From NCBI RefSeq assembly GCF_004217175.1, contig NZ_SHKI01000006.1, positions 1 through 64,000 of the forward strand: a stretch of 64,000 nt of DNA, written 5' to 3'. Numbering within the stretch: the stretch's first letter is position 1; each line of letters opens with the position of its first letter. Made by a program: the position numbers and the translations under genes. Source of the DNA: Leucobacter luti. Lineage in GTDB: Bacteria; Actinomycetota; Actinomycetes; Actinomycetales; Microbacteriaceae. Shown one piece after another: positions 1 to 64,000 of the stretch. The notes beneath the pieces are model-generated. The model was not told the origin of the DNA, did no database searches, and worked only from the letters and a program-made list of their open reading frames with translations.

Positions 1-87
1 GGTCACATTCCGAACCCGGAAGCTAAGACTGACTGCGCCGATGGTACTGCACTCGGGAGGGTGTGGGAGAGTAGGACACCGCCGGAC
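1..87 (+). rRNA. rrf: 5S ribosomal RNA, 3' part
   Basis: The first ~87 bases match the distal two thirds of an actinobacterial 5S rRNA: the CCGAACCCGGAAGCTAAG block (loop B/helix III), GGTACTGCACTCGGGAGG, and the closing GAGTAGG-ACACCGCCGGAC segment are all readable. The 5' end lies outside the window, so an rRNA operon is expected immediately upstream. The exact 3' end is placed by similarity to the family and may be off by a base or two. Confidence 0.95.
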
Positions 88-100
88 ACCTTTTAGGGAA

Positions 101-140
101 GCCTCAGAACACGCACCAGTGATGGTGCGGGTTCTGGGGC
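101..140 (+). terminator. rRNA operon terminator
   Basis: A long hairpin starts 13 bases after the 5S rRNA: the left arm GCCTCAGAAC-CGCACC pairs with GGTGCG-GTTCTGGGGC around a short AGTGAT loop, followed by TTT. This is the expected intrinsic terminator of the rRNA operon. Confidence 0.85.
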
Positions 141-235
141 TTTCCGCATTTGTGCACCCAAAAACACACACCCACGGCCCGCGTCGGGCGGCTCGCCCGC
201 GCGCTTGCCCGTGGGGCCCCGCTCGCGAACGCGAG

Positions 236-241
236 TAGACT
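236..241 (+). promoter_or_regulatory. -10 box TAGACT for the glyS leader
   Basis: TAGACT fits the actinobacterial -10 consensus TANNNT and ends exactly 6 nt before an ATG at 248. No good -35 is visible. It would place the transcript start at or very close to that ATG. Confidence 0.5.
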
Positions 242-247
242 GAACTG

Positions 248-295
248 ATGCCGGCAGCGCCGGTTCCCAAGATCCCCACTTGCACCTTGGAGTGA
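248..295 (+). CDS. Leaderless 15-codon upstream ORF before glyS
   Basis: ATG at 248 opens a 15-codon frame (MPAAPVPKIPTCTLE) that stops at TGA 293-295, only 9 nt before the glyS ATG at 305 and in the same phase. The -10 box TAGACT ends 6 nt upstream, so the peptide would be read from the very 5' end of the mRNA without a Shine-Dalgarno. Its last codons contain TTGGAG, the only plausible ribosome-binding site for glyS, so translation of the small frame and of glyS could be coupled. There are no glycine codons, so a classical glycine attenuator is not supported. Translation is an inference from position only; nothing is known of the peptide. Confidence 0.4.
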   Translation: MPAAPVPKIPTCTLE

Positions 296-304
296 TACAA
301 GAAA

Positions 305-1690
305 ATGGCTGAACAGTCCCGCCTTGATAAGGTCATCGCCCTCGCCCGCCACCGCGGCTTCGTGTTCCAGGCGGGTGAGATCTACGGCGGATCCCGCTCC
401 GCGTGGGACTACGGCCCCCTCGGCACGGCGCTGAAGGAGAACATCAAGCGCCAGTGGTGGAAGACCATGGTGCAGAAGCGTGACGACGTGGTCGGGATCG
501 ACTCGAGCGTCATCCTGCCCAAGCGCGTCTGGGAGGCCTCCGGCCACGTCGAGGTCTTCAGCGACCCGCTCGTCGAGTGCCTCCAGTGCCACAAACGCTA
601 CCGCGAGGACCACCTCCTCGAGGAGTTCGAGGAGAAGAAGGGCCGCGCCCCCGAGGGCGGGCTCGACGAGATCGTCTGCGTCAACTGCGGCACCCGCGGT
701 CAGTGGACCGAGCCCCGCGCCTTCTCCGGGCTGCTCAAGACCTACCTCGGCCCGGTCGATGACGAGGCCGGCATGCACTACCTCCGCCCCGAGACCGCGC
801 AGGGCATCTTCGTGAACTTCGCGAACGTGCTCCAGGCCGCGCGCATGAAGCCGCCGTTCGGCATCGGCCAGATCGGCAAGAGCTTCCGCAACGAGATCAC
901 GCCCGGAAACTTCATTTTCCGCACCCGCGAGTTCGAGCAGATGGAGATGGAGTTCTTCGTCGAGCCGGGCACGGACGAGGAGTGGCAGGAGTACTGGATG
1001 GCCGAGCGCATGCGCTGGTACACCGACCTCGGGATCGCCGCGGAGAACCTGCGCTTCTACGAGCACCCGAAAGAGAAGCTCTCGCACTACTCGAAGCGCA
1101 CCGCTGATATCGAGTACAAGTTTGGGTTCACTGGCAGCGAGTGGGGCGAGCTCGAGGGCATCGCCAACCGCACCAACTTCGACCTCACCACCCACTCGGA
1201 GCACTCCGGCAAGGACCTCAGCTTCTTCGACCAGACCAAGAACGAGCGGTACACCCCGTACGTGATTGAGCCGGCGGCGGGCCTCACGCGCTCGCTCATG
1301 GCCTTCCTCGTCGACGCGTACCGCGAGGAGGAGGTGCCGAACGCGAAGGGCGGCACCGACAAGCGGACGCTGCTCGCGCTCGATCCGCGCCTCGCGCCCG
1401 TGAAGGTCGCGGTGCTGCCGCTCAGCCGCAATGAGGCACTCTCGCCCGCTGCGCGCGAGATCGCCCAGGAACTGCGCGACGACTGGAACGTCGATTTCGA
1501 CGACTCGGGTGCGATCGGCCGCCGCTACCGGCGCCAGGACGAGATCGGCACGCCGTTCTGCGTCACGGTCGATTTCGACTCACTCGACGACAACGCGGTG
1601 ACCGTGCGCGAGCGCGACACGATGCAGCAGGAGCGCGTGCCGCGCGCCGAGCTGCACGCGTACCTCGCGTCACGCCTCCGCGGCGCGTAA
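305..1690 (+). CDS. glyQS: Glycine--tRNA ligase, single-chain dimeric type
   Basis: Cytosolic class II aminoacyl-tRNA synthetase that charges tRNA-Gly with glycine using ATP. The 461-residue length is normal for the alpha2 (GlyQS) form. The N-terminus [12 protein letters not shown]...WDYGPLG is the family hallmark; motif 2 is seen at F194-R195-N196-E197 within [21 protein letters not shown]-like sequence, motif 3 in [14 protein letters not shown], and the C-terminal anticodon-binding domain begins near [11 protein letters not shown] CxxC-type pair ([16 protein letters not shown]) in the insertion resembles a zinc knuckle. The ATG at 305 is chosen because the conserved N-terminus starts there; GGAG sits 12 nt upstream inside a tiny leader frame. 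The gene is monocistronic, followed by a strong hairpin. Confidence 0.97.
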
Positions 1691-1727
1691 CCGCCACGTT
1701 CCCGCGGGCGCTGCACGCCGCCCGCTG

Positions 1728-1765
1728 CACCTCAGCCCCGAGCCCGCTGGCTCGGGACTGAGGTG
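1728..1765 (+). terminator. Hairpin terminator after glyS
   Basis: A 17-bp stem with one mismatch (CACCTCAG-CCCCGAGCC pairing with GGCTCGGG-CTGAGGTG) closes a CGCT loop 37 nt after the glyS stop. It lacks a T-run, as is common at high GC. Confidence 0.75.
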
Positions 1766-1847
1766 TATCCGGGGCCGGCGCGGGCCCGCAGCTGCGAGAT
1801 CACCGGGCCGGGGCTCCGGGCACGGCGCGGGATGAAAGAATAGGGAC

Positions 1848-3014
1848 ATGACGAGCACTGGCCCGGACCACACACCCCAGCCCGATCCGGCAGGGACCCC
1901 GCCGGTTCACGAGAGCCTCACGCCGCAGCCCGCGCTCGGCGCTCCGCAGCCCGCCGGGTCTGCCGTGCCGCCACAGTGGGCGTGGGCGCAGCCGACGCAG
2001 GTGCAGACCGTCGAGACCGAGCCCCTCGAGTACCACCGCCTACTGCGCGGCACGCAGAACTATCGCTGGTGGAAGCCGCTCATGCTCCTCCTCCTCTCTG
2101 GAGTGTACTTCGGCGTGTTCACGGTGGTGGTGACGATCGCGTTCGTGCCGCTCATGATGGCGTTCGACCCGGAGTACGCGTTCGAGGTGTCGACCGGTGC
2201 CGCCGAGATGCTCGACACGCAGCGCCCGATCTCGATCCTGCTCAGCATGGTGTCGATCATCGTCATGATTCCCGCGGTGCTGCTTGCGATGCTCACGATG
2301 GGCATGCGGCCGATGGGGCGGGTCTGGTCGGTGGCGACACGGATCCGCTGGGGCATGCTCGGCAAGCTCTTCCTGGCCGCCGTGGTCTCGGTGATCGTGC
2401 TCAACGCGGTCGGGATCGGCGTCGAGATGCTGCTCAACCCGGTCGTGGTCTCAGAGCCCGTTGAGTCCGCTACCGAGTTCGACGTGAACGCCGCGCTGCT
2501 GTCGCTCCTCTTCATCGTGCTCCTGGTGCCCTTCCAAGCGACCGCCGAGGAAGTGGTGTTCCGCGGCCTGTTTATGCAGGTGCTCGGCTCCTGGCTCAAG
2601 AGCCCCTGGTTCGCGATCCTGATCCCGTCGATCGGATTCGCGCTCGCACACATCTACGACATCTGGGGCCTCGCGGCGGTTGGCCTGATGGGCGGCGTCG
2701 CCGCCTGGCTCACCTGGCGCACCGGTGGGCTCGAGGCAGCGATCGCGATCCACGTGGTGAACAACCTGATCGCCTTTGGCTTCATGACGGCGGGCTTCGG
2801 TGGCGAGACCGCGCAGACCGCGGACGGCGGCGGGGTGGGCACGCTCGTGGGCGAGGTCGCCGGGCTGGGCGTGTTCATCTGGCTCACGCTGCGGATCTTC
2901 GCGCGCGGCGGCCACGGACGCACGCGCATCGACCTCGTCACCGTGCAGGTGCCGCTCACGGTCGCACCGCACCAGGCGGCGGCGCAGGGAGAGGCGGGAT
3001 CGCACGGTGCATGA
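1848..3014 (+). CDS. CPBP-family (CAAX/Abi) intramembrane metalloprotease
   Basis: Predicted integral membrane protease or protease-like protein of the Abi/CPBP (RCE1-related) superfamily. The first ~65 residues are a proline-rich cytoplasmic tail, then about eight hydrophobic segments. The catalytic motifs are intact: E234-E235-VVF-R239 (EExxxR) and F264xxxH268 in GFALAH, with a later HVVNN segment supplying the third family motif. In bacteria these proteins process prenylated or bacteriocin-type peptides or act as immunity or sorting factors; the substrate here is unknown. The end overlaps the next gene by 8 bases, so the two are probably co-transcribed. The start is supported by position only; GGGA precedes the ATG. 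Confidence 0.85.
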   Translation: MTSTGPDHTPQPDPAGTPPVHESLTPQPALGAPQPAGSAVPPQWAWAQPTQVQTVETEPLEYHRLLRGTQNYRWWKPLMLLLLSGVYFGVFTVVVTIAFVPLMMAFDPEYAFEVSTGAAEMLDTQRPISILLSMVSIIVMIPAVLLAMLTMGMRPMGRVWSVATRIRWGMLGKLFLAAVVSVIVLNAVGIGVEMLLNPVVVSEPVESATEFDVNAALLSLLFIVLLVPFQATAEEVVFRGLFMQVLGSWLKSPWFAILIPSIGFALAHIYDIWGLAAVGLMGGVAAWLTWRTGGLEAAIAIHVVNNLIAFGFMTAGFGGETAQTADGGGVGTLVGEVAGLGVFIWLTLRIFARGGHGRTRIDLVTVQVPLTVAPHQAAAQGEAGSHGA

Positions 3015-4398
3015 TGCAGTGGTGATCGGCGACGGAATTCCCGAGCTCGCCGCCGCGCTTGAGCTCGCCGAGGTGGGGCTGCGCGTGCTCGTCACGCCGT
3101 TCGCTGCGCCGGAGCCGCACCCGGCCCCGGCGGACGTGGCGCCGCACCCGGACTCGTGCGACACGGCCGGGCTCCGCGACCCGGACGGCACGCTGCGTGA
3201 GTTCGTGACGTACGTGGCGACCCCGGTGGCCGCGCCCGGCGCGGCCGCGGCGCCGGCCGACCCCGCACTGAGCCCGGCCCTGACACCCCCGGCCCCCGTG
3301 CTCGTGCGCGGGGCGAAGGGCGAGTGGGTGCCGCAGCCGCAGCCCGCGGTGTGGGGGATCCCGGCGGTGCCGCTCGCAACCGACACCATGGCCGCGCTCG
3401 GCGGCGGTGCCGCGATGCGCGCGTGGCTCGATCGGATCCGGCCCGTGCTGACGATCGGAAAGACGCACGAGTTCGGCGCGCTCGTGCGCAGCCGCATGGG
3501 GCGCGCGGTGCTCACCACGCTCGTCGATCCCCTCGCGCGCGAGGCCTACGGGGTCGCACCGGAGCAGATCGATGCGGCGATCATCGCGCCCGGGCTCAAC
3601 GAGGCGCTCACGCGCTTGGGTACCCTTTCGGGCGCGGTGCTCGACTATGCCGAGCGCGAGGTTGCACGTGAAACCACGGTGCGTCCTGCGACCGGCTGGG
3701 GGGCGCTGCGCGCGGCGCTCGTCGCCCGACTGCGGCTCTACGCCGTCGTATTCGCGGAGGTTCCTGCCGCGCGCTTCACGCGGGCGGAGGAGCTCTGGGA
3801 GATTGAGTTCCCAGACGGTGTGCGGCCCGAGTCTGGGCGCGCAGTGATCCACGGGAGCCGTGCCGAGGCGCCGGGGATCCCAACCGCCCCCGCCGCGACG
3901 GGTCTTGACGCGCTGCTTGGTGGCCAGCGTCGACTCCTCGGGGAGATCGCAATCGCGGACCCAGAGCTTCCCGCGAGCCACGCGGCCTGGCCCGCGGTGC
4001 AGGCGGTCGCACTCGCCGACGGCACGCGCTGCGCCGTGCGCTTTGAGCGGACTGCGCGGGCCACCGGCCCCGAGTGGGTTGCGCGGGTTGCCGGAGCGGC
4101 GGGAGTGGGCCCCGATCCGGAGCCCGCGGCGGCGGCCGCTATCGTCACCGAGGCCGTACGCGCCGCTGGCGGGACACCCACAGAATCAATTCCGCGTGTG
4201 TCAATGCCGTTTGCGCCATATGCGACCGTGCGGGAGCGCGACGCCGCTGTGGCCGCCCTCGAAGCCTTGTGCCAGGCGCACCCGGGGCAGGTGCCGACAG
4301 GCGTGGGACTCCACGGCGGCGATCTCGCGACCGCGGTTGCCGACGCGCGGCTGCGGGCCGTGCAGTTGCGCCGCCACCTCACCGGGATCGCCGACTGA
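3007..4398 (+). CDS. Protoporphyrinogen/coproporphyrinogen oxidase-like FAD protein
   Basis: About 463 residues from a GTG start at 3007, which overlaps the preceding stop (GTGCATGA). The N-terminus VVIGDGIPELAAALELAEVG is a dinucleotide-binding beta-alpha-beta unit, and the C-terminus GVGLHGGDLATAVADAR resembles the FAD-closing motif of HemG/HemY-type oxidases. The middle segment DPLAREAYGVAPEQID...APGLNEALTRLGTLSGAV matches the substrate-domain pattern of this family. If active it would oxidise copro- or protoporphyrinogen in haem synthesis. Deviations are visible: the glycine motif reads GDGIPE rather than GGGISG, and the acidic residue that normally ends the second strand is replaced by TPF. 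hemD lies 1.4 kb downstream, which supports a tetrapyrrole role, but a divergent non-haem oxidoreductase is possible. Confidence 0.65.
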   Translation: MHDAVVIGDGIPELAAALELAEVGLRVLVTPFAAPEPHPAPADVAPHPDSCDTAGLRDPDGTLREFVTYVATPVAAPGAAAAPADPALSPALTPPAPVLVRGAKGEWVPQPQPAVWGIPAVPLATDTMAALGGGAAMRAWLDRIRPVLTIGKTHEFGALVRSRMGRAVLTTLVDPLAREAYGVAPEQIDAAIIAPGLNEALTRLGTLSGAVLDYAEREVARETTVRPATGWGALRAALVARLRLYAVVFAEVPAARFTRAEELWEIEFPDGVRPESGRAVIHGSRAEAPGIPTAPAATGLDALLGGQRRLLGEIAIADPELPASHAAWPAVQAVALADGTRCAVRFERTARATGPEWVARVAGAAGVGPDPEPAAAAAIVTEAVRAAGGTPTESIPRVSMPFAPYATVRERDAAVAALEALCQAHPGQVPTGVGLHGGDLATAVADARLRAVQLRRHLTGIAD

Positions 4399-4497
4399 GC
4401 GAAATTTCGGGGCCTATATAACCGAATCGGTATGCAGAGTCCGGCGGCCGGGAGTAGGCTGATCAGGACTACGGAACGCAAACGGCTGGAGGCAGGC

Positions 4498-4848
4498 ATG
4501 AAGGGCAAGATCGCATTCGTTCTCGGCGCGGCCGTGGGCTACGTGCTGGGAACGCGCGCTGGTCGTGAGCGCTACGAGCAGATCAAGCGCGGCGCGCAGA
4601 CGGTGTGGAACACCGAGCCGGTGCAGCGCGGGGTCGGTGTGGTGCGCACCGCCGCCCAGGGCCGCGTCGACGAGCTGAAGGACAGCGTGGTTCGCGCCGG
4701 GAAGGGCGCGTACGCCGCGCTCACCCGCGACCGCGATGGCGCGCAGCCGGCGGCACCCGCGCCCGCAGCGAGGTCGGCGGCAGCGAGGCCGGCGCCTGGG
4801 TCGCAGACGGAGCCAGTGGCCCCCGCGAACACGGACGGTACCGACTAA
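4498..4848 (+). CDS. YtxH-like small membrane protein
   Basis: 116-residue protein opening with MKGKIAFVLGAAVGYVLGTRAGRERYEQI, the typical YtxH/gas-vesicle-G-like start: one short glycine-rich membrane helix followed directly by a TRAGRERY box. The remainder is an amphipathic helix and a low-complexity Ala/Pro tail. No enzyme motif is present; the function is unknown, probably envelope- or stress-related. GGAGG ends 5 nt before the ATG at 4498, which fixes the start, and TAGGCT at 4455-4460 is a plausible -10. The stop codon shares a base with the next start (TAATG), the first link of a three-gene envelope operon. Confidence 0.8.
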   Translation: MKGKIAFVLGAAVGYVLGTRAGRERYEQIKRGAQTVWNTEPVQRGVGVVRTAAQGRVDELKDSVVRAGKGAYAALTRDRDGAQPAAPAPAARSAAARPAPGSQTEPVAPANTDGTD

Positions 4849-5360
4849 TGCGCAACAAGGACCAGGCCGGCACGTTCGAGCTGCTGTCCCGCCTGCCGCA
4901 GCAGGTGGTGTCTCTCGCCAAGATTGAGTACGACAACGCCAAGCGTGAGATCGCGTCGAAGGCAAAGAAGGCCGGGATCGGCGCAGGCGCGATCACGATC
5001 GCGCTGTTCTTCGTGTTCTTCATGCTGCAGGCGCTCGTGATGGCCGCCATTGCGGCGCTCGCGCTCGTCTGGCCGTGGTGGCTCGCCGCCCTCGTGGTCG
5101 CGGCCGCGCTGCTGGTGCTCGCCGCCGTTGCGGTCTTCGCGGGGGTGAAGCTGATCCAGCGCGGCAATCCCGTGCCCGAGGACACGCTCGATCGGGTGGG
5201 CCACGACGTCGCAGCGATGAGCGACGTCCGGTTCAACTCGACGGCGCCGACCGCCGGCGCGGACCGGCAGGCTGCCGCCCGGCCCACGGCTGCGCCGCGC
5301 CCGACTCCGGGCTCCTCCAACAGAATGCCGCGGGCCGGCGAAGAAGGGAACTGGCGATGA
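4848..5360 (+). CDS. Phage-holin-family (actinobacterial holin superfamily III) membrane protein
   Basis: 170 residues starting at the ATG inside TAATG. An amphipathic N-terminus (SLAKIEYDNAKREIASKAKK) precedes two long hydrophobic segments at roughly residues 45-72 and 78-105, then a polar Pro/Ala-rich tail. This is the DUF1469/Actinobacteriophage holin superfamily III architecture, which in chromosomes occurs beside YtxH-like and DUF3618 proteins exactly as here. Despite the family name nothing phage-like surrounds it; a house-keeping envelope role is more likely. Overlaps the next start by 4 bases (ATGA). Confidence 0.8.
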   Translation: MRNKDQAGTFELLSRLPQQVVSLAKIEYDNAKREIASKAKKAGIGAGAITIALFFVFFMLQALVMAAIAALALVWPWWLAALVVAAALLVLAAVAVFAGVKLIQRGNPVPEDTLDRVGHDVAAMSDVRFNSTAPTAGADRQAAARPTAAPRPTPGSSNRMPRAGEEGNWR

Positions 5361-5617
5361 GCGCACAGGACCGCGAGCGCGGTGTCGCGGAGGCGCAGCA
5401 GGCGCGTGAGGAGCTCTATGACACGCTCACGCAGCTGCAGGGCCGGCTGAACTACGCGCAGCGGATCGACGACTCGGTCGCTGACGCGAAGCGGCGGATC
5501 GCCGCGGAGAAAGCGCAGAACCCGTTGCGATTCGCCGCCGCAGTCGCCGGCGTCGCCGTGGTTGCGGGCCTGGTGGTGTGGGGCGTTGCCCGGGCGGTCG
5601 CACGGCGCCTCGACTGA
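5357..5617 (+). CDS. DUF3618 family protein
   Basis: 86-residue protein translated from the ATG of an ATGA overlap. A predicted long helix (AEAQQAREELYDTLTQLQGRLNY...AKRRIAAEKAQNP) is followed by one C-terminal membrane segment. This matches DUF3618, which is commonly the third gene behind YtxH-like and holin-like genes in actinobacteria. The conserved trio suggests one membrane-associated complex, but no biochemical function is established. The 189 nt after it, up to hemD, hold no gene. Confidence 0.75.
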   Translation: MSAQDRERGVAEAQQAREELYDTLTQLQGRLNYAQRIDDSVADAKRRIAAEKAQNPLRFAAAVAGVAVVAGLVVWGVARAVARRLD

Positions 5618-5806
5618 GGGTAGTCGCACAGCGATTCCGGGAGGTCACAGTTCGATTGCGTTCTGGTGTCCGGACGCGTTCGTTTTGCTTCCACGGGGCC
5701 TCGGGGTAAGAATAGGGTCAACGGTTTTCCGTAGCAGTGACCAGCTCCAGGTCCTCGAGTGACTATTGAGTTGGTCTTTTCTTGTTGTTTCGAGTGAGTG
5801 GGGTCT

Positions 5807-6598
5807 ATGTCGTCTGAGGCGAAACCGCTCAGTGGCCTGCGGGTGCTTATCCCGCGCGGTGGCCCGTGGGGGGATTTAGTTTCGAGGGCGCTGCGTGAGC
5901 GTGGGGCTCACACGGTGACTGCGCCGCTCGTTGATTTTGCGCACACGAGCGAAGAGGATCAGCTCGTCGACGCGCTCAAGCGACTTGAAGCTGGCGAGTT
6001 TGATTGGATGACCGCGACCAGCTCGACGGTCGCCGACGTGCTCACGCACCACAACGCGGTGATCCCGCAGGAGACCAACGTCGCAGTGGTCGGCGAGGCA
6101 ACCGCGGTCGCGTTTCGCGACGCCGGATACCACATCACCCGCACTCCCGAGCGCGAGAACAGCACGCACGCGCTGCTTGAAGAGTGGTCCGAGATCGACA
6201 CCGGCGACGTACTGAAGGTGCTCACGCTGCGCTCCGACGTCGCCATCCCGGTACTCACTGAGGGGCTCATTGATCGCGGCCACGACGTGACCCAGGTGCT
6301 CGCGTTCCGCACGGTCGGGGTGCCGGCTTCGGTGCACATTCGGGAAGACATTGAGTCCGGTCGCATCAACGCACTCCTCGTCGCCTCAGCGAAGATCGCG
6401 GAGGAGGTCGCGGCGCAGTTCCCGCAGCTGCCCGAGAACACGATCGTCGCGTGCGTTGGTGTAAACACGCTTGAGGTCGCCGCAGCGCTGGGGCTGCCCG
6501 ATGACGCCGACGATCCGGCACACGCAGACTACGAGCTCAAGCGGGCGCTGATCGAGTCGGTCGAGTCGGTCATCGACCAGAGCGACATGCTGGACTGA
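5807..6598 (+). CDS. hemD: Uroporphyrinogen-III synthase
   Basis: Cytosolic enzyme that closes and inverts ring D of hydroxymethylbilane to give uroporphyrinogen III. About 263 residues, the usual length. The sequence has the family's two-lobe pattern: GLRVLIPRGG...RALRERGAHTVTAPLVDF at the N-terminus, DWMTATSSTVADVL, VAVVGEATAVAFRDAG, a mirrored second lobe with VLTLRSDVAIPVLTEGL, and ALLVASAKIAEEV near the end. The ATG at 5807 has GGGG just upstream; a GTG at 5798 in the same frame is an alternative start. Two bases separate its stop from the next gene, so they are co-transcribed. Sequence identity in this family is always low, so the call rests on layout. Confidence 0.8.
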   Translation: MSSEAKPLSGLRVLIPRGGPWGDLVSRALRERGAHTVTAPLVDFAHTSEEDQLVDALKRLEAGEFDWMTATSSTVADVLTHHNAVIPQETNVAVVGEATAVAFRDAGYHITRTPERENSTHALLEEWSEIDTGDVLKVLTLRSDVAIPVLTEGLIDRGHDVTQVLAFRTVGVPASVHIREDIESGRINALLVASAKIAEEVAAQFPQLPENTIVACVGVNTLEVAAALGLPDDADDPAHADYELKRALIESVESVIDQSDMLD

Positions 6599-6601
6599 GC
6601 G

Positions 6602-7027
6602 ATGGCGCGGGTAGAGGTGCACAGCGACCGGGTGGTCATTCGCCTGACGAGCGCAGAAAAGCTTGCGTCGCTTCGGCGGCGCGACATTACGCTCGACCGC
6701 TCAGCGATCACCTCGGCAGTGATCACCGACGATCCGTGGGTGTGGCTGCGCGGCGTGCGCTCGCCGGGAACCCACCTCCCCGGCACGCTCGCGTCCGGGA
6801 CGTGGCGCAGCTTCGCTGGCCGCGACTTCGTTCTGGCGCGCAAGGGCCGCGAAGCGGTGATTATCGACCTCGAGGGCGCTCCCGAGTCGTCGGAGGACCG
6901 CGGCTGGGTGGGCGAGTACGACTCGTTCGCTCGGGTGATCCTCTCGACCACGCACGCCGCCGAGCTCGTGCGTGCGCTGCGGCTCGATGACGGCGAGGGC
7001 GGCGTCACGGTCGATACCGAGGGTTAG
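6602..7027 (+). CDS. Conserved PH-like hypothetical protein
   Basis: 141 residues, no membrane segment or signal peptide. The pattern of alternating strands (VEVHSDRVVIRLTSAEKLASL, AVITDDPWVWLRGVRSPGTHLPGTLASGTW, FVLARKGREAVIIDLEG) followed by a final helix with TTHAAELVRAL resembles the bacterial PH-like domain found in small actinobacterial proteins of unknown role. The start is 3 nt after the hemD stop, so it is probably translated from the same mRNA. The family name is tentative. Confidence 0.55.
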   Translation: MARVEVHSDRVVIRLTSAEKLASLRRRDITLDRSAITSAVITDDPWVWLRGVRSPGTHLPGTLASGTWRSFAGRDFVLARKGREAVIIDLEGAPESSEDRGWVGEYDSFARVILSTTHAAELVRALRLDDGEGGVTVDTEG

Positions 7028-7062
7028 CTGCGGCCGGGCTCACTGCCGGCAGCCAGATAGAA

Positions 7063-7107
7063 CGCGACAGGGCGCGTGCGAGATGATCTCGCACGCGCCC
7101 TGTCGCG
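7063..7107. terminator. Perfect 21-bp inverted repeat, bidirectional terminator
   Basis: Two perfectly complementary 21-nt arms (7063-7083 and 7087-7107) close a 3-nt TGA loop. It lies between converging genes (stop at 7027 on plus, stop at 7135 on minus) and would terminate both transcripts. Confidence 0.85.
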
Positions 7108-7134
7108 TGTTGCGGCGCGTGCCGCCGGGAGGAA

Positions 7135-7710
7135 CTAGTCGCGCGCGATGAACAGCGACTCGAGGTCGAAGCGGGTGCGGGGTGCCACCTCGCGCTCGCG
7201 CAGCGGCTCGGGGAGCTGGTCGGCGGAGCCGAGCGCGCCGATCACCATGACGGAGACGGGGCGGAACCGCGGGTCCACGGAGAACGCCGCGCTGATCGCC
7301 TCGCGGTCGAAGCCGCCCATCTGATGCACGTAGAGCCCCTCGGCGTGCGCCTGCACGCTGAGGTGCGCCACGGCCTGCCCCAGGTCGTACTCGGCCCACG
7401 GCTGCGGGTCGCCGGCCTCGGTGGTGACCTCGGCGAGGTTGACTACGAGCGCCGCGGCGCTGCCGGCCCAGGCGCGGTTGAAGCCCGCGAGCGTGTCCTC
7501 GATCGTGGTGAAGCTCTCGCTCCCGCGGCGCGCGACGATGAATCGCCAGGGCTGCGAGTTGTTGGCGCTCGGCGCCCAGCGCGCTGCCTCGAAGACGCCG
7601 CGGAGCGCGTTCTCGGGGAGCGTGTGCGCGGCGTCGAACGCGCGGGGGCTCCACCGCTCTGCGAGGGTGTCGAGTACGGGGGCGCTGGTGTGTGCGGTGC
7701 GCAGGCTCAC
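7135..7710 (-). CDS. Nitroreductase-family FMN oxidoreductase
   Basis: 191 residues from GTG 7710, chosen because AAGGAG lies about 10 nt upstream and the conserved fold begins just after. The N-terminal RWSPRAFD and ARWAPSANNSQPWRFIVARRG segments are the FMN-phosphate and ring-binding motifs of the nitroreductase superfamily; DLGQAVAHLSVQAHAEGLYVHQMGGFD is the central helix pair. Such soluble homodimers use NAD(P)H to reduce nitroaromatics, quinones or related electrophiles; the natural substrate cannot be told. It stands alone on the minus strand, 100 nt downstream of the AEC transporter gene stop. Confidence 0.88.
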   Translation of the reverse strand: MSLRTAHTSAPVLDTLAERWSPRAFDAAHTLPENALRGVFEAARWAPSANNSQPWRFIVARRGSESFTTIEDTLAGFNRAWAGSAAALVVNLAEVTTEAGDPQPWAEYDLGQAVAHLSVQAHAEGLYVHQMGGFDREAISAAFSVDPRFRPVSVMVIGALGSADQLPEPLREREVAPRTRFDLESLFIARD

Positions 7711-7809
7711 GGTGTGTGGTCTCCTTGGTGCTGGGTGTCTCGGGGCCCGGAAAGGGTTGCGGCCCGACCTCATTCAACGCCCCGCGGCGCGCGGATATTC
7801 CCGGTGCGG

Positions 7810-8733
7810 TTATGAGCCGCCGAGGAGCCAGGCGATGAGGGCGATCACGGGGAGCGAGGCGAAGGTGGTGAGGAACACCGTGTCGCGCACCAGCGTTTCG
7901 CCCCGGCGGTAGGTGGCCGCGTAGTTGTAGACGTTCTGCGCCGTGGGCAGCGCGGCGATGGTGGTGGCCACGAACACCTCGTGGGCGGGCATCCCGAACG
8001 CGGTGGCGAGCAGCCACGCAACGAGCGGCATCGCGAGCACCTTGAGCCCCGACGCGGTGAACACCGCGGCGCGACCGGTGCCGGCCTGCAGCATGCGCTG
8101 GCCGCGCAGAGACATCCCGAAGCTGAGCAGCACCATCGGAATCGCGGCCGAGCCGAGCATGTCGATGGGGCCGAGCACGAGCGCCGGCACGGGGAGGCTG
8201 AAGAGCGCGAACAGCAGCCCGGCGACCGAGGCGATAATCACGGGGTTCGATGCCGCGCGGCCCAGTGCGACGAGGGCGCCGCGCTGATTGCCGCGCGTGG
8301 TCTCGAGGATCGCGAGGACCGCGGGCGCGAAGACCACCAGTTGCACGAGCAGCAGCGGGGCCACGTAGGCCGCGTCGCCGAGAATGTAAACGGCGACGGG
8401 GAGGCCCAGGTTGTTCGAGTTGACGTAGCCGGCGCAGGTGGCGCCGAGAGTGGTCTCGGCGAGGTCGCGGCGGAAGCCGAGTCTGGACACGAGGATGAAC
8501 ACGCCCGCGACGATGAGCGCGGCGCTGCTCGTGATCAGGATCACCGGCGAGACGATGATGCTGGGGTCGCTGTCGTGCAGCACGGTGAACAGCAGCGCGG
8601 GTGTCGCGACGTAGAACGCGACGTTGTTGAGCACGCGGCGCTGCTCGCCCTCGACCACGCGGAAGCGTGCGGCGAGGTAGCCGGCGCCGATGATCCCGAG
8701 GATGAGCGCGAAGCCCTGGAGCACGCCGAACAC
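7810..8733 (-). CDS. AEC (auxin efflux carrier) family transporter
   Basis: 307-residue polytopic membrane protein with about ten hydrophobic segments and the AEC family's central break GYVNSNNLGLPVAVYILGD, plus LNNVAFYVATPALLFTVL near the N-terminus and ATTIAALPTAQNVYNYA near the end. Bacterial members export or import small organic acids such as malonate or malate. GTG at 8733 overlaps the TetR stop by one base (TAGTG), so regulator and transporter form one transcription unit, the transporter being the likely regulated target. Confidence 0.85.
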   Translation of the reverse strand: MFGVLQGFALILGIIGAGYLAARFRVVEGEQRRVLNNVAFYVATPALLFTVLHDSDPSIIVSPVILITSSAALIVAGVFILVSRLGFRRDLAETTLGATCAGYVNSNNLGLPVAVYILGDAAYVAPLLLVQLVVFAPAVLAILETTRGNQRGALVALGRAASNPVIIASVAGLLFALFSLPVPALVLGPIDMLGSAAIPMVLLSFGMSLRGQRMLQAGTGRAAVFTASGLKVLAMPLVAWLLATAFGMPAHEVFVATTIAALPTAQNVYNYAATYRRGETLVRDTVFLTTFASLPVIALIAWLLGGS

Positions 8734-9431
8734 TATGCGTCCGCCCCGCTCGTCGGATCGGTCTCGGCGCTGGTCCCCGCGGCGCGCAGGCCGGCCACGA
8801 GCGCGGTGAGCCCGAACTCGAAGGTTTCCGTGGCCGCTGAGTGCCCCCGGGCGAGCGCGTGGTCCCGCGCGGCCTCCTCGGCTCCCGTGAGGTGCGGTGC
8901 GATGCCCCGGTTTGCCACCGGCCGCAGGTTGTCCTCGGGCGCCAGCGAGTCGAGGGCGGAGCCGATGATGAACGACTCGATCGCCACGATCGCCGGCACG
9001 ATCCGGTGCTCCGGGTAGCCGTCGCGGCGCAGCGCCGCGGCGATCCGCTCGTAGTCGACGATCGACTCGGGCTCGTCGGCCACGGGGAGGGTCGCGAGCG
9101 CAGCGATGATGCCGGGGTGCGCGCCGAAGGTGAGCCGGTGGGCGCGGGCCCAGGAGAGGATCGCGACGTGCCAGGGCGAGGTCTCGAAGCCGTGGTCGCC
9201 GATGCGTGCGGTGAGCTGCCCCCGCATCCCGGCGATCAGCTCGTCTTTCCCGGCGAAGTAGTGGTGCAGCGCGGACGGCCGCACCCCGAGACTGCGGGCG
9301 AGCGCGGCGAGAGTGAAGTCGCCGCCCCGCACGTCGGCGAGTTCGAAGGCCGCGGCGAGGATTCGCTCGCGCGAGAGCACCGCGGTGCGGGGTCGCCCCG
9401 CCGGTCGGTGGGCTTCGGACGCCGTCGACAT
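8733..9431 (-). CDS. TetR/AcrR-family transcriptional regulator
   Basis: 232 residues. The N-terminal helix-turn-helix is clear (RERILAAAFELADVRGGDFTLAALARSLGVRPSALHHYFAGKDELI, about residues 20-65); the rest is a helical ligand-binding domain of the TetR_C type, ending in a polar tail. It is transcribed divergently from the amidohydrolase at 9540 and leads into the AEC transporter, so it may control both directions from the 108-bp spacer. The ligand is unknown. Confidence 0.88.
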   Translation of the reverse strand: MSTASEAHRPAGRPRTAVLSRERILAAAFELADVRGGDFTLAALARSLGVRPSALHHYFAGKDELIAGMRGQLTARIGDHGFETSPWHVAILSWARAHRLTFGAHPGIIAALATLPVADEPESIVDYERIAAALRRDGYPEHRIVPAIVAIESFIIGSALDSLAPEDNLRPVANRGIAPHLTGAEEAARDHALARGHSAATETFEFGLTALVAGLRAAGTSAETDPTSGADA

Positions 9432-9539
9432 TGAACTCCCTGTCCTCGCGGGGCTTGCAGACGTTATTGAATCTGCGTAAATTAATGGTGCTCCGCCTTA
9501 CTTCGAGGATACGGGGTGTCGACACACCGGGAGGCCACC
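9432..9539. promoter_or_regulatory. Divergent promoter region, TetR versus amidohydrolase
   Basis: An AT-rich stretch (TTATTGAATCTGCGTAAATTA, about 9462-9482) stands out against high GC and is a natural promoter location. A 10-bp palindrome GTGTCGACAC lies at 9516-9525, just upstream of the amidohydrolase RBS (GGGAGG 9529-9534). Either could be the TetR operator; this is inference. Confidence 0.4.
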
Positions 9540-11180
9540 GTGGCGGAGCGCACAGCAGAACTGATCATTGCCGGCGCGCGCGTGCACACCATGTGCGCGG
9601 GCGACGCCGACCCAGCCCCCCGCTCGATCGCGATCGCCGGGGGCCGCGTGCTCGGGGTCGGCGCTCCCGACGCAATCGCCGAGGCGTTCGGCGGCACCGG
9701 GACGAGGATCGACGATGCCGCCGGTGCGACCGTGACCCCCGGGCTGATCGACGCCCACCTGCACCCCATTCAGGGCGTCGAGCTGTGCCAGGGCGTCGAC
9801 CTCGGCGGAATCGCCGACCTCCGCGGGCTGCGCACGGCGCTCGCCGCCGAGGCCGCGCGGCTGCGCGCGAGCGACGCCGCGCACGACTGGGTGCGGGCCT
9901 GGAACCTCGACTACGCGGTGTTCGGCGGTGCGCCGCTGACCGCGCAGCTCATCGACGACGCGACCGGCGGCCTGCCCGCGCTGCTCTTCTTCTTCGACTT
10001 CCACACCGCGCTCGCGAGCACCGAGGCGCTCCGCCGCGCGGGTATCACCGGGGCGCGCAGCTTCGACGACAGCTCCGAGATCATCGTGGACGCGGCGGGC
10101 GTGCCCACGGGCGAGCTGCGCGAGGACAGCTCGTACCAGCCGATCCTCGAGGTCGCGCCGAAGCCCAGCCGGGAGGAGACCCTCGAATCAGCGCGCAGCA
10201 CCTTCGCCAAGATGCGCCGCTCCGGGCTCACCGGCGGCACCATCATGGACGGCAATGCGGAGACGCTCGACCTGCTTGAGGCGCTCGACGCGAGCGGGCT
10301 CGGCCTGCCCGTGCGCATTGTCAGCGCCATGGACGTGAAGCCGAGCTATTCCCCGGAGCAGCGCGCCGCGATCCGCGCGCAGCGCGACCGGGCCGGGAGT
10401 CGCTGGCGCGGCGGGGTGATTAAGCTCTACGCCGACGGCGTGATCGACACCGGGGCGGGCTGGCTGTACGCCGCGGACGCGGACGGCGACGGGCTCGACG
10501 GCTTCTGGCCGGAGCAGGCCGACTTCGTCGCCGCGGTGCGGGAGTTCACCGCGGCGGGGTTCCAGATCGCCACCCACGCGATCGGGGACCGCGCCGTGGG
10601 CGAGACGATCACCGCGTACGAGACGGTCGGCGGTCGCTCGCTCGCGGGGATCCCGCACCGCATCGAGCACCTGGAGACACTCGACCCGCGCGACGTCGCC
10701 CGCCTTGCTGAGCTGGGCATCACCGCCTCGATGCAGCTCCCGCACCTCCAGTGGCGGATCGCCGACGGCAGCGACGAGTGGGCGCGCAGGCTCGGTGTCG
10801 AGCGCGCGGCGCGCGGCTGGAACGCCGGAACCGTGCTTCGGGCCGGAGTGCCGCTCGCGCTCGGATCCGACTGGCCGATCGCGGACCTCGACGCGCGCGT
10901 GGGCCTCGCCTGGTCGATGCTGCGCCGCGCCCCGGGCGACCGGGACGGCTTCGTGTACGAGCCGGCCGAGCGGCTCAGCGCGGCCGAGGCGCTGCACGGC
11001 TACACGCGCGGCGCGGCGCTCGCGCAGGGAGACGCCGACCTGGGGATCGTGCGTGCGGGCGCGCGCGCCGACCTCGCGGTCTGGTCCGAGGATCCGCTCG
11101 AGGTGCCGGCCGACGACCTCGTCGAGCTGCCGGTCACCGCCACCTACCTTGACGGGCTGCGCACCGCGCACGCCGGCTAA
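9540..11180 (+). CDS. YtcJ-type amidohydrolase
   Basis: 546-residue metal-dependent hydrolase of the amidohydrolase superfamily (Amidohydro_3, YtcJ-like). The start GTG at 9540 has GGGAGG 5 nt upstream, better than an in-frame GTG 24 nt earlier. Metal ligands visible are H73 and H75 in DAHLHP, the strand-4 lysine candidate in GGVIKLYADG, the histidine of QIATHAIGD, HRIEH, and the aspartate in LALGSDWPI near the C-terminus. Members hydrolyse N-acyl or ring amides of small molecules in the cytosol. Its close follower is an NhaC-like transporter, which suggests an import-and-hydrolyse unit. The substrate cannot be read from sequence. Confidence 0.85.
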   Translation: MAERTAELIIAGARVHTMCAGDADPAPRSIAIAGGRVLGVGAPDAIAEAFGGTGTRIDDAAGATVTPGLIDAHLHPIQGVELCQGVDLGGIADLRGLRTALAAEAARLRASDAAHDWVRAWNLDYAVFGGAPLTAQLIDDATGGLPALLFFFDFHTALASTEALRRAGITGARSFDDSSEIIVDAAGVPTGELREDSSYQPILEVAPKPSREETLESARSTFAKMRRSGLTGGTIMDGNAETLDLLEALDASGLGLPVRIVSAMDVKPSYSPEQRAAIRAQRDRAGSRWRGGVIKLYADGVIDTGAGWLYAADADGDGLDGFWPEQADFVAAVREFTAAGFQIATHAIGDRAVGETITAYETVGGRSLAGIPHRIEHLETLDPRDVARLAELGITASMQLPHLQWRIADGSDEWARRLGVERAARGWNAGTVLRAGVPLALGSDWPIADLDARVGLAWSMLRRAPGDRDGFVYEPAERLSAAEALHGYTRGAALAQGDADLGIVRAGARADLAVWSEDPLEVPADDLVELPVTATYLDGLRTAHAG

Positions 11181-11242
11181 CGCTGTTCGCTTCACCCCAC
11201 GCTCGCGGCGCCGCCGCGCTGCCCACCCACTGAAAGGCCACC

Positions 11243-12622
11243 GTGGTCCAAAACACTGCACTGGCGCTGCTGCCAGTCCTCACCGTGCTCGCCGTCTCGG
11301 TGCTCACCAAACGCGCCCTGCTCGGCCTGCTCTCCGGCACGGTCGTCGGCGCGATCCTGATCGGCGGGTGGGGGTTCTTCGACACCCTCGTCGGCACGTT
11401 CGGCGCCTCACTCACGAACGAGACGGTGCACTGGCTCGTGCTCGTCGTGGTGCTGTTCGGGATCCTGATCGCCTATTTCAACGCCTCCGGCGCGGTAAGT
11501 GACTTTGCGCGCTGGACTGAGCGCTTCGTGAACTCGCGCCGCAAGTCGCTGCTGCTCACGTGGCTGCTGACCGTCGCGCTGTTCATCGACGACTACCTCA
11601 ACGCGCTCACCGTTGGCACGTCGATGAAGAAGGTGACCGATCGCTACGGGGTGCCCCGCACGCTCGTCGGCTCGATCGTGAAGCTGACCAGCGCTCCGAT
11701 CGCCGTGATCATCCCGTTCTCCACCTGGGCGGTGTTCTTCGCCGCGCTGCTTGAGCAGGACGGCGTGACCGTGAACGGCTCGGGCTTCGGGGCCTACCTG
11801 GCCGGCCTGCCCACGGTGTTCTTCGGTTGGTTCGCGCTGATCATCGGCCTGCTGCTCGCGCTTGGCGTGCTGCCGCTCGTGGGCCCGCTGAAGCGCGAGC
11901 AGCTGCGCGTCGACCGCACGGGGGACACGCTGCCCGAGGGGCTCACCCCCGAGGAGCGCGCCTTCGAGCTCGCCGAGGACGGTGCCCAGAGCGCGCGCCC
12001 GCTTCCGTACAACTTCCTGATCCCGATCGCGACGCTCGTCGCGGTGACCATCCTCACCGAGGTCGACATCGTGAAGGGCGCCGCGGCGGCCGTGGTGGTC
12101 GCGCTCATCCTTTACGTGGCGCAGCGCCGGATCACGCTCAAGGGCGTGCTCGATCACGCATTCGAGGGCATCACCAGCATGGGCTACGTCATGGTGCTGT
12201 TCGTGCTCGCGTTCATGGTGCAGCAGATCAACATGGACCTGCAGCTCGCTGAGTGGGTGATCGGGGCGACCGAGCCCGTGATGCACGGGGCGCTGCTGCC
12301 GGCGATCGTGTTCCTCGTGTGCGGCATCTACGCCTACGCGACCGGCGCGTTCTGGGATCTCGCCGCGGTCATCACGCCAGTCGTGCTGCCGCTCGCCATC
12401 GCCGTCGGCGTCGACCCGGTGCTCGCCGGGACCGCCGTGTTCTCGGGTGCCGCACTCGGCTCCACCACCTGCCTCTACGGCGACGGGATCATCCTCGCCT
12501 CGAAGTCGGTGGGCGTGAAGCCGCTCACCCTGATGCTGTCGATCCTGCCCTACGCGGGGCTCGCGGCGGCGCTCTCGTTCATTGCGTACCTGATCGCAGG
12601 CTGCGTGTCGTTCGCCGGCTAG
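11243..12622 (+). CDS. NhaC-family antiporter / organic-ion transporter
   Basis: 459-residue membrane protein with around eleven to twelve hydrophobic stretches. Family features include VLFGILIAYFNASGAV, the charged segment ALFIDDYLNALTVGTSMKKV (the DD pair is the ion-binding candidate), and the inverted-repeat counterpart AYATGAFWDLAAVITPVVLPLA with SGAALGSTTCLYGDG. GTG at 11243 has GAAAGG upstream. NhaC-like proteins include Na+/H+ and malate/lactate antiporters; placed right behind an amidohydrolase this one may carry that enzyme's substrate or product rather than serve pH control. Confidence 0.8.
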   Translation: MVQNTALALLPVLTVLAVSVLTKRALLGLLSGTVVGAILIGGWGFFDTLVGTFGASLTNETVHWLVLVVVLFGILIAYFNASGAVSDFARWTERFVNSRRKSLLLTWLLTVALFIDDYLNALTVGTSMKKVTDRYGVPRTLVGSIVKLTSAPIAVIIPFSTWAVFFAALLEQDGVTVNGSGFGAYLAGLPTVFFGWFALIIGLLLALGVLPLVGPLKREQLRVDRTGDTLPEGLTPEERAFELAEDGAQSARPLPYNFLIPIATLVAVTILTEVDIVKGAAAAVVVALILYVAQRRITLKGVLDHAFEGITSMGYVMVLFVLAFMVQQINMDLQLAEWVIGATEPVMHGALLPAIVFLVCGIYAYATGAFWDLAAVITPVVLPLAIAVGVDPVLAGTAVFSGAALGSTTCLYGDGIILASKSVGVKPLTLMLSILPYAGLAAALSFIAYLIAGCVSFAG

Positions 12623-12629
12623 CGCGGGC

Positions 12630-12690
12630 GGGGCGACCGCCACTGGCGGGGCGGGGCGGGGCGAGTTGCGCGGGCGCCCCGCCCCGCGGT
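12630..12690. terminator. GC-rich inverted repeat between converging genes
   Basis: GGCGGGGCGGGGC and its complement GCCCCGCCCCG flank a short spacer in the gap between the NhaC stop (12622) and the RpiR stop (12693). It can fold into a very stable stem and probably terminates transcription from both sides. Confidence 0.55.
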
Positions 12691-12692
12691 CG

Positions 12693-13580
12693 TTAGTACC
12701 CCAGCTGGCTGCGCAGCTCGTTGAGCTCCTGCGAGGCGCGCAGGGCCGTGTCTGGCCCGACGGCCACGATCCCCTGCACGAGCACGTCGGCGATGAGGAT
12801 CCCGATCAGCCCCTCGGCGGTGATCCCCGTGGGCGTGTGTGGCGCGGAGAGCGCCACGGTGACGCGGCCGGCGAGCGATTCGCGCAGCTCGTCGGTGACG
12901 AGCAGCACCTTGGCGCCCACCCGCTGCGCGCGGTCGAGCAGCGCCTCGATGTCGCGCGTCACGCGGCCCGGGGCGAATATCGTTACCGCGTCGTGCGCCC
13001 CGAGCTCGAGGAGCTCATCGGCGAGACGGAACCCGTCGACGGCGAGCCGCCGCGTGGCAACGCCCGTGCGCCGCAGCCGCAGCGACAGGTGGTCGGCGGC
13101 GATGCCGGAGGCGCCGAGGCCGTAGCAGTACACCGTGCGCGCGTGGATGAGCACGTCGATCGCGGCGGAGTAGTCGGCGTCGCTGTTTCCCTGCGCGCCG
13201 AGCGCGATGAGGGACTCTGCCTCCCGCCACACCTCCTGCTGGATGGTCGCGAGGTTCTGGCCCAGGAACTCGATGCGCTGGCGCAGCCGCACCTCGGGCG
13301 CGACCGCCGAGGTGAACGGCGCCGCGACCTCCTGCTTGAGCTCGGAGAGCCCGGCGTAGCCGAGCGATTGTAGGGTGCGGATCACGGTCGCGTTCGAGGT
13401 CTTCGACTCCACGCCGAGCTCGGCGGCGCTCGCGTAGAGCAGGTGCTCCGCGGAGTTTCCGGTGAGGATTCCGCACACCGCGCGCTCCGCCTTCGAGAGG
13501 TCGTCCCAGCGCTGGGCGATCCGCGACCGGAGCCGCACCAGCGCGGGATTCTCGGTATCGGTTGTTACAAAAGCTTCCAT
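12693..13580 (-). CDS. MurR/RpiR-family regulator with SIS domain
   Basis: 295 residues. The N-terminal RpiR helix-turn-helix (LSKAERAVCGILTGNSAEHLLYASAAELGVESKTSNATVIRTLQSLG, about residues 25-75) is followed by a SIS sugar-isomerase domain (ARTVYCYGLGASGIAADHLSLRLRRTG). RpiR proteins usually sense phosphorylated sugars or amino sugars. It is divergent from the C45/ABC operon, the obvious target. The ATG at 13580 is preceded by GGATGA with 7-nt spacing; an in-frame ATG at 13595 would add five residues. Confidence 0.85.
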   Translation of the reverse strand: MEAFVTTDTENPALVRLRSRIAQRWDDLSKAERAVCGILTGNSAEHLLYASAAELGVESKTSNATVIRTLQSLGYAGLSELKQEVAAPFTSAVAPEVRLRQRIEFLGQNLATIQQEVWREAESLIALGAQGNSDADYSAAIDVLIHARTVYCYGLGASGIAADHLSLRLRRTGVATRRLAVDGFRLADELLELGAHDAVTIFAPGRVTRDIEALLDRAQRVGAKVLLVTDELRESLAGRVTVALSAPHTPTGITAEGLIGILIADVLVQGIVAVGPDTALRASQELNELRSQLGY

Positions 13581-13605
13581 GTGTGTATCATCCATTTTGA
13601 GAGCC

Positions 13606-13622
13606 GCTATTCTTGTAATAGC
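13606..13622. promoter_or_regulatory. Inverted repeat in the RpiR/C45 divergent promoter
   Basis: GCTATT-N5-AATAGC is a perfect 6-bp inverted repeat in an AT-rich patch between the two divergent starts. It is a candidate RpiR operator; the assignment rests only on position and symmetry. Confidence 0.45.
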
Positions 13623-13679
13623 TGTTCCAAGCATCATGCCCCGTCGAGGAGCCCCACGCAAGGCCGAAGGAGACCGCCA

Positions 13680-14879
13680 GTGAGCGCCAGCCCCATCCGC
13701 ACGATCGAGATCAGCGGCACCCCGCGCGAGCGCGGGCGGCAGTACGGTGCGGCAGCGGCGGATCTCATCGAGCGCGCAATCGGCTACTACGAGGCGGCGC
13801 TCACGCAGCAGACCGGCATGAGCTGGGCGGCAATCACCGACTCGGTGAAGCGCTGGCTGCCCGTGTGCGAGGCGCACGCGCCCCACCTCGTCGAGGAAAT
13901 GCGCGGCATCGCCGACGGCTCGGGCCGCTCGTTCGCCGAGATCCTCACGCTCAACGTGCGCGGCGAGTTTGTCTACAACCACCAGGCGAGCCAGGCGGCC
14001 CCGCAGGTGGAGGCCCCCGACGACGAGCGCGATCCGGCCGACGGCTGCACCTCGTTCTTCCTCACCGGCGCGGCCTCGGGCACCGGGCACACGCTCGTGG
14101 GTCAGAACTGGGACTGGCGCACGCTCACCGCCGACACCACGCTGATCGTCCGTGTGGTGCAGGATCCGCTCCCCACCGTGATCCTGCAGGTCGAGGCCGG
14201 CCAGGTCGGCAGGCACGGCGCGAACTCCGCGGGCATCGCGCTCAACGCCAACGGGCTCGGCGGCAGCTTCGGCAACGAGATCGGCCTGCCGCAGACCCTG
14301 ATCCGCCGCCTCGTGCTCGATCACGCCGAGCTGAACCTCGCGCTGAAGACCCTCGTGAAGATTCGCCCGCACATCGCGAGCAACGCCCTGCTCGCGCACC
14401 GGAGCGGGTTCGGCATCGACCTCGAAACCACGCCGGAGGGGGTCGACTGGCTCTACCCCGAGGCGGGGCTGCTCGCCCACACGAACCACTTCCAGGCGTC
14501 GGTGCCGCCGCAGCTCGCCGGGCGCTACCGCCCAGTGTCGGCCGATTCGCTGCTGCGCCTGCCGCGCGTCACCGAGGGGCTGGCGCGGGTCGCGGCCGCC
14601 ACCACCGCGCCGGAGAGCTACGAGCTCGTGCGCGCGGCAATGTCCGATCACCTCGGCTACCCTGAGGGCGTCTGCACGCACCCCAGCGCGGACGCCCCCG
14701 AGCTGAAGCGCTGGTCGACCCTGCTCTCGAGCTGCGTGGACCTCACGACCGGCGACTACCTCGTGGCTCCCGGCTTCCCGTGCGAAACCGAGTACCAGCT
14801 CCTGCCCTGGAACGTCTACGACGGGCCGGGCGCAGCCGCGGGCGAGCCGCTGCCCGCCGGCGCCGCACCCGCGGCGTAG
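13680..14879 (+). CDS. C45-family autoproteolytic acyltransferase/amidohydrolase
   Basis: 399-residue Ntn-hydrolase related to acyl-CoA:6-aminopenicillanate acyltransferase. The GTG at 13680 follows AAGGAG by 7 nt. The expected nucleophile is C123 in ADGCTSFFL, where precursor cleavage would expose the N-terminal cysteine; typical family blocks follow (GHTLVGQNWDW, GRHGANSAGIALNANGLGG, AHTNHF). The segment before C123 carries the pro-peptide motif GTPRERGRQYG. Such enzymes hydrolyse or transfer acyl groups on small amides, for example N-acyl amino acids, beta-lactams or dipeptides. No signal peptide is seen, so it acts in the cytosol, presumably on material brought in by the ABC importer encoded downstream. 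Confidence 0.85.
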   Translation: MSASPIRTIEISGTPRERGRQYGAAAADLIERAIGYYEAALTQQTGMSWAAITDSVKRWLPVCEAHAPHLVEEMRGIADGSGRSFAEILTLNVRGEFVYNHQASQAAPQVEAPDDERDPADGCTSFFLTGAASGTGHTLVGQNWDWRTLTADTTLIVRVVQDPLPTVILQVEAGQVGRHGANSAGIALNANGLGGSFGNEIGLPQTLIRRLVLDHAELNLALKTLVKIRPHIASNALLAHRSGFGIDLETTPEGVDWLYPEAGLLAHTNHFQASVPPQLAGRYRPVSADSLLRLPRVTEGLARVAAATTAPESYELVRAAMSDHLGYPEGVCTHPSADAPELKRWSTLLSSCVDLTTGDYLVAPGFPCETEYQLLPWNVYDGPGAAAGEPLPAGAAPAA

Positions 14880-14941
14880 CTCCCACCCACCATCCACCAC
14901 AGCACCACCACACCACCCACACGCAAGGAGGCGTCACCCAC

Positions 14942-16594
14942 ATGAGAGCACACCGGCATCCAGCCCGCTCCCTCACCCTCGCCGCGAGCGCCGTCACGCT
15001 GACGGCACTCGTCCTCACCGGCTGCTCGGCCGGCTCCCCGGACTCCGGGGACGCCGCTGGCGCAGAGGTGCCGTTCGGCGCCAGCACCCCCGCGGCGTCC
15101 GGCCCGCTCGAGTCCGTCACCTGGATGCTCGGGGGCGAGCCCACCACGCTCGACGCCGACGTCGACGCGACCACCGCAGACGACACCGTGCTCGCCAACG
15201 TCTGCGACCGCCTCATGCAGGTGCAGCCCGACCTGTCGCTCGGCGAGGGCATCGCCGAGTCCGCCGAGTGGGTCGACGACACCCACGTGGTGTTCACGAT
15301 CCGCGAGGGCGCGGTGTTCCACGACGGCAGCCCGGTCACCGCCGACGACGTGCTGTGGAGCATGCAGCGGCACGCCGAGGAGGGCGCGGCCGAGTCTGAC
15401 GAGTACGGCAACGTGGTCGACATGCAGAAGACCGGCGACAACCAGATCACGGTCACCACGAGCCAGCCCGACGCGATCTTCGTCCAGGCGATGGCCGGCG
15501 ACGGCGGAATCGTGTGGAACCCGCGGGTCATCGAGGCGGCGGGCGACGCGTTCGGCAAGCCGGGCGGGGCGTCCGCGTGCAGCGGGCCCTACGAGGTCAC
15601 CTCGTGGGACGCCGGCTCGCAGCTGACCATCACGAAGACCGACAACTACTGGAACGCCGAGCGCGCCGGACTGGTCGACGAGGTGGTGTTCCGCTGGGCT
15701 GACGAGTCGGCGATCGTGAACAGCCTCACCACGGGCGAGGCGCAGGGCGCCTTCCTCGAGAACGCGGCGGGCGCGAAGGCGTTCCTCGACAGCGACGCGG
15801 TCGGCGTCTTCCAGGGCCCCTCGACGAACGCGTGGGTGCTCGAGACCACCGCGAAGGGCGCGCTCACCGACGTGCGACTGCGCCAGGCGCTCTCGCTCGC
15901 GCTCAACCGCGAGGGCATCGCGCAGTCGGCGTTCGCCGGCCTCGCCGAGCCGTGGAAGACCCCCGTGGGCACCGGCGCGTGGGGCTACGAGCAGGAGGCG
16001 TTCCAGGCCGCGTACGACGCGCTTGAGGGGGCACCCGCTGAGCCGAGCGCGGACGACCTCGCCGCGGCGACGGCCCTCGTCGAGGAGGCCGGCGCACCGG
16101 CAGACCCGATCGTGGTCGCCTCGAACGGCTCGTCCGCGCACAACGTGATCGCGAGCGCGCTCGTCGACGCGGCGGGCAAGATCGGCCTTGAAGCCGAGAT
16201 CCTCACCGTGCCCGCCGTGCAGTACGGGGACCTCTACACCGACGAGGCGCTGCGCAACCAGGCAGACCTGTGGCCGGACGAGTACTACATCTCGAAGAAC
16301 GACCCGATCGGCTTCTACAAGAACGGCAAGTCGGACGCGGGCGTCAACTTCGTCGGCTTCTCAGATCCCGAGTACGACACGCTCGTCGCCGAGGGCTACG
16401 CGGCCACCGACGACGCCGAGCGCGCGGAGATCGCGATCGAGCTGCAGAACACGTGGGTGGAGAACGCCGTGTGGCTGCCCGTCGTCGCGACCCCCGCGAC
16501 GCTCGTGATGTCGTCCGAGGTGACCGGGGTCCCGTCCTCCGCCGCCTTCATCTACTACCCGTGGGCCGCCGACCTCGGCAGCGCGAAGGGCTAA
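14942..16594 (+). CDS. ABC importer substrate-binding lipoprotein (SBP_bac_5)
   Basis: 550-residue extracellular binding protein. A signal sequence ends in the lipobox LTGC (C28), so the mature protein would be membrane-anchored. The family 5 (peptide/nickel) core follows: WMLGGEPTTLDADVDATTADD, LSLGEGIAESAEW, TIREGAVFHDGSPVTADDVLWSMQRH, and LRQALSLALNREGIAQSAFAG. AAGGAGG precedes the ATG at 14942. It sits 62 nt behind the C45 gene and 3 nt ahead of the first permease. Ligands of this family range from oligopeptides to nickel, opines and modified amino acids, so the ligand is open. Confidence 0.92.
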   Translation: MRAHRHPARSLTLAASAVTLTALVLTGCSAGSPDSGDAAGAEVPFGASTPAASGPLESVTWMLGGEPTTLDADVDATTADDTVLANVCDRLMQVQPDLSLGEGIAESAEWVDDTHVVFTIREGAVFHDGSPVTADDVLWSMQRHAEEGAAESDEYGNVVDMQKTGDNQITVTTSQPDAIFVQAMAGDGGIVWNPRVIEAAGDAFGKPGGASACSGPYEVTSWDAGSQLTITKTDNYWNAERAGLVDEVVFRWADESAIVNSLTTGEAQGAFLENAAGAKAFLDSDAVGVFQGPSTNAWVLETTAKGALTDVRLRQALSLALNREGIAQSAFAGLAEPWKTPVGTGAWGYEQEAFQAAYDALEGAPAEPSADDLAAATALVEEAGAPADPIVVASNGSSAHNVIASALVDAAGKIGLEAEILTVPAVQYGDLYTDEALRNQADLWPDEYYISKNDPIGFYKNGKSDAGVNFVGFSDPEYDTLVAEGYAATDDAERAEIAIELQNTWVENAVWLPVVATPATLVMSSEVTGVPSSAAFIYYPWAADLGSAKG

Positions 16595-16597
16595 GCA

Positions 16598-17551
16598 ATG
16601 CCGCACGCAATCCGTAAGCTCGCCGGCATGCTCGTCACGCTGGTGATCGCCTCCTTCATCATCTTCGCCGCGATGTACGCGGCACCCGGCGACCCCGTCA
16701 CGTTCCTCATCGGGAACCCGGAGAACATGACCCCGGAGCGGATTGCGAGCGTCCGGGCCCAGTACCACCTCGACCAGCCGCTGCTGGCGCAGTACTGGCA
16801 CTGGGCCTCGGGCGTGCTCACCGGCAACTTCGGTGAGTCGTTCAAATACCACCAGCCGGTTGCCGACATCATGGCGGCCCGCGTCCCCACCACGCTCTCG
16901 CTCGTCGCGTACGCGGCACTGCTGCTCACCGTGTTCGGGATCGGCCTCGGCGTGGTCGCTGCCGTGCGCCGCCGCACCGCGGTCGACTCCCTCATCGTGA
17001 GCGGCACCACGCTCGCCGCGAGCATTCCCTCGTTCGTGCTCGGGATCGCGCTCGTGGCGCTGTTCTCCGTGCAGTTGCGCTGGTTCCCGGTCGCCGGCAT
17101 CGGCGGCGGCGGGTTTGGTGACCGGCTGTTCCACCTCACCCTCCCCGCGCTCACGCTCGCGATCACCGCGCTCGCGATCGTGAGCCGGGTGACCAGGCAG
17201 ACGATGATCGAGCAGTTCACCTCGGAGCACGTCGAGGCGGCCCGGGCCACCGGCCTGCGCGAGCGCTTCATCGTGCGCGACCACGTGCTCCGCAACGCAT
17301 GGGGACCCATCATCACCATGGTCGCGCTCGTGATCGCCTCGATGATCGCCGGCACCGTCGCGGTCGAGACCGTGTTCGGGCTCTCGGGGGTCGGCTCCCT
17401 GCTGGTCGACGCGATCAACACCCACGACTTTCCCGTGGTGCAGGCGGTGCTGCTGTTCATGGTGGTCGCCTACATGGTCGTCACCACGGTGGTCGACCTC
17501 CTCCTCCCCATCCTCGACCCCCGAATCTCCGGGAAGGTGGCCGCACGATGA
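16598..17551 (+). CDS. ABC importer permease, DppB type
   Basis: 317-residue inner-membrane permease. The N-terminal helix and periplasmic loop (LVIASFIIFAAMYAAPGDPVTFLIG...LDQPLLAQYWHWASGVLTGNFGES) are characteristic of the first permease in peptide/nickel systems. The cytoplasmic EAA coupling loop is EHVEAARATGLRERFIVRDHVLRNA. It forms a heterodimer with the next product; the genes overlap by ATGA. Confidence 0.93.
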   Translation: MPHAIRKLAGMLVTLVIASFIIFAAMYAAPGDPVTFLIGNPENMTPERIASVRAQYHLDQPLLAQYWHWASGVLTGNFGESFKYHQPVADIMAARVPTTLSLVAYAALLLTVFGIGLGVVAAVRRRTAVDSLIVSGTTLAASIPSFVLGIALVALFSVQLRWFPVAGIGGGGFGDRLFHLTLPALTLAITALAIVSRVTRQTMIEQFTSEHVEAARATGLRERFIVRDHVLRNAWGPIITMVALVIASMIAGTVAVETVFGLSGVGSLLVDAINTHDFPVVQAVLLFMVVAYMVVTTVVDLLLPILDPRISGKVAAR

Positions 17552-18405
17552 CCGCGATACTCCCGCCACGACTGCGGAAGAAGCCGGCCAAGCCGGCCAC
17601 CCCGTTCAGTTTCTGGCTCTCCGCCGGCTTCCTCGCCCTCGTCGTGATCGTCGCGGTGCTTGCCCCGTGGCTCGCCCCCTACCGGCAGGATGAGATCGAT
17701 TTCACCGCCCTGTGGGGCTCCCCGTCGGCGAGCCACCTGCTCGGCACCGACCAGATGGGGCGCGACCTGCTCTCGCGCGTGATGCTCGGCACCGCCGACA
17801 CCCTCATCGGCCCGGTCATCCTGCTGCTCATCGCGACCGTGCTCGGGATCACGATCGGCATGCTCGCCGCCTGGCGCGGCGGCTGGGTCGATACCCTGCT
17901 CGCGCGCGTCACCGACGTCATGTTCGCGTTCCCCGGCCTCCTGTTCGTGGTGCTCGTGATCTCGGTGTTCGGCAAGGGCGCCGCCACGGCGATCGTGGCC
18001 CTCGCGCTCGCCTACACTCCCGTTATCGCCAAGTTCGTGCGCAGCCTCGCGCTCAGCGAGATATCCAAGGCATACATCGACGCGTACCGCACGCAGGGCA
18101 TGGGCGGCCTCGCGATCTGCGTGCGCGGCGTGGTGCCCAACCTCATGCCGCCGCTCGTCGGCTACCTCGTCGTGCTCTTCGGCGAGGCGCTCATGAGCAT
18201 CGCCACCCTGAGCTTCCTGGGCTTCGGAGCCCAGCCACCGAGCTCCGAGTGGGGCCTTATGGTGCAGGAGGGGCAGGCCGGGATCGTGCAGGGGCACTTC
18301 CTCCCGACGCTCATCCCCGGCGCCGCGATCGCGCTCGTGGTCATCGCCGTGAACGTCGTCGGTGTGCGCGTCGCCGACCGCCTGCTCGCCAGGAAGGAAC
18401 ACTGA
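17548..18405 (+). CDS. ABC importer permease, DppC type
   Basis: 285-residue second permease starting in the ATGA overlap. Features are the cytoplasmic N-terminus, one helix, the conserved HLLGTDQMGRDLLSRVMLG block typical of DppC/NikC, and the EAA-like loop SLALSEISKAYIDAYRTQGMGG with GFGAQPPSSEWGLMVQEG near the end. Its TGA overlaps the ATG of the first ATPase (TGATG). Confidence 0.93.
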   Translation: MTAILPPRLRKKPAKPATPFSFWLSAGFLALVVIVAVLAPWLAPYRQDEIDFTALWGSPSASHLLGTDQMGRDLLSRVMLGTADTLIGPVILLLIATVLGITIGMLAAWRGGWVDTLLARVTDVMFAFPGLLFVVLVISVFGKGAATAIVALALAYTPVIAKFVRSLALSEISKAYIDAYRTQGMGGLAICVRGVVPNLMPPLVGYLVVLFGEALMSIATLSFLGFGAQPPSSEWGLMVQEGQAGIVQGHFLPTLIPGAAIALVVIAVNVVGVRVADRLLARKEH

Positions 18406-19199
18406 TGCTGCTCGATATCTCAGACCTCCACCTCAGCTTCGCGTCGCCGGAGGGCCCGGTTCCAGTGCTGCGGGGCATTAGCCTCGCCGTGGCCCCGGGC
18501 GAGCTCGTCGGCCTGGTCGGCGAGTCCGGCTCGGGCAAGTCGACCACGGTGCGCGCCGCGCTGCGGCTCTACGGCGACGAGGCCACCCTCTCCGGCAGCG
18601 CCGCGATCGACGGCACCGAGATGCTGGGCGCAGACCCCGCGACGCTGCGGCGGGTGCGGGCCACCGACACCGCGCTGATCCAGCAGGATCCGCGCGCGGC
18701 GCTCAACCCCGTGCGCCGCATCGGCGACTCGCTCACCGAACGTCTCGTGCGCGTGCACGGGCGGCCGCAGGCGGAGGCGACCGAGACCGTGCGCGAGCTG
18801 CTCGCGGCCGTGGGGCTCTCGCAGCCGGAGCGCCGCATGCGACAGTACCCGCACGAGCTCTCGGGCGGCATGCTGCAGCGCGTCGTCATCGCGGGCGCGC
18901 TGAGCACGCAGCCGAAGCTCATCCTCGCCGACGAGGCGACGAGCGCGCTCGACGTGACCACGCAGGCCGAGGTGATCGCGATCATCCAGCGCCAAATCCG
19001 CGAGCGCGGGCTCGGCGTGCTGTTCATCACGCACGACCTCCACCTCGCGGCGGCGATCTGCGACCGCGTCCACGTGCTGCAGCGCGGCGAGATCGTCGAG
19101 TCGCTCAGCGGCGCGCGCCTGTTCGAGGACGCCGCCCACGAATACACCAGGTCGCTCATCACGGCGGCGCCCACCATGACCCGGAGGCAGACCCAATGA
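18405..19199 (+). CDS. ABC importer ATPase, DppD/NikD type
   Basis: 264-residue nucleotide-binding subunit on the cytoplasmic face. Walker A is GESGSGKST, Q-loop region IQQDPRAALNPV, signature LSGGMLQR, Walker B LILADEATSALD, H-loop FITHDLH. It is shorter than most DppD proteins and lacks their C-terminal cysteine-rich extension; the size is closer to NikD. Translation is coupled to both neighbours by overlapping codons. Confidence 0.93.
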   Translation: MLLDISDLHLSFASPEGPVPVLRGISLAVAPGELVGLVGESGSGKSTTVRAALRLYGDEATLSGSAAIDGTEMLGADPATLRRVRATDTALIQQDPRAALNPVRRIGDSLTERLVRVHGRPQAEATETVRELLAAVGLSQPERRMRQYPHELSGGMLQRVVIAGALSTQPKLILADEATSALDVTTQAEVIAIIQRQIRERGLGVLFITHDLHLAAAICDRVHVLQRGEIVESLSGARLFEDAAHEYTRSLITAAPTMTRRQTQ

Positions 19200-20041
19200 C
19201 GCTCGTGCAGGCAGACCAGCTTCACCGCGTGTTCCGCATGGGCCGCGGCGCGAGCGACGTGACCGCGGTCAACCGGGTGTCGTTCGCGATCGAGCGTGGC
19301 GAATCGGTGGGGCTCGTCGGTGAGTCGGGCTCCGGAAAATCGACCATCGCGCGGATCCTCGTCGGTCTGGAGCGGCCCGACGCCGGCGCCCTCACGGTCG
19401 GCGGTGTCGATCAGCTCGCCAAGCCGCGCGGCCGCGCCGCTCGTCTGGCCCGCGCGCGGGCCGTGCAGATGGTGTTTCAGGACCCGAACGGCTCGCTCGA
19501 CCGCCGCCTCAGCGTGGCGGAGACGCTCGGGCGGGCGATGCGGCTCCACGGCGTCGCGGCGTCGGCCGAGGACGCCCGCGCGCGCACCCTCGCGCTGCTC
19601 GACCGGGTGGGGCTCACCGAGCGGCACGCCGCCGCCAAGCCACACGAGCTCTCGGGGGGCCAACGCCAGCGCGTGGCGATTGCGCGCGCGCTCGCGGTTG
19701 AGCCGGAGCTGCTGGTGCTCGACGAGGCGGTCTCGGCGCTTGACGTGTCAGTGCAGGCGCAGGTGCTCGACCTGCTGTCGGAGATCCGCCGCGACACCGG
19801 CGTCGGCTACCTGTTCGTGAGCCACGACCTCGCGGTGGTCGAGGAGGTGTGCGAGCGGGTGCTCGTGCTGTACCGGGGCACCGTGGTGGAGGAGGGGCCC
19901 ACCGCGCAGGTGCTTGGCCAGCCGCAGCACGCCTACACGCAGCTGCTCATCTCGTCGACGCCCGGCCCCGGCTGGGACCCGGAGCGGGTGGTGCGCGACC
20001 GGATCACGTTTACGCAGGCGATCGCCCTCGACGCGCTGTAG
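19196..20041 (+). CDS. ABC importer ATPase, DppF/NikE type
   Basis: 281-residue second ATPase, last gene of the operon, starting in an ATGA overlap. Walker A GESGSGKST, QMVFQDPNGSLDRR, signature LSGGQRQR, Walker B LLVLDEAVSALDVSVQAQ and FVSHDLAVVEEVCERVLVLYRG are intact. With its partner it powers the importer made by the two upstream permeases. The stop is only 9 nt from the stop of the converging LysR gene, leaving no room for a conventional terminator. Confidence 0.93.
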   Translation: MTLVQADQLHRVFRMGRGASDVTAVNRVSFAIERGESVGLVGESGSGKSTIARILVGLERPDAGALTVGGVDQLAKPRGRAARLARARAVQMVFQDPNGSLDRRLSVAETLGRAMRLHGVAASAEDARARTLALLDRVGLTERHAAAKPHELSGGQRQRVAIARALAVEPELLVLDEAVSALDVSVQAQVLDLLSEIRRDTGVGYLFVSHDLAVVEEVCERVLVLYRGTVVEEGPTAQVLGQPQHAYTQLLISSTPGPGWDPERVVRDRITFTQAIALDAL

Positions 20042-20050
20042 CCCGGGCGA

Positions 20051-20935
20051 CTAGCCGAGCGCGGCGGCCGCCTCCTCCGCGACGATCCGCGAGAGCGCGT
20101 CGAGCACGGGGGAGCGCAGCTTCCAGCGCTGCCAGTAGAGCGGCAGCTCGATCGCCGAGCTGGGCGCGAGATCGATCATGCGCCCGGCCGCAACCGGCTC
20201 GGTGCACTGTCGCACCGGGAGCATGCCCCACCCCATCCCCAGCTCGACGGCGTGCGCGAACTCGGCGGACGACGGAATGAAGTGGCGCGGTGGGCGCACC
20301 TCGGCGCGCGTGATCTTGCGCAGGAAGCGCTGCTGGAACGCGTCGTGCCGGTCGAAATCCACGGACGGTGCGCGCCGCAGCGCGTCGGCGGTGAGCCCCT
20401 CGGGGAAGTGTTCGGCGACGAACTCGGGGCTCGCGACCGCGTGGTAGCGGTCGGTGCCGATGCGCGTCGAGGTGCAGCCCGGCACCGGATCGCTGGTGGA
20501 GGTGAGCGCCGCCATGACCGCGCCCCGCCGCAGCTTCTCCGTGGAGATCGTCTCGTCGGCGCGGAGCACCTCGAAGCGGGCGCCCGTCTCGCGGGCCGCC
20601 CGGGCGAGGGCCGGCACGAACCAGGTGGCGAGCGAGTCGGCGTTCACCACGATCGGGACGAGGGATCCGGCCTCTGGCGCCGTCCCCAGCTCGGCGCCCA
20701 CGTCGTCGGTGATGCGCGCGATCTGGCGCGCCGCCCGGAGCACCGCCGCGCCCGCCTCGGTCACGGCGAGCGGGCGGCTGCGCTGCACCAGTACGGAGCC
20801 GACGCGTTCCTCGAGCGCGCGCACCCGCTGGCTCACCGCCGAGGGGGTCACGTGCAGGCGCCGGGCCGCGCCCTCGAAGCTGCCCTCGTCGATCACGGCA
20901 GTGAACGTGGCGAGGTGCTCGACCGGCAGCTCCAT
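20051..20935 (-). CDS. lysG: LysR-family regulator of the LysG/ArgP type
   Basis: 294 residues from ATG 20935, fixed by GGAGG 6 nt upstream. N-terminal winged HTH: LATFTAVIDEGSFEGAARRLHVTPSAVSQRVRALEERVGSVLVQRSR, then a type 2 periplasmic-binding-like sensor domain. The VTPSAVSQRVRALE recognition helix and the divergent lysE-type gene are diagnostic of LysG/ArgP, which activates the amino-acid exporter when lysine or arginine accumulates. The opposite start codon lies 96 nt away. Confidence 0.9.
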   Translation of the reverse strand: MELPVEHLATFTAVIDEGSFEGAARRLHVTPSAVSQRVRALEERVGSVLVQRSRPLAVTEAGAAVLRAARQIARITDDVGAELGTAPEAGSLVPIVVNADSLATWFVPALARAARETGARFEVLRADETISTEKLRRGAVMAALTSTSDPVPGCTSTRIGTDRYHAVASPEFVAEHFPEGLTADALRRAPSVDFDRHDAFQQRFLRKITRAEVRPPRHFIPSSAEFAHAVELGMGWGMLPVRQCTEPVAAGRMIDLAPSSAIELPLYWQRWKLRSPVLDALSRIVAEEAAAALG

Positions 20936-20947
20936 GGCGCGCCTCCA

Positions 20948-21024
20948 AATGAAGAATTTCTTATGTTGCATGAAAATATACAGGCACGCTCAACTTGGAT
21001 CGGGCGCTGTCCACCCCGTAGCGT
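20948..21024. promoter_or_regulatory. lysG/lysE divergent promoter and likely operator
   Basis: The spacer holds an AT-rich patch with the small inverted repeat AAGAA-T-TTCTT at 20952-20962 in a generally GC-rich background, a sensible LysR-type site. For lysE, TTGGAT (20995-21000) and TAGCGT (21019-21024) are spaced by 18 nt; TAGCGT ends 7 nt before the ATG at 21032, implying a leaderless lysE mRNA. Confidence 0.6.
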
Positions 21025-21031
21025 CAGCTGC

Positions 21032-21646
21032 ATGATCGTTCCCCTTCTCGTCGGCGTCGGCAGCGGCCTGTCCCTCATCGTGGCAATCGGCGCGCAGAAC
21101 GCGTTCGTGCTGCGCCAGGGGATCCGGCGCGAGCACGTGCTCCCCGTCGTGCTCATCTGCGGCCTCGCCGACGCCGTGCTCGAGACGCTCGGAGTGGCCG
21201 GCATCGGCTTTCTCATCGAGCGCGCCCCGCTGGTGCTCGAGATCGTGCGCTGGGGCGGCGTGGCCTTCCTGCTCTGGTACGCGTGGTCGGCCGCGCGGCG
21301 CGCGATGAAACCCGCCGTGCTCGTCGCCGCGGGGGAGGGGGCCGGCTCGCTCAAGCGCACCGTGCTCGCCTGCCTCGCGATCACCCTGCTCAACCCGCAC
21401 GTGTACCTCGACACGGTGGTGCTCATGGGGTCGATCGGCAACGCGCAGGGCGACCCGGGGCGGTGGTGGTTCGCCGCAGGCGGCGCGCTCGCGAGCCTCG
21501 CCTGGTTCTTCCTCCTCGGCTACGGGGCGCGGGCGCTCACCCGGTTCTTCGCGACGCCGCGCTCGTGGCAGATCCTCGACGGGGTGGTCGCGGTCGTGAT
21601 GCTCGTGATCGCCGCCCGCCTCGTCTTCGGCGGGGTCGGGGTCTAG
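21032..21646 (+). CDS. lysE: LysE/ArgO-family basic amino-acid exporter
   Basis: 204-residue membrane protein with about five to six hydrophobic helices. The N-terminal block GLSLIVAIGAQNAFVLRQGI and the LLNPHVYLDTVVLMGSI segment are the two conserved LysE/ArgO signatures. It exports L-lysine and/or L-arginine by proton-coupled transport, protecting against accumulation from peptide uptake; it lies next to a peptide-type ABC importer, which makes functional sense. Confidence 0.93.
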   Translation: MIVPLLVGVGSGLSLIVAIGAQNAFVLRQGIRREHVLPVVLICGLADAVLETLGVAGIGFLIERAPLVLEIVRWGGVAFLLWYAWSAARRAMKPAVLVAAGEGAGSLKRTVLACLAITLLNPHVYLDTVVLMGSIGNAQGDPGRWWFAAGGALASLAWFFLLGYGARALTRFFATPRSWQILDGVVAVVMLVIAARLVFGGVGV

Positions 21647-21686
21647 CGCGCGGGGCGCGCGGGGGCCCGTGCCGCTGGTCCCGTGC

Positions 21687-21736
21687 CGTGCCCGCCGTGC
21701 TCGCTGTGCTCGCTGTGCCCGCTGTGCCCGCTGCGC
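21687..21736. repeat. Short tandem repeat, 9-bp units
   Basis: About five imperfect copies of a nonamer (CGCTGTGCY and variants) lie in the gap between lysE and the lactonase-fold gene. No coding function is assigned. Confidence 0.6.
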
Positions 21737-21742
21737 TACAGT
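21737..21742 (+). promoter_or_regulatory. -10 box TACAGT for the lactonase gene
   Basis: TACAGT ends 6 nt before the GTG at 21749, and no Shine-Dalgarno is visible, consistent with leaderless initiation. Confidence 0.5.
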
Positions 21743-21748
21743 TGCGGC

Positions 21749-22861
21749 GTGCGCGCGCTGATCGGCTCCTACTCAGTCCCCTCGCCCTGGGCCGGAGCGC
21801 CCGGGGCGCACGGTGACGGCATCGTCGGGGTCGATACGGGTGCCGGAGCGGCGAGTGCTGAATCGGCGAGCCTTGGCCCGGCCCCGACCCCGGCCCTGGA
21901 CGCGGCGGCGGCCGGGGGCTGGCGCGCGGCGGAACGCAACCCGTCCGTTCTCGCGCTCGCCGCAGACGGCGCGGTGTGGGCGGTCACCGAGCCGGAGCGC
22001 GGCGGCGAGGTGCTCCGCTACGCCGCGGGCCACGGCGGATGGCCGGCGCAGGCGCCGCCGGCCCGCGTGGCCACCGGAAGCGACGCCCCGTGCCACCTCG
22101 CGCTCGCCCCGGGCCTCGCCCTCGTGAGCCACTACTACGGTGGTGCGGTCGCGGCGATCGCGTGCGACGCCGCCGGGGTGCCCGTGCGGCTCGCCGCGAC
22201 GATCACGCTCCCCGAGCGCGGGGCCGGCTGGGACCGCTCCCGCCGACGCTCCCGCCCGCACGCGGTGCTCGTGCTGCCGGACGGTGCGCACTTTCTCGTC
22301 GCGGACTGCGGCCGCGATCTGCTCGCGCTCTTCCGGTGGGACCGCGAGTTGGCCGCCGCCGAGCTGCGCGCCGCGCTGCCGCTCGCGCCGGGGACCGGGC
22401 CGCGCCACCTCGCCCGGCACCCGGCCTCGGGCGCGGTGCTCGTGAGTAACCAGGGCAGCGGCGGGGTCACGGTGGTCGAGGTGAGCCCCGGGCCAGGCGG
22501 GGCGCCGGCCGGGCTGCGCGTGCGGCAGACCGTCGCGGGGGCCGGGCTGGGGCGGGAGCGCCCCGTGCCGTCCGAGATCGCGGTGCACCCGGGCGGCGCG
22601 GCGGCGGTGCTCGCAAACCGGAGCGACAACTCGCTCACGGTGTACGCGGTCTCGGCGAGCGGGGAGCTGACCGAGCGCGCCACGGTCGACTCCCGCGGCG
22701 AGAATCCGCGCCACTTCGCATTCTCCCCGGACGGTACCGCGCTGTGGGTCGCGCACCAGGACTCCGACGAGGTCACCGCGTTTGGCTGGGTCGGCGGGCT
22801 CCCGGTCGACCCGATCCGGATCCCGGTGGCCACCCCGACCGCGGTGCTCTTCGTCGCCTGA
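21749..22861 (+). CDS. Lactonase-family seven-bladed beta-propeller protein
   Basis: 370 residues, soluble, no signal peptide. The sequence has the repeating blade pattern of the 6-phosphogluconolactonase/YbhE (Pgl) family: SRPHAVLVLPDGAHFLVADCGRDLLALFRWD, GTGPRHLARHPASGAVLVSNQGSGGVTVVEV, PSEIAVHPGGAAAVLANRSDNSLTVYAV, and GENPRHFAFSPDGTALWVAHQDSDEVTAF. Family members hydrolyse sugar lactones such as 6-phosphogluconolactone, but many homologues are uncharacterised. An Ala/Gly-rich insertion occurs near residues 30-60. The start GTG is chosen from the leaderless promoter layout. Confidence 0.8.
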   Translation: MRALIGSYSVPSPWAGAPGAHGDGIVGVDTGAGAASAESASLGPAPTPALDAAAAGGWRAAERNPSVLALAADGAVWAVTEPERGGEVLRYAAGHGGWPAQAPPARVATGSDAPCHLALAPGLALVSHYYGGAVAAIACDAAGVPVRLAATITLPERGAGWDRSRRRSRPHAVLVLPDGAHFLVADCGRDLLALFRWDRELAAAELRAALPLAPGTGPRHLARHPASGAVLVSNQGSGGVTVVEVSPGPGGAPAGLRVRQTVAGAGLGRERPVPSEIAVHPGGAAAVLANRSDNSLTVYAVSASGELTERATVDSRGENPRHFAFSPDGTALWVAHQDSDEVTAFGWVGGLPVDPIRIPVATPTAVLFVA

Positions 22862-22906
22862 CGGCCGCGCGCGGAACCCCGCCCGCTGGCACTGCGCTCG
22901 CCGGCG

Positions 22907-23656
22907 CTAGCCCTGCGGTGGCGGGACCAACCGGTAGAGCACCTCCGGCCGGCCGCGCTTCCCGTAGCGGTGCGCGAGGTCGATCGCGCCGACCTCGACC
23001 AGGTGGTCGAGGTAGCGCCGGGCGGTCGGCACCGAGATCGCGCACTGCACCGCGAGCGCGGCGACGGTGGTGGGGGTGACCGGGTCGAGCGCCGCGAGCA
23101 CCCGGTCGAGGGTGACGCTCGAGATTCCCTTGGGGAGCGGTGCGGCGGTGGCAGGCGTGCCGGGCATGCCGGGCGCCGCGGGGAGTGCGATCCGGCCGGT
23201 GGACAGCAGCCGGTCGATCTCGCCCTGGCCGAGTGGCAGATCGCGGGCGCTCGCGTCCCCGCCGCGCGCGCGGTGCTCGGCGCGATACGCCGCGAGCCGG
23301 GCGTGCAGCGCGTCGGCGGTAAAGGGCTTCACGAGGTAGCCGACCACCTGCCCGGCGAGCGCCTGACGCACGGTGACCCGATCCTGCGAGGAACTGATCA
23401 CGAGCACGTCCGGTGAGTGCGCTCCGAGCGTGCGCAGCCGGTTCAGCACCTCGACGCCGCTGATGTCTGGCAGGCGCATATCGAGCAGCACCAGGTCGAT
23501 CCCGCCGTGCAGCCCGTGCGCCACGGCGGCGCGCCCGGTGCCCACCGCCGCGACGAGCGTGAAGCCCGCGGCGTCGCCCACAAACCGCGCGTGCAGGGCG
23601 CGCGCACCCGCGTCGTCGTCAACCACGAGCACGCGGATCTCCCGCCCCGCGGTCAC
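22907..23656 (-). CDS. CitB/DcuR-type response regulator
   Basis: 249 residues. Receiver domain with acidic pocket VVDDD (13-15), phospho-acceptor D59 in LVLLDMRLPD and K110 in YLVKPF; a C-terminal helix-turn-helix (TPTTVAALAVQCAISVPTARRYLDHLVEVGAIDLAHRYGKRGRPEVLYRL) of the CitB/DcuR kind. It starts at a GTG that overlaps the sensor kinase stop (GTGA). Together they probably activate the divergent tctCBA transporter when its substrate is present. Confidence 0.92.
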   Translation of the reverse strand: MTAGREIRVLVVDDDAGARALHARFVGDAAGFTLVAAVGTGRAAVAHGLHGGIDLVLLDMRLPDISGVEVLNRLRTLGAHSPDVLVISSSQDRVTVRQALAGQVVGYLVKPFTADALHARLAAYRAEHRARGGDASARDLPLGQGEIDRLLSTGRIALPAAPGMPGTPATAAPLPKGISSVTLDRVLAALDPVTPTTVAALAVQCAISVPTARRYLDHLVEVGAIDLAHRYGKRGRPEVLYRLVPPPQG

Positions 23657-24891
23657 GCGCGCACCGCCATGTCGAAGCGGAACCGGGCGCCGCCGAGGTC
23701 TGCGCGGCCGAGCTCCACGCTGCCGCCGCGCGCCGCGACCGCGCGCCGCACGATGTCGAGGCCGATCCCGCGCCCCAGCCCCGAGGGGTCGCGCTTCGTG
23801 GAGACCCCGCGCGCGAACACCCGGTCCGCCTCTCCCGCGGCCACCCCGGTCCCGTTGTCTGCCACCTCGCCGACGAACACGCCGTCGCGCTCACCGAGCG
23901 CGCAGCGCACGATCGTGGCCCCGGCCTCGCCGGCGTTGCGGCACAGGTTTGCGAGCACGAGCGTCACCTCCTCGTCGACCTCCGACTCAACGAACACCTC
24001 GGCGTCGAGCCGCGCGCCGTGCGCGCCGAGCTCCGCCCGCAGCACGTCGAGCGTGGCCCGCAGCAGCGGCTGGTCGCTGAGCGCCGCGTCGGCGCCGCCC
24101 GTGGTGACGGGGGTCACCCCCGCGATGTACGAGAGCGCCTGCTCCGCGTCGCCGTGCGAGATCAAGCCGTGGATCACGTGGAGCCGAGTGGTGAACTCGT
24201 GCGACTGCTCCTGCAGCGCGGCGGACGAGCGGCGCAGCTCGGCCGTGTCGCGCGCCGCCTCGTCGAGCCGGCGGAACCGGCGCTCCAGCAGCGCCGCGAT
24301 GATCGAGCTGCCGAGCGTGCCGACGACGAGCGCGCCGATCACCCACGGGAGCAGCCGGCTGACCGCCTGCGCCGAGTCCGCGGCGATCCGGCTCTCGAGG
24401 ATCCCCACCGACAGCACCCCGATCACCTCCCCGGCGTCGTCGCGCACGGGCACCTTCGCGCGCAGCGTCATCCCGATCGTGCCGGTCTCCGTGCCCAGGT
24501 AGGTGTTGCCCGCGAGCACCGAGGAGTTGTCCGTCGAGAGCGGCCGGCCGCGCTCGGCCGGGGTCGGGTGCGTCACGCGGATCCCCTCCTCGTCGGAGAT
24601 CACCACGTAGTCCACGCCGGCCGCGCGCTCCACCACCGTGGTGAGCGGCTGGAGCTCCGCCATCGCGGCGGGGAAATCCTCGTGCGCCACGGCGAGCACG
24701 TCGCGCACCTGCGCGAGCTCGGCGAGGCTCAGCGCCACGTCGGTGACGCGCTCGCCCGTCGCGTCGCGGATGCTCCGCTCCTGCACGGCGAACGCGATGC
24801 TCGCCGTGACGGCGACCGCCGCGAAGACGATGACGGTCGGGAGGAACAGCATCGCGAGCCGCACGCCGGCCGGCGTCAATACTCGCTTCAT
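23653..24891 (-). CDS. CitA/DcuS-type sensor histidine kinase
   Basis: 412-residue membrane sensor. A first transmembrane helix (about 10-35), an extracytoplasmic sensing domain up to ~178 with the CitA/DcuS-like DYVVISDEEGIRVTHPTPAERG stretch, a second helix (~182-203), then an SpoB-type dimerisation domain with phospho-histidine H231 in QSHEFTTRLHVIHGLI, and an HATPase domain (NLCRNAGEAG, VADNGTGV, GLGRGIGLDIVRR). GAGGAGG precedes the ATG. CitA-like kinases sense citrate or C4-dicarboxylates directly, matching the tricarboxylate transporter encoded on the other side of the 170-bp spacer. Confidence 0.93.
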   Translation of the reverse strand: MKRVLTPAGVRLAMLFLPTVIVFAAVAVTASIAFAVQERSIRDATGERVTDVALSLAELAQVRDVLAVAHEDFPAAMAELQPLTTVVERAAGVDYVVISDEEGIRVTHPTPAERGRPLSTDNSSVLAGNTYLGTETGTIGMTLRAKVPVRDDAGEVIGVLSVGILESRIAADSAQAVSRLLPWVIGALVVGTLGSSIIAALLERRFRRLDEAARDTAELRRSSAALQEQSHEFTTRLHVIHGLISHGDAEQALSYIAGVTPVTTGGADAALSDQPLLRATLDVLRAELGAHGARLDAEVFVESEVDEEVTLVLANLCRNAGEAGATIVRCALGERDGVFVGEVADNGTGVAAGEADRVFARGVSTKRDPSGLGRGIGLDIVRRAVAARGGSVELGRADLGGARFRFDMAVRA

Positions 24892-25061
24892 TCAGCAACC
24901 TCCTCGTCGCCGACACAGTCTAGACCGCGCTGGGCGGGCGGGTGCGCAGCCCCGTGAGCATCTATGAGCACAAAGCCGGATCGCGGCGAGAACGGCGCGA
25001 AAAGCTGGGAGCGTGTGGGCACACCGCGGCGCACGTGCGCCCTCACAAAGGAGTGATTGCA

Positions 25062-26114
25062 GTGGAGATACTCGAAACGGGGGCGCCCCAGCCCCCGAGC
25101 CACACCGCGGGCGAGCCCGCGCCCAGCCGCCCGCCGGGGCGGCGCACCGCGCTGCGCATCATCGGCGGCACCGTCGCCGCTGTCGCGATCGGCGTCGCCT
25201 CGTTTGGATCGATCAGCTCGGCGGCCGCCGGCCAAGACATCCACTCGTCGCTGACCCTCATCGCGCCGGCCGCGGCAGGCGGCGGCTGGGACACGGTCGC
25301 GCGCGAAATGCAGCAGGCGCAGCGCGCCAACGGGCTCGCGGCGAACGTGCAGGTCGTGAACATGCCGGGGGCCGGCGGCACCATCGCGCTCGGCAACATG
25401 TCGCGCCTTGAGGGCCGCGCCAACACGATGCTCGTGGGCGGCACCGGCCTCCTCGCCGCCACCATCCAGTACGACTCGGCCGCCACGCTCGACGACGTCA
25501 CGCCCCTCGCGGTGCTCTTCGAGGAGTACGACGTGATCGTGGTGCCCGCCGACTCGCCCTACGAGACGCTCGACGACCTCGTCGGCGCGTGGCGCGAGAA
25601 CCCGGGCGCCGTGCCGTGGACTGGCGGCGGCTCGTTCGACCAGCTCGTGGTGACCGACCTCGCGCTCGCCGCGGGGATCGACCCCGTGGACACCACCTAC
25701 ATCTCGTCAGACGGCGGCGGCGAGGCGGTCGCCGCGCTCCTCAACGGGACCGTGCAGGCGGCGGCCGGCGGCTACCCGGACAACATCGATCAGATCGAGT
25801 CTGGCCGGCTGCGCGCGCTCGCGCTCGTCGCCGAAGAGCCGGTCGCCGGCATCGACATCCCCACCGCGCGCGAGCAGGGCTACGACGTGACGCTCGCGAA
25901 CTGGCGCATGCTCGCGGCGCCGGCCGGGATCACCCCCGACGAGACCGGTGAGCTCACCGAGCTCATCGAGGACACGCTCGCGACGCCCGAGTGGGTGAGC
26001 GCGGTCGACCGATACCACTGGACCGAGCAGGTCATCACGGGGGCGGCGCTCGCCCCGTTCCTCGACGAGGAGCACGCGCGGATCACCCGCCTGTATGAGG
26101 AGATGGGGCAGTGA
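25062..26114 (+). CDS. tctC: Tripartite tricarboxylate transporter binding protein TctC
   Basis: 350-residue extracytoplasmic binding protein of the Bug/TctC family. An N-terminal positively charged stretch and hydrophobic helix (RRTALRIIGGTVAAVAIGVASFG) give a signal peptide or anchor without a lipobox. The ligand-binding core shows LTLIAPAAAGGGWDTVAREMQ, NMPGAGGTIALGNM, and YISSDGGGEAVAALLNGTVQAAAGGYPDN, the expected carboxylate-binding loops. GTG 25062 follows AAAGGAG by 8 nt. It opens the tctCBA operon, translationally coupled to tctB. Confidence 0.92.
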   Translation: MEILETGAPQPPSHTAGEPAPSRPPGRRTALRIIGGTVAAVAIGVASFGSISSAAAGQDIHSSLTLIAPAAAGGGWDTVAREMQQAQRANGLAANVQVVNMPGAGGTIALGNMSRLEGRANTMLVGGTGLLAATIQYDSAATLDDVTPLAVLFEEYDVIVVPADSPYETLDDLVGAWRENPGAVPWTGGGSFDQLVVTDLALAAGIDPVDTTYISSDGGGEAVAALLNGTVQAAAGGYPDNIDQIESGRLRALALVAEEPVAGIDIPTAREQGYDVTLANWRMLAAPAGITPDETGELTELIEDTLATPEWVSAVDRYHWTEQVITGAALAPFLDEEHARITRLYEEMGQ

Positions 26115-26770
26115 TGCCGACCAACAACCCCACCGCAATGTCCGCGGTGGTGGGCGAGGAAATCCAGCTCGCCGCCGGGCACGGCCGCCGCGCCGTGCTG
26201 TTCAAGGAGCTCATCATGCCGGCGCTGCTCGCCGGGTTCGCCACCTACCTGGTGATCGGCAACCTCACGATGCGGGTGCCCGAAGGCACCGCGTTCCCCG
26301 GCCCGCGCTTCTTCCCCGGCCTCATCGCGACGGGCCTGTTCCTGTTCGCGGCGCTGCTCGCACTCGGTGCGGTGCGCGCGTGGCGGCGGTCAGGCACCAC
26401 GGAGCGCCACACGGTGGGCGTGGGTGACGACGCGTTCGAGCTGCTCTCGGCCGAGCACGACGCGGTTGGCGCCGGTGCGGCAGACCTCGACCCCGCCGAT
26501 CCGGCGTCCGGCGGCACCCCCGTCCGGGTCGACTGGCGCTCGCTCGCCTGGGTGGTGCTGCCGTTCATTGCGTTCGCGCTGCTGCTCCCTGTGCTCGGGT
26601 GGATCATCGCCGCCGGGCTGCTGTTCTGGTGCGTCTCGCGCGCGTTCGGCCTGCGCCGGCCGCTCGCGAGCCTCGTCGTCGGGCTCACGGTGAGCTCGAT
26701 CATCTACATCGCGTTCGACCTCACACTCGGGATGTCGCTCCCGTCCGGCGTGCTCGGCTGGGGGTTCTGA
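26114..26770 (+). CDS. tctB: Tripartite tricarboxylate transporter small subunit TctB
   Basis: 218-residue small membrane subunit with four hydrophobic segments, the usual TctB topology; the loop between helices 2 and 3 is long and acidic. The first helix region contains GTAFPGPRFFPGLIATGLFLFAAL, a typical TctB motif. The sequence GTGATG overlaps the tctC stop; ATG 26114 is preferred because GGGG lies 5 nt upstream, but GTG 26111 is possible. Confidence 0.9.
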   Translation: MPTNNPTAMSAVVGEEIQLAAGHGRRAVLFKELIMPALLAGFATYLVIGNLTMRVPEGTAFPGPRFFPGLIATGLFLFAALLALGAVRAWRRSGTTERHTVGVGDDAFELLSAEHDAVGAGAADLDPADPASGGTPVRVDWRSLAWVVLPFIAFALLLPVLGWIIAAGLLFWCVSRAFGLRRPLASLVVGLTVSSIIYIAFDLTLGMSLPSGVLGWGF

Positions 26771-26771
26771 C

Positions 26772-28301
26772 ATGGACACACTGCAACTGCTCCTCGAGGG
26801 CTTCGCCGGCGCGCTCACCTGGCAAAACCTGCTGTGGGTGCTGGTCGGCTGTCTGCTCGGCACCGCCGTGGGTGTACTGCCCGGGCTCGGCTCGTCAATG
26901 GCCGTGGCGCTGCTGCTCCCCGTGACGTTCTCGCTCGAACCGACCGCGGCGTTCATCATGTTCGCCGGCGTCTACTTCGGCGGGCTGTTCGGCGACTCCA
27001 CCATGGGGATCCTCATGAACACCCCCGGCCAGGCCTCCGCGATCGCGTCAACGTTCGAGGGCCACAAGATGGCGCTGAACGGCCGCGCCGCGCAGGCGCT
27101 CGCGACCGCCGCGATCGGCGCGTTCGTGGGCGGCTTCATCGCGTCGATCGTGGTCGTGTTCCTCGCCCCCGTGCTCGCGGACTTCTCGACCCGATTCGGG
27201 CCCGCCGAGTTCTTCGCGCTCGCCGTGTTCGCGTTCGCCGCAACCTCCACCGTCGTCACCGACAATCCGGTGAAGGGCCTCGCCGCCCTGTTCATCGGGC
27301 TCGGCATCGCGGTCATCGGCATCGACGGCGTCTCCGGCGCCCCGCGCTTCACCATGGACTCCCCGAACCTGTTCGACGGGATCTCGCTCGTCACGGTGAC
27401 GGTCGCGGTGCTCGCGCTCGGCGAGGTGATCTACGTCGCCTGCCTCGAACGGCACGTCTCGAACCGCGGGATGATCCGACCCAAGGGTCGGCCGTGGCTG
27501 TCGCGGCGCGAGCTGCGCGAGGCGACCCCGGCGTGGCTGCGCGGCACGGCGATCGGGCTCCCGTTCGGTGTGATTCCCGCCGGCGGCTCCGAGATCCCCA
27601 CCTTCCTCGCCTACGGGGTCGAAAAGCGCCTCGACGCGCGCCGCCGCTCACCGCAGTTCGGCAAGGGGGCGATTCGCGGCCTCGCCGCCCCCGAGGCCGC
27701 GGGCAACTCGACGACCGGCATGGCGATGGGCGCGCTGCTCGCGCTCGGTCTCCCGATCTCCGCCACCGCGGCGATCATGCTCGCCGCGTTCCGCCAGTAC
27801 GGCCTGCAGCCGGGGCCGCTGCTGTTCGAGCGGGCGCCCGAGCTCGTCTGGGCGTTGCTCGCGAGCTTCTTCATCGCGATGGTCGTGCTGCTGATCCTCA
27901 ACCTGCCGTTCGCGATGCTGTGGGCCAAGCTGCTGCTGATCCCGCGCCCGTACCTGTACGCCGGCATCACCGTGTTCTGCGCGTTCGGCATCTACGCGAC
28001 CTCCGGTTCGGTGTTCGACCTGCTGATGCTGCTCGGGATCGGACTCGTCGGCTTCCTCATGCGCGCGCTCGACTACCCGATCGCCCCGCTCATCATCGGC
28101 ATGGTGCTCGGCCCGCTCGCGGAGACCAGCCTGCGCGACGCGACGATGAGCGCGAACGGCGACTTCGCCGTGCTGCTGCAGGGCCCGATCGTGCTCGTGC
28201 TCTACGGGCTGCTCGTACTGGTGCTCGGCTTCGCGATCCGCAACCGCGTGGTGGCGCGCCGCGCCGCCCGCCGCCAGCCGCAGCTCGAGCCCGTGGAGTA
28301 G
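26772..28301 (+). CDS. tctA: Tripartite tricarboxylate transporter large subunit TctA
   Basis: 509-residue permease with about 11-12 hydrophobic segments. The two family signatures are present: GTAVGVLPGLGSSMAVALLLP near the N-terminus and GVIPAGGSEIPTFLAYGVEKR in the middle, followed by PEAAGNSTTGMAMGALLALGLP. It starts one base after the tctB stop. With TctB and TctC it drives ion-coupled uptake of citrate or a related carboxylate. Confidence 0.95.
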   Translation: MDTLQLLLEGFAGALTWQNLLWVLVGCLLGTAVGVLPGLGSSMAVALLLPVTFSLEPTAAFIMFAGVYFGGLFGDSTMGILMNTPGQASAIASTFEGHKMALNGRAAQALATAAIGAFVGGFIASIVVVFLAPVLADFSTRFGPAEFFALAVFAFAATSTVVTDNPVKGLAALFIGLGIAVIGIDGVSGAPRFTMDSPNLFDGISLVTVTVAVLALGEVIYVACLERHVSNRGMIRPKGRPWLSRRELREATPAWLRGTAIGLPFGVIPAGGSEIPTFLAYGVEKRLDARRRSPQFGKGAIRGLAAPEAAGNSTTGMAMGALLALGLPISATAAIMLAAFRQYGLQPGPLLFERAPELVWALLASFFIAMVVLLILNLPFAMLWAKLLLIPRPYLYAGITVFCAFGIYATSGSVFDLLMLLGIGLVGFLMRALDYPIAPLIIGMVLGPLAETSLRDATMSANGDFAVLLQGPIVLVLYGLLVLVLGFAIRNRVVARRAARRQPQLEPVE

Positions 28302-28314
28302 CGGCCGCGCGCGG

Positions 28315-28320
28315 TACGAT
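28315..28320 (+). promoter_or_regulatory. -10 box TACGAT for the deaminase gene
   Basis: TACGAT ends 7 nt before the ATG at 28328 in the 26-nt gap after tctA. There is no Shine-Dalgarno, so the deaminase may have its own leaderless transcript besides readthrough from tctCBA. Confidence 0.45.
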
Positions 28321-28327
28321 TTTGGCT

Positions 28328-28861
28328 ATGGCAACGAACACCCCGGCACCGCTCTCAGACTCCGACCGCAGCTTCCTCAACCTCGCGATCGAGCAGGCAC
28401 AGCTCGGGTGGGAGGAGGGCGGCGTCCCGATCGGCGCGGCCCTCGTGCACCACGGGCCCGAGGGCGACCGGGTGCTCGCGGTTGGCCGCAACCGCCGCGT
28501 GCAGCAGGGCAGCGTGATCCGCCACGGCGAGACCGACTGCCTCGAAAACGCCGGCCGCCTCCCCGCCAGCGTCTACCGCGAGTGCACGCTCTACACCACG
28601 CTGTCGCCCTGCACCATGTGCGCCGGCACCGCGATCCTCTACGACATCCCCCGCATCGTGATCGGCGAGAGCGACAGCTTTGAGGCGTCCGAGGCGTGGC
28701 TGCGCAGCAACGGGGTGGAGCTCGTCGCCGCGAACGACGACACCTGCCGTGCCCTCATGCAGCGCATGATGGACGAGCGCCCCGAGATCTGGGCCGAGGA
28801 CATCGGCGTGGAGACCGCCGAGCTCGGCACGGCCGCGGCCGGCATCGAGCCCCGCGCGTGA
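28328..28861 (+). CDS. Cytosine/nucleoside deaminase, fungal FCY1-like
   Basis: 177-residue zinc enzyme of the cytidine-deaminase fold. The zinc and catalytic residues are H66 and E68 in RHGETDCLENAGR and C95/C98 in TLSPCTMCAG. The HGETDCLENAGR stretch and the size resemble yeast cytosine deaminase rather than the TIM-barrel CodA. Predicted reaction: cytosine to uracil plus ammonia in the cytosol. The following permease gene overlaps by GTGA, supporting a nucleobase uptake-and-deamination pair. Confidence 0.85.
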   Translation: MATNTPAPLSDSDRSFLNLAIEQAQLGWEEGGVPIGAALVHHGPEGDRVLAVGRNRRVQQGSVIRHGETDCLENAGRLPASVYRECTLYTTLSPCTMCAGTAILYDIPRIVIGESDSFEASEAWLRSNGVELVAANDDTCRALMQRMMDERPEIWAEDIGVETAELGTAAAGIEPRA

Positions 28862-30189
28862 GCGCCGAGACGCCCGAGACAGAGGCCGAGGCAACCGCTG
28901 CCGCTGCCGGGACCGCCGGAGCCGCTGCCGCCGCGGAGCCGGTGATCGACCGCGACTACCCCGTCACCCCGGTGCCGCGGCACGCGCGCAAGGGATTCTT
29001 CTCCCTCATGGTCGTGCTGCTCGGCTTCACGATCTTCACGCCCACCATGCTCGCGGGCGCAGCCCTGGGCGAGGCGTTCGGCCTGCGCGAGCTGCTCGTC
29101 GTGATCGCGGTCGGCTCGCTCGTGCTCGGCGCGTACGTCGCCGTGCTCGGCTGGATCGGCGCCCGCACCGGCCTCACCACCGTCGTGATGGCCCGCTACA
29201 CGCTCGGCTCTCGCGGCTCGAAGCTCGCGTCGATCCTGCTCGGCGGCACGCAGATCGGCTGGTACGGCGTCGTCATCGGCACGATTGGCGAGCTCACCGC
29301 GCAGGCGTTCGGGTGGGAATCGTCGGTCGCCCGCGCCGCCATCATGATCGCCGTGAGCGCGCTCATGTGCGCGACCGCGGTCTACGGCTACCGCGGCATG
29401 TACTGGGTATCGCTGATCTCTACGCCGCTGATCCTGATCCTCGCCTTCTGGGTCATGTTCCGCTCGCTCGAGGAGGTCGGCGGCTGGGCGGGCCTCGCCG
29501 CGATCCAGCCCGGCGGGCAGATGACGCTCGCCGTGGCCGTCACCACCGTGGTCGGCACCTTCGTGTCGGCCGGGACGCAGGCGCCCAACTGGACCAGGTT
29601 CGCGCGCAGCGGCCGGCAGGCGGTGATCGCGTGCGTGGTCGGGTTCCTGATCGGCAACGGCCTCATGATTTTCTTTGGCGCGATCGGTGCGATCACCTTC
29701 GGTGAGGGCGACTTCGTCCTCGTCCTGTTCCAGCTCGGCCTCATCGGCTGGGGCCTGTTCCTGCTGTTCGGCAACCTGTGGAAGTCGAACGCCGACGCCG
29801 CGTACTCATTTGGCGTGGCCGGGGCGGAGCTGTTCGAGAAGCCCAGCAAGACGCGGTTCGTGATCTACGGCTCGATCATCGGCACCATCCTCGCGCTGCT
29901 CGGCGTGGGCGACCACCTGCCGCAGTACCTCGGCCTGCTCGGCACGTTCATCCCGCCGCTCGGCGGCGTCATCATCGGCGACTACCTCGCCCGGTGGCGG
30001 CGCACGCAGATGCCCGAGGGGGAGGTGCTGCCCCGCTTCAACTGGGTCAACCTTGGCGTGTACGCGCTCTCCTGCGCGCTCGCCTGGGGCGCCGGCCAGC
30101 TCGAGCTTGGGATCCCGCCCGTGATCGGGATCGTGGCGGCGCTCGTGCTCGCGTTCGCGTTCGCGCGGCTCACCCCGCGCCGCGGCTAG
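28858..30189 (+). CDS. codB: Cytosine permease-like NCS1 transporter
   Basis: 443-residue membrane transporter with about twelve hydrophobic segments. Early blocks GFTIFTPTMLAGAALGEAFG and LGGTQIGWYGVVIG fit the CodB branch of the NCS1 family; GTFVSAGTQAPNWTRFARS and GTFIPPLGGVIIGDYLARWR are later signatures. The first ~30 residues are an Ala/Glu-rich tail. It starts in the overlap with the deaminase stop and likely imports cytosine or a close analogue. Confidence 0.85.
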   Translation: MSAETPETEAEATAAAAGTAGAAAAAEPVIDRDYPVTPVPRHARKGFFSLMVVLLGFTIFTPTMLAGAALGEAFGLRELLVVIAVGSLVLGAYVAVLGWIGARTGLTTVVMARYTLGSRGSKLASILLGGTQIGWYGVVIGTIGELTAQAFGWESSVARAAIMIAVSALMCATAVYGYRGMYWVSLISTPLILILAFWVMFRSLEEVGGWAGLAAIQPGGQMTLAVAVTTVVGTFVSAGTQAPNWTRFARSGRQAVIACVVGFLIGNGLMIFFGAIGAITFGEGDFVLVLFQLGLIGWGLFLLFGNLWKSNADAAYSFGVAGAELFEKPSKTRFVIYGSIIGTILALLGVGDHLPQYLGLLGTFIPPLGGVIIGDYLARWRRTQMPEGEVLPRFNWVNLGVYALSCALAWGAGQLELGIPPVIGIVAALVLAFAFARLTPRRG

Positions 30190-31013
30190 CGGCGGGCGCG
30201 GGGCAGGGCGCTCCGGCTGGGGCGCTCCGGCGGGGGCGCCCGGGCGGGGCCCGGTCGCTGTCGCGCGCTCTGTTCCCCGCTCTTTGTTTCCCGCGCGCCG
30301 TTTCCCACGAGCGTGCGGCTTTGCGTGCCCGCGCCTGCTGCGTCTGCGCCCGTGCCCGCTGCGTCTGCGCCCGTGCCTGCCGCGCCCGTGCCCGCTGCGT
30401 CCGCGCCCGCTGCGTCCGTGCCCGCTGCGTCCGCGCCCGCGATTCCCACGAGTGGCGGGTTCGCGCGCGAGTGTGCGGCTTGGCTGCGGTTGTGAAGTCG
30501 CACGTTCATGGTGGAGCCGCACGCTCGTGGAGGTGAGACGGGGCGGCGTTCGATCTTGCGCGAGTGTGCGGCTTCGCTCGCCTCGCCGTGGCAGCGCGGG
30601 CCGGGGCCCGGCTGCGGCGACGCCCGCGCCTATCCCGCCCGCACCCCAGCCGCGCCCGTTCCCGTTCCCGTGCCCGCGCCCGCGTTTCCCACGAGTGGCG
30701 GGTTCGCGCGCGAGTGTGCGGCTTGGCTGCGGTTGTGGAGCCGCACGTTCGTGGTTGAGCCGCACGCTCGTGGTTGAGCCGCACGCTCGTTGTGAAGCCG
30801 CACGCTCGTGCTGGAGCCGCGCGCTCGTGATGAAGCCGCGCGCTCGTGATGAAGCCGCACGCTCGTGCGTCACAGGGGAGCCCGGACGGGCACCCGCCCC
30901 AGACGCCCGCCGCGCCCGCCTGCCGCGGGCCCCGCCCATCAGCCAAATGGATGACGCGAGGATCAGTCGTGCCCGCGATTCCCCGCGCGCGGCGTCCTGG
31001 TGGAGTTGATTGC
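30190..31013. repeat. Gene-free repeat region A
   Basis: 824 bp with no credible gene. It contains a 15-bp-type tandem (CTGCGTCCGCGCCCG variants, about 30331-30440), two copies of a 65-bp segment (30443-30507 and 30686-30750, two differences), and an array of cores GCCGCAC-GCTCGTG at 30740, 30759, 30778, 30797, 30816, 30835 and 30854, that is exactly every 19 bp. Inverted copies of the same core (GTGCGGCT) occur upstream at about 30313, 30474, 30566 and 30717. The arms can pair over long distances. Confidence 0.85.
30740..30872. repeat. Seven-copy 19-bp tandem array (AGCCGCACGCTCGTG core)
   Basis: Seven units start at 30740 and every 19 bp after it, sharing GCCGC-CGYTCGT with a 4-5 bp variable spacer. 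A further pair with the same 19-bp spacing (GTCGCAC then GCCGCAC) is at 30498-30523. Confidence 0.9.
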
Positions 31014-33113
31014 ATGGCTACCCCTCAGAAATCCCCGGGCTTTTCCGGCTGGCTCACCTCGCGCGGCGGGGCCTGGCTCGCCCTCGGCGCGGTGCTCCTC
31101 ATCATGACCGTGCTCTTCGGGGCCTTCGGCTCGGCGAAAGCGCCCGCGCAGAACGCCTCGGCCCCGCCCGCGTCCGAGTCGGCCCGGGCGGCGGAGCTCA
31201 TGCAGCAGTTCCCCAACGCTGAGCGCCAGTCGGTGCTGGTGGTGGCCACCCCGGCCGCCGGCGGCGAGCTGTCTGCCGCGGACCTCGCTGCCGCCGAGGC
31301 GCTCCTGCCCCTCCTTGATGAGCGGGCGGACGCCCCGGCGACCGGTCCCCTCGTGAGCGAGGACGGCGGTGCGGCGCTCCTCGTGGTGCCCATCGCGGTG
31401 GGCGACACGAACGGCGAGACCGCCGAGCTGATCGGCGAACTGCGCGCGGACCTCGCCGCGCAGACCCCGAGCGGCCTCGAGCTGCTCGTCACCGGCGGCC
31501 CGGCGTTCGGCGCGGACGTCGCCGCCGCGTTCGACGGCGCAAACTTCACGCTGCTGTTCGTCACGATCCTGATCGTGGCAATCCTGCTCATCGCGACGTA
31601 CCGCTCGCCGATCCTGTGGCTGATCCCGCTCGTCGCGGTCGCCCTCGCCGACGGGCTCGCGGGCCGCCTCACCGCGGCCGCGGGGTCCGCGTGGGGGCTG
31701 CAATTCGACGCCGGGATCATCAGCGTGCTGGTGTTTGGCGCCGGCACGAACTACGCCCTGCTGCTGATCTCGCGCTACCGCGAGGAGCTGCTCGGCACTG
31801 ACGACCACCGGGCGGCGCTTGCCGCTGCGTGGCGCAAGACCGCCCCGGCGATCATCGCCTCGAACCTCACCGTGGTGCTCGCGCTGCTCACCCTCGCGCT
31901 CGCCGTGATCCCGGGCACGCGCGGTCTCGGCGTCTCGGCCGCGATCGGGCTGCTCGTCGCTCTCGCGGTCGTGCTGTTCCTGCTCCCGCCGCTGCTCGCG
32001 GTGTGCGGGCGTGGCGTATTCTGGCCGTTCGTGCCGCGGCCGGGCCAGCCGCGCAGCCAGGGCCGGCTGTGGCGCGGGGTCGCCACCCGGGTGGGGCGGC
32101 GCCCGGTGGCGAGCCTGCTCGGCGGCGTTGCGCTCCTCGCCGTGATGTCCGCGGGCCTGATCGGAACCTCGGTGGGACTCGACCAGGTCGAGAAGTTCCG
32201 GGTGCAGTCCGAGTCGGCCGCGGGCCTCGAAACGCTCTCGGAGCACTTCGCGCCCGGCGAGGCCCAGCCGATCTACGTGGTCGCCGAGAGCGGGGCGACC
32301 GACGCCGTGGTGTCCGCCGCCCGGGGCGTGGTCGGCGTGGTGCGCGCCCACCCCGTCGGGGAGACCGCCGACGGCACACTCACGAAGATCATGGTCACGA
32401 GCGAGTACGCGCCGAGCTCGGAAGCGAGCCTCGATCAGATCGGCGAGCTTCGCGCCGCGGTCCACGAGGTGCCGGGGGCCGACGCCGTCGTCGGCGGGGC
32501 CGTCGCCACCGACGTCGACGCGCGGGCCGGCAATCAGCAGGATCTGTGGCTGATCGCACCGCTCGTGCTGCTCGTCAGCTTCGCCGTGCTCGCGCTGCTG
32601 CTGCGCGCGCTGGTCGCTCCGCTGCTGCTGCTCGCCGTGAACCTCGCGAGCGCGCTCGCCGCGATCGGGGCCGGGGCGTGGCTCAGCCGGGTCGTGTTCG
32701 GGCAGCACGCCCTCGACCTGCAGGTCCCGCTGCTGGCGTTCATGTTCCTGGTCGCGCTCGGGATCGACTACACGATCTTCCTTGTGCACCGGGCGCGCGC
32801 TGAGGCCGAGACGCACGGTACCCGCGGCGGGATCGTCGAGGCGGTCGCGCACACGGGTGGGGTGATCACGAGCGCGGGGATCGTGCTTGCCGCCGTGTTC
32901 GCGGCGCTCGGGGTGCTGCCGCTCGTGACGCTGGGCCAGCTCGGGCTGATCGTGGGGATCGGGGTCGTGGTCGACACGCTCGTGGTGCGCACGGTGATCG
33001 TGCCGGCGCTGTTCACCCTCGTGGGGGACCGGATGTGGTGGCCGGGCAAAATGCGGCGAAGTCGGGGAGAATCGACGCATGAGCATCGTGAACGCACCGC
33101 TGTCGCGCACTGA
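31014..33113 (+). CDS. MMPL-family RND transporter
   Basis: 699-residue membrane exporter with the duplicated RND/MMPL plan: helix 1, a large extracytoplasmic loop (about residues 35-175), a block of helices with DAGIISVLVFGAGTNYALLLISRYREEL, then a second loop and a second block with LQVPLLAFMFLVALGIDYTIFLVHRARAEAE. The GxxxDY/N segments are the family's proton-relay region. Relatives export lipids, drugs or pigments. The ATG at 31014 follows GGTGGAG. Its 3' end overlaps a histidine kinase gene by 35 bp, so this looks like an exporter co-expressed with its regulators. Confidence 0.92.
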   Translation: MATPQKSPGFSGWLTSRGGAWLALGAVLLIMTVLFGAFGSAKAPAQNASAPPASESARAAELMQQFPNAERQSVLVVATPAAGGELSAADLAAAEALLPLLDERADAPATGPLVSEDGGAALLVVPIAVGDTNGETAELIGELRADLAAQTPSGLELLVTGGPAFGADVAAAFDGANFTLLFVTILIVAILLIATYRSPILWLIPLVAVALADGLAGRLTAAAGSAWGLQFDAGIISVLVFGAGTNYALLLISRYREELLGTDDHRAALAAAWRKTAPAIIASNLTVVLALLTLALAVIPGTRGLGVSAAIGLLVALAVVLFLLPPLLAVCGRGVFWPFVPRPGQPRSQGRLWRGVATRVGRRPVASLLGGVALLAVMSAGLIGTSVGLDQVEKFRVQSESAAGLETLSEHFAPGEAQPIYVVAESGATDAVVSAARGVVGVVRAHPVGETADGTLTKIMVTSEYAPSSEASLDQIGELRAAVHEVPGADAVVGGAVATDVDARAGNQQDLWLIAPLVLLVSFAVLALLLRALVAPLLLLAVNLASALAAIGAGAWLSRVVFGQHALDLQVPLLAFMFLVALGIDYTIFLVHRARAEAETHGTRGGIVEAVAHTGGVITSAGIVLAAVFAALGVLPLVTLGQLGLIVGIGVVVDTLVVRTVIVPALFTLVGDRMWWPGKMRRSRGESTHEHRERTAVAH

Positions 33114-34410
33114 CGCGGCAGGTCGGGGCCCGGCACGCGGGGGCACGTCCGGCTGGGGCGCCCCCGGGCGCGGGGCGACCGGCGGGGGCGCCGCCGGGGC
33201 GACCACCCGCGCGATGGAGGTGGGGCAGCACCTGATCGCGATCGCCCTCACCGTGATCGGGGTGGTCCGCGCGATCGGCGACGGCACCCCGGTCGCGGCG
33301 GCCCTGGTGTCGGGCCTCGCGATCCTCGCCTGGCACACCGCCGGCACCCTCGTCCCCGCGCGCTCGCGCACGCCCAGCTTTGCAATCTGGTGGCTCATTG
33401 GGCTGACGGTCGTGTGGGCCGCCGCGATCGCGGTCTCCGCTGAGTTCGTCTGGCTCGCGTTCCTGCTGTGGCTGCTCGCCGGCCACCTCCTGCCGCTGCG
33501 GTGGGGGCTGCCGTACGCGGTCGCGGTGCTCGCCGCGGTGGTGCTCGCGCCGATCCTGCACCACGGCGCAACGAGCTACGCGAACGTATTTGGCCCGCTC
33601 ATCGGCGGGATCTTCGCCTTCGGGATCTCGCGTGGCTACCTGCAGCTGCTGCGCGACGCGGCCGAGCGCGAGCGCCTCGTCGACTCGCTCACCCGCGCGC
33701 AGCGCGAGACCGCGGAGCTGCAAGACGAACTGGCGCTCGCGCAGCGCGAGTCCGGGGCGATCGCGGAGCGCACGCGCATCTCCCGCGACATCCACGACAC
33801 GATCGCGCAGGCGCTCTCGTCGATCAAGCTGCTCGCCCACGCGGAGAGCAATCGCACCGCGGACCCCGAGGCGGCGCTGACGCTGCGGCAGGTTGAGACG
33901 CTCGCCGGCGAGAGCCTGTCGGATGTGCGCCGGATCGTCGCCGCGCTCGTGCCGGCGGAGCTTGAGGAGGACGCGCTCGCCGCAGCGCTGCGCCGCATGC
34001 TGGATCGCGCGCGCGACGAGGCCGGCCTGCAGGTCGAGCTGCACGTCGACGAGTCGCTCCCGCTGCTGCCGACCGAGACCGAGGTGGCGCTGCTGCGCGC
34101 GGCGCAGTCGGGGCTCGCGAACGTGCGGCTGCACGCGAACGCGAGCCGGGTGGTGGTGAGCCTCATCGACGCGGACGGCACCGTGCGCCTCGACATCATC
34201 GACGACGGGGCGGGCTTCGACGCTGGCGCGTGGGAGCGCGACGCGGATCACCGCTCGGCGAGCTACGGGCTCAGGTTTATGCGCGCGCGGCTGCGCGAGC
34301 TGGGCGGCGGGCTCGACATCGAGAGCGCGCCGGGCGACGGCACTGCGCTCTCCGTGCACCTGCCGCTGCACCCCGCACCGAGCCACCCAGCCACGGAGGA
34401 GCCCGCATGA
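33079..34410 (+). CDS. NarL-type sensor histidine kinase
   Basis: 443 residues. A Gly-rich N-terminal tail, about four to five membrane helices (48-185) and a short coiled linker lead to a HisKA_3 domain with H239 in [25 protein letters not shown] and a C-terminal ATPase domain ([11 protein letters not shown]-type box seen as [28 protein letters not shown]). The ATG at 33079 is preceded by GGGGAGA and overlaps the MMPL gene; a start at 33214 (MEVGQH) is possible. The input signal is unknown, perhaps membrane stress or the exporter's cargo. Confidence 0.9.
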
Positions 34411-35024
34411 CCACCACCGTTCTGCTCGTCGACGACCATCCCGTGGTGCGCAGCGGGTTGCGCGCGGTGCTCGACACGGAGGCCGTGCGCGTGGTGGGTG
34501 AGGCGGCGACGGGCGAGGAAGCAATCGCCCTGGCCGCGCACCTGCGCCCGGACGTGGTGCTGTGCGACCTGCGCCTGGGCGACGGGATCGACGGGATCCA
34601 GACCACCACGGCGCTCCGCGCACTCGACCCGGCCCCCGCGGTGCTGATCCTCACCACGTTCGACCGCGACGCCGAGATCCTGGGCGCGATCGAAGCCGGC
34701 GCGACGGGATACCTGCTCAAGGACGCCGCCCCCGAGGCGATCAGCGACGGGATCCAGCGCGCGGCGGCCGGCGAGATGATCCTGACCCCCGAGCTGGCGA
34801 CGCGCGTGCTCCAGGGGATCCGCAACCCGCTGCCAAAGCTCACCGATCGGGAGGTCGAGGTGTTGCGCTGGCTCGCGCAGGGCGCGACGAACCGCGAGAT
34901 CGCCCGCGGGCTGTTCGTGTCTGAGGCGACGGTGAAGAGTCACCTGGCGCACATCTTCACGAAGCTCGAGGTGGACAGCCGCTCGCGGGCGATCCACGTG
35001 GCGCGCGAGACGGGGCTGATCTAG
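34407..35024 (+). CDS. NarL/LuxR-type response regulator
   Basis: 205 residues, starting in an ATGA overlap with the kinase. The receiver has the acidic pair D9-D10, phospho-site D54 in [11 protein letters not shown] and the lysine of YLLKDA; the C-terminal LuxR helix-turn-helix is [45 protein letters not shown]. It probably controls its own operon and the MMPL exporter. Confidence 0.93.
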
Positions 35025-35150
35025 GGGGCCGCCCAGCCGGCAGGCCGGCGCGCCCGTTCGCCCGGCCAGCTCGCTCGCGCAGCTGGCCGGCTCGCGCAGC
35101 TAGCCGGCTCGCCCAGCCGACTGGCCTGGGAGCGCCGCCGCCCGGCCGGG

Positions 35151-36212
35151 CTACGCCGCGAGCACGGCGAGCAGCGCGTCGACGTCGTCGGGCTGCGTGT
35201 CCCACGCGCACATGAGCCGGTACAGGTTCGGGTCGCCCGGCCAGGTGCCAAATGCGAAGCGCTCCTGTGCCCGCGCGGCGACGTCGGCCGGCATCGTCGC
35301 GAAGACCGCGTTCGACTCGACGGGGTGCGCGATCCGGATCCCGGAATCCTGCGCCGTGCCCTCGAGGGCGGCGATCCCGGCGGCGAGCCGCGCCGTCATC
35401 GCGTTCGCGTGCGCCGCCGAGTCGCGCCACAGCTCGCCGCCGTAGAGCGCCAGCAGCTGCGCGGAGACGAACCGCATCTTCGAGGCGAGCTGCAGGTCGA
35501 TCTTGCGCAGGAACGGGATGCCCTCGGCTGCGCCCGGGCGCAGCACCACGACGGCCTCGGCTCCGAGCAGGCCGTTCTTCGTGCCGCCGAGGCTGAGCAG
35601 ATCCGCACCCGCCTCGCTGGTGAGCGCCGCCAGGGAGACCCCCAGGTGCGCCGCGGCATTGCCGAGGCGAGAGCCGTCGATGTGGAGCACCATGCCATGC
35701 TCGTGCGCAAATTCGGCCAGCGCGCGGATCTCGTCCGGTGTGTAGCAGGTGCCGAGTTCGGTGCTCTGCGAGATTGAGATCGCGAGGGGCTGCGCGCGGT
35801 GCTCGGAGCCGATGCCCCACACCTCGGCATCGGCGAGCTCGGGCGTGAGCTTGCCGTTCGGGGCGGCCACGCTGAGAAGCTTGAGCCCGCCGGTCTTCTC
35901 GGGGGCACCCGTCTCGTCGCTCGTGATGTGCGCGGTACTGGCGCAGATCACGGCACCCCAGCGCGGCAGCGCGGCCTGCAGCGCGAGCACGTTCGCGCCC
36001 GTCCCGTTCAGCACGGGGAACGCCTCGGCGTCGGCACCGAAGAGTTGGCGCACCCGTTCGCGGAAGCGCGCGGTCCAGGCGTCCCCGCCGTACGCGGGCG
36101 CGTGGCCGGTGTTCGCCTCGGCCAGTGCGGTGAACACCTCGGGGTGGGCGCCGGCCCAGTTGTCGGAGGCGAATGACATGCGGGGCTGGGCGGGAGCGTC
36201 GTGGCTATTCAC
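35151..36212 (-). CDS. ltaE: Low-specificity L-threonine aldolase
   Basis: 353-residue PLP enzyme of fold type I that splits threonine or allo-threonine to glycine and acetaldehyde. The N-terminal SFASDNWAGAHPEVFTAL and AYGGDAWT segments, HIDGSRLGNAAA (D179), and the PLP lysine K212 in LLSLGGTKNGLLGAEA are the family signatures. Monocistronic; the downstream 126 bp contain short GCCGGCTCGCGCAGCTA-like repeats, and the start is 132 nt from the first 62-bp repeat element. Confidence 0.93.
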   Translation of the reverse strand: MNSHDAPAQPRMSFASDNWAGAHPEVFTALAEANTGHAPAYGGDAWTARFRERVRQLFGADAEAFPVLNGTGANVLALQAALPRWGAVICASTAHITSDETGAPEKTGGLKLLSVAAPNGKLTPELADAEVWGIGSEHRAQPLAISISQSTELGTCYTPDEIRALAEFAHEHGMVLHIDGSRLGNAAAHLGVSLAALTSEAGADLLSLGGTKNGLLGAEAVVVLRPGAAEGIPFLRKIDLQLASKMRFVSAQLLALYGGELWRDSAAHANAMTARLAAGIAALEGTAQDSGIRIAHPVESNAVFATMPADVAARAQERFAFGTWPGDPNLYRLMCAWDTQPDDVDALLAVLAA

Positions 36213-36343
36213 AGTTCCACCCTACGCCCGCGGAGCTGGGGCGTGGGCCTGCGGAGCGACCTCGGGGTGGGCGTGTGGGGGCTCGGCTCGAGGGGTGGGT
36301 GGCAGCGTCCGCTCATTCACCCCGTGCACCGCGCAGCGTGCGC

Positions 36344-36405
36344 ATTTCCACACGTTGTTCACAACGTTATCCCCAAGCTGTGGATGAATTACACCGCTGT
36401 AGTTT
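36344..36405. repeat. 62-bp DnaA-box-like element, copy 1
   Basis: Three 9-mers at 36344 (ATTTCCACA), 36355 (TTGTTCACA) and 36367 (TTATCCCCA), an inverted 9-mer TGTGGATGA at 36379, then a degenerate 20-bp palindrome 36386-36405. The palindrome includes the last codons and stop of the CPBP gene on the minus strand. Confidence 0.85.
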
Positions 36406-37324
36406 TCGCCCGTCCACGCCACGCGCGGTACGCGATTCCCGCGCCGATCAGCAAGACCGCGGTGGTGATCAGGCTGCCCTCGGCGCCAAAGGAGCCGCCG
36501 GTGATGAGCTCGTTCGCGCCCTGCACCGGGGTCGTCGTGAGCACTGAATCTTGCGCTTTGCTCCCCGAGACCGCAATGCCAAAAAAGTTTCCCTGCGCCC
36601 AGTTCCACACGCCGTGCATGGCGCACACGCCCCAGAGGCTCCCCTCGGCGAGCGACATGAAGCTCGCGAACACCGCGAAGAGCAGCAGGTTGACGATCGG
36701 CAGCACGCTCATCCCCGGATTCGCGCCGTGGATCGCGGCGAAGAAGACCGCCTGCACGATCACGGCGGCGACGAGCCCCCAGCGCCGGGCCACCGCCTGG
36801 GTGAGGAAGCCGCGGGTGAGGATCTCCTCGGTGGACCCCTGCACGATGAAGCCGAGGAGCATGATCCCAATAAAGAGTAGGGATGCGCCGTCCGGCGCCG
36901 CCCACGAGATGCGGGTCTGGCCGGCCGCGACCGGCACGAGCGCGCAGACGGTGAGCATGAGTGCGCCGATGCCCGCGCCGCGCAGCGCGAGCCGCGGAGC
37001 TGCGGCGCGGCGCTCGAACCCGAGGCTGGCGAACGGCCTGCGCTCCTTGAATCGCACCCACGCCCACACGACCCCGAGCGCAGCTGTGAACGACAGCAGT
37101 GACATGACCACGCCCAGCGGTGTCGCCGAGAACGCCGCGACCATCTCAGCGAGGGAACCACTCGGTGAAGAACTACCAGCGTTCGCCAGGTGCGCGCAGA
37201 CGACCGTGAACACTGTTTGCATCACGCCCGCGAGCGCGAAGACCACGAGCGCCATCACAATGCCCGTGGGACGCCGTGCACGGAGCATCCCGTTGGCGGG
37301 GGCGGGGAGAGTGCGAGTATCCAT
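36389..37324 (-). CDS. CPBP-family intramembrane metalloprotease
   Basis: 311 residues from ATG 37324, with about eight hydrophobic segments. Motifs of the CPBP/Abi family are intact: E166-E167-ILT-R171, H199 in VFFAAIHGAN, and H237-xxx-N241 in MHGVWNWAQG. The substrate is unknown; homologues range from CAAX-type proteases to bacteriocin self-immunity proteins. A TATAAT box ends one base before this ATG, so if that promoter is real translation starts later (ATG 37288 is next); GGAG further upstream supports the given start. The gene is bracketed by two direct copies of the 62-bp DnaA-box-like element. Confidence 0.85.
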   Translation of the reverse strand: MDTRTLPAPANGMLRARRPTGIVMALVVFALAGVMQTVFTVVCAHLANAGSSSPSGSLAEMVAAFSATPLGVVMSLLSFTAALGVVWAWVRFKERRPFASLGFERRAAAPRLALRGAGIGALMLTVCALVPVAAGQTRISWAAPDGASLLFIGIMLLGFIVQGSTEEILTRGFLTQAVARRWGLVAAVIVQAVFFAAIHGANPGMSVLPIVNLLLFAVFASFMSLAEGSLWGVCAMHGVWNWAQGNFFGIAVSGSKAQDSVLTTTPVQGANELITGGSFGAEGSLITTAVLLIGAGIAYRAWRGRAKTTAV

Positions 37325-37325
37325 A

Positions 37326-37331
37326 ATTATA
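37326..37331 (-). promoter_or_regulatory. Perfect -10 hexamer TATAAT
   Basis: TATAAT on the minus strand, rare in this GC background, lies directly before the predicted CPBP start. It either drives the CPBP gene with a start codon further in, or the predicted start is wrong. Confidence 0.5.
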
Positions 37332-37366
37332 GGACTCCGTCCATAGTTGGCTGACGTCACTCTACT

Positions 37367-37428
37367 CTGTCCACAAGTTGTCCACAGGACTGTCCCCAGA
37401 GTGTGGATGAATTACACCGGTGTAATTC
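37367..37428. repeat. 62-bp DnaA-box-like element, copy 2
   Basis: 9-mers at 37367 (CTGTCCACA), 37378 (TTGTCCACA, a perfect actinobacterial DnaA box) and 37390 (CTGTCCCCA), an inverted TGTGGATGA at 37402, and a perfect 20-bp palindrome GAATTACACCGGTGTAATTC at 37409-37428. Spacing is identical to copy 1. Confidence 0.88.
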
Positions 37429-37504
37429 GCGGCGAATCCGACCCGGACCGGGTACTTCGCCGGGAGCACGCGGACGCGGCCCTGACACGACCCGAAGCAG
37501 CACC

Positions 37505-37577
37505 TTTTCCACACGTTTTCCCCAAGTTGTCCACAGACCTGTCCCCAGGCTGTGGATGAGTTACACGGGTGTAGTTC
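37505..37577. repeat. 62-bp DnaA-box-like element, copy 3, with one extra box
   Basis: An extra box TTTTCCACA at 37505 precedes the element proper: TTTTCCCCA 37516, TTGTCCACA 37527 (perfect DnaA box), CTGTCCCCA 37539, inverted TGTGGATGA 37551, palindrome 37558-37577. The remaining intergenic DNA up to 37719 holds GC-rich repeats of GCGGGAACGTGTGCG type but no gene. Confidence 0.88.
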
Positions 37578-37719
37578 CTCGCGCCGGCGAATGGGCGCGG
37601 GAACGTGTGCGGGAGCGTGCGCGGACGGACGGACGGGCGGGAACTGGGCGGGAACGTGTGCGAGAGCGGGGGCAGGCGCGGGCGGGAATGGCCGGGCGCG
37701 GCGGCTGTCCGCTCGACCC

Positions 37720-38382
37720 CTACGACTGCAGTCGCGGGTCGTAGGTGGGGTCCCAGTAGAGCGTGGGGCACCCGACAGTGGGGGCATCGGGCCGCAGCTC
37801 GAAGTGCCAGGGCTCGTTGTCGTAGATCTGGCACAGCCCGTACTGCTGCCCGTGTGCGGCGAGCCAGTCGGCCGCGCCCCACGGGCCCACGTCCACGGCC
37901 TCGCCCGCGACGTGGGCCGAGGTCTCTGGCGTGGCGACCCAGCGCGCCGCTTCGGCCGCCGAGCCGTAGTCGGTCACGGCGTCGGTGAGCAGCCGCTCCT
38001 GGTACGCGGCGGAGCGCCAGCCGCTCGTGACCGTCATCTCAAAGCCCACCGCCTCGGCCTCCGTCGCCGCGGCACGCAGCGCCTCGAGCAGGCCGGGGGC
38101 GAGCCCGGTGACGCCCGGCTGGTCCTCGCTCCACACCGAGGTGCCCTCGGGCAGGGCGCCGTCCGCCTCCGTCGGACCCGCGTCGTCCGCCCCGCTCTCG
38201 GGATTCGACTCCTGCGTTCGGGCGGCGGGCACCTCACCTCGCGCGGCTCCCAGCGCGTTGACGCCGGTGATCTGGGCGACCGCAACACCCGCGATCAGCG
38301 CGATGGCGACGGCCGCACCGGTGATGATGAGTCCTGGAACGATGGCTTTGCGGAGCTTGAGGCCGCGGGATTCGTAGCGCAT
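37720..38382 (-). CDS. VanY-type D,D-carboxypeptidase (M15B)
   Basis: 220 residues. An N-terminal basic stretch and one membrane helix (~11-40) anchor an extracytoplasmic M15 peptidase domain. The zinc and catalytic residues are visible: H157 and D164 in SAHVAGEAVDVG, E190 and H193 in NEPWHFEL, with substrate motif SGWRSAAYQERL. It should remove the terminal D-alanine of peptidoglycan stem peptides. It is divergent from a VanR/VanS-like pair; in vancomycin-resistance clusters such a trio works together, but vanHAX are absent here, so a cell-wall-maintenance role is more likely. Confidence 0.9.
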   Translation of the reverse strand: MRYESRGLKLRKAIVPGLIITGAAVAIALIAGVAVAQITGVNALGAARGEVPAARTQESNPESGADDAGPTEADGALPEGTSVWSEDQPGVTGLAPGLLEALRAAATEAEAVGFEMTVTSGWRSAAYQERLLTDAVTDYGSAAEAARWVATPETSAHVAGEAVDVGPWGAADWLAAHGQQYGLCQIYDNEPWHFELRPDAPTVGCPTLYWDPTYDPRLQS

Positions 38383-38412
38383 GAGGCAAGTCCACCGTGC
38401 CGGATGTTGCCC

Positions 38413-38462
38413 GATCGTACGCGGTTTTCGATACGCCCACGATATGCGCCGGATCGTACGAT
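38413..38462. promoter_or_regulatory. Direct repeat GATCGTACG in the VanY/VanR-like divergent promoter
   Basis: GATCGTACG occurs at 38413-38421 and again at 38452-38460 (about four helical turns apart); the second copy extends to the palindrome ATCGTACGAT and supplies the -10 TACGAT (38457-38462), which ends 7 nt before the regulator ATG. It is a plausible binding site pair for the response regulator. Confidence 0.5.
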
Positions 38463-38469
38463 GGGGACC

Positions 38470-39141
38470 ATGCGTGTACTACTCGTCGAGGACGAGCCCG
38501 ATCTCGCCACGGCGATCCGCGATGGCCTGCGTCTGGAAGCGATCGCCGCCGACATTGCGGGTGACGGGCACGCAGCGCTCGAACTGCTCAGCCTCAACCG
38601 CTATGACATTGCGGTGCTCGACCGCGACATCCCCGGCCCGTCTGGCGATGAGATCGCGGCGAGCATCGTCGCGTCGGGGGTGGGGACGCCGATCCTGATG
38701 CTCACTGCAGCGGATCGCCTCGACGACAAAGCGAGTGGCTTCGAGCTGGGCGCCGACGACTACCTCACCAAGCCGTTCGCGCTGCAGGAGCTGGTGCTTC
38801 GACTGCGCGCGCTCGATCGGCGCCGCGCGCATCACCGCCCGCCCGTGCGCTAGGTCGCGGGCCTGCGGCTCGACCCGTTTCGGCGCGAGGTGTTTCGCGA
38901 CGGCCGCTACGTCGCGCTGACGCGCAAACAGTTTGCGGTGCTCGAGGTGCTCGTCGCCGCGGAGGGCGGGGTGATCAGTGCCGAGAGCCTGCTTGAGCGC
39001 GCCTGGGACGAGAACGCCGATCCGTTTACCAACGCGGTGCGGATCACGGTCTCTGCGCTGCGAAAGCGCCTGGGCGAGCCCTGGCTCATCGCTACCGTGC
39101 CCGGTGTGGGCTATCGGATCGACACAGGGGAGCCCGCGTGA
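38470..39141 (+). pseudogene. VanR/OmpR-type response regulator interrupted by in-frame TAG
   Basis: Reading from ATG 38470, codons 1-127 give a complete receiver domain (VEDE, phospho-site D51 in AVLDRDIPG, K101 in YLTKPF). Codon 128 is TAG (38851-38853). The same frame then continues without interruption to TGA 39139-39141 with an intact OmpR-type winged helix (LRLDPFRREVFRDGRYVALTRKQFAVLEVLVA...ADPFTNAVRITVSALRKRLGEPWLIATVPGVGYRID). A single base change explains the break, in the linker between domains. It may be a recent pseudogene, a strain-specific nonsense mutation, a sequencing error, or tolerated by re-initiation (an in-frame GTG is at 38890). The kinase gene still overlaps its end by GTGA. 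Confidence 0.85.
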
Positions 39142-40268
39142 CTCGGCCCGCGGGAATGAGCGCGCGGCTCAAGCTCACCCTCAGCTACGCGGGGTTCCTC
39201 ATGCTCGCCGGCGTGCTCCTCATGCTGGTGGTCTGGGTGTTCCTGCTGCGCTACGTGCCGCCGGACGCGGCCTGGAGCCAGAGCGGGTTCATGCCGGGCC
39301 GCGACGACCTCGTGCGCGCGTTCGTGCCGGCCGCGCTCTGGGCGCTGCTGTTCCTGCTGCTGCTCGGGCTCGGTGGCGGCTGGGTGCTCGCGGGGCGGAT
39401 GCTCGCCCCGCTGAGGCGGATCACCGCGGTGACGCGGGCCGCGGGCGCCGGCGAGCTCGCGGCGCGGGTCGCGCTCGACGGCCCGCGGGATGAGTTTCGC
39501 GAGCTCGCCGACAGCTTTGACGCGATGCTTGCCCGGCTTGAGGCGCACGTCGCCGAGCAGCAGCGCTTCGCCGCGAATGCCTCGCACGAGCTGCGCACCC
39601 CGCTCGCGATCACGCGCGCGCAGCTCGACGTGGCGCGGAAGGACCCCGACCACGACGGCCCTCAGCTCGTGGCTCGCCTCACCGCGGTGAACGACCGAGC
39701 GATCGAGCTCACCGAGGCGCTGCTGCTGCTCAGTCGCAGCGGCCAGCGCGCGTTTACGCACGAGTCGGTGGACCTTTCACTGCTCGCCGAGGAGGCGACC
39801 GAAACCCTCTTGTTGCTCGCTGAGCAGCACGGCGTGAGTCTCGTGGTGGCGGGCGAGGCGGCACACGCCGCGGGGTCGCCGGCGCTGCTGCTGCAGCTCA
39901 CCATGAACCTGGTGCACAACGGAATCGTGCACAATCTGCCCGCGGACGGGGCGGTGTGGGTCACCACGGGGCCGGCGCCCGGCGGCGTCGAGCTGACCGT
40001 GACCAGCACCGGGTCCGCCCTCGACCGCGAGTCCCTCGCGACGCTCACCGAGCCGTTTCAGCGCGGTGCGGCGCGGCGGCGCGGCGACCGGCCCGGCGTT
40101 GGCCTGGGGTTGGCGATCGTGCAGAGCATCGTGCGCGCGCACGACGGCGCACTCGCACTGACCGCGCTCGAACCCGGCGGGCTGCGCGTCTCGGTGTGGC
40201 TCCCCGGCGGAGAGCCGCCGCGCGAACCTGCGCCGCCGAGCGCCGCCACCAGCACCCGCGGCGTCTAG
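39138..40268 (+). CDS. VanS-like sensor histidine kinase
   Basis: 376-residue EnvZ/VanS-type kinase: two membrane helices (~17-38 and ~62-88) with a short external loop, HAMP-like linker, HisKA with H150 in RFAANASHELRTPLAITRAQLDVA, N-box NLVHNGIVHNLP, and G-box GVGLGLAIVQSIVRAHDG. It starts at a GTG overlapping the broken regulator's stop. With a short outer loop it probably senses envelope state within the membrane. If the regulator is really dead, this kinase has lost its direct partner. Confidence 0.9.
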   Translation: MTRPAGMSARLKLTLSYAGFLMLAGVLLMLVVWVFLLRYVPPDAAWSQSGFMPGRDDLVRAFVPAALWALLFLLLLGLGGGWVLAGRMLAPLRRITAVTRAAGAGELAARVALDGPRDEFRELADSFDAMLARLEAHVAEQQRFAANASHELRTPLAITRAQLDVARKDPDHDGPQLVARLTAVNDRAIELTEALLLLSRSGQRAFTHESVDLSLLAEEATETLLLLAEQHGVSLVVAGEAAHAAGSPALLLQLTMNLVHNGIVHNLPADGAVWVTTGPAPGGVELTVTSTGSALDRESLATLTEPFQRGAARRRGDRPGVGLGLAIVQSIVRAHDGALALTALEPGGLRVSVWLPGGEPPREPAPPSAATSTRGV

Positions 40269-40298
40269 CGGCGCTCGGCCCGTGCACCCGCGCGGCCC

Positions 40299-40374
40299 GA
40301 GCACCCGAGCGCCCCGAGCACCCGAGCGCCCCGAGCACCCGAGCGCCCCGAGCGCCCCGAGCGCCCCGAGCGCC
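40299..40374. repeat. Tandem repeat of GAGCACCC and GAGCGCCCC units
   Basis: A 17-bp unit GAGCACCCGAGCGCCCC is repeated three times and followed by extra 9-bp GAGCGCCCC units, in the gap between the kinase stop and the YtrA-type promoter. Confidence 0.85.
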
Positions 40375-40389
40375 GCTTCACCCGCGGGC

Positions 40390-40438
40390 TTGACACTCGA
40401 ACCCCTCACCCCCTAGGTTCGTTAGTGAAGTAACTAAC
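40390..40438 (+). promoter_or_regulatory. Promoter and operator of the YtrA-type operon
   Basis: A consensus -35 TTGACA (40390-40395) is spaced 18 bp from TAGGTT (40414-40419). Directly downstream lies GTTAGT-N6-ACTAAC (40421-40438), a perfect inverted repeat at the expected transcript start. This matches the style of GntR/YtrA operators and implies autorepression. Confidence 0.75.
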
Positions 40439-40455
40439 CAAGGAAGGGGGTGCGC

Positions 40456-40821
40456 GTGTTTGACGACACCAGGCCGATTTTTCTCCAGCTGGCCGACCGC
40501 CTCTCCGACGAGATCCTGACCGGGGTCTACGCCGAAGAGGAGCAGGTTCCCTCCACGAACGAGCTTGCCGCCCACCTGCGCATCAACCCCGCCACGGCGG
40601 GTAAGGGACTCAACCTCCTCGTTGATCGCGGGGTGCTCTACAAGAAGCGCGGCATCGGCATGTTCGTGGCGCCCGGAGCGCGAGCGCAGATTCGAGCGGA
40701 CCGGCAGGTCGCGTTCGTCGCGGACTTCATCGATCCGCTCCTGGCCGAGGCAAAACGGCTCGGCCTCACCGACGACGACATCATCAGACTCATCTCCGAG
40801 AAGGGGGACGCAGCATCATGA
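40456..40821 (+). CDS. GntR-family regulator, YtrA subfamily
   Basis: 121 residues from GTG 40456 (FDDTRPIFLQLADRLSDEIL is the normal N-terminus; an in-frame GTG at 40450 is also possible). The winged HTH is ILTGVYAEEEQVPSTNELAAHLRINPATAGKGLNLLVDRGVLYKKRGIGMFV; the tail is the very short YtrA dimerisation helix (FVADFIDPLLAEAKRLGLTDDDIIRLI). It likely represses its own operon, which encodes an ABC transporter, and responds to envelope-active compounds. ATGA overlap couples it to the ATPase. Confidence 0.9.
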   Translation: MFDDTRPIFLQLADRLSDEILTGVYAEEEQVPSTNELAAHLRINPATAGKGLNLLVDRGVLYKKRGIGMFVAPGARAQIRADRQVAFVADFIDPLLAEAKRLGLTDDDIIRLISEKGDAAS

Positions 40822-41738
40822 CCACCACCGCCATTGAGACCCGCGGAGTTTCGCGACACTATCGCGGCGCGGCCGCGCTCGACGACGTGACGCTCGACAT
40901 TCGGGCAAACGTGATCACGGGCCTGCTCGGCCGAAACGGGGCAGGGAAAACCACGCTGATGGCGCTGCTCACTGCGCAGGATCGGCCGAGCTCGGGCACG
41001 ATCAGCGTCGCGGGCCACGACCCGTTCGAGCGCTCGGCCACGATCGAGCAGATGTGCTTCGTGCGCGACAACCAGCGCTACCCCGACGACTACAAGCTGA
41101 AGCACGCGATCCGCGCCGCGGCGATCTTCTACCCGCACTGGTCGCAGGAGCTTGCCGATCGGCTCATCGCCAAGTTCCGGATCCCCACGAAGCCCGTGGT
41201 GAAGAAGTTCTCGCGCGGGCAGCTCTCGGCGCTCGGCATCGTGCTCGGCCTCGCATCGCGCGCGCCGATCACCTTCTTCGACGAGCCGTACCTCGGCCTC
41301 GATGCCACCGCGCGCGGGGTGTTTTACGACGAGCTGCTGCGCGACTACGCCGAGCACCCGCGCACGATCATCCTCTCGACGCACCTCATCGACGAGATGG
41401 ACCGCCTCCTTGAGCGCGTCATCATCCTCGAGCAGGGCCGCGTGGTGCGCCACGCGGACGTCGAGGAGCTTCGCGGCGACGCCTACCAGATCGCCGGGAA
41501 AGCGAGCGCGCTCGAGACGTATCTCGCTGGCCGTGAGATCCTCTCGCGGCGCGGGATGGGCGGGCTCGGCAGCGCCGTGGTCAACGGGGCATTGACCCCG
41601 GCGGACCGCGAGGCAGCGCTCGGCCTCGGGCTCGAGCTCACCCCGGTGTCCCTCCAGGATCTCGTCGCGGCCTACGGCTTCGACCGCGAGGGCGCCGAGA
41701 CCACGGCAACGCCGTCATACGAAGGGAACGCAGCATGA
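40818..41738 (+). CDS. ABC transporter ATPase, YtrB-like
   Basis: 306 residues. Walker A GRNGAGKTT, Walker B APITFFDEPYLGLD and H-loop STHLIDEM are clear. The signature region reads KKFSRGQLSALGI rather than LSGGQ, an FSRGQ variant seen in YtrB-like ATPases. A C-terminal ~80-residue extension follows the core. Acts with the following membrane protein; export or sensing of cell-wall antibiotics is the usual suggestion for this operon type. Confidence 0.88.
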   Translation: MTTTAIETRGVSRHYRGAAALDDVTLDIRANVITGLLGRNGAGKTTLMALLTAQDRPSSGTISVAGHDPFERSATIEQMCFVRDNQRYPDDYKLKHAIRAAAIFYPHWSQELADRLIAKFRIPTKPVVKKFSRGQLSALGIVLGLASRAPITFFDEPYLGLDATARGVFYDELLRDYAEHPRTIILSTHLIDEMDRLLERVIILEQGRVVRHADVEELRGDAYQIAGKASALETYLAGREILSRRGMGGLGSAVVNGALTPADREAALGLGLELTPVSLQDLVAAYGFDREGAETTATPSYEGNAA

Positions 41739-42448
41739 ACCGCGCGCTCAAGGTCACCCGGCTGCACCTCAATAAGCTGGACAACTTCCTCGCGACCCCG
41801 GCGATCATCCTCGCCATCGTGCTCGTTGTGTCGATCATCATCGCGCTCGCGATTCAGCGCGCGATCGGCGGCGGCGACGGGAGCCCCGAGTACATCGACG
41901 GCGCGCGCATGAACGCCGGCGTCGTGTGGTCACTCCCCGGCTTCCTCATTTACTACGGCGTGCAGGCCGTGGCGACCACGTACCCGTTCGGGCTCGCGCT
42001 CGGCACCACCCGCCGCAACTTTATCCTCGGAACCATGCTCGCAAACGTGCTGCAGGCGGCCTACATCGCGGTGCTGCTCGTCGCACTGCTCGGGATCGAA
42101 CTCGCGACGGGGCACTGGTTCTCCAACACGTACGTGCTCGACACCTACGCGGTGGGGGCGGGGGACCCGTGGGTGCTCGCGCTGAGCGGCTTCATCGGCG
42201 TGCTCCTGTGCCTCACCATCGGTGGGCTGTTCGGAGCGATCTGGGTGCGCTTCGGGGCCAAGGGGCCCGCGGTGCTGGGCCTCGGGCTCGGTCTGGCGCT
42301 CGCCGTGCTGATCCTCATCCTTGCCCCGCAGCTCGGCGAGATCATCGCCGGGATCACGCGCACCGGTCTCGCGGTCGGCGCGGGGGTCGTGATCGTGATC
42401 GCCCTCGTGGGCACCTGGTTTGCGATGCGCCGGGCCTCGGTGCGGTAG
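41735..42448 (+). CDS. ABC transporter permease of the YtrA-type operon
   Basis: 237-residue membrane protein with six hydrophobic segments, beginning in an ATGA overlap with the ATPase. The sequence has no strong family motif; the identity comes from topology and operon position. A long hairpin follows 16 nt after its stop. Confidence 0.78.
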   Translation: MNRALKVTRLHLNKLDNFLATPAIILAIVLVVSIIIALAIQRAIGGGDGSPEYIDGARMNAGVVWSLPGFLIYYGVQAVATTYPFGLALGTTRRNFILGTMLANVLQAAYIAVLLVALLGIELATGHWFSNTYVLDTYAVGAGDPWVLALSGFIGVLLCLTIGGLFGAIWVRFGAKGPAVLGLGLGLALAVLILILAPQLGEIIAGITRTGLAVGAGVVIVIALVGTWFAMRRASVR

Positions 42449-42464
42449 CGCCGCGCTCACACAG

Positions 42465-42520
42465 AACAACGAACTCACGCAGGAAGAATCTCTCGATTCT
42501 CCCTGCGTGAGTTCGTTGTT
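42465..42520. terminator. 25-bp-stem bidirectional terminator
   Basis: Arms 42465-42489 and 42496-42520 pair over 25 bp with a single mismatch around a CTCTCG loop, between the converging permease and symporter genes. Confidence 0.88.
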
Positions 42521-42553
42521 CCTGCGCGGGTTCGCGCGGGGCCTGTTCGCTCG

Positions 42554-43996
42554 CTAGCGCGCGGCCGGTGCCGCTTCGTCCTGCGCGGCCTCGGTGGGCG
42601 CCGCTGAAGGCGCCGAGGCCTCGGCGGGCGCGTCGTCCTCGTTGTCGAACGCCTGGCCGCGGCGCGGCGCGTTGTAGAGCTCGAGGTCGATGATCCCCTC
42701 GCGCTTCGCGACGATCGCGGGCACGAGTGCCTGGCCAGCCACGTTCACCGCGGTGCGGCCCATGTCGATGATCGGGTCGACCGCGAGCAGGAGGCCGACG
42801 CCCTCGAGCGGCAGCCCGAGCGTCGACAGCGTGAGCGTGAGCATCACGGTCGCGCCGGTCGTGCCGGCGGTCGCCGCCGAGCCGACCACGGAGACGAGCA
42901 CGATCAGCAGGTACTGCACGATCGTGAGCTCGATGCCGAAGAACTGCGCGATGAAGATCGCGGCTACCGCCGGGTAGATCGCGGCGCAGCCGTCCATCTT
43001 GGTGGTCGCGCCGAGGGGCACGGCGAACGACGCGTAACCGCGCGGCACGCCGAGGTTGCGCTCGGTGACCCGCTGCGTCAGCGGCAGCGTGCCGATCGAG
43101 GAGCGGCTCACGAAGCCGAGCTGCACGGCGGGCCATACGCCAGAGAAGTACTGCTTCACGGAGAGCCCGTGCGCGCGCACGAGGATCGGGTAGACCACGA
43201 ACAGCACGAGGGCGAGGCCGAGGTAGAGCACCGCGACGAACCAGGTGAGCGAACCCATCTTGCTCCAGCCGTACTCGGCGACGGCGTTGCCGATGAGGCC
43301 GAGGGTGCCGATCGGGGCGATCCGGATGATCCACCAGAGCACCTTCTGGATCACGGCGAGCGCGGACTCGGTGAGGCGGATGAACGGCTCGGCCTTCTCG
43401 CCGATCTTGAGCGCGGCGATGCCGATCGCGGCTGAGATCACGATTACCTGCAGCACGTTGAAGCCGGGGCTCGCGCTGAGTACGCCGGTCTCAAGGTCCG
43501 CGGAGCCGCTCACGGTGAGGCCGAGGAAGTTTGAGGGCACGAGGCCGATCAGGAAGTTCCACCAGGTGCCGACCGTGTACGGGTCGCCGGTCGCGAGCTC
43601 GGCCTGCGACGCGGCGGCGCCGGGGCGCAGCGTCACGCCGAGCACGATGCCGATCGTCACCGCGATGAGCGCGGTGATGGCGAACCACAGCAGCGTCTGC
43701 CCGGCGAGGCGCGCGGCGTTCGTGACCTTGCGCAGGCCGACGATGCTCGAGACGATCGCCGTGAAGATCAGCGGGACCACCGCGGCGCGCAGCAGCGAGA
43801 CGTAGCTGCTGCCGATTGTCGCGAGGGTCGCGTGGAGTCCGTTCGGGTTGCCCTCAGCGTCGTCGCCGAGCGACATCGCGACGCCGCCGAGCACGAGGCC
43901 GAGCACGAGCGCTGCGAGGATCTGCCACCCGAAGGAGGTCATCCAGCGGGGGAGTCTGCGGGTGGGCGGTGCCGCCTGGGCGGTCTGTGATGACAT
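42554..43996 (-). CDS. Dicarboxylate/amino acid:cation symporter (DAACS)
   Basis: 480-residue secondary transporter of the GltP/DctA type. Recognisable parts are the early VVPLIFTAIVSSIVGLRKV, the serine-rich re-entrant hairpin seen as GFVSRSSIGTLPLTQRV, GVPRGYASFAVPLGATTKMDGCAAIYPAVAAIFIAQ, and VGSAATAGTTGATVMLTLTLSTLGLPLEG. Transports glutamate/aspartate or C4-dicarboxylates with Na+ or H+. GAAGGA precedes the ATG. The C-terminal ~40 residues are a low-complexity acidic tail. Confidence 0.92.
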   Translation of the reverse strand: MSSQTAQAAPPTRRLPRWMTSFGWQILAALVLGLVLGGVAMSLGDDAEGNPNGLHATLATIGSSYVSLLRAAVVPLIFTAIVSSIVGLRKVTNAARLAGQTLLWFAITALIAVTIGIVLGVTLRPGAAASQAELATGDPYTVGTWWNFLIGLVPSNFLGLTVSGSADLETGVLSASPGFNVLQVIVISAAIGIAALKIGEKAEPFIRLTESALAVIQKVLWWIIRIAPIGTLGLIGNAVAEYGWSKMGSLTWFVAVLYLGLALVLFVVYPILVRAHGLSVKQYFSGVWPAVQLGFVSRSSIGTLPLTQRVTERNLGVPRGYASFAVPLGATTKMDGCAAIYPAVAAIFIAQFFGIELTIVQYLLIVLVSVVGSAATAGTTGATVMLTLTLSTLGLPLEGVGLLLAVDPIIDMGRTAVNVAGQALVPAIVAKREGIIDLELYNAPRRGQAFDNEDDAPAEASAPSAAPTEAAQDEAAPAAR

Positions 43997-44143
43997 TCGA
44001 GGAAGTCCTTCGGCAAATCTGGGTTTCGGCGGCGCAGTGGCGCCGGGCCAACGAAGAGTGTAGCAATCTATTCGTTCTTCTTATTCCACGCATAGCGCAA
44101 CGGCGTGTGTTGCGCGGCCCGTGGCGCCGGGGCGCTGAGCCGG

Positions 44144-44149
44144 TAGGCT
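44144..44149 (+). promoter_or_regulatory. -10 box TAGGCT for the yajQ-like gene
   Basis: TAGGCT ends 6 nt before ATG 44156, which argues for that ATG over the GTG at 44150 and for a leaderless mRNA. Confidence 0.5.
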
Positions 44150-44155
44150 GTGGTC

Positions 44156-44644
44156 ATGGCTGATTCTTCGTTTGACGTGGTGAGCAAGATCGACTCGATG
44201 GAGGTCGAGAACGCGGTGAACCAGGCCCGCAAGGAGGTCGAGCAGCGCTACGACTTCAAGGGCGTGGGAGCCGACGTGAGCCTGAGTGGGGAGAGCATCC
44301 TCATCAAGGCGAACACGGAGGAGCGCGCGAACGCGGTGCTCGACGTACTCCAGTCGAAGTTCATCAAGCGCAACCTCTCGCTGAAGGCGCTCGACACGGG
44401 CGAGCCCTATCCCAGCGGCAAGGAGTACCGCATCGAGTCGAAGCTCAAGGAGGGCATTGACCAGGCGACCGCGAAGAAGCTCAACAAGCTGATCCGCGAC
44501 GAGGCCCCCAAGGGTGTGAAGTCGCAGATCCAGGGCGACGAGCTCCGCGTCTCCTCGAAGAGCCGCGATGACCTGCAGGCCACCATGGCGCTGCTCAAGG
44601 GTGCCGACATCGACGTCGCTCTGCAGTTCGTGAACTACCGCTAG
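44156..44644 (+). CDS. yajQ: YajQ-family nucleotide-binding protein
   Basis: 162 residues, the normal YajQ (UPF0234) length. The sequence is strongly conserved: [96 protein letters not shown]. Two ferredoxin-like domains bind nucleotides; some homologues bind cyclic di-GMP and act as regulators. Cytosolic. A lipoprotein gene follows after 2 nt. Confidence 0.93.
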
Positions 44645-44646
44645 GG

Positions 44647-45387
44647 ATGGCGCGGATGGGGGAGCGAGTGCGCGGCAGGACAGCGCCGCTGTTCGCGGTG
44701 CTCGCACTGGCCGCGGGGGTCGCGGGGCTGAGCGCGTGCGCGCCGGAACCAGCGCCCACGCCCACGCCGATCGCGACCCAGACACCAGCGCCAACGCCGA
44801 CCCAGACCCCGACGTCCACCCCGACGCCGACCGCGATCCCGTGGGAGCGCTTCTCGGATGAGCGGCTGACGCAGTCATTTGAGCTGCCGCCCGGGTGGAC
44901 GGTGCAGGAGCTCGGCGGCCCGAACGACATGGGTATTGTGCAGCTCGGTGTCCTCGACCCCACCGGGGCGCAGCGCCTCGTGTTCATGAACGCGGTGCAG
45001 GGGCTCGGTGGCGCCTGCGGTGAGCTGCCCCAGCAGGCGATCGAGGAGCTCGACGCGTGTCCGGTCGAGATCCCCGGCTACGTCGCCGCCCCCGACGGGG
45101 TGACCGAGCTCGTTGCGCCGCGCGTCGTGTTCCGGGCTGCGCCGGTGGCCGAGGGCGCGCTCGCGAGCCTTGCGCTGGCCGACGACGTGCCGCCGCTCTC
45201 GTGCATGTACGTCAACCTGCTGCACACGTCGGGCGGCCTGACCGCGTTCGGCACCGCGCTGCAGGTCGACACCTACGATCCGCAGTCGCAGTGGCTGTTC
45301 GGCTCAATGGACGAGGCGCGGGCGTACACGCAGACGGACGACTACGCGCAGCTCGTGCGAATCCTGCAGTCGTTCCGAATCGCGTAG
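44647..45387 (+). CDS. Putative lipoprotein of unknown function
   Basis: 246 residues. The signal peptide ends at the lipobox LSAC (C31); next comes a Pro/Thr linker (PTPTPIATQTPAPTPTQTP...) typical of actinobacterial surface lipoproteins, then a ~190-residue globular domain with three cysteines (two near residues 119 and 139, one in SCMYVNLLHTS). I do not recognise the domain. An ATG at 44656 is an alternative start. Its closeness to the yajQ gene suggests shared transcription. Confidence 0.75.
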   Translation: MARMGERVRGRTAPLFAVLALAAGVAGLSACAPEPAPTPTPIATQTPAPTPTQTPTSTPTPTAIPWERFSDERLTQSFELPPGWTVQELGGPNDMGIVQLGVLDPTGAQRLVFMNAVQGLGGACGELPQQAIEELDACPVEIPGYVAAPDGVTELVAPRVVFRAAPVAEGALASLALADDVPPLSCMYVNLLHTSGGLTAFGTALQVDTYDPQSQWLFGSMDEARAYTQTDDYAQLVRILQSFRIA

Positions 45388-45490
45388 CCCCGGGGCGGTG
45401 CGCTGGGCGCGTCTCCGGTGCGGCGTTGAGGTCGCGAGCGTCGCCGAGACTGGGGCGCTCGGGCGGCCCCAGCCTCGCAGCCGCGCGCAG

Positions 45491-45496
45491 TACACT
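45491..45496 (+). promoter_or_regulatory. -10 box TACACT for the DUF3151 gene
   Basis: TACACT ends 6 nt before ATG 45503 and no Shine-Dalgarno is present; leaderless layout. Confidence 0.5.
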
Positions 45497-45502
45497 GGCG
45501 CC

Positions 45503-45925
45503 ATGATTGGTGAGAACCTGCTCGGTCCAGAACCCACACACCTCGCCCCCGAGCCGGAGGTCTCCGCCGCGCTCGCCGCAGGGCGCACCCCGGAGGAAGT
45601 GGTGCGAGCCCACCCGGAGTCGCCGCTCGCCTGGGCCGAACTCGCCGACGAGGCCGCCGCCGCCGGCCGCGAGATCGAGGCGTACGCGTTTGCGCGGGTC
45701 GGGTACCACCGCGGTCTTGACGCGCTGCGCAAGTCCGGTTGGCGCGGCGCAGGCCCCGTGCCCTGGTCGCACGAGCCCAACCGCGGTGTGCTGCGCGCGC
45801 TCTACGCGCTGCGGCGCGGCGCGGCGGCGATCGGCGAGGCCTCCGAGGTGGAGCGGCTCACCGAGTTCCTCACGGGCGCTGACCCCGACGCGATCGCCGC
45901 GATCGAGGCGGCCGCCCGGAGCTAG
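45503..45925 (+). CDS. DUF3151 family protein
   Basis: 140-residue soluble protein nearly confined to actinobacteria: MIGENLLGPEPTHLAPEPEV, VVRAHPESPLAWAELADEA, AYAFARVGYHRGLDALRKSGWRGAGPVPWSHEPNRGVLRALYALRRGAAAIGE. It has a tetratricopeptide-like helical look. Function unknown. The gene is often near purA and fructose-bisphosphate aldolase in relatives, consistent with purA 1.5 kb downstream. Confidence 0.88.
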   Translation: MIGENLLGPEPTHLAPEPEVSAALAAGRTPEEVVRAHPESPLAWAELADEAAAAGREIEAYAFARVGYHRGLDALRKSGWRGAGPVPWSHEPNRGVLRALYALRRGAAAIGEASEVERLTEFLTGADPDAIAAIEAAARS

Positions 45926-46321
45926 CTGCGTGGCTGGGTGCCCGGGGCTAGCTGCCCGGGGCTAGCTGGTCGGCTGGGTGCGGCGTGCTCGCGCGCTTTC
46001 GCGGGTGCGCGTGTTCCGCGAGCGCCCGTGCTCTTCCGCGGGCGCCCGTGCTTTTCCACGAGTGTGCGGCTTCGCTACGAGCGTGCGGCTTCGCTGCGTC
46101 AGTGAAGCCGCACACTCGTGCACGGATCCTCCACTCGTGCGTGAATCGGGTGACCGGGCGACCGCGCAATCGGGCAACCGCGCGACCGCGCGACCGCGCG
46201 ACCGCGCGACCGAGCGACCGCGCGACCGAGCGACCGCGCGACCGAGCGGGTGACGGATCCCCCACTCACACCCAGCGCCCGGGCATCAGACCGCCCAGCA
46301 CCCGACCTCCCAGCGCCCCGA
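45926..46321. repeat. Gene-free repeat region B
   Basis: 396 bp without a gene. It holds inverted cores of the same family as region A: GTGCGGCTTCGCT at 46064 and again 19 bp later at 46083, facing AAGCCGCACACTCGTG at about 46105-46120, plus CACTCGTG copies beyond. Further right, about ten copies of the octamer GCGACCGC/GCGACCGA run from roughly 46157 to 46250. Confidence 0.85.
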
Positions 46322-47308
46322 CTACCGCCCGCGAATCTCGGCGTCGACTGCGCGCAGCGCGGGCTCGAGCTCGGGCCACGTGAACACGTAGCCCGCGTCG
46401 AGCAGCGCGGCCGGCGGGGTCCAACGGCTCTTCAGTACCATTTCGGACTCGCTCCGCATGGCCCAGGTCGCGGGCTCGAGCATCCACCTGAAGGCGGGGA
46501 TCCCGATCGGCATGCCGGCCGTGCGTCGCAGGTGCCGCATAAACGTGCGATTGTCGCTCACGGCCGGCGCGGCAACGTTGACGGGGCCGGAGAGCGAATC
46601 GTTTGCAAGCGCGAAGCGCACGATCCCTACGAAGTCGTCGATGTGCACCCAGGAGAAGCGCTGCCGCCCGCGCGTCGGGTGCCAGGTGGGCTGCTCGGGC
46701 TCGGACGGATCCGATCCGATCCCGCGGTATCGCGAGTGCGGGAACCAGCGACCGTCAAACTGCGGCCCGCCGGCGCCGAGCCGTGCCAGCCGGAAGAGCA
46801 GATGGGTCGCGGGCCCGTCGCCGAGCACGATCGAGATCCGCAGCGCCACGCGCCGGGTGCCCGGCAGCTCCGCCTCGGTGAACGCGCGCTCCCACTCGCG
46901 GGAGACGTCCACGGTGAACCCGCCGCCGATCTCGCCGTCGCGCTCGGTCTGGGGGCGATCCGTGGCGTGCCGGTAGATGTTCGCCGTGCTCGCGTTGAGC
47001 CACACGGCTGGCGGATTGGCGCTGGCGGCGATTGCGTCCGACAGTGCTCGGGTGGTGTCCATCCGCGACCGCAGCACCTCGTCGCGGTTCGCGTCGGTGT
47101 AGCGACAGTCGATGCTCTTCCCGGCGAGCCCGATCACGGCGGCGGCCCCGTCGACGAGGCGCAGGATCCCCGCGGGGTCGTCCCAGTTCGCGTCTGCCGC
47201 GCCGCGCCCGACCGTGACCACCTCCCAGCCGTCCGCGGTGAGCTCGGTGACCAGTCGCGAACCGAGGAAGCCGGAGGCTCCTCCGATGACAATGCGTTGC
47301 GGTTTCAT
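46322..47308 (-). CDS. TIGR01777-family epimerase (extended SDR)
   Basis: 328 residues. Nucleotide-binding motif IVIGGASGFLGSRLVTELTADG, followed by VDGAAAVIGLAGKSIDCRYTDANRDEVLRSRMDTTRAL and the C-terminal DUF1731 domain (MPIGIPAFRWMLEPATWAMRSESEMVLKSRWTPPAALLDAGYVFTWPELEPALR). The family (YfcH, cell-division-inhibitor SulA-like naming) has no proven reaction. AAGGGA precedes the ATG. It diverges from purA. Confidence 0.9.
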   Translation of the reverse strand: MKPQRIVIGGASGFLGSRLVTELTADGWEVVTVGRGAADANWDDPAGILRLVDGAAAVIGLAGKSIDCRYTDANRDEVLRSRMDTTRALSDAIAASANPPAVWLNASTANIYRHATDRPQTERDGEIGGGFTVDVSREWERAFTEAELPGTRRVALRISIVLGDGPATHLLFRLARLGAGGPQFDGRWFPHSRYRGIGSDPSEPEQPTWHPTRGRQRFSWVHIDDFVGIVRFALANDSLSGPVNVAAPAVSDNRTFMRHLRRTAGMPIGIPAFRWMLEPATWAMRSESEMVLKSRWTPPAALLDAGYVFTWPELEPALRAVDAEIRGR

Positions 47309-47450
47309 CGTGTCCCTTCGGTCCCTGGATGGGGCGGGTGTGGACTCAGACTAGCCTGACCGGGCTCCCGCCGGGCCCGCTCAGGGCAGGAAGTCGGAGA
47401 GGGTGGGTAGACTGGGCCGGTATCTGCCTAGTGCTCAGAAAGGGGCTGAA

Positions 47451-48737
47451 ATGCCCGCAGTACTTATCACCGGTGCCCAGTGGGGCGATGAGGGTAAGGG
47501 GCGCGCGACCGATCTGCTCGGAAGCCGCGTCGACTACGTCGTCAAGTTCAACGGCGGCAACAACGCCGGCCACACCGTCGTCATCGGCGACCAGAAGTAT
47601 GCCCTGCACCTCCTGCCGTCAGGGATCCTGACCCCCGGGGTGGTCCCGGTCATCGCGAACGGGGTCGTCGTTGACCTCGCGGTGCTCAAGCTCGAGCTCG
47701 ACGCGCTCAAGGAGCGCGGGGTCGACGTCTCCAAGCTGAAGGTGAGCGCCAACGCCCACGTCATCACCGAGTACCACCGCACCCTCGACAAGGTGACGGA
47801 GCGGTTCCTCGGCAAGCGCCAGATCGGCACGACCGGGCGCGGGATCGGCCCGGCATACGCCGACAAGATCAACCGCGTCGGCGTGCGCATCCAGGACATC
47901 TTCGACGAGGGGATCCTCCGCCAGAAGGTGGAGGCGGCGCTCGAGTTCAAGAACCAGGTGCTCGTCAAGATCTACAACCGGCGCGCGATCTCGGCCGACG
48001 ACGTGGTCGAGGACCTGCTGAGCTACCGCGAGCTGCTGGAGCCGATGGTCTGCGACACCGGCCTGCTGCTGCACAACGCACTCGCCGACGACAAGACGGT
48101 GCTTTACGAGGCGGGCCAGGCGACGATGCTCGACATCGACCACGGCACCTACCCGTTCGTGACCAGCTCGAACGCGACCTCCGGTGGCGCGGCGACCGGA
48201 TCGGGCGTTCCGCCGCACCAGATCGATCGGATCATCGCGGTGATCAAGGCGTACACGACGCGTGTCGGATCGGGTCCGTTCCCCACGGAGCTGTTCGACG
48301 ACATGGGCGAGTTCCTGCAGACCAAGGGCGGCGAGTTCGGTGTCACCACGGGTCGCGCCCGCCGCTGCGGCTGGTACGACGCTCCGATGGCTCGGTACGC
48401 CGCGCGGATCAACGGCGTCACCGATTTTGTGCTCACCAAGCTCGACGTGCTCTCGGGCCTCGAGACGATCCCGGTGTGCGTCGCCTACGACGTGAACGGG
48501 GTGCGCCACGACGAGATGCCCGTGAACCAGTCCGACTTCCACCACGCGAAGCCGATCTACCAGGAGTTCCCGGGCTGGTCCGAGGACATCACCGGGTGCC
48601 GCACGTTCGCCGAGCTGCCCAAGAACGCGCAGGACTACATTGTGGCGCTCGAGGCGATGAGCGGCGCGCGGTTCTCCGCCGTCGGCGTCGGCCCGGAGCG
48701 TGAACAGGTCGTCGAGCTGCACGATCTGCTGAGCTAG
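47451..48737 (+). CDS. purA: Adenylosuccinate synthetase
   Basis: 428 residues. Converts IMP, aspartate and GTP to adenylosuccinate, the first committed AMP step, in the cytosol. Catalytic D13 lies in the GTP-binding WGDEGKG and H41 in [24 protein letters not shown], the switch-like ANGVVVD, and [18 protein letters not shown] close the active site. AAAGGGG precedes the ATG; TAGACT at 47408-47413 is a likely -10. Chorismate mutase follows after 8 nt. Confidence 0.97.
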
Positions 48738-48745
48738 GAGCTGAC

Positions 48746-49042
48746 ATGACTGCCCCGACCCCCGCGGAGCGACTCGATCGGCTGCGCTCAAGCATCGACA
48801 ACATCGATGCGGCGCTCGTGCACATGCTCGCAGAGCGGTTCAGGTGCACGCAGGAGGTTGGGCTGCTGAAGGCCGAGAACGAGATGCCCGCGTCGGATCC
48901 GTCGCGGGAGGCGCGGCAGATCGAGCGCCTGCGGAGCCTCGCAGCCGACGCGCACCTCGATCCAGAGTTCGCGGAGAAGTGGTTTAACTTCGTGGTCGCC
49001 GAGGTGATTCAGCACCACACGCAGATCGCCGCCGAGCGGTAA
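48746..49042 (+). CDS. Chorismate mutase, AroQ type
   Basis: 98-residue helical enzyme turning chorismate into prephenate for phenylalanine and tyrosine. LDRLRSSIDNIDAALVHMLAERFRCTQEVGLLKAENEMPASDPSREARQIERLRSLA contains the AroQ pattern of R-x-x-I-D-x-x-D, K and E residues on the long helix. Many actinobacterial members are active only with DAHP synthase. Likely co-transcribed with purA; a hairpin terminator follows. Confidence 0.9.
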   Translation: MTAPTPAERLDRLRSSIDNIDAALVHMLAERFRCTQEVGLLKAENEMPASDPSREARQIERLRSLAADAHLDPEFAEKWFNFVVAEVIQHHTQIAAER

Positions 49043-49051
49043 GCGGTTCAG

Positions 49052-49083
49052 GATCGGCCCCGGGCGAAAGCTCGGGGCCGATC
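49052..49083 (+). terminator. Hairpin terminator with GAAA tetraloop
   Basis: A 14-bp stem GATCGGCCCCGGGC / GCTCGGGGCCGATC (one G-T wobble) caps a GAAA loop 9 nt after the chorismate mutase stop. Confidence 0.85.
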
Positions 49084-49156
49084 TCGTCTGCGCGGCTGGC
49101 GCGGCCCCGGTGTTCCCGGCGTTTCCTGCGCTCCCCGCGCGACGCGCAGATCCCAC

Positions 49157-49185
49157 TTGCCAACCATTCGAACATATGTTCGAAT
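49157..49185 (+). promoter_or_regulatory. SOS (LexA) box over the radical SAM promoter
   Basis: TCGAACATATGTTCGA (49168-49183) is a perfect palindrome fitting the actinobacterial LexA consensus TCGAAC-N4-GTTCGA; symmetry extends to 20 bp (49166-49185). It occupies the spacer and -10 of a promoter TTGCCA (49157-49162) - 17 bp - TCGAAT (49180-49185), which ends 6 nt before ATG 49192. LexA binding here would block transcription directly. Confidence 0.85.
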
Positions 49186-49191
49186 AGTTCC

Positions 49192-50259
49192 ATGAGATGG
49201 AACGAGCAACGCGTAGCCACGTCCCCCGCGGGGGCGAGTGCTGCCGCGCCCGCGCTGCCCGGCCTTGAGCTTCCCGAGCTCGCGGCCATGCCCGGCCATC
49301 TCCGCAGTGTTCGCGCGCCCGAGTTCGCGGGGATGGTGTTCCACGAGGTGCTGGCCAAGAGCGCGCTCAACCGGGTGCCTGGCGAATCGAGCATGCCGTT
49401 TTCCTGGACCATCAACCCGTATCGCGGCTGCTCGCACGCCTGCGTGTACTGCTTCGCGCGCGGCTCGCACCGCTACCTCGACTTCGATACGGGGCGGGAT
49501 TTCGATTCGCAGATCGTGGTGAAGGTCAACGTGGCGGAGGTGCTGTCGCGTGAGCTCGCGCGGCCCGCCTGGGCCCGCAACACGGTCGCGCTCGGCACCA
49601 ACACCGACCCGTATCAGCGGGCCGAGGGTCGGTACCGCCTCATGCCCGGCGTGATTGGCGCGCTCGCCCGCTCCGGCACCCCGCTCTCAATCCTCACGAA
49701 GGGCACGCTGCTGCGACGAGACCTCCCCGCCCTGAGCGAGGCGGCGGAGCGGGTGCCCGTGAGCCTCGCGCTCTCGATCGCGATCGGCGACCCGGCGCTG
49801 CAGCAGTCCGTGGAGCCGGGCACTCCCAGCACGCGGGCACGGCTCGATACGGTCGCCGCCGCCCGAGCCGCCGGGCTTCCGGTCGACGTGTTCATCATGC
49901 CGGTGCTCCCGCGGCTCACGGACTCGGCCGCGCAGCTCACGGCCCTGCTGAGCGACATCCACGAGGCGGGCGCGCGGTCGGTCATGTACGGGCCGCTGCA
50001 CCTGCGCTCGCACGTGAAGCCGTGGTTCTTTGAGTGGCTTGAGCACAGCCATCCCGAGCTGGTGCCCGAGTATCGCCGCCTGTACCCCGGCAGCGCAAGC
50101 CGGGCTCCGCAGGCGTATCGCATGGAGCTCGCCGGGCGGATCCGGCCGCTGCTGCGGCGCTTCGGTCTCGAGCGCCCCGCGGGGCGGGCGACCCCGGCGG
50201 CCGTACCCGCAGCCGCTGAGGGGGTGGTGCCGGGAGTGCCCGCTCCCACGCTGTTCTAG
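49192..50259 (+). CDS. Radical SAM protein, Rv2578c family
   Basis: 355 residues. The [4Fe-4S]/SAM motif is C80-x3-C84-x2-C87 in NPYRGCSHACVYCFARGSH, followed by VALGTNTDPYQRAEGRYRLM and LSILTKGTLLRRDL, the pattern of the SPL-like (spore-photoproduct-lyase-related) radical SAM group that includes M. tuberculosis Rv2578c. The enzymatic substrate is unknown; the SOS box at its promoter argues for a DNA-damage role. The mRNA seems leaderless. Cytosolic. Confidence 0.9.
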   Translation: MRWNEQRVATSPAGASAAAPALPGLELPELAAMPGHLRSVRAPEFAGMVFHEVLAKSALNRVPGESSMPFSWTINPYRGCSHACVYCFARGSHRYLDFDTGRDFDSQIVVKVNVAEVLSRELARPAWARNTVALGTNTDPYQRAEGRYRLMPGVIGALARSGTPLSILTKGTLLRRDLPALSEAAERVPVSLALSIAIGDPALQQSVEPGTPSTRARLDTVAAARAAGLPVDVFIMPVLPRLTDSAAQLTALLSDIHEAGARSVMYGPLHLRSHVKPWFFEWLEHSHPELVPEYRRLYPGSASRAPQAYRMELAGRIRPLLRRFGLERPAGRATPAAVPAAAEGVVPGVPAPTLF

Positions 50260-50313
50260 CCCGGGCAATCCGAAAATCATGCGGAACCGTCAGATATTCG
50301 AGAGAATGCAAGA

Positions 50314-52224
50314 ATGGACACCCTGCGTCGCGCGATGCGCGCCTATCCGTTCGTCGCGGCCACCATCGCTGTTGGCGTGGTGGGACTGCTCCTCCTCGCG
50401 ACCCCGGCCAGCTACGTCGCCCCCTGGCTCGTTGGCGTCTACGCGCTCGGGATCGCTGCCTGGCAAGCCGTGGGGATGGTGCGCCAGCTCCTGCGGGGTC
50501 ACGCGGGGCTCGACATCCTGGCGGTCACCGCGATCGTGGCGGCGGTCCTGGTGGGAGAGCCGTGGGCAGCGCTCGTGGTGGTGCTCATGCTCACGGGCGG
50601 CGAGGCGCTCGAAGACTACGCCGAGAACCGCTCAAAGCGTGAGCTGACCGCGCTCCTCGATCGGGCGCCAAGCCGGGCGACCCGTATCGTCCCCGGCATC
50701 ATCGATGAGGACGGAATGGAGCGCACCGAGACCGTCGACGTACAGGAGATCGGGGTGGGGGACGTCCTCCTCGTACGGCCGGGTGCGCTCGTGCCGGTCG
50801 ACGCGATCCTGCTCGACGACACCGCCTCGTTCGACGAGTCCTCGCTCACCGGGGAGAGCCTCCCGGTCGAGCGCGCGGCGGGCGAGAAGGTCGCGAGCGG
50901 CGTCGTCAACGGGGCCGCAGCGATCCGCATGCGGGCGACCGCGCTCGCGGGCGACAGCCAGTACCAGCAGATCGTGCGACTGGTCGAGGAAGCACAGAGC
51001 AGCAAGGCGAAGACCGTGCGCCTCGCGGATCGCTACGCCGTGCCGTTCACGCTGTTCTCGCTTGCGCTGGCCGGGATCGCCTGGGCGGTGAGTGGCGACG
51101 CGGTGCGCTTCGCCGAGGTACTCGTTGTCGCTACGCCGTGCCCACTGCTGATCGCAGCGCCGGTCGCGTTCCTCGGCGGGATGAGCCGCGCGGCACAGGC
51201 CGGGCTGATCGTGAAGGGCGGTGGCACGCTTGAGCAGCTCGCGCGCGTGCGCTCCGCGGCGTTCGACAAGACGGGCACCCTCACCACGGGCAAGCCCGAA
51301 CCGCGCCGCATCCTGCCCCAGCCCGGCTTCACCGAGGAGGACGTGCTGCAGCTCGCCGCGTCGGCCGAGGTCTACTCGTCGCACGTGCTCGCGAGCGCGG
51401 TCGTTGACTCGGCCAAGGCGCGCGGCGTGGGCCTGCTCGCCGTGACCGACGCCGAGGAGCACGCGACCAACGGCGTTACTGCCCGGCTCGCGGGCGGGGT
51501 CGTTCGCGTGGGCAAGCCCGCCTGGGTGCGGGAGGCCGCGCCAGGCCTCGTGCACGCGGAGCTCGAAGCCGGAGAGCTCGCGATCTACGTCTCCCGCAAC
51601 GACCGCTTCGCCGGCGCCATCGTGATGCGCGACCGGCTCCGCGACGACGCCATCGACACCATCGCCGAGCTGCACGGGCTCGGCGTCTCGCGCATGCTCG
51701 TCGTTACCGGCGACGTCGCCGCCACCGCGAACCCGCTCGCCGCGCAGCTGCGCATCGGCGAGGTGCACGCGGAGTGCACCCCGGCCGACAAGGTGCGCAT
51801 CGTGGCGGAGGTCGAGCCGCGGCCCCTGCTGATGACCGGCGATGGGCTCAACGACGCGCCGGTGCTCGCCGCCGCCGACATCGGCTTCGCGATGGGCGCG
51901 CGCGGTTCCACGGCGGCGAGCGAGTCAGCCGACGTGGTCAACCGCTTCGACCGCATCGGCGGAGTCGCCGACGCGATCCGAATCGGCCGCGACACCGTGC
52001 GGATCGCGGTGCAGAGCATCTGGCTCGGGATCGCGTTCAGCGTGGCCCTCATGCTCATCGCCGCGTTCGGGTTCCTGCCCGCGCTCGTCGGAGCGTGGCT
52101 GCAGGAGGTCGTCGACCTCGTCGCCATCCTCGGGGCGCTTCGCGCGATCCGCGGGCCGCGCACCGCACCCGACCGTGCGGCCCGTGCGGTCGAAGCGACG
52201 GCGGGCGCGGATCAGACCGTGTGA
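50314..52224 (+). CDS. P1B-type metal-transporting ATPase with TPC motif
   Basis: 636-residue heavy-metal P-type ATPase without an N-terminal HMA domain. The phosphorylation site is D318 in AFDKTGTLTTG; the A-domain TGES and the hinge GDGLNDAPVLAAADIGFAMG are intact. The transmembrane metal motif is T274-P275-C276 (ATPCPLLIAAPVAFLGGMSRAA) in place of CPC, so the ion cannot be assigned as copper or zinc by the usual rules. Its 3' end overlaps the converging glycosylase-family gene by 13 bp. Confidence 0.88.
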   Translation: MDTLRRAMRAYPFVAATIAVGVVGLLLLATPASYVAPWLVGVYALGIAAWQAVGMVRQLLRGHAGLDILAVTAIVAAVLVGEPWAALVVVLMLTGGEALEDYAENRSKRELTALLDRAPSRATRIVPGIIDEDGMERTETVDVQEIGVGDVLLVRPGALVPVDAILLDDTASFDESSLTGESLPVERAAGEKVASGVVNGAAAIRMRATALAGDSQYQQIVRLVEEAQSSKAKTVRLADRYAVPFTLFSLALAGIAWAVSGDAVRFAEVLVVATPCPLLIAAPVAFLGGMSRAAQAGLIVKGGGTLEQLARVRSAAFDKTGTLTTGKPEPRRILPQPGFTEEDVLQLAASAEVYSSHVLASAVVDSAKARGVGLLAVTDAEEHATNGVTARLAGGVVRVGKPAWVREAAPGLVHAELEAGELAIYVSRNDRFAGAIVMRDRLRDDAIDTIAELHGLGVSRMLVVTGDVAATANPLAAQLRIGEVHAECTPADKVRIVAEVEPRPLLMTGDGLNDAPVLAAADIGFAMGARGSTAASESADVVNRFDRIGGVADAIRIGRDTVRIAVQSIWLGIAFSVALMLIAAFGFLPALVGAWLQEVVDLVAILGALRAIRGPRTAPDRAARAVEATAGADQTV

Positions 52225-53201
52225 GCTCGGGCGGCCGCGATCGCCGCGAGCACCCGGACGCGGATCGCGTTGCCGCGCTCCGCGAAACCGCGCTGCAGCC
52301 GCGCGTACTCGCGCTTCCCGTCTGGCGTCTCGATCGGCACGGGAGTGAGCGGGGTGCCGTCGGCGCCCACGAACCCCGTCACGTCGTAGGGCGACGCGCG
52401 CATGTCGACCTCGCGGATGTCGCGCGCCAGCACGAACGCGTCGAGCAGCACCTCGCCGGGCACGATCGGGCCGAGCTTCGCCGCCCACTTGTAGACGTCC
52501 ATGCCGGCGTGCAGGCACCCGGCCTGTTCGGTCTCCGGCTGCGTCTCGCGGGTGGGCCGCAGCGTGTTGAGCGGCGCGGCCTCCGGGGTGAAGAAGCGAT
52601 ACGCGTCGAAGTGCGTGCAGCCGATCTGGTGCGACTCGACCACCCGGTCAGTGGCCGCGTGCCCGATCCTGAGCGGCAGGGCCGCGTGCCGCAGCTGCTC
52701 CGGGGTCATGCGGTACACCATCGCCCACTCGTGCAGTCCGAAGCAGCCAAACTTCGGGGTGTGATCGAGCGTGGCTGAGAGCAGCCGCTCCACGTAGTCG
52801 ACCGTCCCGCCGCGCCGCGCGAAGAACCCGGCCACGTCCACGGTCGCATCCGCGCCAGCAGGGCCGGCCGGGCGGTAGTGCCTGAGCTCGCCACGCTCCG
52901 CGGCGGCACCGGCAAGCAGCACGCCGGCCCCCGGGTGCCAGCGGCGCAGCTCGCCGGGCGTCACCGAGTAGTAGGTCCAGAGGAAGTCCTCGATCGGGTG
53001 CCGCTCGTGCCGCAGCTTGCGCTCGCGGTGCGCCGCAGTGAGCGCGTCCGCGCGCTCGCGGTGCGCGGCCTCGCGGGCGGTCCAGTCTTCCCGCGCGAGC
53101 GTGGTGGGTCGGATCGCGCGGGACACCGGGGGCTGACCGGCGGGGGTGGTCTCCCGGGTGTCGGGGCGCTGCGCCGGTGCCGTCGCGGCGGCCCCCATCA
53201 C
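52212..53201 (-). CDS. Actinobacterial '3-methyladenine DNA glycosylase'-annotated family protein
   Basis: About 329 residues, soluble. It shows HPIEDFLWTYYSVTPGELRRWHPGAGVLL, KFGCFGLHEWAMVYRM, and AGCLHAGMDVYKWAAKLGPIVPGELLLD-like blocks that I associate with an actinobacterial family carrying this annotation; no helix-hairpin-helix or AAG-type motif is visible, so the enzymatic name should be treated with caution. The start is GTG 53201 overlapping the S4-gene stop (GTGATG), or ATG 53198. Confidence 0.65.
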   Translation of the reverse strand: MMGAAATAPAQRPDTRETTPAGQPPVSRAIRPTTLAREDWTAREAAHRERADALTAAHRERKLRHERHPIEDFLWTYYSVTPGELRRWHPGAGVLLAGAAAERGELRHYRPAGPAGADATVDVAGFFARRGGTVDYVERLLSATLDHTPKFGCFGLHEWAMVYRMTPEQLRHAALPLRIGHAATDRVVESHQIGCTHFDAYRFFTPEAAPLNTLRPTRETQPETEQAGCLHAGMDVYKWAAKLGPIVPGEVLLDAFVLARDIREVDMRASPYDVTGFVGADGTPLTPVPIETPDGKREYARLQRGFAERGNAIRVRVLAAIAAARAHTV

Positions 53202-53575
53202 TCCGACTCCCGCCCGCGCAGCCGGTCGATGTCGCGGCGATCCCGCTTGGTGGGGCGGCCCGCGCCGGGATCTCGCACCACCGTCGCGGGGCGCTCCACG
53301 CGCGGCGGCGGGGGCGGCGTGAGATCCTCAAAGTGCTTGGCGGCCTCGACCGCGCTGCCGCGCCGCACCGGGAGCCCGGCCACGCGGTAAATGCGCTCGA
53401 AACCGTGGAGGCGCACGCGCACCTCGTCGCCAAGCCGCACCGCCTGGGCGGCCTTCGCGGTCGCACCGTTCACGCGCACGTGCCCGGCACGACAGACTGC
53501 CGTGGCCTGGCTGCGGGTCTTCGCGAGACGCACGCCCCACACCCAGGTGTCTACCCGTACGCTGTCGCCCGCCAT
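53198..53575 (-). CDS. S4-domain RNA-binding protein (Hsp15/RqcP-like)
   Basis: 125 residues. The S4 fold occupies the first ~80: VRVDTWVWGVRLAKTRSQATAVCRAGHVRVNGATAKAAQAVRLGDEVRVRLHG, then a basic proline-rich tail. Homologues bind ribosome-nascent-chain complexes or rRNA after stress. The -10 box TAGCAT (53588-53583) lies 7 nt before the ATG, so it is probably leaderless. Its stop overlaps the start of the next minus-strand gene. Confidence 0.88.
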   Translation of the reverse strand: MAGDSVRVDTWVWGVRLAKTRSQATAVCRAGHVRVNGATAKAAQAVRLGDEVRVRLHGFERIYRVAGLPVRRGSAVEAAKHFEDLTPPPPPRVERPATVVRDPGAGRPTKRDRRDIDRLRGRESE

Positions 53576-53582
53576 AGACTCG

Positions 53583-53588
53583 ATGCTA
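53583..53588 (-). promoter_or_regulatory. -10 box TAGCAT for the S4-domain gene
   Basis: TAGCAT on the minus strand ends 7 nt before the start codon; no Shine-Dalgarno is visible. Confidence 0.5.
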
Positions 53589-53763
53589 CCGAGAGTCGGT
53601 GAGTCTCGCCCGGGAACGGGCGCCGAGCAGGGTGGCCTGCGGCTCGCCGCAGCCAGTCGGCCCGCCCGATCCGCCCGATCCGACCACCAAAGCCCACACG
53701 GGCCCACCCACGAGCACCGCCCGCAGCGCCACCGTCGCGCGCCCAACGCACCGGGAGAGACAG

Positions 53764-54390
53764 ATGGAGTACGAGACGATCAGGTCCGCCGTGGATGCGG
53801 AGACCGAGATCTCGCGGTCGCGCTTCCTCACCAGGCTCGAGCGGGTCACCACCGAGGAGGAAGCGCGCGCGGTGATCGCGCGCGTCCGCTCGGAGCACCC
53901 GCGCGCACGGCACCACTGCTCGGCGTTCGTGCTCGGATCCGACGGCCGGATTCAGCGCTCAAACGACGACGGCGAGCCGAGCGGCACCGCGGGCGCGCCC
54001 ATGCTCGACGCGCTCACCTCGGCCGGCCTGCACGACGTCGTCGCGGTGGTGACCCGCTACTTCGGCGGCGTGCTGCTCGGCGCCGGGGGGCTTACGCGCG
54101 CCTACCGGTCCTCGGTCGCCGACGCCGTGCACCGCGCCGAGCGGGTGCGGCGCGCGATCCGGCAAGAGGTCACCGTGCACTGCAGCTACGACGTCGCCGC
54201 GCAGATCGAGTCCGAGGCCCGCCGTCGCGGCTACAGCATCGGCCAGGCGCAGTACAGCGATCGCGTTGCCCAGCGCTTCGCGGTGTCGCGGGGCGAGATC
54301 GCCCCGTTCACCGAGCTCGTGGCCGAGCTCAGCGCCGGCGCGGCCGAGTTCGAGCAGGGCGCCGCCGAGTACGTCGACCTGGCCGGGTAA
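53764..54390 (+). CDS. YigZ/IMPACT-family protein
   Basis: 208 residues. The N-terminal UPF0029/IMPACT domain is clear: RSRFLTRLERVTTEEEARAVIARVRSEHPRARHHCSAFVLG...RSNDDGEPSGTAGAPMLDALTSAGLHDVVAVVTRYFGGVLLGAGGLTRAYRSS, followed by the DUF1949 C-terminal domain. Bacterial YigZ proteins are thought to bind nucleic acids or translation factors; function unsettled. GGGAGAG precedes the ATG. Confidence 0.92.
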   Translation: MEYETIRSAVDAETEISRSRFLTRLERVTTEEEARAVIARVRSEHPRARHHCSAFVLGSDGRIQRSNDDGEPSGTAGAPMLDALTSAGLHDVVAVVTRYFGGVLLGAGGLTRAYRSSVADAVHRAERVRRAIRQEVTVHCSYDVAAQIESEARRRGYSIGQAQYSDRVAQRFAVSRGEIAPFTELVAELSAGAAEFEQGAAEYVDLAG

Positions 54391-54515
54391 GCCCGCACCC
54401 CGCGTGGGCCGCCGCCCGCGCCGGAGCACGAGCCCGCGCCGGAGCGCGAGAGCGCGCACGCGCACGCGACGGGCGTGCCGCGTATCCCGCGCCCGCCGCT
54501 GTCAGGGGGTCACGG

Positions 54516-54521
54516 TACGCT
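54516..54521 (+). promoter_or_regulatory. -10 box TACGCT for holB
   Basis: TACGCT ends 6 nt before GTG 54528; leaderless layout, no Shine-Dalgarno. Confidence 0.5.
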
Positions 54522-54527
54522 TCTTGA

Positions 54528-55682
54528 GTGGACTACTGGGCAGAGATCGTCGGACAGGCGGACGCGGTCCGCACCCTGCACCGTGCCGCCGAGCCCGGGG
54601 TGGTCGCGGCGCACGCCTGGCTCATCACGGGACCGCCCGGATCTGGCCGATCAAACCTCGCTTTCCGCTTCGCCGCGGCGCTCATCGCCCGCACCCCCGA
54701 GCAGCGCGAGGCAGTCTTCGAGCAGGTTCGCGCGAGGACTCACCCGGACATCGGGGTGCTCACCACGCAGAAGCTCCTCATCGACATCAGGGCGGCGCGC
54801 GAGATCGTCACCACCGCGCACTACGCGCCGGCGGAGGGCCGCTACCGCGTCATCGTGATTGAAGACGCGGATCGCATGCCCGAGCGCACCTCGAACGTGC
54901 TGCTGAAGGCGCTCGAGGAGCCGCCGGAGCGCACGATCTGGATCCTGTGCGCGCCGAGCGAGGCAGACCTTCTCCCCACGATCAGATCGCGCGCCCGGTC
55001 CCTGCGGCTGGTCACCCCGCGCCCCGAAGACATCGCGCAGCTCCTGCACGAGCGCGACGGGATCGACGCCGCGGCCGCGGAGCGGGCGGCTCGCCTCGCG
55101 CAGAGCCACATCGGCATGGCGCGCAGGCTCGCCACCGACGAGGGGGCCATGCAGCGCCGCGACCGCAGCATCGACCTCGCACTGAGCATCGCGACGCTCG
55201 GCGACGCGATGCGGGTCGCCACGGCCCTCGTGAAGGTGGCCGAGGCGGACGCCTCGGCGCTCACGGAGGAGCGCGACCAGCGCGAGCGCGACGACGCGAT
55301 GCGCAGCCTCGGCCTCGCGCCGGGAGCCGCGATCCCGCCCCAGATGCGTGCACAGATGCGGACGCTCGAGGAAGATCAGAAGCGGCGCGCCACGCGCAGC
55401 CTCCGCGACGGCATCGACCGGATCCTCACCGATCTGCTCTCCGTGTACCGGGACATCCTGCTGCACGCGCTCACCGCCGAGTCCGGCGGTGGCATCGAGC
55501 TCATCAACCGCGAAGAGCACGCGCGGATCGCGGATCTCGCCGAGCGGTGGGGCCCCACGCGCGCCCTCGCGGTGGTCTCGGCCGTTGAGGCCGCCCGTGT
55601 GCGCCTCACGCGGGGGATCACGCCGGGACTGGTGCTCGAGGCGCTGTTCGCGGGAATTATCGCGGTGGAGGAGCCAGCATGA
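54528..55682 (+). CDS. holB: DNA polymerase III subunit delta'
   Basis: 384 residues. Clamp-loader subunit of the replicative polymerase. AAA+ features: WAEIVGQADAVRTL, P-loop-like ITGPPGSGRSNLAFRFAAAL, GRYRVIVIEDADRMPERTSNVLLKALEEPPERTIWILCAPSEADLLPTIRSRARSLRL (sensor 1 and SRC-type arginine region). The C-terminal domain is helical. GTG start chosen from the -10 position and the conserved N-terminus. Overlaps the next gene by ATGA. Confidence 0.93.
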   Translation: MDYWAEIVGQADAVRTLHRAAEPGVVAAHAWLITGPPGSGRSNLAFRFAAALIARTPEQREAVFEQVRARTHPDIGVLTTQKLLIDIRAAREIVTTAHYAPAEGRYRVIVIEDADRMPERTSNVLLKALEEPPERTIWILCAPSEADLLPTIRSRARSLRLVTPRPEDIAQLLHERDGIDAAAAERAARLAQSHIGMARRLATDEGAMQRRDRSIDLALSIATLGDAMRVATALVKVAEADASALTEERDQRERDDAMRSLGLAPGAAIPPQMRAQMRTLEEDQKRRATRSLRDGIDRILTDLLSVYRDILLHALTAESGGGIELINREEHARIADLAERWGPTRALAVVSAVEAARVRLTRGITPGLVLEALFAGIIAVEEPA

Positions 55683-57262
55683 TCGACCAGGTGCACCACC
55701 CCCGCCCACCCGTGCGCCCGGTGGCGGCGTGGCGGTGCGGCACACGCGCAGGGCGCGCGCTCGCAGCTGTTGCCGGCGCGGTGATCGCTGCGGTCGCACT
55801 CAGCGGCTGCGCGGCCGCTGGCAGCGATCCCGCACCCCTGCCGCCCGCCCCGAGCGGCACCGTCGAGAGCTTTGGCGCGCAGGAGCCGGTCTGGGAAGCC
55901 TGCGACAACGCGATGCAGTGCGCCGAAGTGCACGCTCCGCTCGACTGGGACGCCCCCGAGGGCGACACCATCACGCTCCGACTGGTCAAGCACCCGGCGA
56001 CGGGCGACGAGCGGCTGGGCACCCTGTTCGTGAACCCGGGCGGTCCCGGAGCGTCCGGGGCCGACTACGTCAGCGACAACTTCGACTACGCCGTCGCTCC
56101 CGAGCTGCAGGCGGCCTACGACGTCATCGGCTGGGACCCGCGCGGCGTGGGCGGATCGAGCGCGGTGAGCTGCCTCGACACCGCCGGAATGGACGAGTAC
56201 CTCTTCGGGGAGAGCCCGGCGGCGGGTCTTGAACGCGGCAGCGACGCCTGGATCGACGCGGCGCTCGCCGAGGAGACCGAATTCGGTGCGGCGTGCGCCG
56301 ACGCGACCGGGCCCCTCCTCGCGCACGTCAGCACTGACGCGACCGTCCGCGATCTCGACATGCTGCGCGAGATCGTGGGCGACCCGAAGCTGAACTACCT
56401 CGGGTTCTCCTATGGCACCTACATCGGGGCACGCTACGCGGACGCCTACCCAGAACAGGTGGGCCGCCTCGTCCTCGACGGCGCCATGGACCCCACCACC
56501 AGCATGAGCGATGTGGTGCGCGAGCAGACCCTCGGCTTCGAGCAGGCGCTGCGCGCCTACACGACCGATTGTCTCCAGCGCCGCGGCTGTCCGCTCACCG
56601 GCAGCGTGGACGACGCGATGGGCCAGATCAGCGCGCTCCTCGACCGGGTCGACGCGTCGCCGCTCACTGGCTCGGACGGCCGCACCGTGGGGGTCAACGT
56701 CGCCCTCACCGCCATCATTACCCCGCTGTACTCGGAGAGCATGTGGGGCTATCTCGACGACCTCTTCACCAGCCTCGCCACCGACGATCCGAGCGTGGCG
56801 CTGTCGCTCGCCGACTTCTACTACGATCGCGTCGACGGGGCGTACCTCTCGAACTCGACCGAGGCATTCTCGGCGATCAACTGTCTGGATTACCCGATCA
56901 CCCGAGACCGCGATCAGCTGCGGGCCGACGCGGCCGAGCTTGCCGAGATTGCCCCCACGATCGGTCGGTTCCAGGGCTACGGCGACATCAGCTGCGCGGC
57001 GTGGCCCGTCCCGGGGCCCGAGGAGCGCGCCGCGGTCACCGGATCCGGCGCCGACCCGATCCTCGTGGTGGGCACCACCGGGGATCCGGCCACCCCGTAC
57101 CCGTGGGCGGTGTCCCTCGCCGAGCAGCTCGAGAGCGGGGTGCTGGTCACCTACGTGGGGGAGGGCCACACCGCCACGACCACGAGCGACTGCGTAGCCG
57201 ACGTGGTGGTCGACTACTTGCTCACCGGCGCCGTGCCGGGTAGCGACCCGCGCTGTAGCTAG
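55679..57262 (+). CDS. Secreted alpha/beta hydrolase lipoprotein (tripeptidyl aminopeptidase-like)
   Basis: 527 residues. The signal peptide ends in lipobox LSGC (C44). The alpha/beta-hydrolase fold shows FVNPGGPGASGADYV (oxyanion), nucleophile S244 in GFSYGTYIG, aspartate in VVGTTGDPATPY, and histidine in GEGHTATT; the TAP-like C-terminal domain is typical of SlpD/E and Streptomyces tripeptidyl aminopeptidases. It likely trims peptides outside the membrane. Its start overlaps the holB stop. Confidence 0.9.
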   Translation: MIDQVHHPRPPVRPVAAWRCGTRAGRALAAVAGAVIAAVALSGCAAAGSDPAPLPPAPSGTVESFGAQEPVWEACDNAMQCAEVHAPLDWDAPEGDTITLRLVKHPATGDERLGTLFVNPGGPGASGADYVSDNFDYAVAPELQAAYDVIGWDPRGVGGSSAVSCLDTAGMDEYLFGESPAAGLERGSDAWIDAALAEETEFGAACADATGPLLAHVSTDATVRDLDMLREIVGDPKLNYLGFSYGTYIGARYADAYPEQVGRLVLDGAMDPTTSMSDVVREQTLGFEQALRAYTTDCLQRRGCPLTGSVDDAMGQISALLDRVDASPLTGSDGRTVGVNVALTAIITPLYSESMWGYLDDLFTSLATDDPSVALSLADFYYDRVDGAYLSNSTEAFSAINCLDYPITRDRDQLRADAAELAEIAPTIGRFQGYGDISCAAWPVPGPEERAAVTGSGADPILVVGTTGDPATPYPWAVSLAEQLESGVLVTYVGEGHTATTTSDCVADVVVDYLLTGAVPGSDPRCS

Positions 57263-57385
57263 CGCTGTCGCGAGTGCTGTGGTGAGTGCTGTCGCGCCGC
57301 ACGCGCCCGGCGCTCGTCAACGTGCTTGAGGCGCCCCGATCGTGCTAGAGTAGTTGCTTGTGCGCGAGAGCAATTTCGCGCACAG

Positions 57386-57461
57386 GCCGCCTTAGCTCAG
57401 TTGGTAGAGCGATTCACTCGTAATGAATAGGTCGTCAGTTCGATTCTGACAGGTGGCTCCA
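57386..57461 (+). tRNA. tRNA-Thr (CGT anticodon)
   Basis: 76 nt including an encoded CCA. The acceptor stem GCCGCCT pairs with AGGTGGC (one G-U); the D-arm is GCTCAGTTGGTAGAGC; the anticodon stem ATTCA/TGAAT holds loop CTCGTAA, anticodon CGT; the T-arm contains TTCGATT. A small hairpin (TGCGCGA/TCGCGCA) lies just upstream at about 57361-57383. No integrase or duplicated 3' end was found. Confidence 0.96.
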
Positions 57462-57520
57462 ATTCTGACGGACCGGTCGCCCACTGAGGCGCGCTATTCG
57501 CTGCGCTGGGAATCGGCGCA

Positions 57521-57526
57521 TAGGGT
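57521..57526 (+). promoter_or_regulatory. -10 box TAGGGT for the membrane-protein gene
   Basis: TAGGGT ends 6 nt before ATG 57533. The 6-nt gap GGGAGC could also be a Shine-Dalgarno, so leaderless status is less certain here. Confidence 0.4.
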
Positions 57527-57532
57527 GGGAGC

Positions 57533-58114
57533 ATGACCAACGTTCTCGCGCGCGAAATGCCGAGCCGCTACGCCCGCGCGAACCCGCGCACGCCGGAGCG
57601 GCCGATGGACTTCACGGTGGCCGAGTTCCTGCGCGGGCTTGGGATCACCTTCGTCGCGTTCAACGTCGTCCTGCTCGCGTTTCTGTTCGTCGTCAGCGTG
57701 ATCGGGCAGCTCGCCGCTGGGCTGCCGCCGCTTGACGGGGCGCAGTACCTGCTGATCGTGCCGCTGTACGCGGCGCCGGTCTCGGCGCTCGCGTGCGTCA
57801 CCTATGGCGGGCTCGCCGCGTTCGGGCTGGGGAAGCTCCTGCGGCGCGAACCGCGGCGCTGGGTGCACCGCGCCGCGTTCATCGCGCTCGCGGTGGTGGT
57901 GAGCTACCTCACCTCCGTCGTGCTGCAGATGAGCACGTACGGCTCCTTCGATGGAAACGCGTGGGCCGAGCCGCAGCACCTCCTGTACGCGGTCCCCACC
58001 GCGGCCGCCGTGTGGCTGGGGTGGGAGTTTGCGAGTTCGCGGGCGCTCCGCACTGACGCCCGCGCCGCACGGTTCGCCGACACCGGCGCCGCGCGGAGCC
58101 ACGACGCGCCGTAG
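57533..58114 (+). CDS. Hypothetical membrane protein
   Basis: 193 residues, not recognised. Four hydrophobic segments (about 37-60, 72-97, 111-132 and 145-162) are seen after a basic N-terminal tail; the C-terminus is polar and Ala/Arg-rich. An acyltransferase gene starts 9 nt after its stop with its own apparent -10 box inside the end of this gene. Confidence 0.65.
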   Translation: MTNVLAREMPSRYARANPRTPERPMDFTVAEFLRGLGITFVAFNVVLLAFLFVVSVIGQLAAGLPPLDGAQYLLIVPLYAAPVSALACVTYGGLAAFGLGKLLRREPRRWVHRAAFIALAVVVSYLTSVVLQMSTYGSFDGNAWAEPQHLLYAVPTAAAVWLGWEFASSRALRTDARAARFADTGAARSHDAP

Positions 58115-58117
58115 GCT
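58112..58117 (+). promoter_or_regulatory. -10 box TAGGCT for the acyltransferase gene
   Basis: TAGGCT overlaps the stop codon of the preceding gene and ends 6 nt before GTG 58124. Confidence 0.5.
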
Positions 58118-58123
58118 ACAGAG

Positions 58124-59206
58124 GTGAGCTCCACTACCAAACCCCGGGTCGCGCTCTGGGACAATGCCAGATTTGTGCTGATCGTACTCGTGGTGATCGG
58201 CCACCTCATTTCGACCGTGCGCACCGACTCCGCACTCGGGTTCGGCCTCTACGCATACATCTACCTGTTCCACATGCCGGCGATGATCCTGCTCTCCGGG
58301 ATGTTCTCCCGGGCAGAGACCTCGCCGAAGGCGGTGCGGTCAACACTCCAGCTGCTCGTCACCTGGGGCCTCTGGGAACTTATCTGGGCCGGGATCCGGG
58401 GGGTCGTCGAGGGGCGGGTGCCCGGAAACTCGTTCCTCGTCTCGCCGGCCTGGACGCTCTGGTTCCTGGTGTCCCTCGCCACCATGCGGATTCTCCTGCC
58501 CTACATTGCGCAGCTCCGGCACCCGCTCCTGGTCTCGATCATCGTCGCGCTGGGGGCGGGGATCCTCCCGGCGATCGGCACCGACTTTTCCGCCTCGCGC
58601 ACGCTCGCGTTCCTTCCGTTCTTCGTCGCGGGCTGGTTGGCGCGGCAGCGCGGTTGGCTGGCGGGAGACTGGTTCACCCGGCCGCGCGGGGCAACCCGCG
58701 CCGCAGCCTGGGGGCTGCTGGGAGCGCTGGCGATTGTGCTGGCGCTCCTGCCGCAGCTGCGTGAGGTCTGGCGGATCGACCGGTGGCTCACCTGGCGCGA
58801 CGATTACTTCTGGCTGTTCTCGCACGCCCCGATCGGCGACTGGCAGCCGGAGGCGTGGGGCGCTGTGGTCGCCGGCGGCGTCGCCGTGACCGCGGTGCTG
58901 CTCGCCGTGGCCGGAGCGATGACGCTCGCCCTGCTCATCATCGTGCCGCGCGGCCACAGCGCGGTGACCGTCTGGGGCACGCGCACGCTGTTCGTCTACC
59001 TGCTGCACGGGCCTGTTGTGTACCTGCTGCGCGAGGGCGGGGTGATCGCCTGGTTTGGCAGCCTCGGACCCGTCGGGCTGCTGCTCCTGATCGGGGGCGG
59101 GGTGGGGCTCGCGATCCTGCTGTCGCAGCGCTGGGTCGCGCGCGCGACCGGGCCGATCATCGAGCCCGGCTTCGACTGGGCGCTGCAGCGCGAGAAGACC
59201 CCCTAG
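58124..59206 (+). CDS. Acyltransferase-3-family membrane protein
   Basis: 360 residues with about ten hydrophobic segments. The opening RVALWDNARFVLIVLVVIGHLIS and YIYLFHMPAMILLSGMFSR contain the conserved H (VIGH) and FHMP histidine of the acyltransferase_3/YcfT-like (fucose O-acetylase-related) family. Members O-acetylate sugars or membrane carbohydrate; the acceptor is unknown. Followed by 790 bp of gene-free repeats. Confidence 0.85.
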   Translation: MSSTTKPRVALWDNARFVLIVLVVIGHLISTVRTDSALGFGLYAYIYLFHMPAMILLSGMFSRAETSPKAVRSTLQLLVTWGLWELIWAGIRGVVEGRVPGNSFLVSPAWTLWFLVSLATMRILLPYIAQLRHPLLVSIIVALGAGILPAIGTDFSASRTLAFLPFFVAGWLARQRGWLAGDWFTRPRGATRAAAWGLLGALAIVLALLPQLREVWRIDRWLTWRDDYFWLFSHAPIGDWQPEAWGAVVAGGVAVTAVLLAVAGAMTLALLIIVPRGHSAVTVWGTRTLFVYLLHGPVVYLLREGGVIAWFGSLGPVGLLLLIGGGVGLAILLSQRWVARATGPIIEPGFDWALQREKTP

Positions 59207-59996
59207 GAGGGGCGCCTGCTCCTGCGCGCGGCGCCCCTGTGCGTGGCGCTTGGCCGCTGACGGCGCAGGTCCGACCCGGCCACGCAGGTCCGACCCGTTA
59301 GCGCAGATCCGACCTGGTCGCGCACATCCGACCCGCTAGCGCAGCTCCGCCCCTGTTTGGGGGCGGAACGCGGCGGTGGCGCGGGTCGGATGTGGGGGAT
59401 CGGGTCGGATCTTCGGGTGGTAGGCGCCGGGCGTGGTCGGGCGCTCGGTCCGACGCGCGGCTGCTGCGCGGGCGCGCGCGTTCACCGGGGTCTGCGCGCA
59501 CGCGCGGATGGCCGATCGGGCGCGCCCGAGACCGGCCGCTCGGCCGCCGCCGGCGCAGGTCCGACCCTGTCGCGCAGGTCCGACCCTGTCGCGTAGGTCC
59601 GACCCTGTCGCGTAGGTCCGACCCTGTCGCGTAGGTCCGACCCTGTCGCGCAGCTCCGACCCTCTAGTGCAGATCCGACCCTGTTTGGGGGCGGAACGCG
59701 ACGGTGGCGCGGGTCGGATGTGTGGGATCGGGTCGGATCTGCGCCCCGCCCGGACGGAGCTTAGCCCCGCCCGCCCGTCCGCCCGCAAACACAGTCCAGC
59801 GGCGCCCGCCGGCCCGTGCCGCCCGCCGCGCGGCAGACCGCAGGCCCAGCGGCCCTCGCAGCGGGCGCAGCGGCCTACGCAGCAGGCCCAGCGGCCTACG
59901 AGCGGGCGCAGCGGGCCCAGAGGCCCACGCAGCGGCCCACGCAGCGGGCCCAGCGGCCCACGCAGCGGGCGCCGGGCCCGCGCCGCAGGTCGGGGC
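59207..59996. repeat. Gene-free repeat region C
   Basis: 790 bp, no gene. The core GTCCGACCC (variants ATCC, CTCC) occurs at 59269, 59288, 59307, 59326, 59345 and at 59559, 59578, 59597, 59616, 59635, 59654, 59673: two arrays each with exact 19-bp spacing. Each is followed by an inverted core GGGTCGGAT pair (59383/59402 and the copy near 59711/59730), again 19 bp apart, within a 60-bp duplicated block (59353-59412 and 59681-59740, two differences). Beyond 59780 come GC-rich CAGCGGCC-type short repeats. Confidence 0.88.
59554..59680. repeat. Seven-copy 19-bp tandem array (GTCGCGTAGGTCCGACCCT unit)
   Basis: Units repeat every 19 bp; the middle copies are identical and the outer ones diverge (GCAGCTCCGAC, GCAGATCCGAC), as expected for an array that grows internally. 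Confidence 0.92.
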
Positions 59997-61985
59997 CTAC
60001 GCCTCCGGCTCGGCCACGAGCAGCTGGTGCTGCGCGAGCTCCCGGTACAGCGGGGTGGTCTCGACGAGCTCGGCGTGCGTGCCCTCGCCAACCACCCGGC
60101 CGGCGTCGAGCACCACGATCTTGTCTGAATCGACGACCGTCGAGAGCCGGTGCGCGATCACCACGAGCGTGCGCCCGGTGGCGACGGAGTCGAGGGCGTC
60201 GCGCATGAGGCGCTCGTTGACGCCGTCGAGGCTGGCCGTCGACTCATCGAGCAGCAGCACGGGCGGCGCGGTGAGCAGAGCACGGGCGATCGCGAGGCGC
60301 TGCTTCTCGCCGCCGGAGAGCAGAATCCCGCTCTCGCCCACCTGCAGGTCGAGCGCCGCGGCGAGCTCGCCCGGGGAGAGCGGCGCGGGCGAGTCGGGGT
60401 TTGCGGAGGTGGTGCTGCCGCCGGACGCGCGACCGAGCAGCCCGCCGAGGTTCACGGCGCGGAGCACGCGGGCGCACGCCTCGTCGGTCGCGTGCGGAGC
60501 GCCCAGCCGCAGGTTGTCGCGCAGCGTGCCTGCCAGCACGGGGGCGTCCTGCTCCACGTAGCCGAGCTGCGCCCGGAGCTCGGCGCGGTCGAGCGCGCGC
60601 AGCTCAGCCCCGAAGAGCGACACCGTCCCGGAGTCGGGGTCGTAGAACCGCTCCATGAGGCCGAGGATCGTTGACTTGCCCGCTCCGGACGGCCCGACGA
60701 GCGCCACGCGAGTGCCGCGCTGCACGTCGAAGCTCACCCCGTGGAGCACCGGCGTCTCGACGATCTCCGCGGGCGGCACGTCGCGCGCCGCCCCGCGCCC
60801 GCTGCGCACCAGCGAGCGGGCGTCCGCGCGCTCGGGCGCGGCGGAGCGGTAGGTGAAGTGGACGTCCGCGAACGAGATCGCGGGGGCCTGCGGCACGCTC
60901 ACCTCGTCGAGCGGCTCGATCCGGCCGCGGGGGGAGAGCTCCGCATCGTGCGCGGTCTCGGTGGACAGCGAGGTGATCTCCTGGATGCGGCCGAGCGCGC
61001 CGAGCGCCTGATTGACCGCCGAGATTGCCCCGAAGGCCTGTCCGAGCGGCGTGATCATGAGGAACAGGAACACGATGAACATGACCAGCTGCGCGATGGT
61101 GATCGCCCCGGTCGCCACGCGGAAGCCGCCAAGCCCGAGCACCACGAGGAACGAGAGCTGCATGGCGAGGAACGAGATCGGCACGATCAGCGCCGAGATT
61201 CGAGCCACCTTGAGGCCGAGACGGTACGCGTCGCGCGCATCCTGCTCGGTGGCCTGCTGCTCGCGCTCGGCGGCTCCGGCCGCGCGAATGGTGCGAATCG
61301 ACGACACAGTGCGGTCGACCTGGGCGGCGAGATCGCCGACCTTCTCCTGCGCCTGGGCCACTGCCGGTCGGATCTTGCCGGACACGAGCACCACGATCAC
61401 GAGGGCCACCAGGATCACGCCGAACGTGATGCCGAACAGCAGCGGGTCGATCACGAGCATGCCGATGAGCGCGCCAATGAAGACGAGGATGCCGCTCATC
61501 GCCTCAACGAGGCCCTGCGTGAGCACGGCGCGCAGCAGGGTGGTGTCGCTGCCGACGCGGGAGACGAGGTCGCCGGTGCGGCGCCGGTCGAACTGCGAGA
61601 TCGGCAGGTGCAGGATCTTGGCGATCAGGTGGCGACGGCTGGTGAGCACGACGCCCTCGCCCATGCGCTGCAGCACATAGTGCTGGAAGCCGCTGAGGAC
61701 CGCGTCGACCACCACGATCGCGGAGAGCAGCACGAGCAGGCTGGTGAGCGCCTCACCCGATTCGACGCGGGTGATGAGCTGGCCGAGGATGGGCGGTTGC
61801 ACGAGCGAGGTGACCGCGCCGATGATGCCGAGCACCAGTGCGAGCACGAGCAGTTTGCGCTGCTCGAAGAGGTAGGGGACGAGCTGCTTGATTGAGGCGC
61901 GCGGCCCCCGGGGCGCCTCGGCTGCGGCTCCCCGGCCGCGGCCTCCGCGACGGTTCTCGGACGGGGCGGCGGCGTGCTCTGACAT
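59997..61985 (-). CDS. ABC exporter, fused permease-ATPase
   Basis: 662 residues. Six-helix type IV exporter domain (~35-330) preceded by a basic Gly-rich tail, then a nucleotide-binding domain with Walker A GPSGAGKST, signature ILLSGGEKQR, Walker B PVLLLDESTASLDGV and H-loop IAHRLSTV. Unusual insertions enlarge the ATPase domain: one between the first strands (RADARSLVRSGRGAARDVPPAE) and one before the signature (SGGSTTSANPDSPAPLSPGELAA). It would act as a homodimer exporting drugs, lipids or peptides. Leaderless layout: TAGAGT ends 7 nt before the ATG. Confidence 0.92.
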   Translation of the reverse strand: MSEHAAAPSENRRGGRGRGAAAEAPRGPRASIKQLVPYLFEQRKLLVLALVLGIIGAVTSLVQPPILGQLITRVESGEALTSLLVLLSAIVVVDAVLSGFQHYVLQRMGEGVVLTSRRHLIAKILHLPISQFDRRRTGDLVSRVGSDTTLLRAVLTQGLVEAMSGILVFIGALIGMLVIDPLLFGITFGVILVALVIVVLVSGKIRPAVAQAQEKVGDLAAQVDRTVSSIRTIRAAGAAEREQQATEQDARDAYRLGLKVARISALIVPISFLAMQLSFLVVLGLGGFRVATGAITIAQLVMFIVFLFLMITPLGQAFGAISAVNQALGALGRIQEITSLSTETAHDAELSPRGRIEPLDEVSVPQAPAISFADVHFTYRSAAPERADARSLVRSGRGAARDVPPAEIVETPVLHGVSFDVQRGTRVALVGPSGAGKSTILGLMERFYDPDSGTVSLFGAELRALDRAELRAQLGYVEQDAPVLAGTLRDNLRLGAPHATDEACARVLRAVNLGGLLGRASGGSTTSANPDSPAPLSPGELAAALDLQVGESGILLSGGEKQRLAIARALLTAPPVLLLDESTASLDGVNERLMRDALDSVATGRTLVVIAHRLSTVVDSDKIVVLDAGRVVGEGTHAELVETTPLYRELAQHQLLVAEPEA

Positions 61986-61992
61986 AGGGCCA

Positions 61993-61998
61993 ACTCTA
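61993..61998 (-). promoter_or_regulatory. -10 box TAGAGT for the ABC exporter
   Basis: TAGAGT on the minus strand lies 7 nt before the start codon at 61985, with no Shine-Dalgarno between. Confidence 0.5.
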
Positions 61999-62131
61999 CC
62001 GAGGCACGCTGACAGCGGGCCTCGGAAACGTGTGCACCCGGCGGCCCGGGCCCCAGGCCATCCGGACTAGCCGAGCAGCCCAGGCCCCCAGGTCCCCTGG
62101 GCGCCCAGGCCGCCCGGCCTTGAACGCGTGG

Positions 62132-62659
62132 CTACGAATCGCTCCCGGGCACGAGCCGGAGCGTCGGCCCGGTCTCGCGGATCCGCCGCGCGGTCACCGC
62201 GAGGTGCAGGGCGGCCTCCGCGGCCTCCTGCCCCTTCGACTCCGGGGCGCCGGGGCGGCCGGAGCGGTCGAGCGCCTGCTGCTCGGTGTCGGTGGTGAGG
62301 ATGCCGAACCCGACCGGCCGGCCAGCGTCGAGCTGCACGCGGGTGAGGCCGTCGGTGACGGCGTTGCAGACGTAGTCGAAGTGCGGCGTGCCGCCCCGGA
62401 TGATCACGCCGAGGCACACGACGGCATCAAACCCGCCGCCGCCCGAGCTGAGCGGCGCCAGCGCAACCTGCGCGGCGAGCGGCAGCTCGAACGCGCCGGC
62501 CACGCGGAACAGGCTGTGCTCTGCGCCGGATGCGGACAGTGTCTCCTCCGCGCCCGCGACGAGCGCGGACATGATCTCCTCGTGCCAGCTCCCGGCAAGG
62601 ATCGCAACGCGCAGGCCACTCGCGTCGACAGTAAGGTTTGGTGCTCCAGCGCCGCTCAT
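62132..62659 (-). CDS. ribH: 6,7-dimethyl-8-ribityllumazine synthase
   Basis: 175 residues. Condenses 5-amino-6-ribitylamino-uracil with dihydroxybutanone phosphate, the penultimate riboflavin step; forms icosahedral or pentameric assemblies. Signatures: VAILAGSWHEEIMSALVAGAEETL, VAGAFELPLAAQVAL, VVCLGVIIRGGTPHFDYVCNAVTDGLTRVQLD, and GRPVGFGILTTDTEQQALDR. AAGGAG is 5 nt before the ATG. It follows ribBA by 38 nt in the same operon. Confidence 0.96.
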   Translation of the reverse strand: MSGAGAPNLTVDASGLRVAILAGSWHEEIMSALVAGAEETLSASGAEHSLFRVAGAFELPLAAQVALAPLSSGGGGFDAVVCLGVIIRGGTPHFDYVCNAVTDGLTRVQLDAGRPVGFGILTTDTEQQALDRSGRPGAPESKGQEAAEAALHLAVTARRIRETGPTLRLVPGSDS

Positions 62660-62697
62660 GGTGGCTCCTTCGGTGGTGGGGGTCGTGTCGGATCGGG

Positions 62698-63984
62698 TTA
62701 GCGCACCGCGTCGGGCAGCTGGTGCCCCATGCGGTCGCGCTTGGCGTTGAGGTAGCCGACGTTCTGCTCGGTCACGCCGACGAGCAGGGGCACCCGCTCG
62801 ACCACGTCGATGCCGTGCGCCTCAAGCTGCGACACCTTGTCCGGGTTGTTCGTGAGCAGGCGGACGCGCTCAACGCCGAGGTCGGCGAGGATCTCTGCGG
62901 CGGCCGTGTAGTCGCGGCTGTCCGCGGGGAGCCCGAGCTGCAGGTTCGCGTCGAGCGTGTCGAGCCCCTGTTCCTGCAGCTGGTAGGCGCGCAGTTTGTT
63001 GGCGAGGCCGATGCCGCGTCCCTCATGCCCGCGGAGGTATACGACGATGCCGCCGCGCTCGTGAATCAGGTCGAGGGCGGCGTCGAGCTGCGGGCCGCAC
63101 TCGCACTTCAGCGATCCGAATGCCTCGCCGGTGATGCACTCGGAGTGCACGCGGACGAGCGCATCGCTCTGCGGCAGCGCGCCCTCCGGGGTCGGCGCAA
63201 CCAGGGCGATGTGGTCGACCCCCACGCGGCGGTCGCGGTACGCAAGCGCGCGGAAGTCGCCGTGCTCGGTGGGGAGCAGCGTGTTCGCGCGCAGGCTCAC
63301 GCGGCGGTTGTGTGGCTCACCGGCGGGTGCCCCGGCGGGATCATGCTCGTTGAGGTATGCGATGAGCTGCTCGATCGTGATCACGAGCACGCCCTCGCGC
63401 GCGCCGAGCTCAATGAGCCCGGGGAGGCGCATCATCTCGCCGTCCTCGGCGACGATCTCCGCGATCGCCGCAACCGGCCGCAGCCCGGCGAGGCGCATCA
63501 GCTCGACGGCCGCCTCGGTGTGGCCGTCGCGGGCGCGAACGCCCCCGTCGACGGCGCGCAGCGGCAGCACGTGCCCGGGGCGGCGCACGTCGGTGGGTAC
63601 GCCGGCCGGGTTTGCCAGCGCGCGCAGCGTGGTGGTGCGATCGCTCGCGCTAATCCCGGTGGTGATCCCGTGCGCCGCGTCGACCGTGACCGTGTAGGCC
63701 GTGCCGCGGGCGTCCTCGTTGCGCTCCACCATCATGGGGAGTTCGAGCTGATCGGCGACCTCGTTGGTCATGGGCGCGCAGAGCAGGCCGGACGACCAGC
63801 GCACGGTCCACGCGATCCACTCCTGGCTCGCGAGCTCGGCGGAGATGATGACGTCGCCCTCGTTCTCGCGGTTCTCGTTGTCGGCAACGATGACCGGGCG
63901 GCCCGCCTTGATCGCGGCGACGGCGTCCTCGATGCGGGCGATCCCGGCGGTCCGGGGTGCGTCAGGGGTGGCTTCGGTGCTCAT
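62698..63984 (-). CDS. ribBA: Bifunctional DHBP synthase / GTP cyclohydrolase II
   Basis: 428 residues. The N-terminal RibB half (to ~210) makes 3,4-dihydroxy-2-butanone 4-phosphate, with VADNENRENEGD and the DAAHGITTGISASDRTTT block; the C-terminal RibA half opens GTP, with zinc cysteines in SECITGEAFGSLKCECGPQ and the substrate motif RGHEGRGIGLANKLRAYQLQEQGLDT. Both feed ribH downstream. AAGGA precedes the ATG at 63984. Any FMN riboswitch and the other rib genes would lie beyond the window end, since only 16 bases remain upstream. Confidence 0.97.
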   Translation of the reverse strand: MSTEATPDAPRTAGIARIEDAVAAIKAGRPVIVADNENRENEGDVIISAELASQEWIAWTVRWSSGLLCAPMTNEVADQLELPMMVERNEDARGTAYTVTVDAAHGITTGISASDRTTTLRALANPAGVPTDVRRPGHVLPLRAVDGGVRARDGHTEAAVELMRLAGLRPVAAIAEIVAEDGEMMRLPGLIELGAREGVLVITIEQLIAYLNEHDPAGAPAGEPHNRRVSLRANTLLPTEHGDFRALAYRDRRVGVDHIALVAPTPEGALPQSDALVRVHSECITGEAFGSLKCECGPQLDAALDLIHERGGIVVYLRGHEGRGIGLANKLRAYQLQEQGLDTLDANLQLGLPADSRDYTAAAEILADLGVERVRLLTNNPDKVSQLEAHGIDVVERVPLLVGVTEQNVGYLNAKRDRMGHQLPDAVR

Positions 63985-64000
63985 GCGTGTGGTCCTTCGG

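Follow-up and report, generated by a model that had tools for sequence, protein, structure and literature searches.

What is the 62-bp element that occurs in three copies in this 64,000-nucleotide stretch of the Leucobacter luti genome (the window), and which proteins would it bind? A preliminary description of the window had read it as a DnaA-box array joined to a palindrome at rigid spacing. A pattern scan and a repeat search confirmed the three copies and their identical offsets, with 9-mers at 0, 11, and 23, then the inverted TGTGGATGA (offset 35) and the 20-bp palindrome (offset 42) (starts 36344, 37367, and 37516). The extra box described ahead of copy 3 was also present, as were the two exact TTGTCCACA boxes, one in copy 2 and one in copy 3, and the perfect palindrome of copy 2. 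Coordinates of the copies and of the neighbouring genes are given in Table 1.

Table 1. Positions in the window of the element copies, the candidate operators within them, and the neighbouring genes.
Feature	Position	Strand	Details
Element copy 1	36344..36405	+	Boxes 36344-36352, 36355-36363, 36367-36375; inverted box 36379-36387; palindrome 36386-36405
Candidate McdR/ResR operator, copy 1	36387..36404	.	AATTACACCGCTGTAGTT, 1 mismatch to the published motif (PMC9040748)
Element copy 2	37367..37428	+	Boxes 37367-37375, 37378-37386 (exact TTGTCCACA), 37390-37398; inverted box 37402-37410; palindrome 37409-37428
Candidate McdR/ResR operator, copy 2	37410..37427	.	AATTACACCGGTGTAATT, exact match to the published motif
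Element copy 3	37505..37577	+	Extra box 37505-37513; boxes 37516-37524, 37527-37535 (exact TTGTCCACA), 37539-37547; inverted box 37551-37559; palindrome 37558-37577
Candidate McdR/ResR operator, copy 3	37559..37576	.	AGTTACACGGGTGTAGTT, 2 mismatches
CPBP (Rce1-like) membrane protein gene	36389..37360	-	Pfam; between copies 1 and 2; stop codon within the copy 1 palindrome
Beta-eliminating lyase (threonine-aldolase-like) gene	35151..36212	-	Pfam; neighbour kept at this locus in relatives
VanY-type D-alanyl-D-alanine carboxypeptidase gene	37720..38382	-	Pfam; neighbour

The repeat search placed the copies in one ungapped 60-nt family, in which copies 2 and 3 were 78% and 80% identical to copy 1. 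Compared pairwise over 62 nt, the copies shared 47, 48, and 52 bases (76-84%), and in 20 shuffled windows copy 2 matched at most 32 bases (prefiltered scan, mononucleotide shuffles). Each copy showed the cluster of several TTRTCCACA-type 9-mers within a short span that marks a DnaA-box cluster, and the family-level consensus of the DnaA-type box was GTTATCCACAGGnTTATCCACA. Of the six 9-mers in the window that differ from TTGTCCACA by at most one mismatch, five lay inside the copies; a total of six per 64 kb is not unusual in itself (shuffle mean 3.9; at least six in 16 of 100 shuffles). The site is not at dnaA-dnaN, where oriC would be expected, since dnaA lies at G000:C2:510261 and the window on another contig, C5. 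Elsewhere in the window we noted the end of the 5S rRNA at its start (1-87), a tRNA gene (57386-57458), and two stretches of 19-bp tandem repeats of about seven copies each (30735-30867 and 59553-59684).

We then searched the own genome and its relatives with three profiles: R1, built from the sequences of the three window copies only, the broader R2, and the phylum profile R3. At most 72 (R1, genus), 28 (R2, family), and 14 (R3, phylum) candidates were scored per genome, so that absences are soft. A strict pattern scan of the own genome (G000) returned the three window copies only, and R1 added one full element at C2:569098 and one box array without a palindrome at C2:493242 (L039), 17 kb upstream of dnaA. 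At a further locus, about 26 kb upstream of dnaA (L079, G000:C2:484348), the space between a metallophosphatase-like gene and a HisC-like gene held a palindrome with one mismatch, close to DnaA-type boxes. R1 matched 53 of 54 genus genomes and R2 181 of 199 family genomes, the own genome included in both counts. Most of the 18 family genomes without an R2 match were smaller than 2.5 Mb (15 of 18), and because at least one of the 18 (G098) has an exact palindrome after an apparent crgA (L124), the R2 scan misses some elements. R3 matched 111 of 398 phylum genomes; its best match spanned boxes and palindrome in 70 of the 111, and 63 of these 70 started within the first five profile positions. 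The other best matches were partial and covered mainly the box array (about profile positions 1-34).

The conserved copy has a home beside crgA, a cell-division gene. With CrgA queries, three of them taken from loci within the set, crgA adjoined the best-scoring loci in 21 of 29 cases in the genus, 30 of 30 in the family, and 26 of 27 in the phylum; the remaining eight of the 29 genus loci had no crgA beside them. The position of dnaA was established in 26 genomes. The R1 match that scored highest within 100 kb of it was this crgA-side copy in 24 of them, 16.5-58.8 kb downstream, and the other two (G011 and G025) had no R1 match on the dnaA contig within 100 kb. Three of the 26 (G000, G003, and G029) had a weaker extra match 17-22 kb upstream. 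The home site of the own genome (C2:569101-569153) lies about 59 kb downstream of dnaA. The home site is 3' of crgA and, in the genus, between convergent 3' ends, as in G022, where a rhomboid-like gene and crgA (CrgA, PF06781) face each other across the gap. A Nocardioides element (L037) likewise lies between rhomboid-like and CrgA-like genes, and the crgA-side stretches of two mycobacteria-like and two family genomes each held a box, a second box, an inverted box, and a one-mismatch McdR motif. In a Frankiaceae metagenome-assembled genome (L035), an inverted DnaA box and a palindrome preceded an NrdR-like gene, and the next gene resembled a class II ribonucleotide reductase. Pfam matches gave the CrgA, WhiB, DUF3263, CPBP, VanY, lyase, and MerR_1 labels; rhomboid, FbiA, GarA, FtsR, NrdR, and HisC are our presumptive assignments, and the terms mycobacteria-like (f9 g96) and Streptomyces-like (f8) were inferred from CrgA, WhiB2/FbiA, and McdR sequences.

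The profile search proposed in the preliminary description thus found conserved copies in the genome and its relatives. The counts, the crgA adjacency, and the distance to dnaA lend good support to its suggestion of a conserved, replication-linked site that a protein may bind.

The palindrome points to a second protein. McdR/ResR (Rv1830), a MerR_1-family protein conserved in the phylum, has the operator AATnACAnnnnTGTnATT and represses whiB2 through binding there, and altering the spacer length of the motif abolished binding (PMC9040748). Against this published motif the window palindromes had 1, 0, and 2 mismatches in copies 1, 2, and 3, with a 4-bp spacer throughout. Allowing three mismatches, the motif occurred seven times in the window (the three copies and four others with three mismatches), compared with a shuffle mean of 1.1 and no shuffle out of 100 that reached seven. 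Exact copies of the palindrome ATTACACnnGTGTAAT were present in 47 of the 199 family genomes; the reversed sequence, used as a control, had none.

The exact-palindrome search gave 29 new loci (L115-L143), 14 of which were picked by eye as promoter-like. The palindrome lay over the -10 region of a TTGAC promoter in 13 of these 14, and WhiB2 followed in frame in nine of the 13. The own-genome whiB2 promoter (L082) carried the palindrome with two mismatches, and in the mycobacteria-like genomes a variant of it stood at whiB2, beside an fbiA-like gene. A second setting was the DUF3263 promoter, where a palindrome with at most two mismatches was present in 12 of 30 loci; six family DUF3263 loci yielded only one palindrome with two mismatches. 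The whiB2 and DUF3263 settings, found from the palindrome alone before the motif was known to us, pointed to McdR/ResR. We take Rv0430/MSMEG_0833 to be a DUF3263 gene. The published direct targets of McdR are whiB2, MSMEG_0833, and MSMEG_5468; the homologue of MSMEG_0833 is Rv0430 (printed in places as MSMEG_0083 and Rv0340), and the Rv0430 promoter itself had no motif and no McdR binding (PMC9040748). A figure legend of that report gives five DIP-seq peaks, three of them named in its text (PMC9040748). Sixteen exact palindromes occurred in 18 diverse genomes, and four of them (L172, L181, L184, and L185) matched no known target. The one at L181 (G637) is just upstream of a protein that starts MESINLGAVLF and has no Pfam match.

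The palindrome is therefore a candidate McdR/ResR operator and not a DnaA site. The array and palindrome of the preliminary description held up as a conserved site, but the palindrome as a part of the DnaA array did not, as it matches a separate operator. Other binders were considered and dropped. A DUF3263 gene (PF11662) was found in 0 of 18 genus genomes, the own genome included, and is present in family f8, which has no full element among the matches listed; DUF3263 is a target and not the palindrome binder. The sites of BldD, NrdR, MtrA, CRP, ParB, and Noc differ in half-site or spacer. FtsR has a different published motif, AACCCTAAAGTAAAGGTTGAGGGTA (PMC6683498). At L126 and some sister whiB2 promoters we observed AACCCT-N13-AGGGTT upstream, which matches the published 25-bp FtsR repeat (PMC6683498), and in this family whiB2 may be regulated by FtsR as well as McdR.

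McdR itself occurs in the lineage. The same-genus genome G022 encodes an orthologue (72% identity over 150 aa, MerR_1 domain) in a garA-ftsR-mcdR cluster. Of 22 loci with a BFN-domain gene (19 genomes), 17 had a McdR orthologue beside it, and 14 of the 17 also had garA and ftsR matches; the BFN-domain gene was found in 0 of 6 genus genomes searched. Both Streptomyces-like (f8) genomes examined had McdR, with no full-length element among the phylum matches listed for that family, which suggests, weakly given 14 candidates per genome, that McdR can do without the element. Of 21 genus genomes, 19 had a weaker McdR-like site, ACAAsTsACAnnnnTGTrrTT, no more than 600 nt after dnaA, as a rule with two mismatches; it was absent in L069 and weak in L071. 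In ten other genomes it was present in five, weak (three mismatches) in L292, L293, and L295, and missing in both mycobacteria-like genomes examined (L284 and L285), with L290 and L294 excluded from the count as no dnaA was obtained. For most genomes the best match was reached in 0-3% of single-genome mononucleotide shuffles.

The element would consist of a tandem row of two to four DnaA boxes, spaced at about 11-12 bp, followed by an inverted box that overlaps the putative McdR palindrome by 1-2 bp. Since the last one or two bases of the inverted box belong to the operator, binding of the one protein would be expected to affect that of the other. The simplest reading, which we favour with modest confidence, is a composite site near the origin for the control of DnaA, with an innermost box that shares bases with a McdR operator, such that McdR would displace or recruit DnaA. 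Among cores with a box within 25 bp, the gap from the inverted box (TGKGGA) to the ACA core of the palindrome measured 5 or 6 bp for 49 of 54 in the genus, 28 of 30 in the family, and 17 of 22 in the phylum. Loosely matched cores with no such box numbered 56 in the genus, 22 in the family, and 21 in the phylum, and many of these were taken as the same palindromes read on the opposite strand. The rigid spacing claimed for the element thus extends to relatives for the junction of inverted box and palindrome but not for the whole array, as at the window-type locus the upstream boxes have decayed in several relatives while the inverted box and palindrome were kept. These observations also weigh on an alternative, a plain DnaA titration site in which only the boxes matter and the McdR operator is an incidental, separate neighbour. 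Arrays of boxes with no palindrome do occur, at G000:C2:493242 and among the phylum matches at about profile positions 1-34, but the 5-6 bp gap is kept across families and it is the inverted box and palindrome that the decayed arrays retain, so that we consider plain titration unlikely.

The window copies are a second, origin-linked array of the genus, apart from the crgA-side home site. We examined 11 window-type stretches of 10-13 kb in relatives, a sample of a larger number, each of which carried the window's lyase or its GntR-ABC group with at least 66% identity. The distance to dnaA could be measured in eight relatives. Seven of them had the window-type array 127-216 kb from dnaA, on one contig with it and to the same side; in the eighth (G001) a circular contig would put it about 224 kb away in the other direction. 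The last codons and the stop of the CPBP gene fall in the copy 1 palindrome, so that its gene end is supplied by the element. The preliminary description had proposed that copies 1 and 2, as direct repeats, allow cassette-like gain or loss of this gene, and a mobile or repeat element could be suspected from three direct-repeat copies within 1.2 kb. This did not bear out. A CPBP match was present in four of the 11 stretches and absent from seven, which keep the element all the same; one relative (L041) has CPBP bracketed by two copies likewise, and the repeats are only 76-84% alike. Moreover, similarity past the element limits was confined to copies 2 and 3 (103 nt at 74%), the crgA-linked site recurs across families, and no mobility gene was found among six window proteins scanned with Pfam. 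The CPBP gene appears to have been gained or lost around a persistent element, nothing beyond the geometry speaks for repeat-driven excision, and we give the mobile or cassette explanation almost no chance.

Transcriptional control of a neighbour (crgA, CPBP, VanY, or lyase) by DnaA and McdR at the element has more to recommend it, as McdR is a transcription factor whose whiB2 site overlaps the -10 region, and CPBP has copies 2 and 3 upstream of it. However, a scan for sigma-70-type promoters, which covers only part of the actinobacterial promoter types, found no promoter-like site in 36200-37750, and the gene neighbours of the window-type site vary among relatives. Together with the position of the home site 3' of crgA, between convergent 3' ends, the lack of a promoter-like site argues against ordinary promoter control, and we regard this explanation as distinctly improbable. 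The origin-proximal location and the few copies per genome would also suit an anchor for chromosome architecture or segregation near oriC, at which McdR and DnaA would bind in a structural role. Both sites belong to regulators by their published or textbook role, though, the loci inspected showed no segregation gene alongside, and such an anchor seems to us very unlikely.

For the composite DnaA control site, the sequence of events could be as follows. DnaA would occupy the boxes, and McdR, overlapping the innermost box, would either compete with DnaA or join it in one complex. The site may hold or inactivate DnaA soon after initiation, so that the level of McdR would tune the amount of DnaA available to oriC, and McdR would at the same time lower whiB2 and with it division. 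Overexpression of mcdR raised the copy number of origin-proximal DNA, together with dnaN, dnaB, and recA (PMC9040748). Excess McdR evicting DnaA from the site, and thereby freeing it for oriC, is one possible cause, and the element could thus explain the raised copy number. Because dnaN, dnaB, and recA also rise (PMC9040748), the effect, known from overexpression alone, could be indirect. The basis for this reading in our analysis is the anatomy, conservation, and genomic position of the element, the identity of the palindrome with the McdR motif, and the McdR orthologue in a relative. More broadly, and more tentatively, a role somewhat short of probable is that the Actinobacteria element beside crgA near the origin serves as a McdR-switchable DnaA sink or DnaA-ATP converter, through which one regulator would both repress whiB2 and release DnaA. 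If true, this would be a direct link at the DNA level between division control and replication timing.

To our knowledge, the restraint of DnaA away from oriC in actinobacteria is poorly known. Control sites with DnaA boxes outside oriC are known, and so is the McdR operator; what appears to be new is their composite beside crgA. Searches of the openly licensed literature, judged mostly by title, gave no description of the composite element and none of DnaA boxes beside crgA; a search of the same literature for ACACCGGTGT, judged likewise, gave no relevant match, with one oriC paper containing the string within primers. The mycobacterial McdR/ResR operator shares with the window element the palindrome AATnACAnnnnTGTnATT and the whiB2 and DUF3263-type targets, but the sites in the main text of that report are promoters, and none of them is joined to DnaA boxes or beside crgA (PMC9040748). 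As a cell-division regulator McdR/ResR has been linked to drug resilience in tuberculosis (PMC10336103; PMC9040748). The joining of DnaA boxes to a candidate operator of a division regulator would offer a testable route through which replication timing could be set by division control.

Among known DnaA-box clusters, Smulczyk-Krawczyszyn (2006) is said to have described one in Streptomyces that affects replication. Like the window element it is an actinobacterial cluster outside oriC, but no full-length element was among the phylum matches listed for the Streptomyces-like family f8 (at most 14 candidates per genome), and we know of no McdR site in the Streptomyces cluster. In Escherichia coli, datA acts by IHF-dependent hydrolysis of DnaA-ATP, and DARS by a box I/II/III core that exchanges DnaA-bound ADP. 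The window element resembles datA (PMC4585315) as a noncoding DnaA-box cluster away from oriC with a site for a second protein, and differs in that the partner is IHF in datA and would be a MerR regulator here, with unrelated sequence and locus. DARS1 and DARS2 (PMC8682772; PMC4585315) have a small DnaA-box core with one box inverted, fixed spacing, and accessory protein sites, but their partner protein is another one, spacing and sequence are not shared, and the layout is only loosely similar. By this analogy, the best reading of the window element is that it would be datA/DARS-like in logic.
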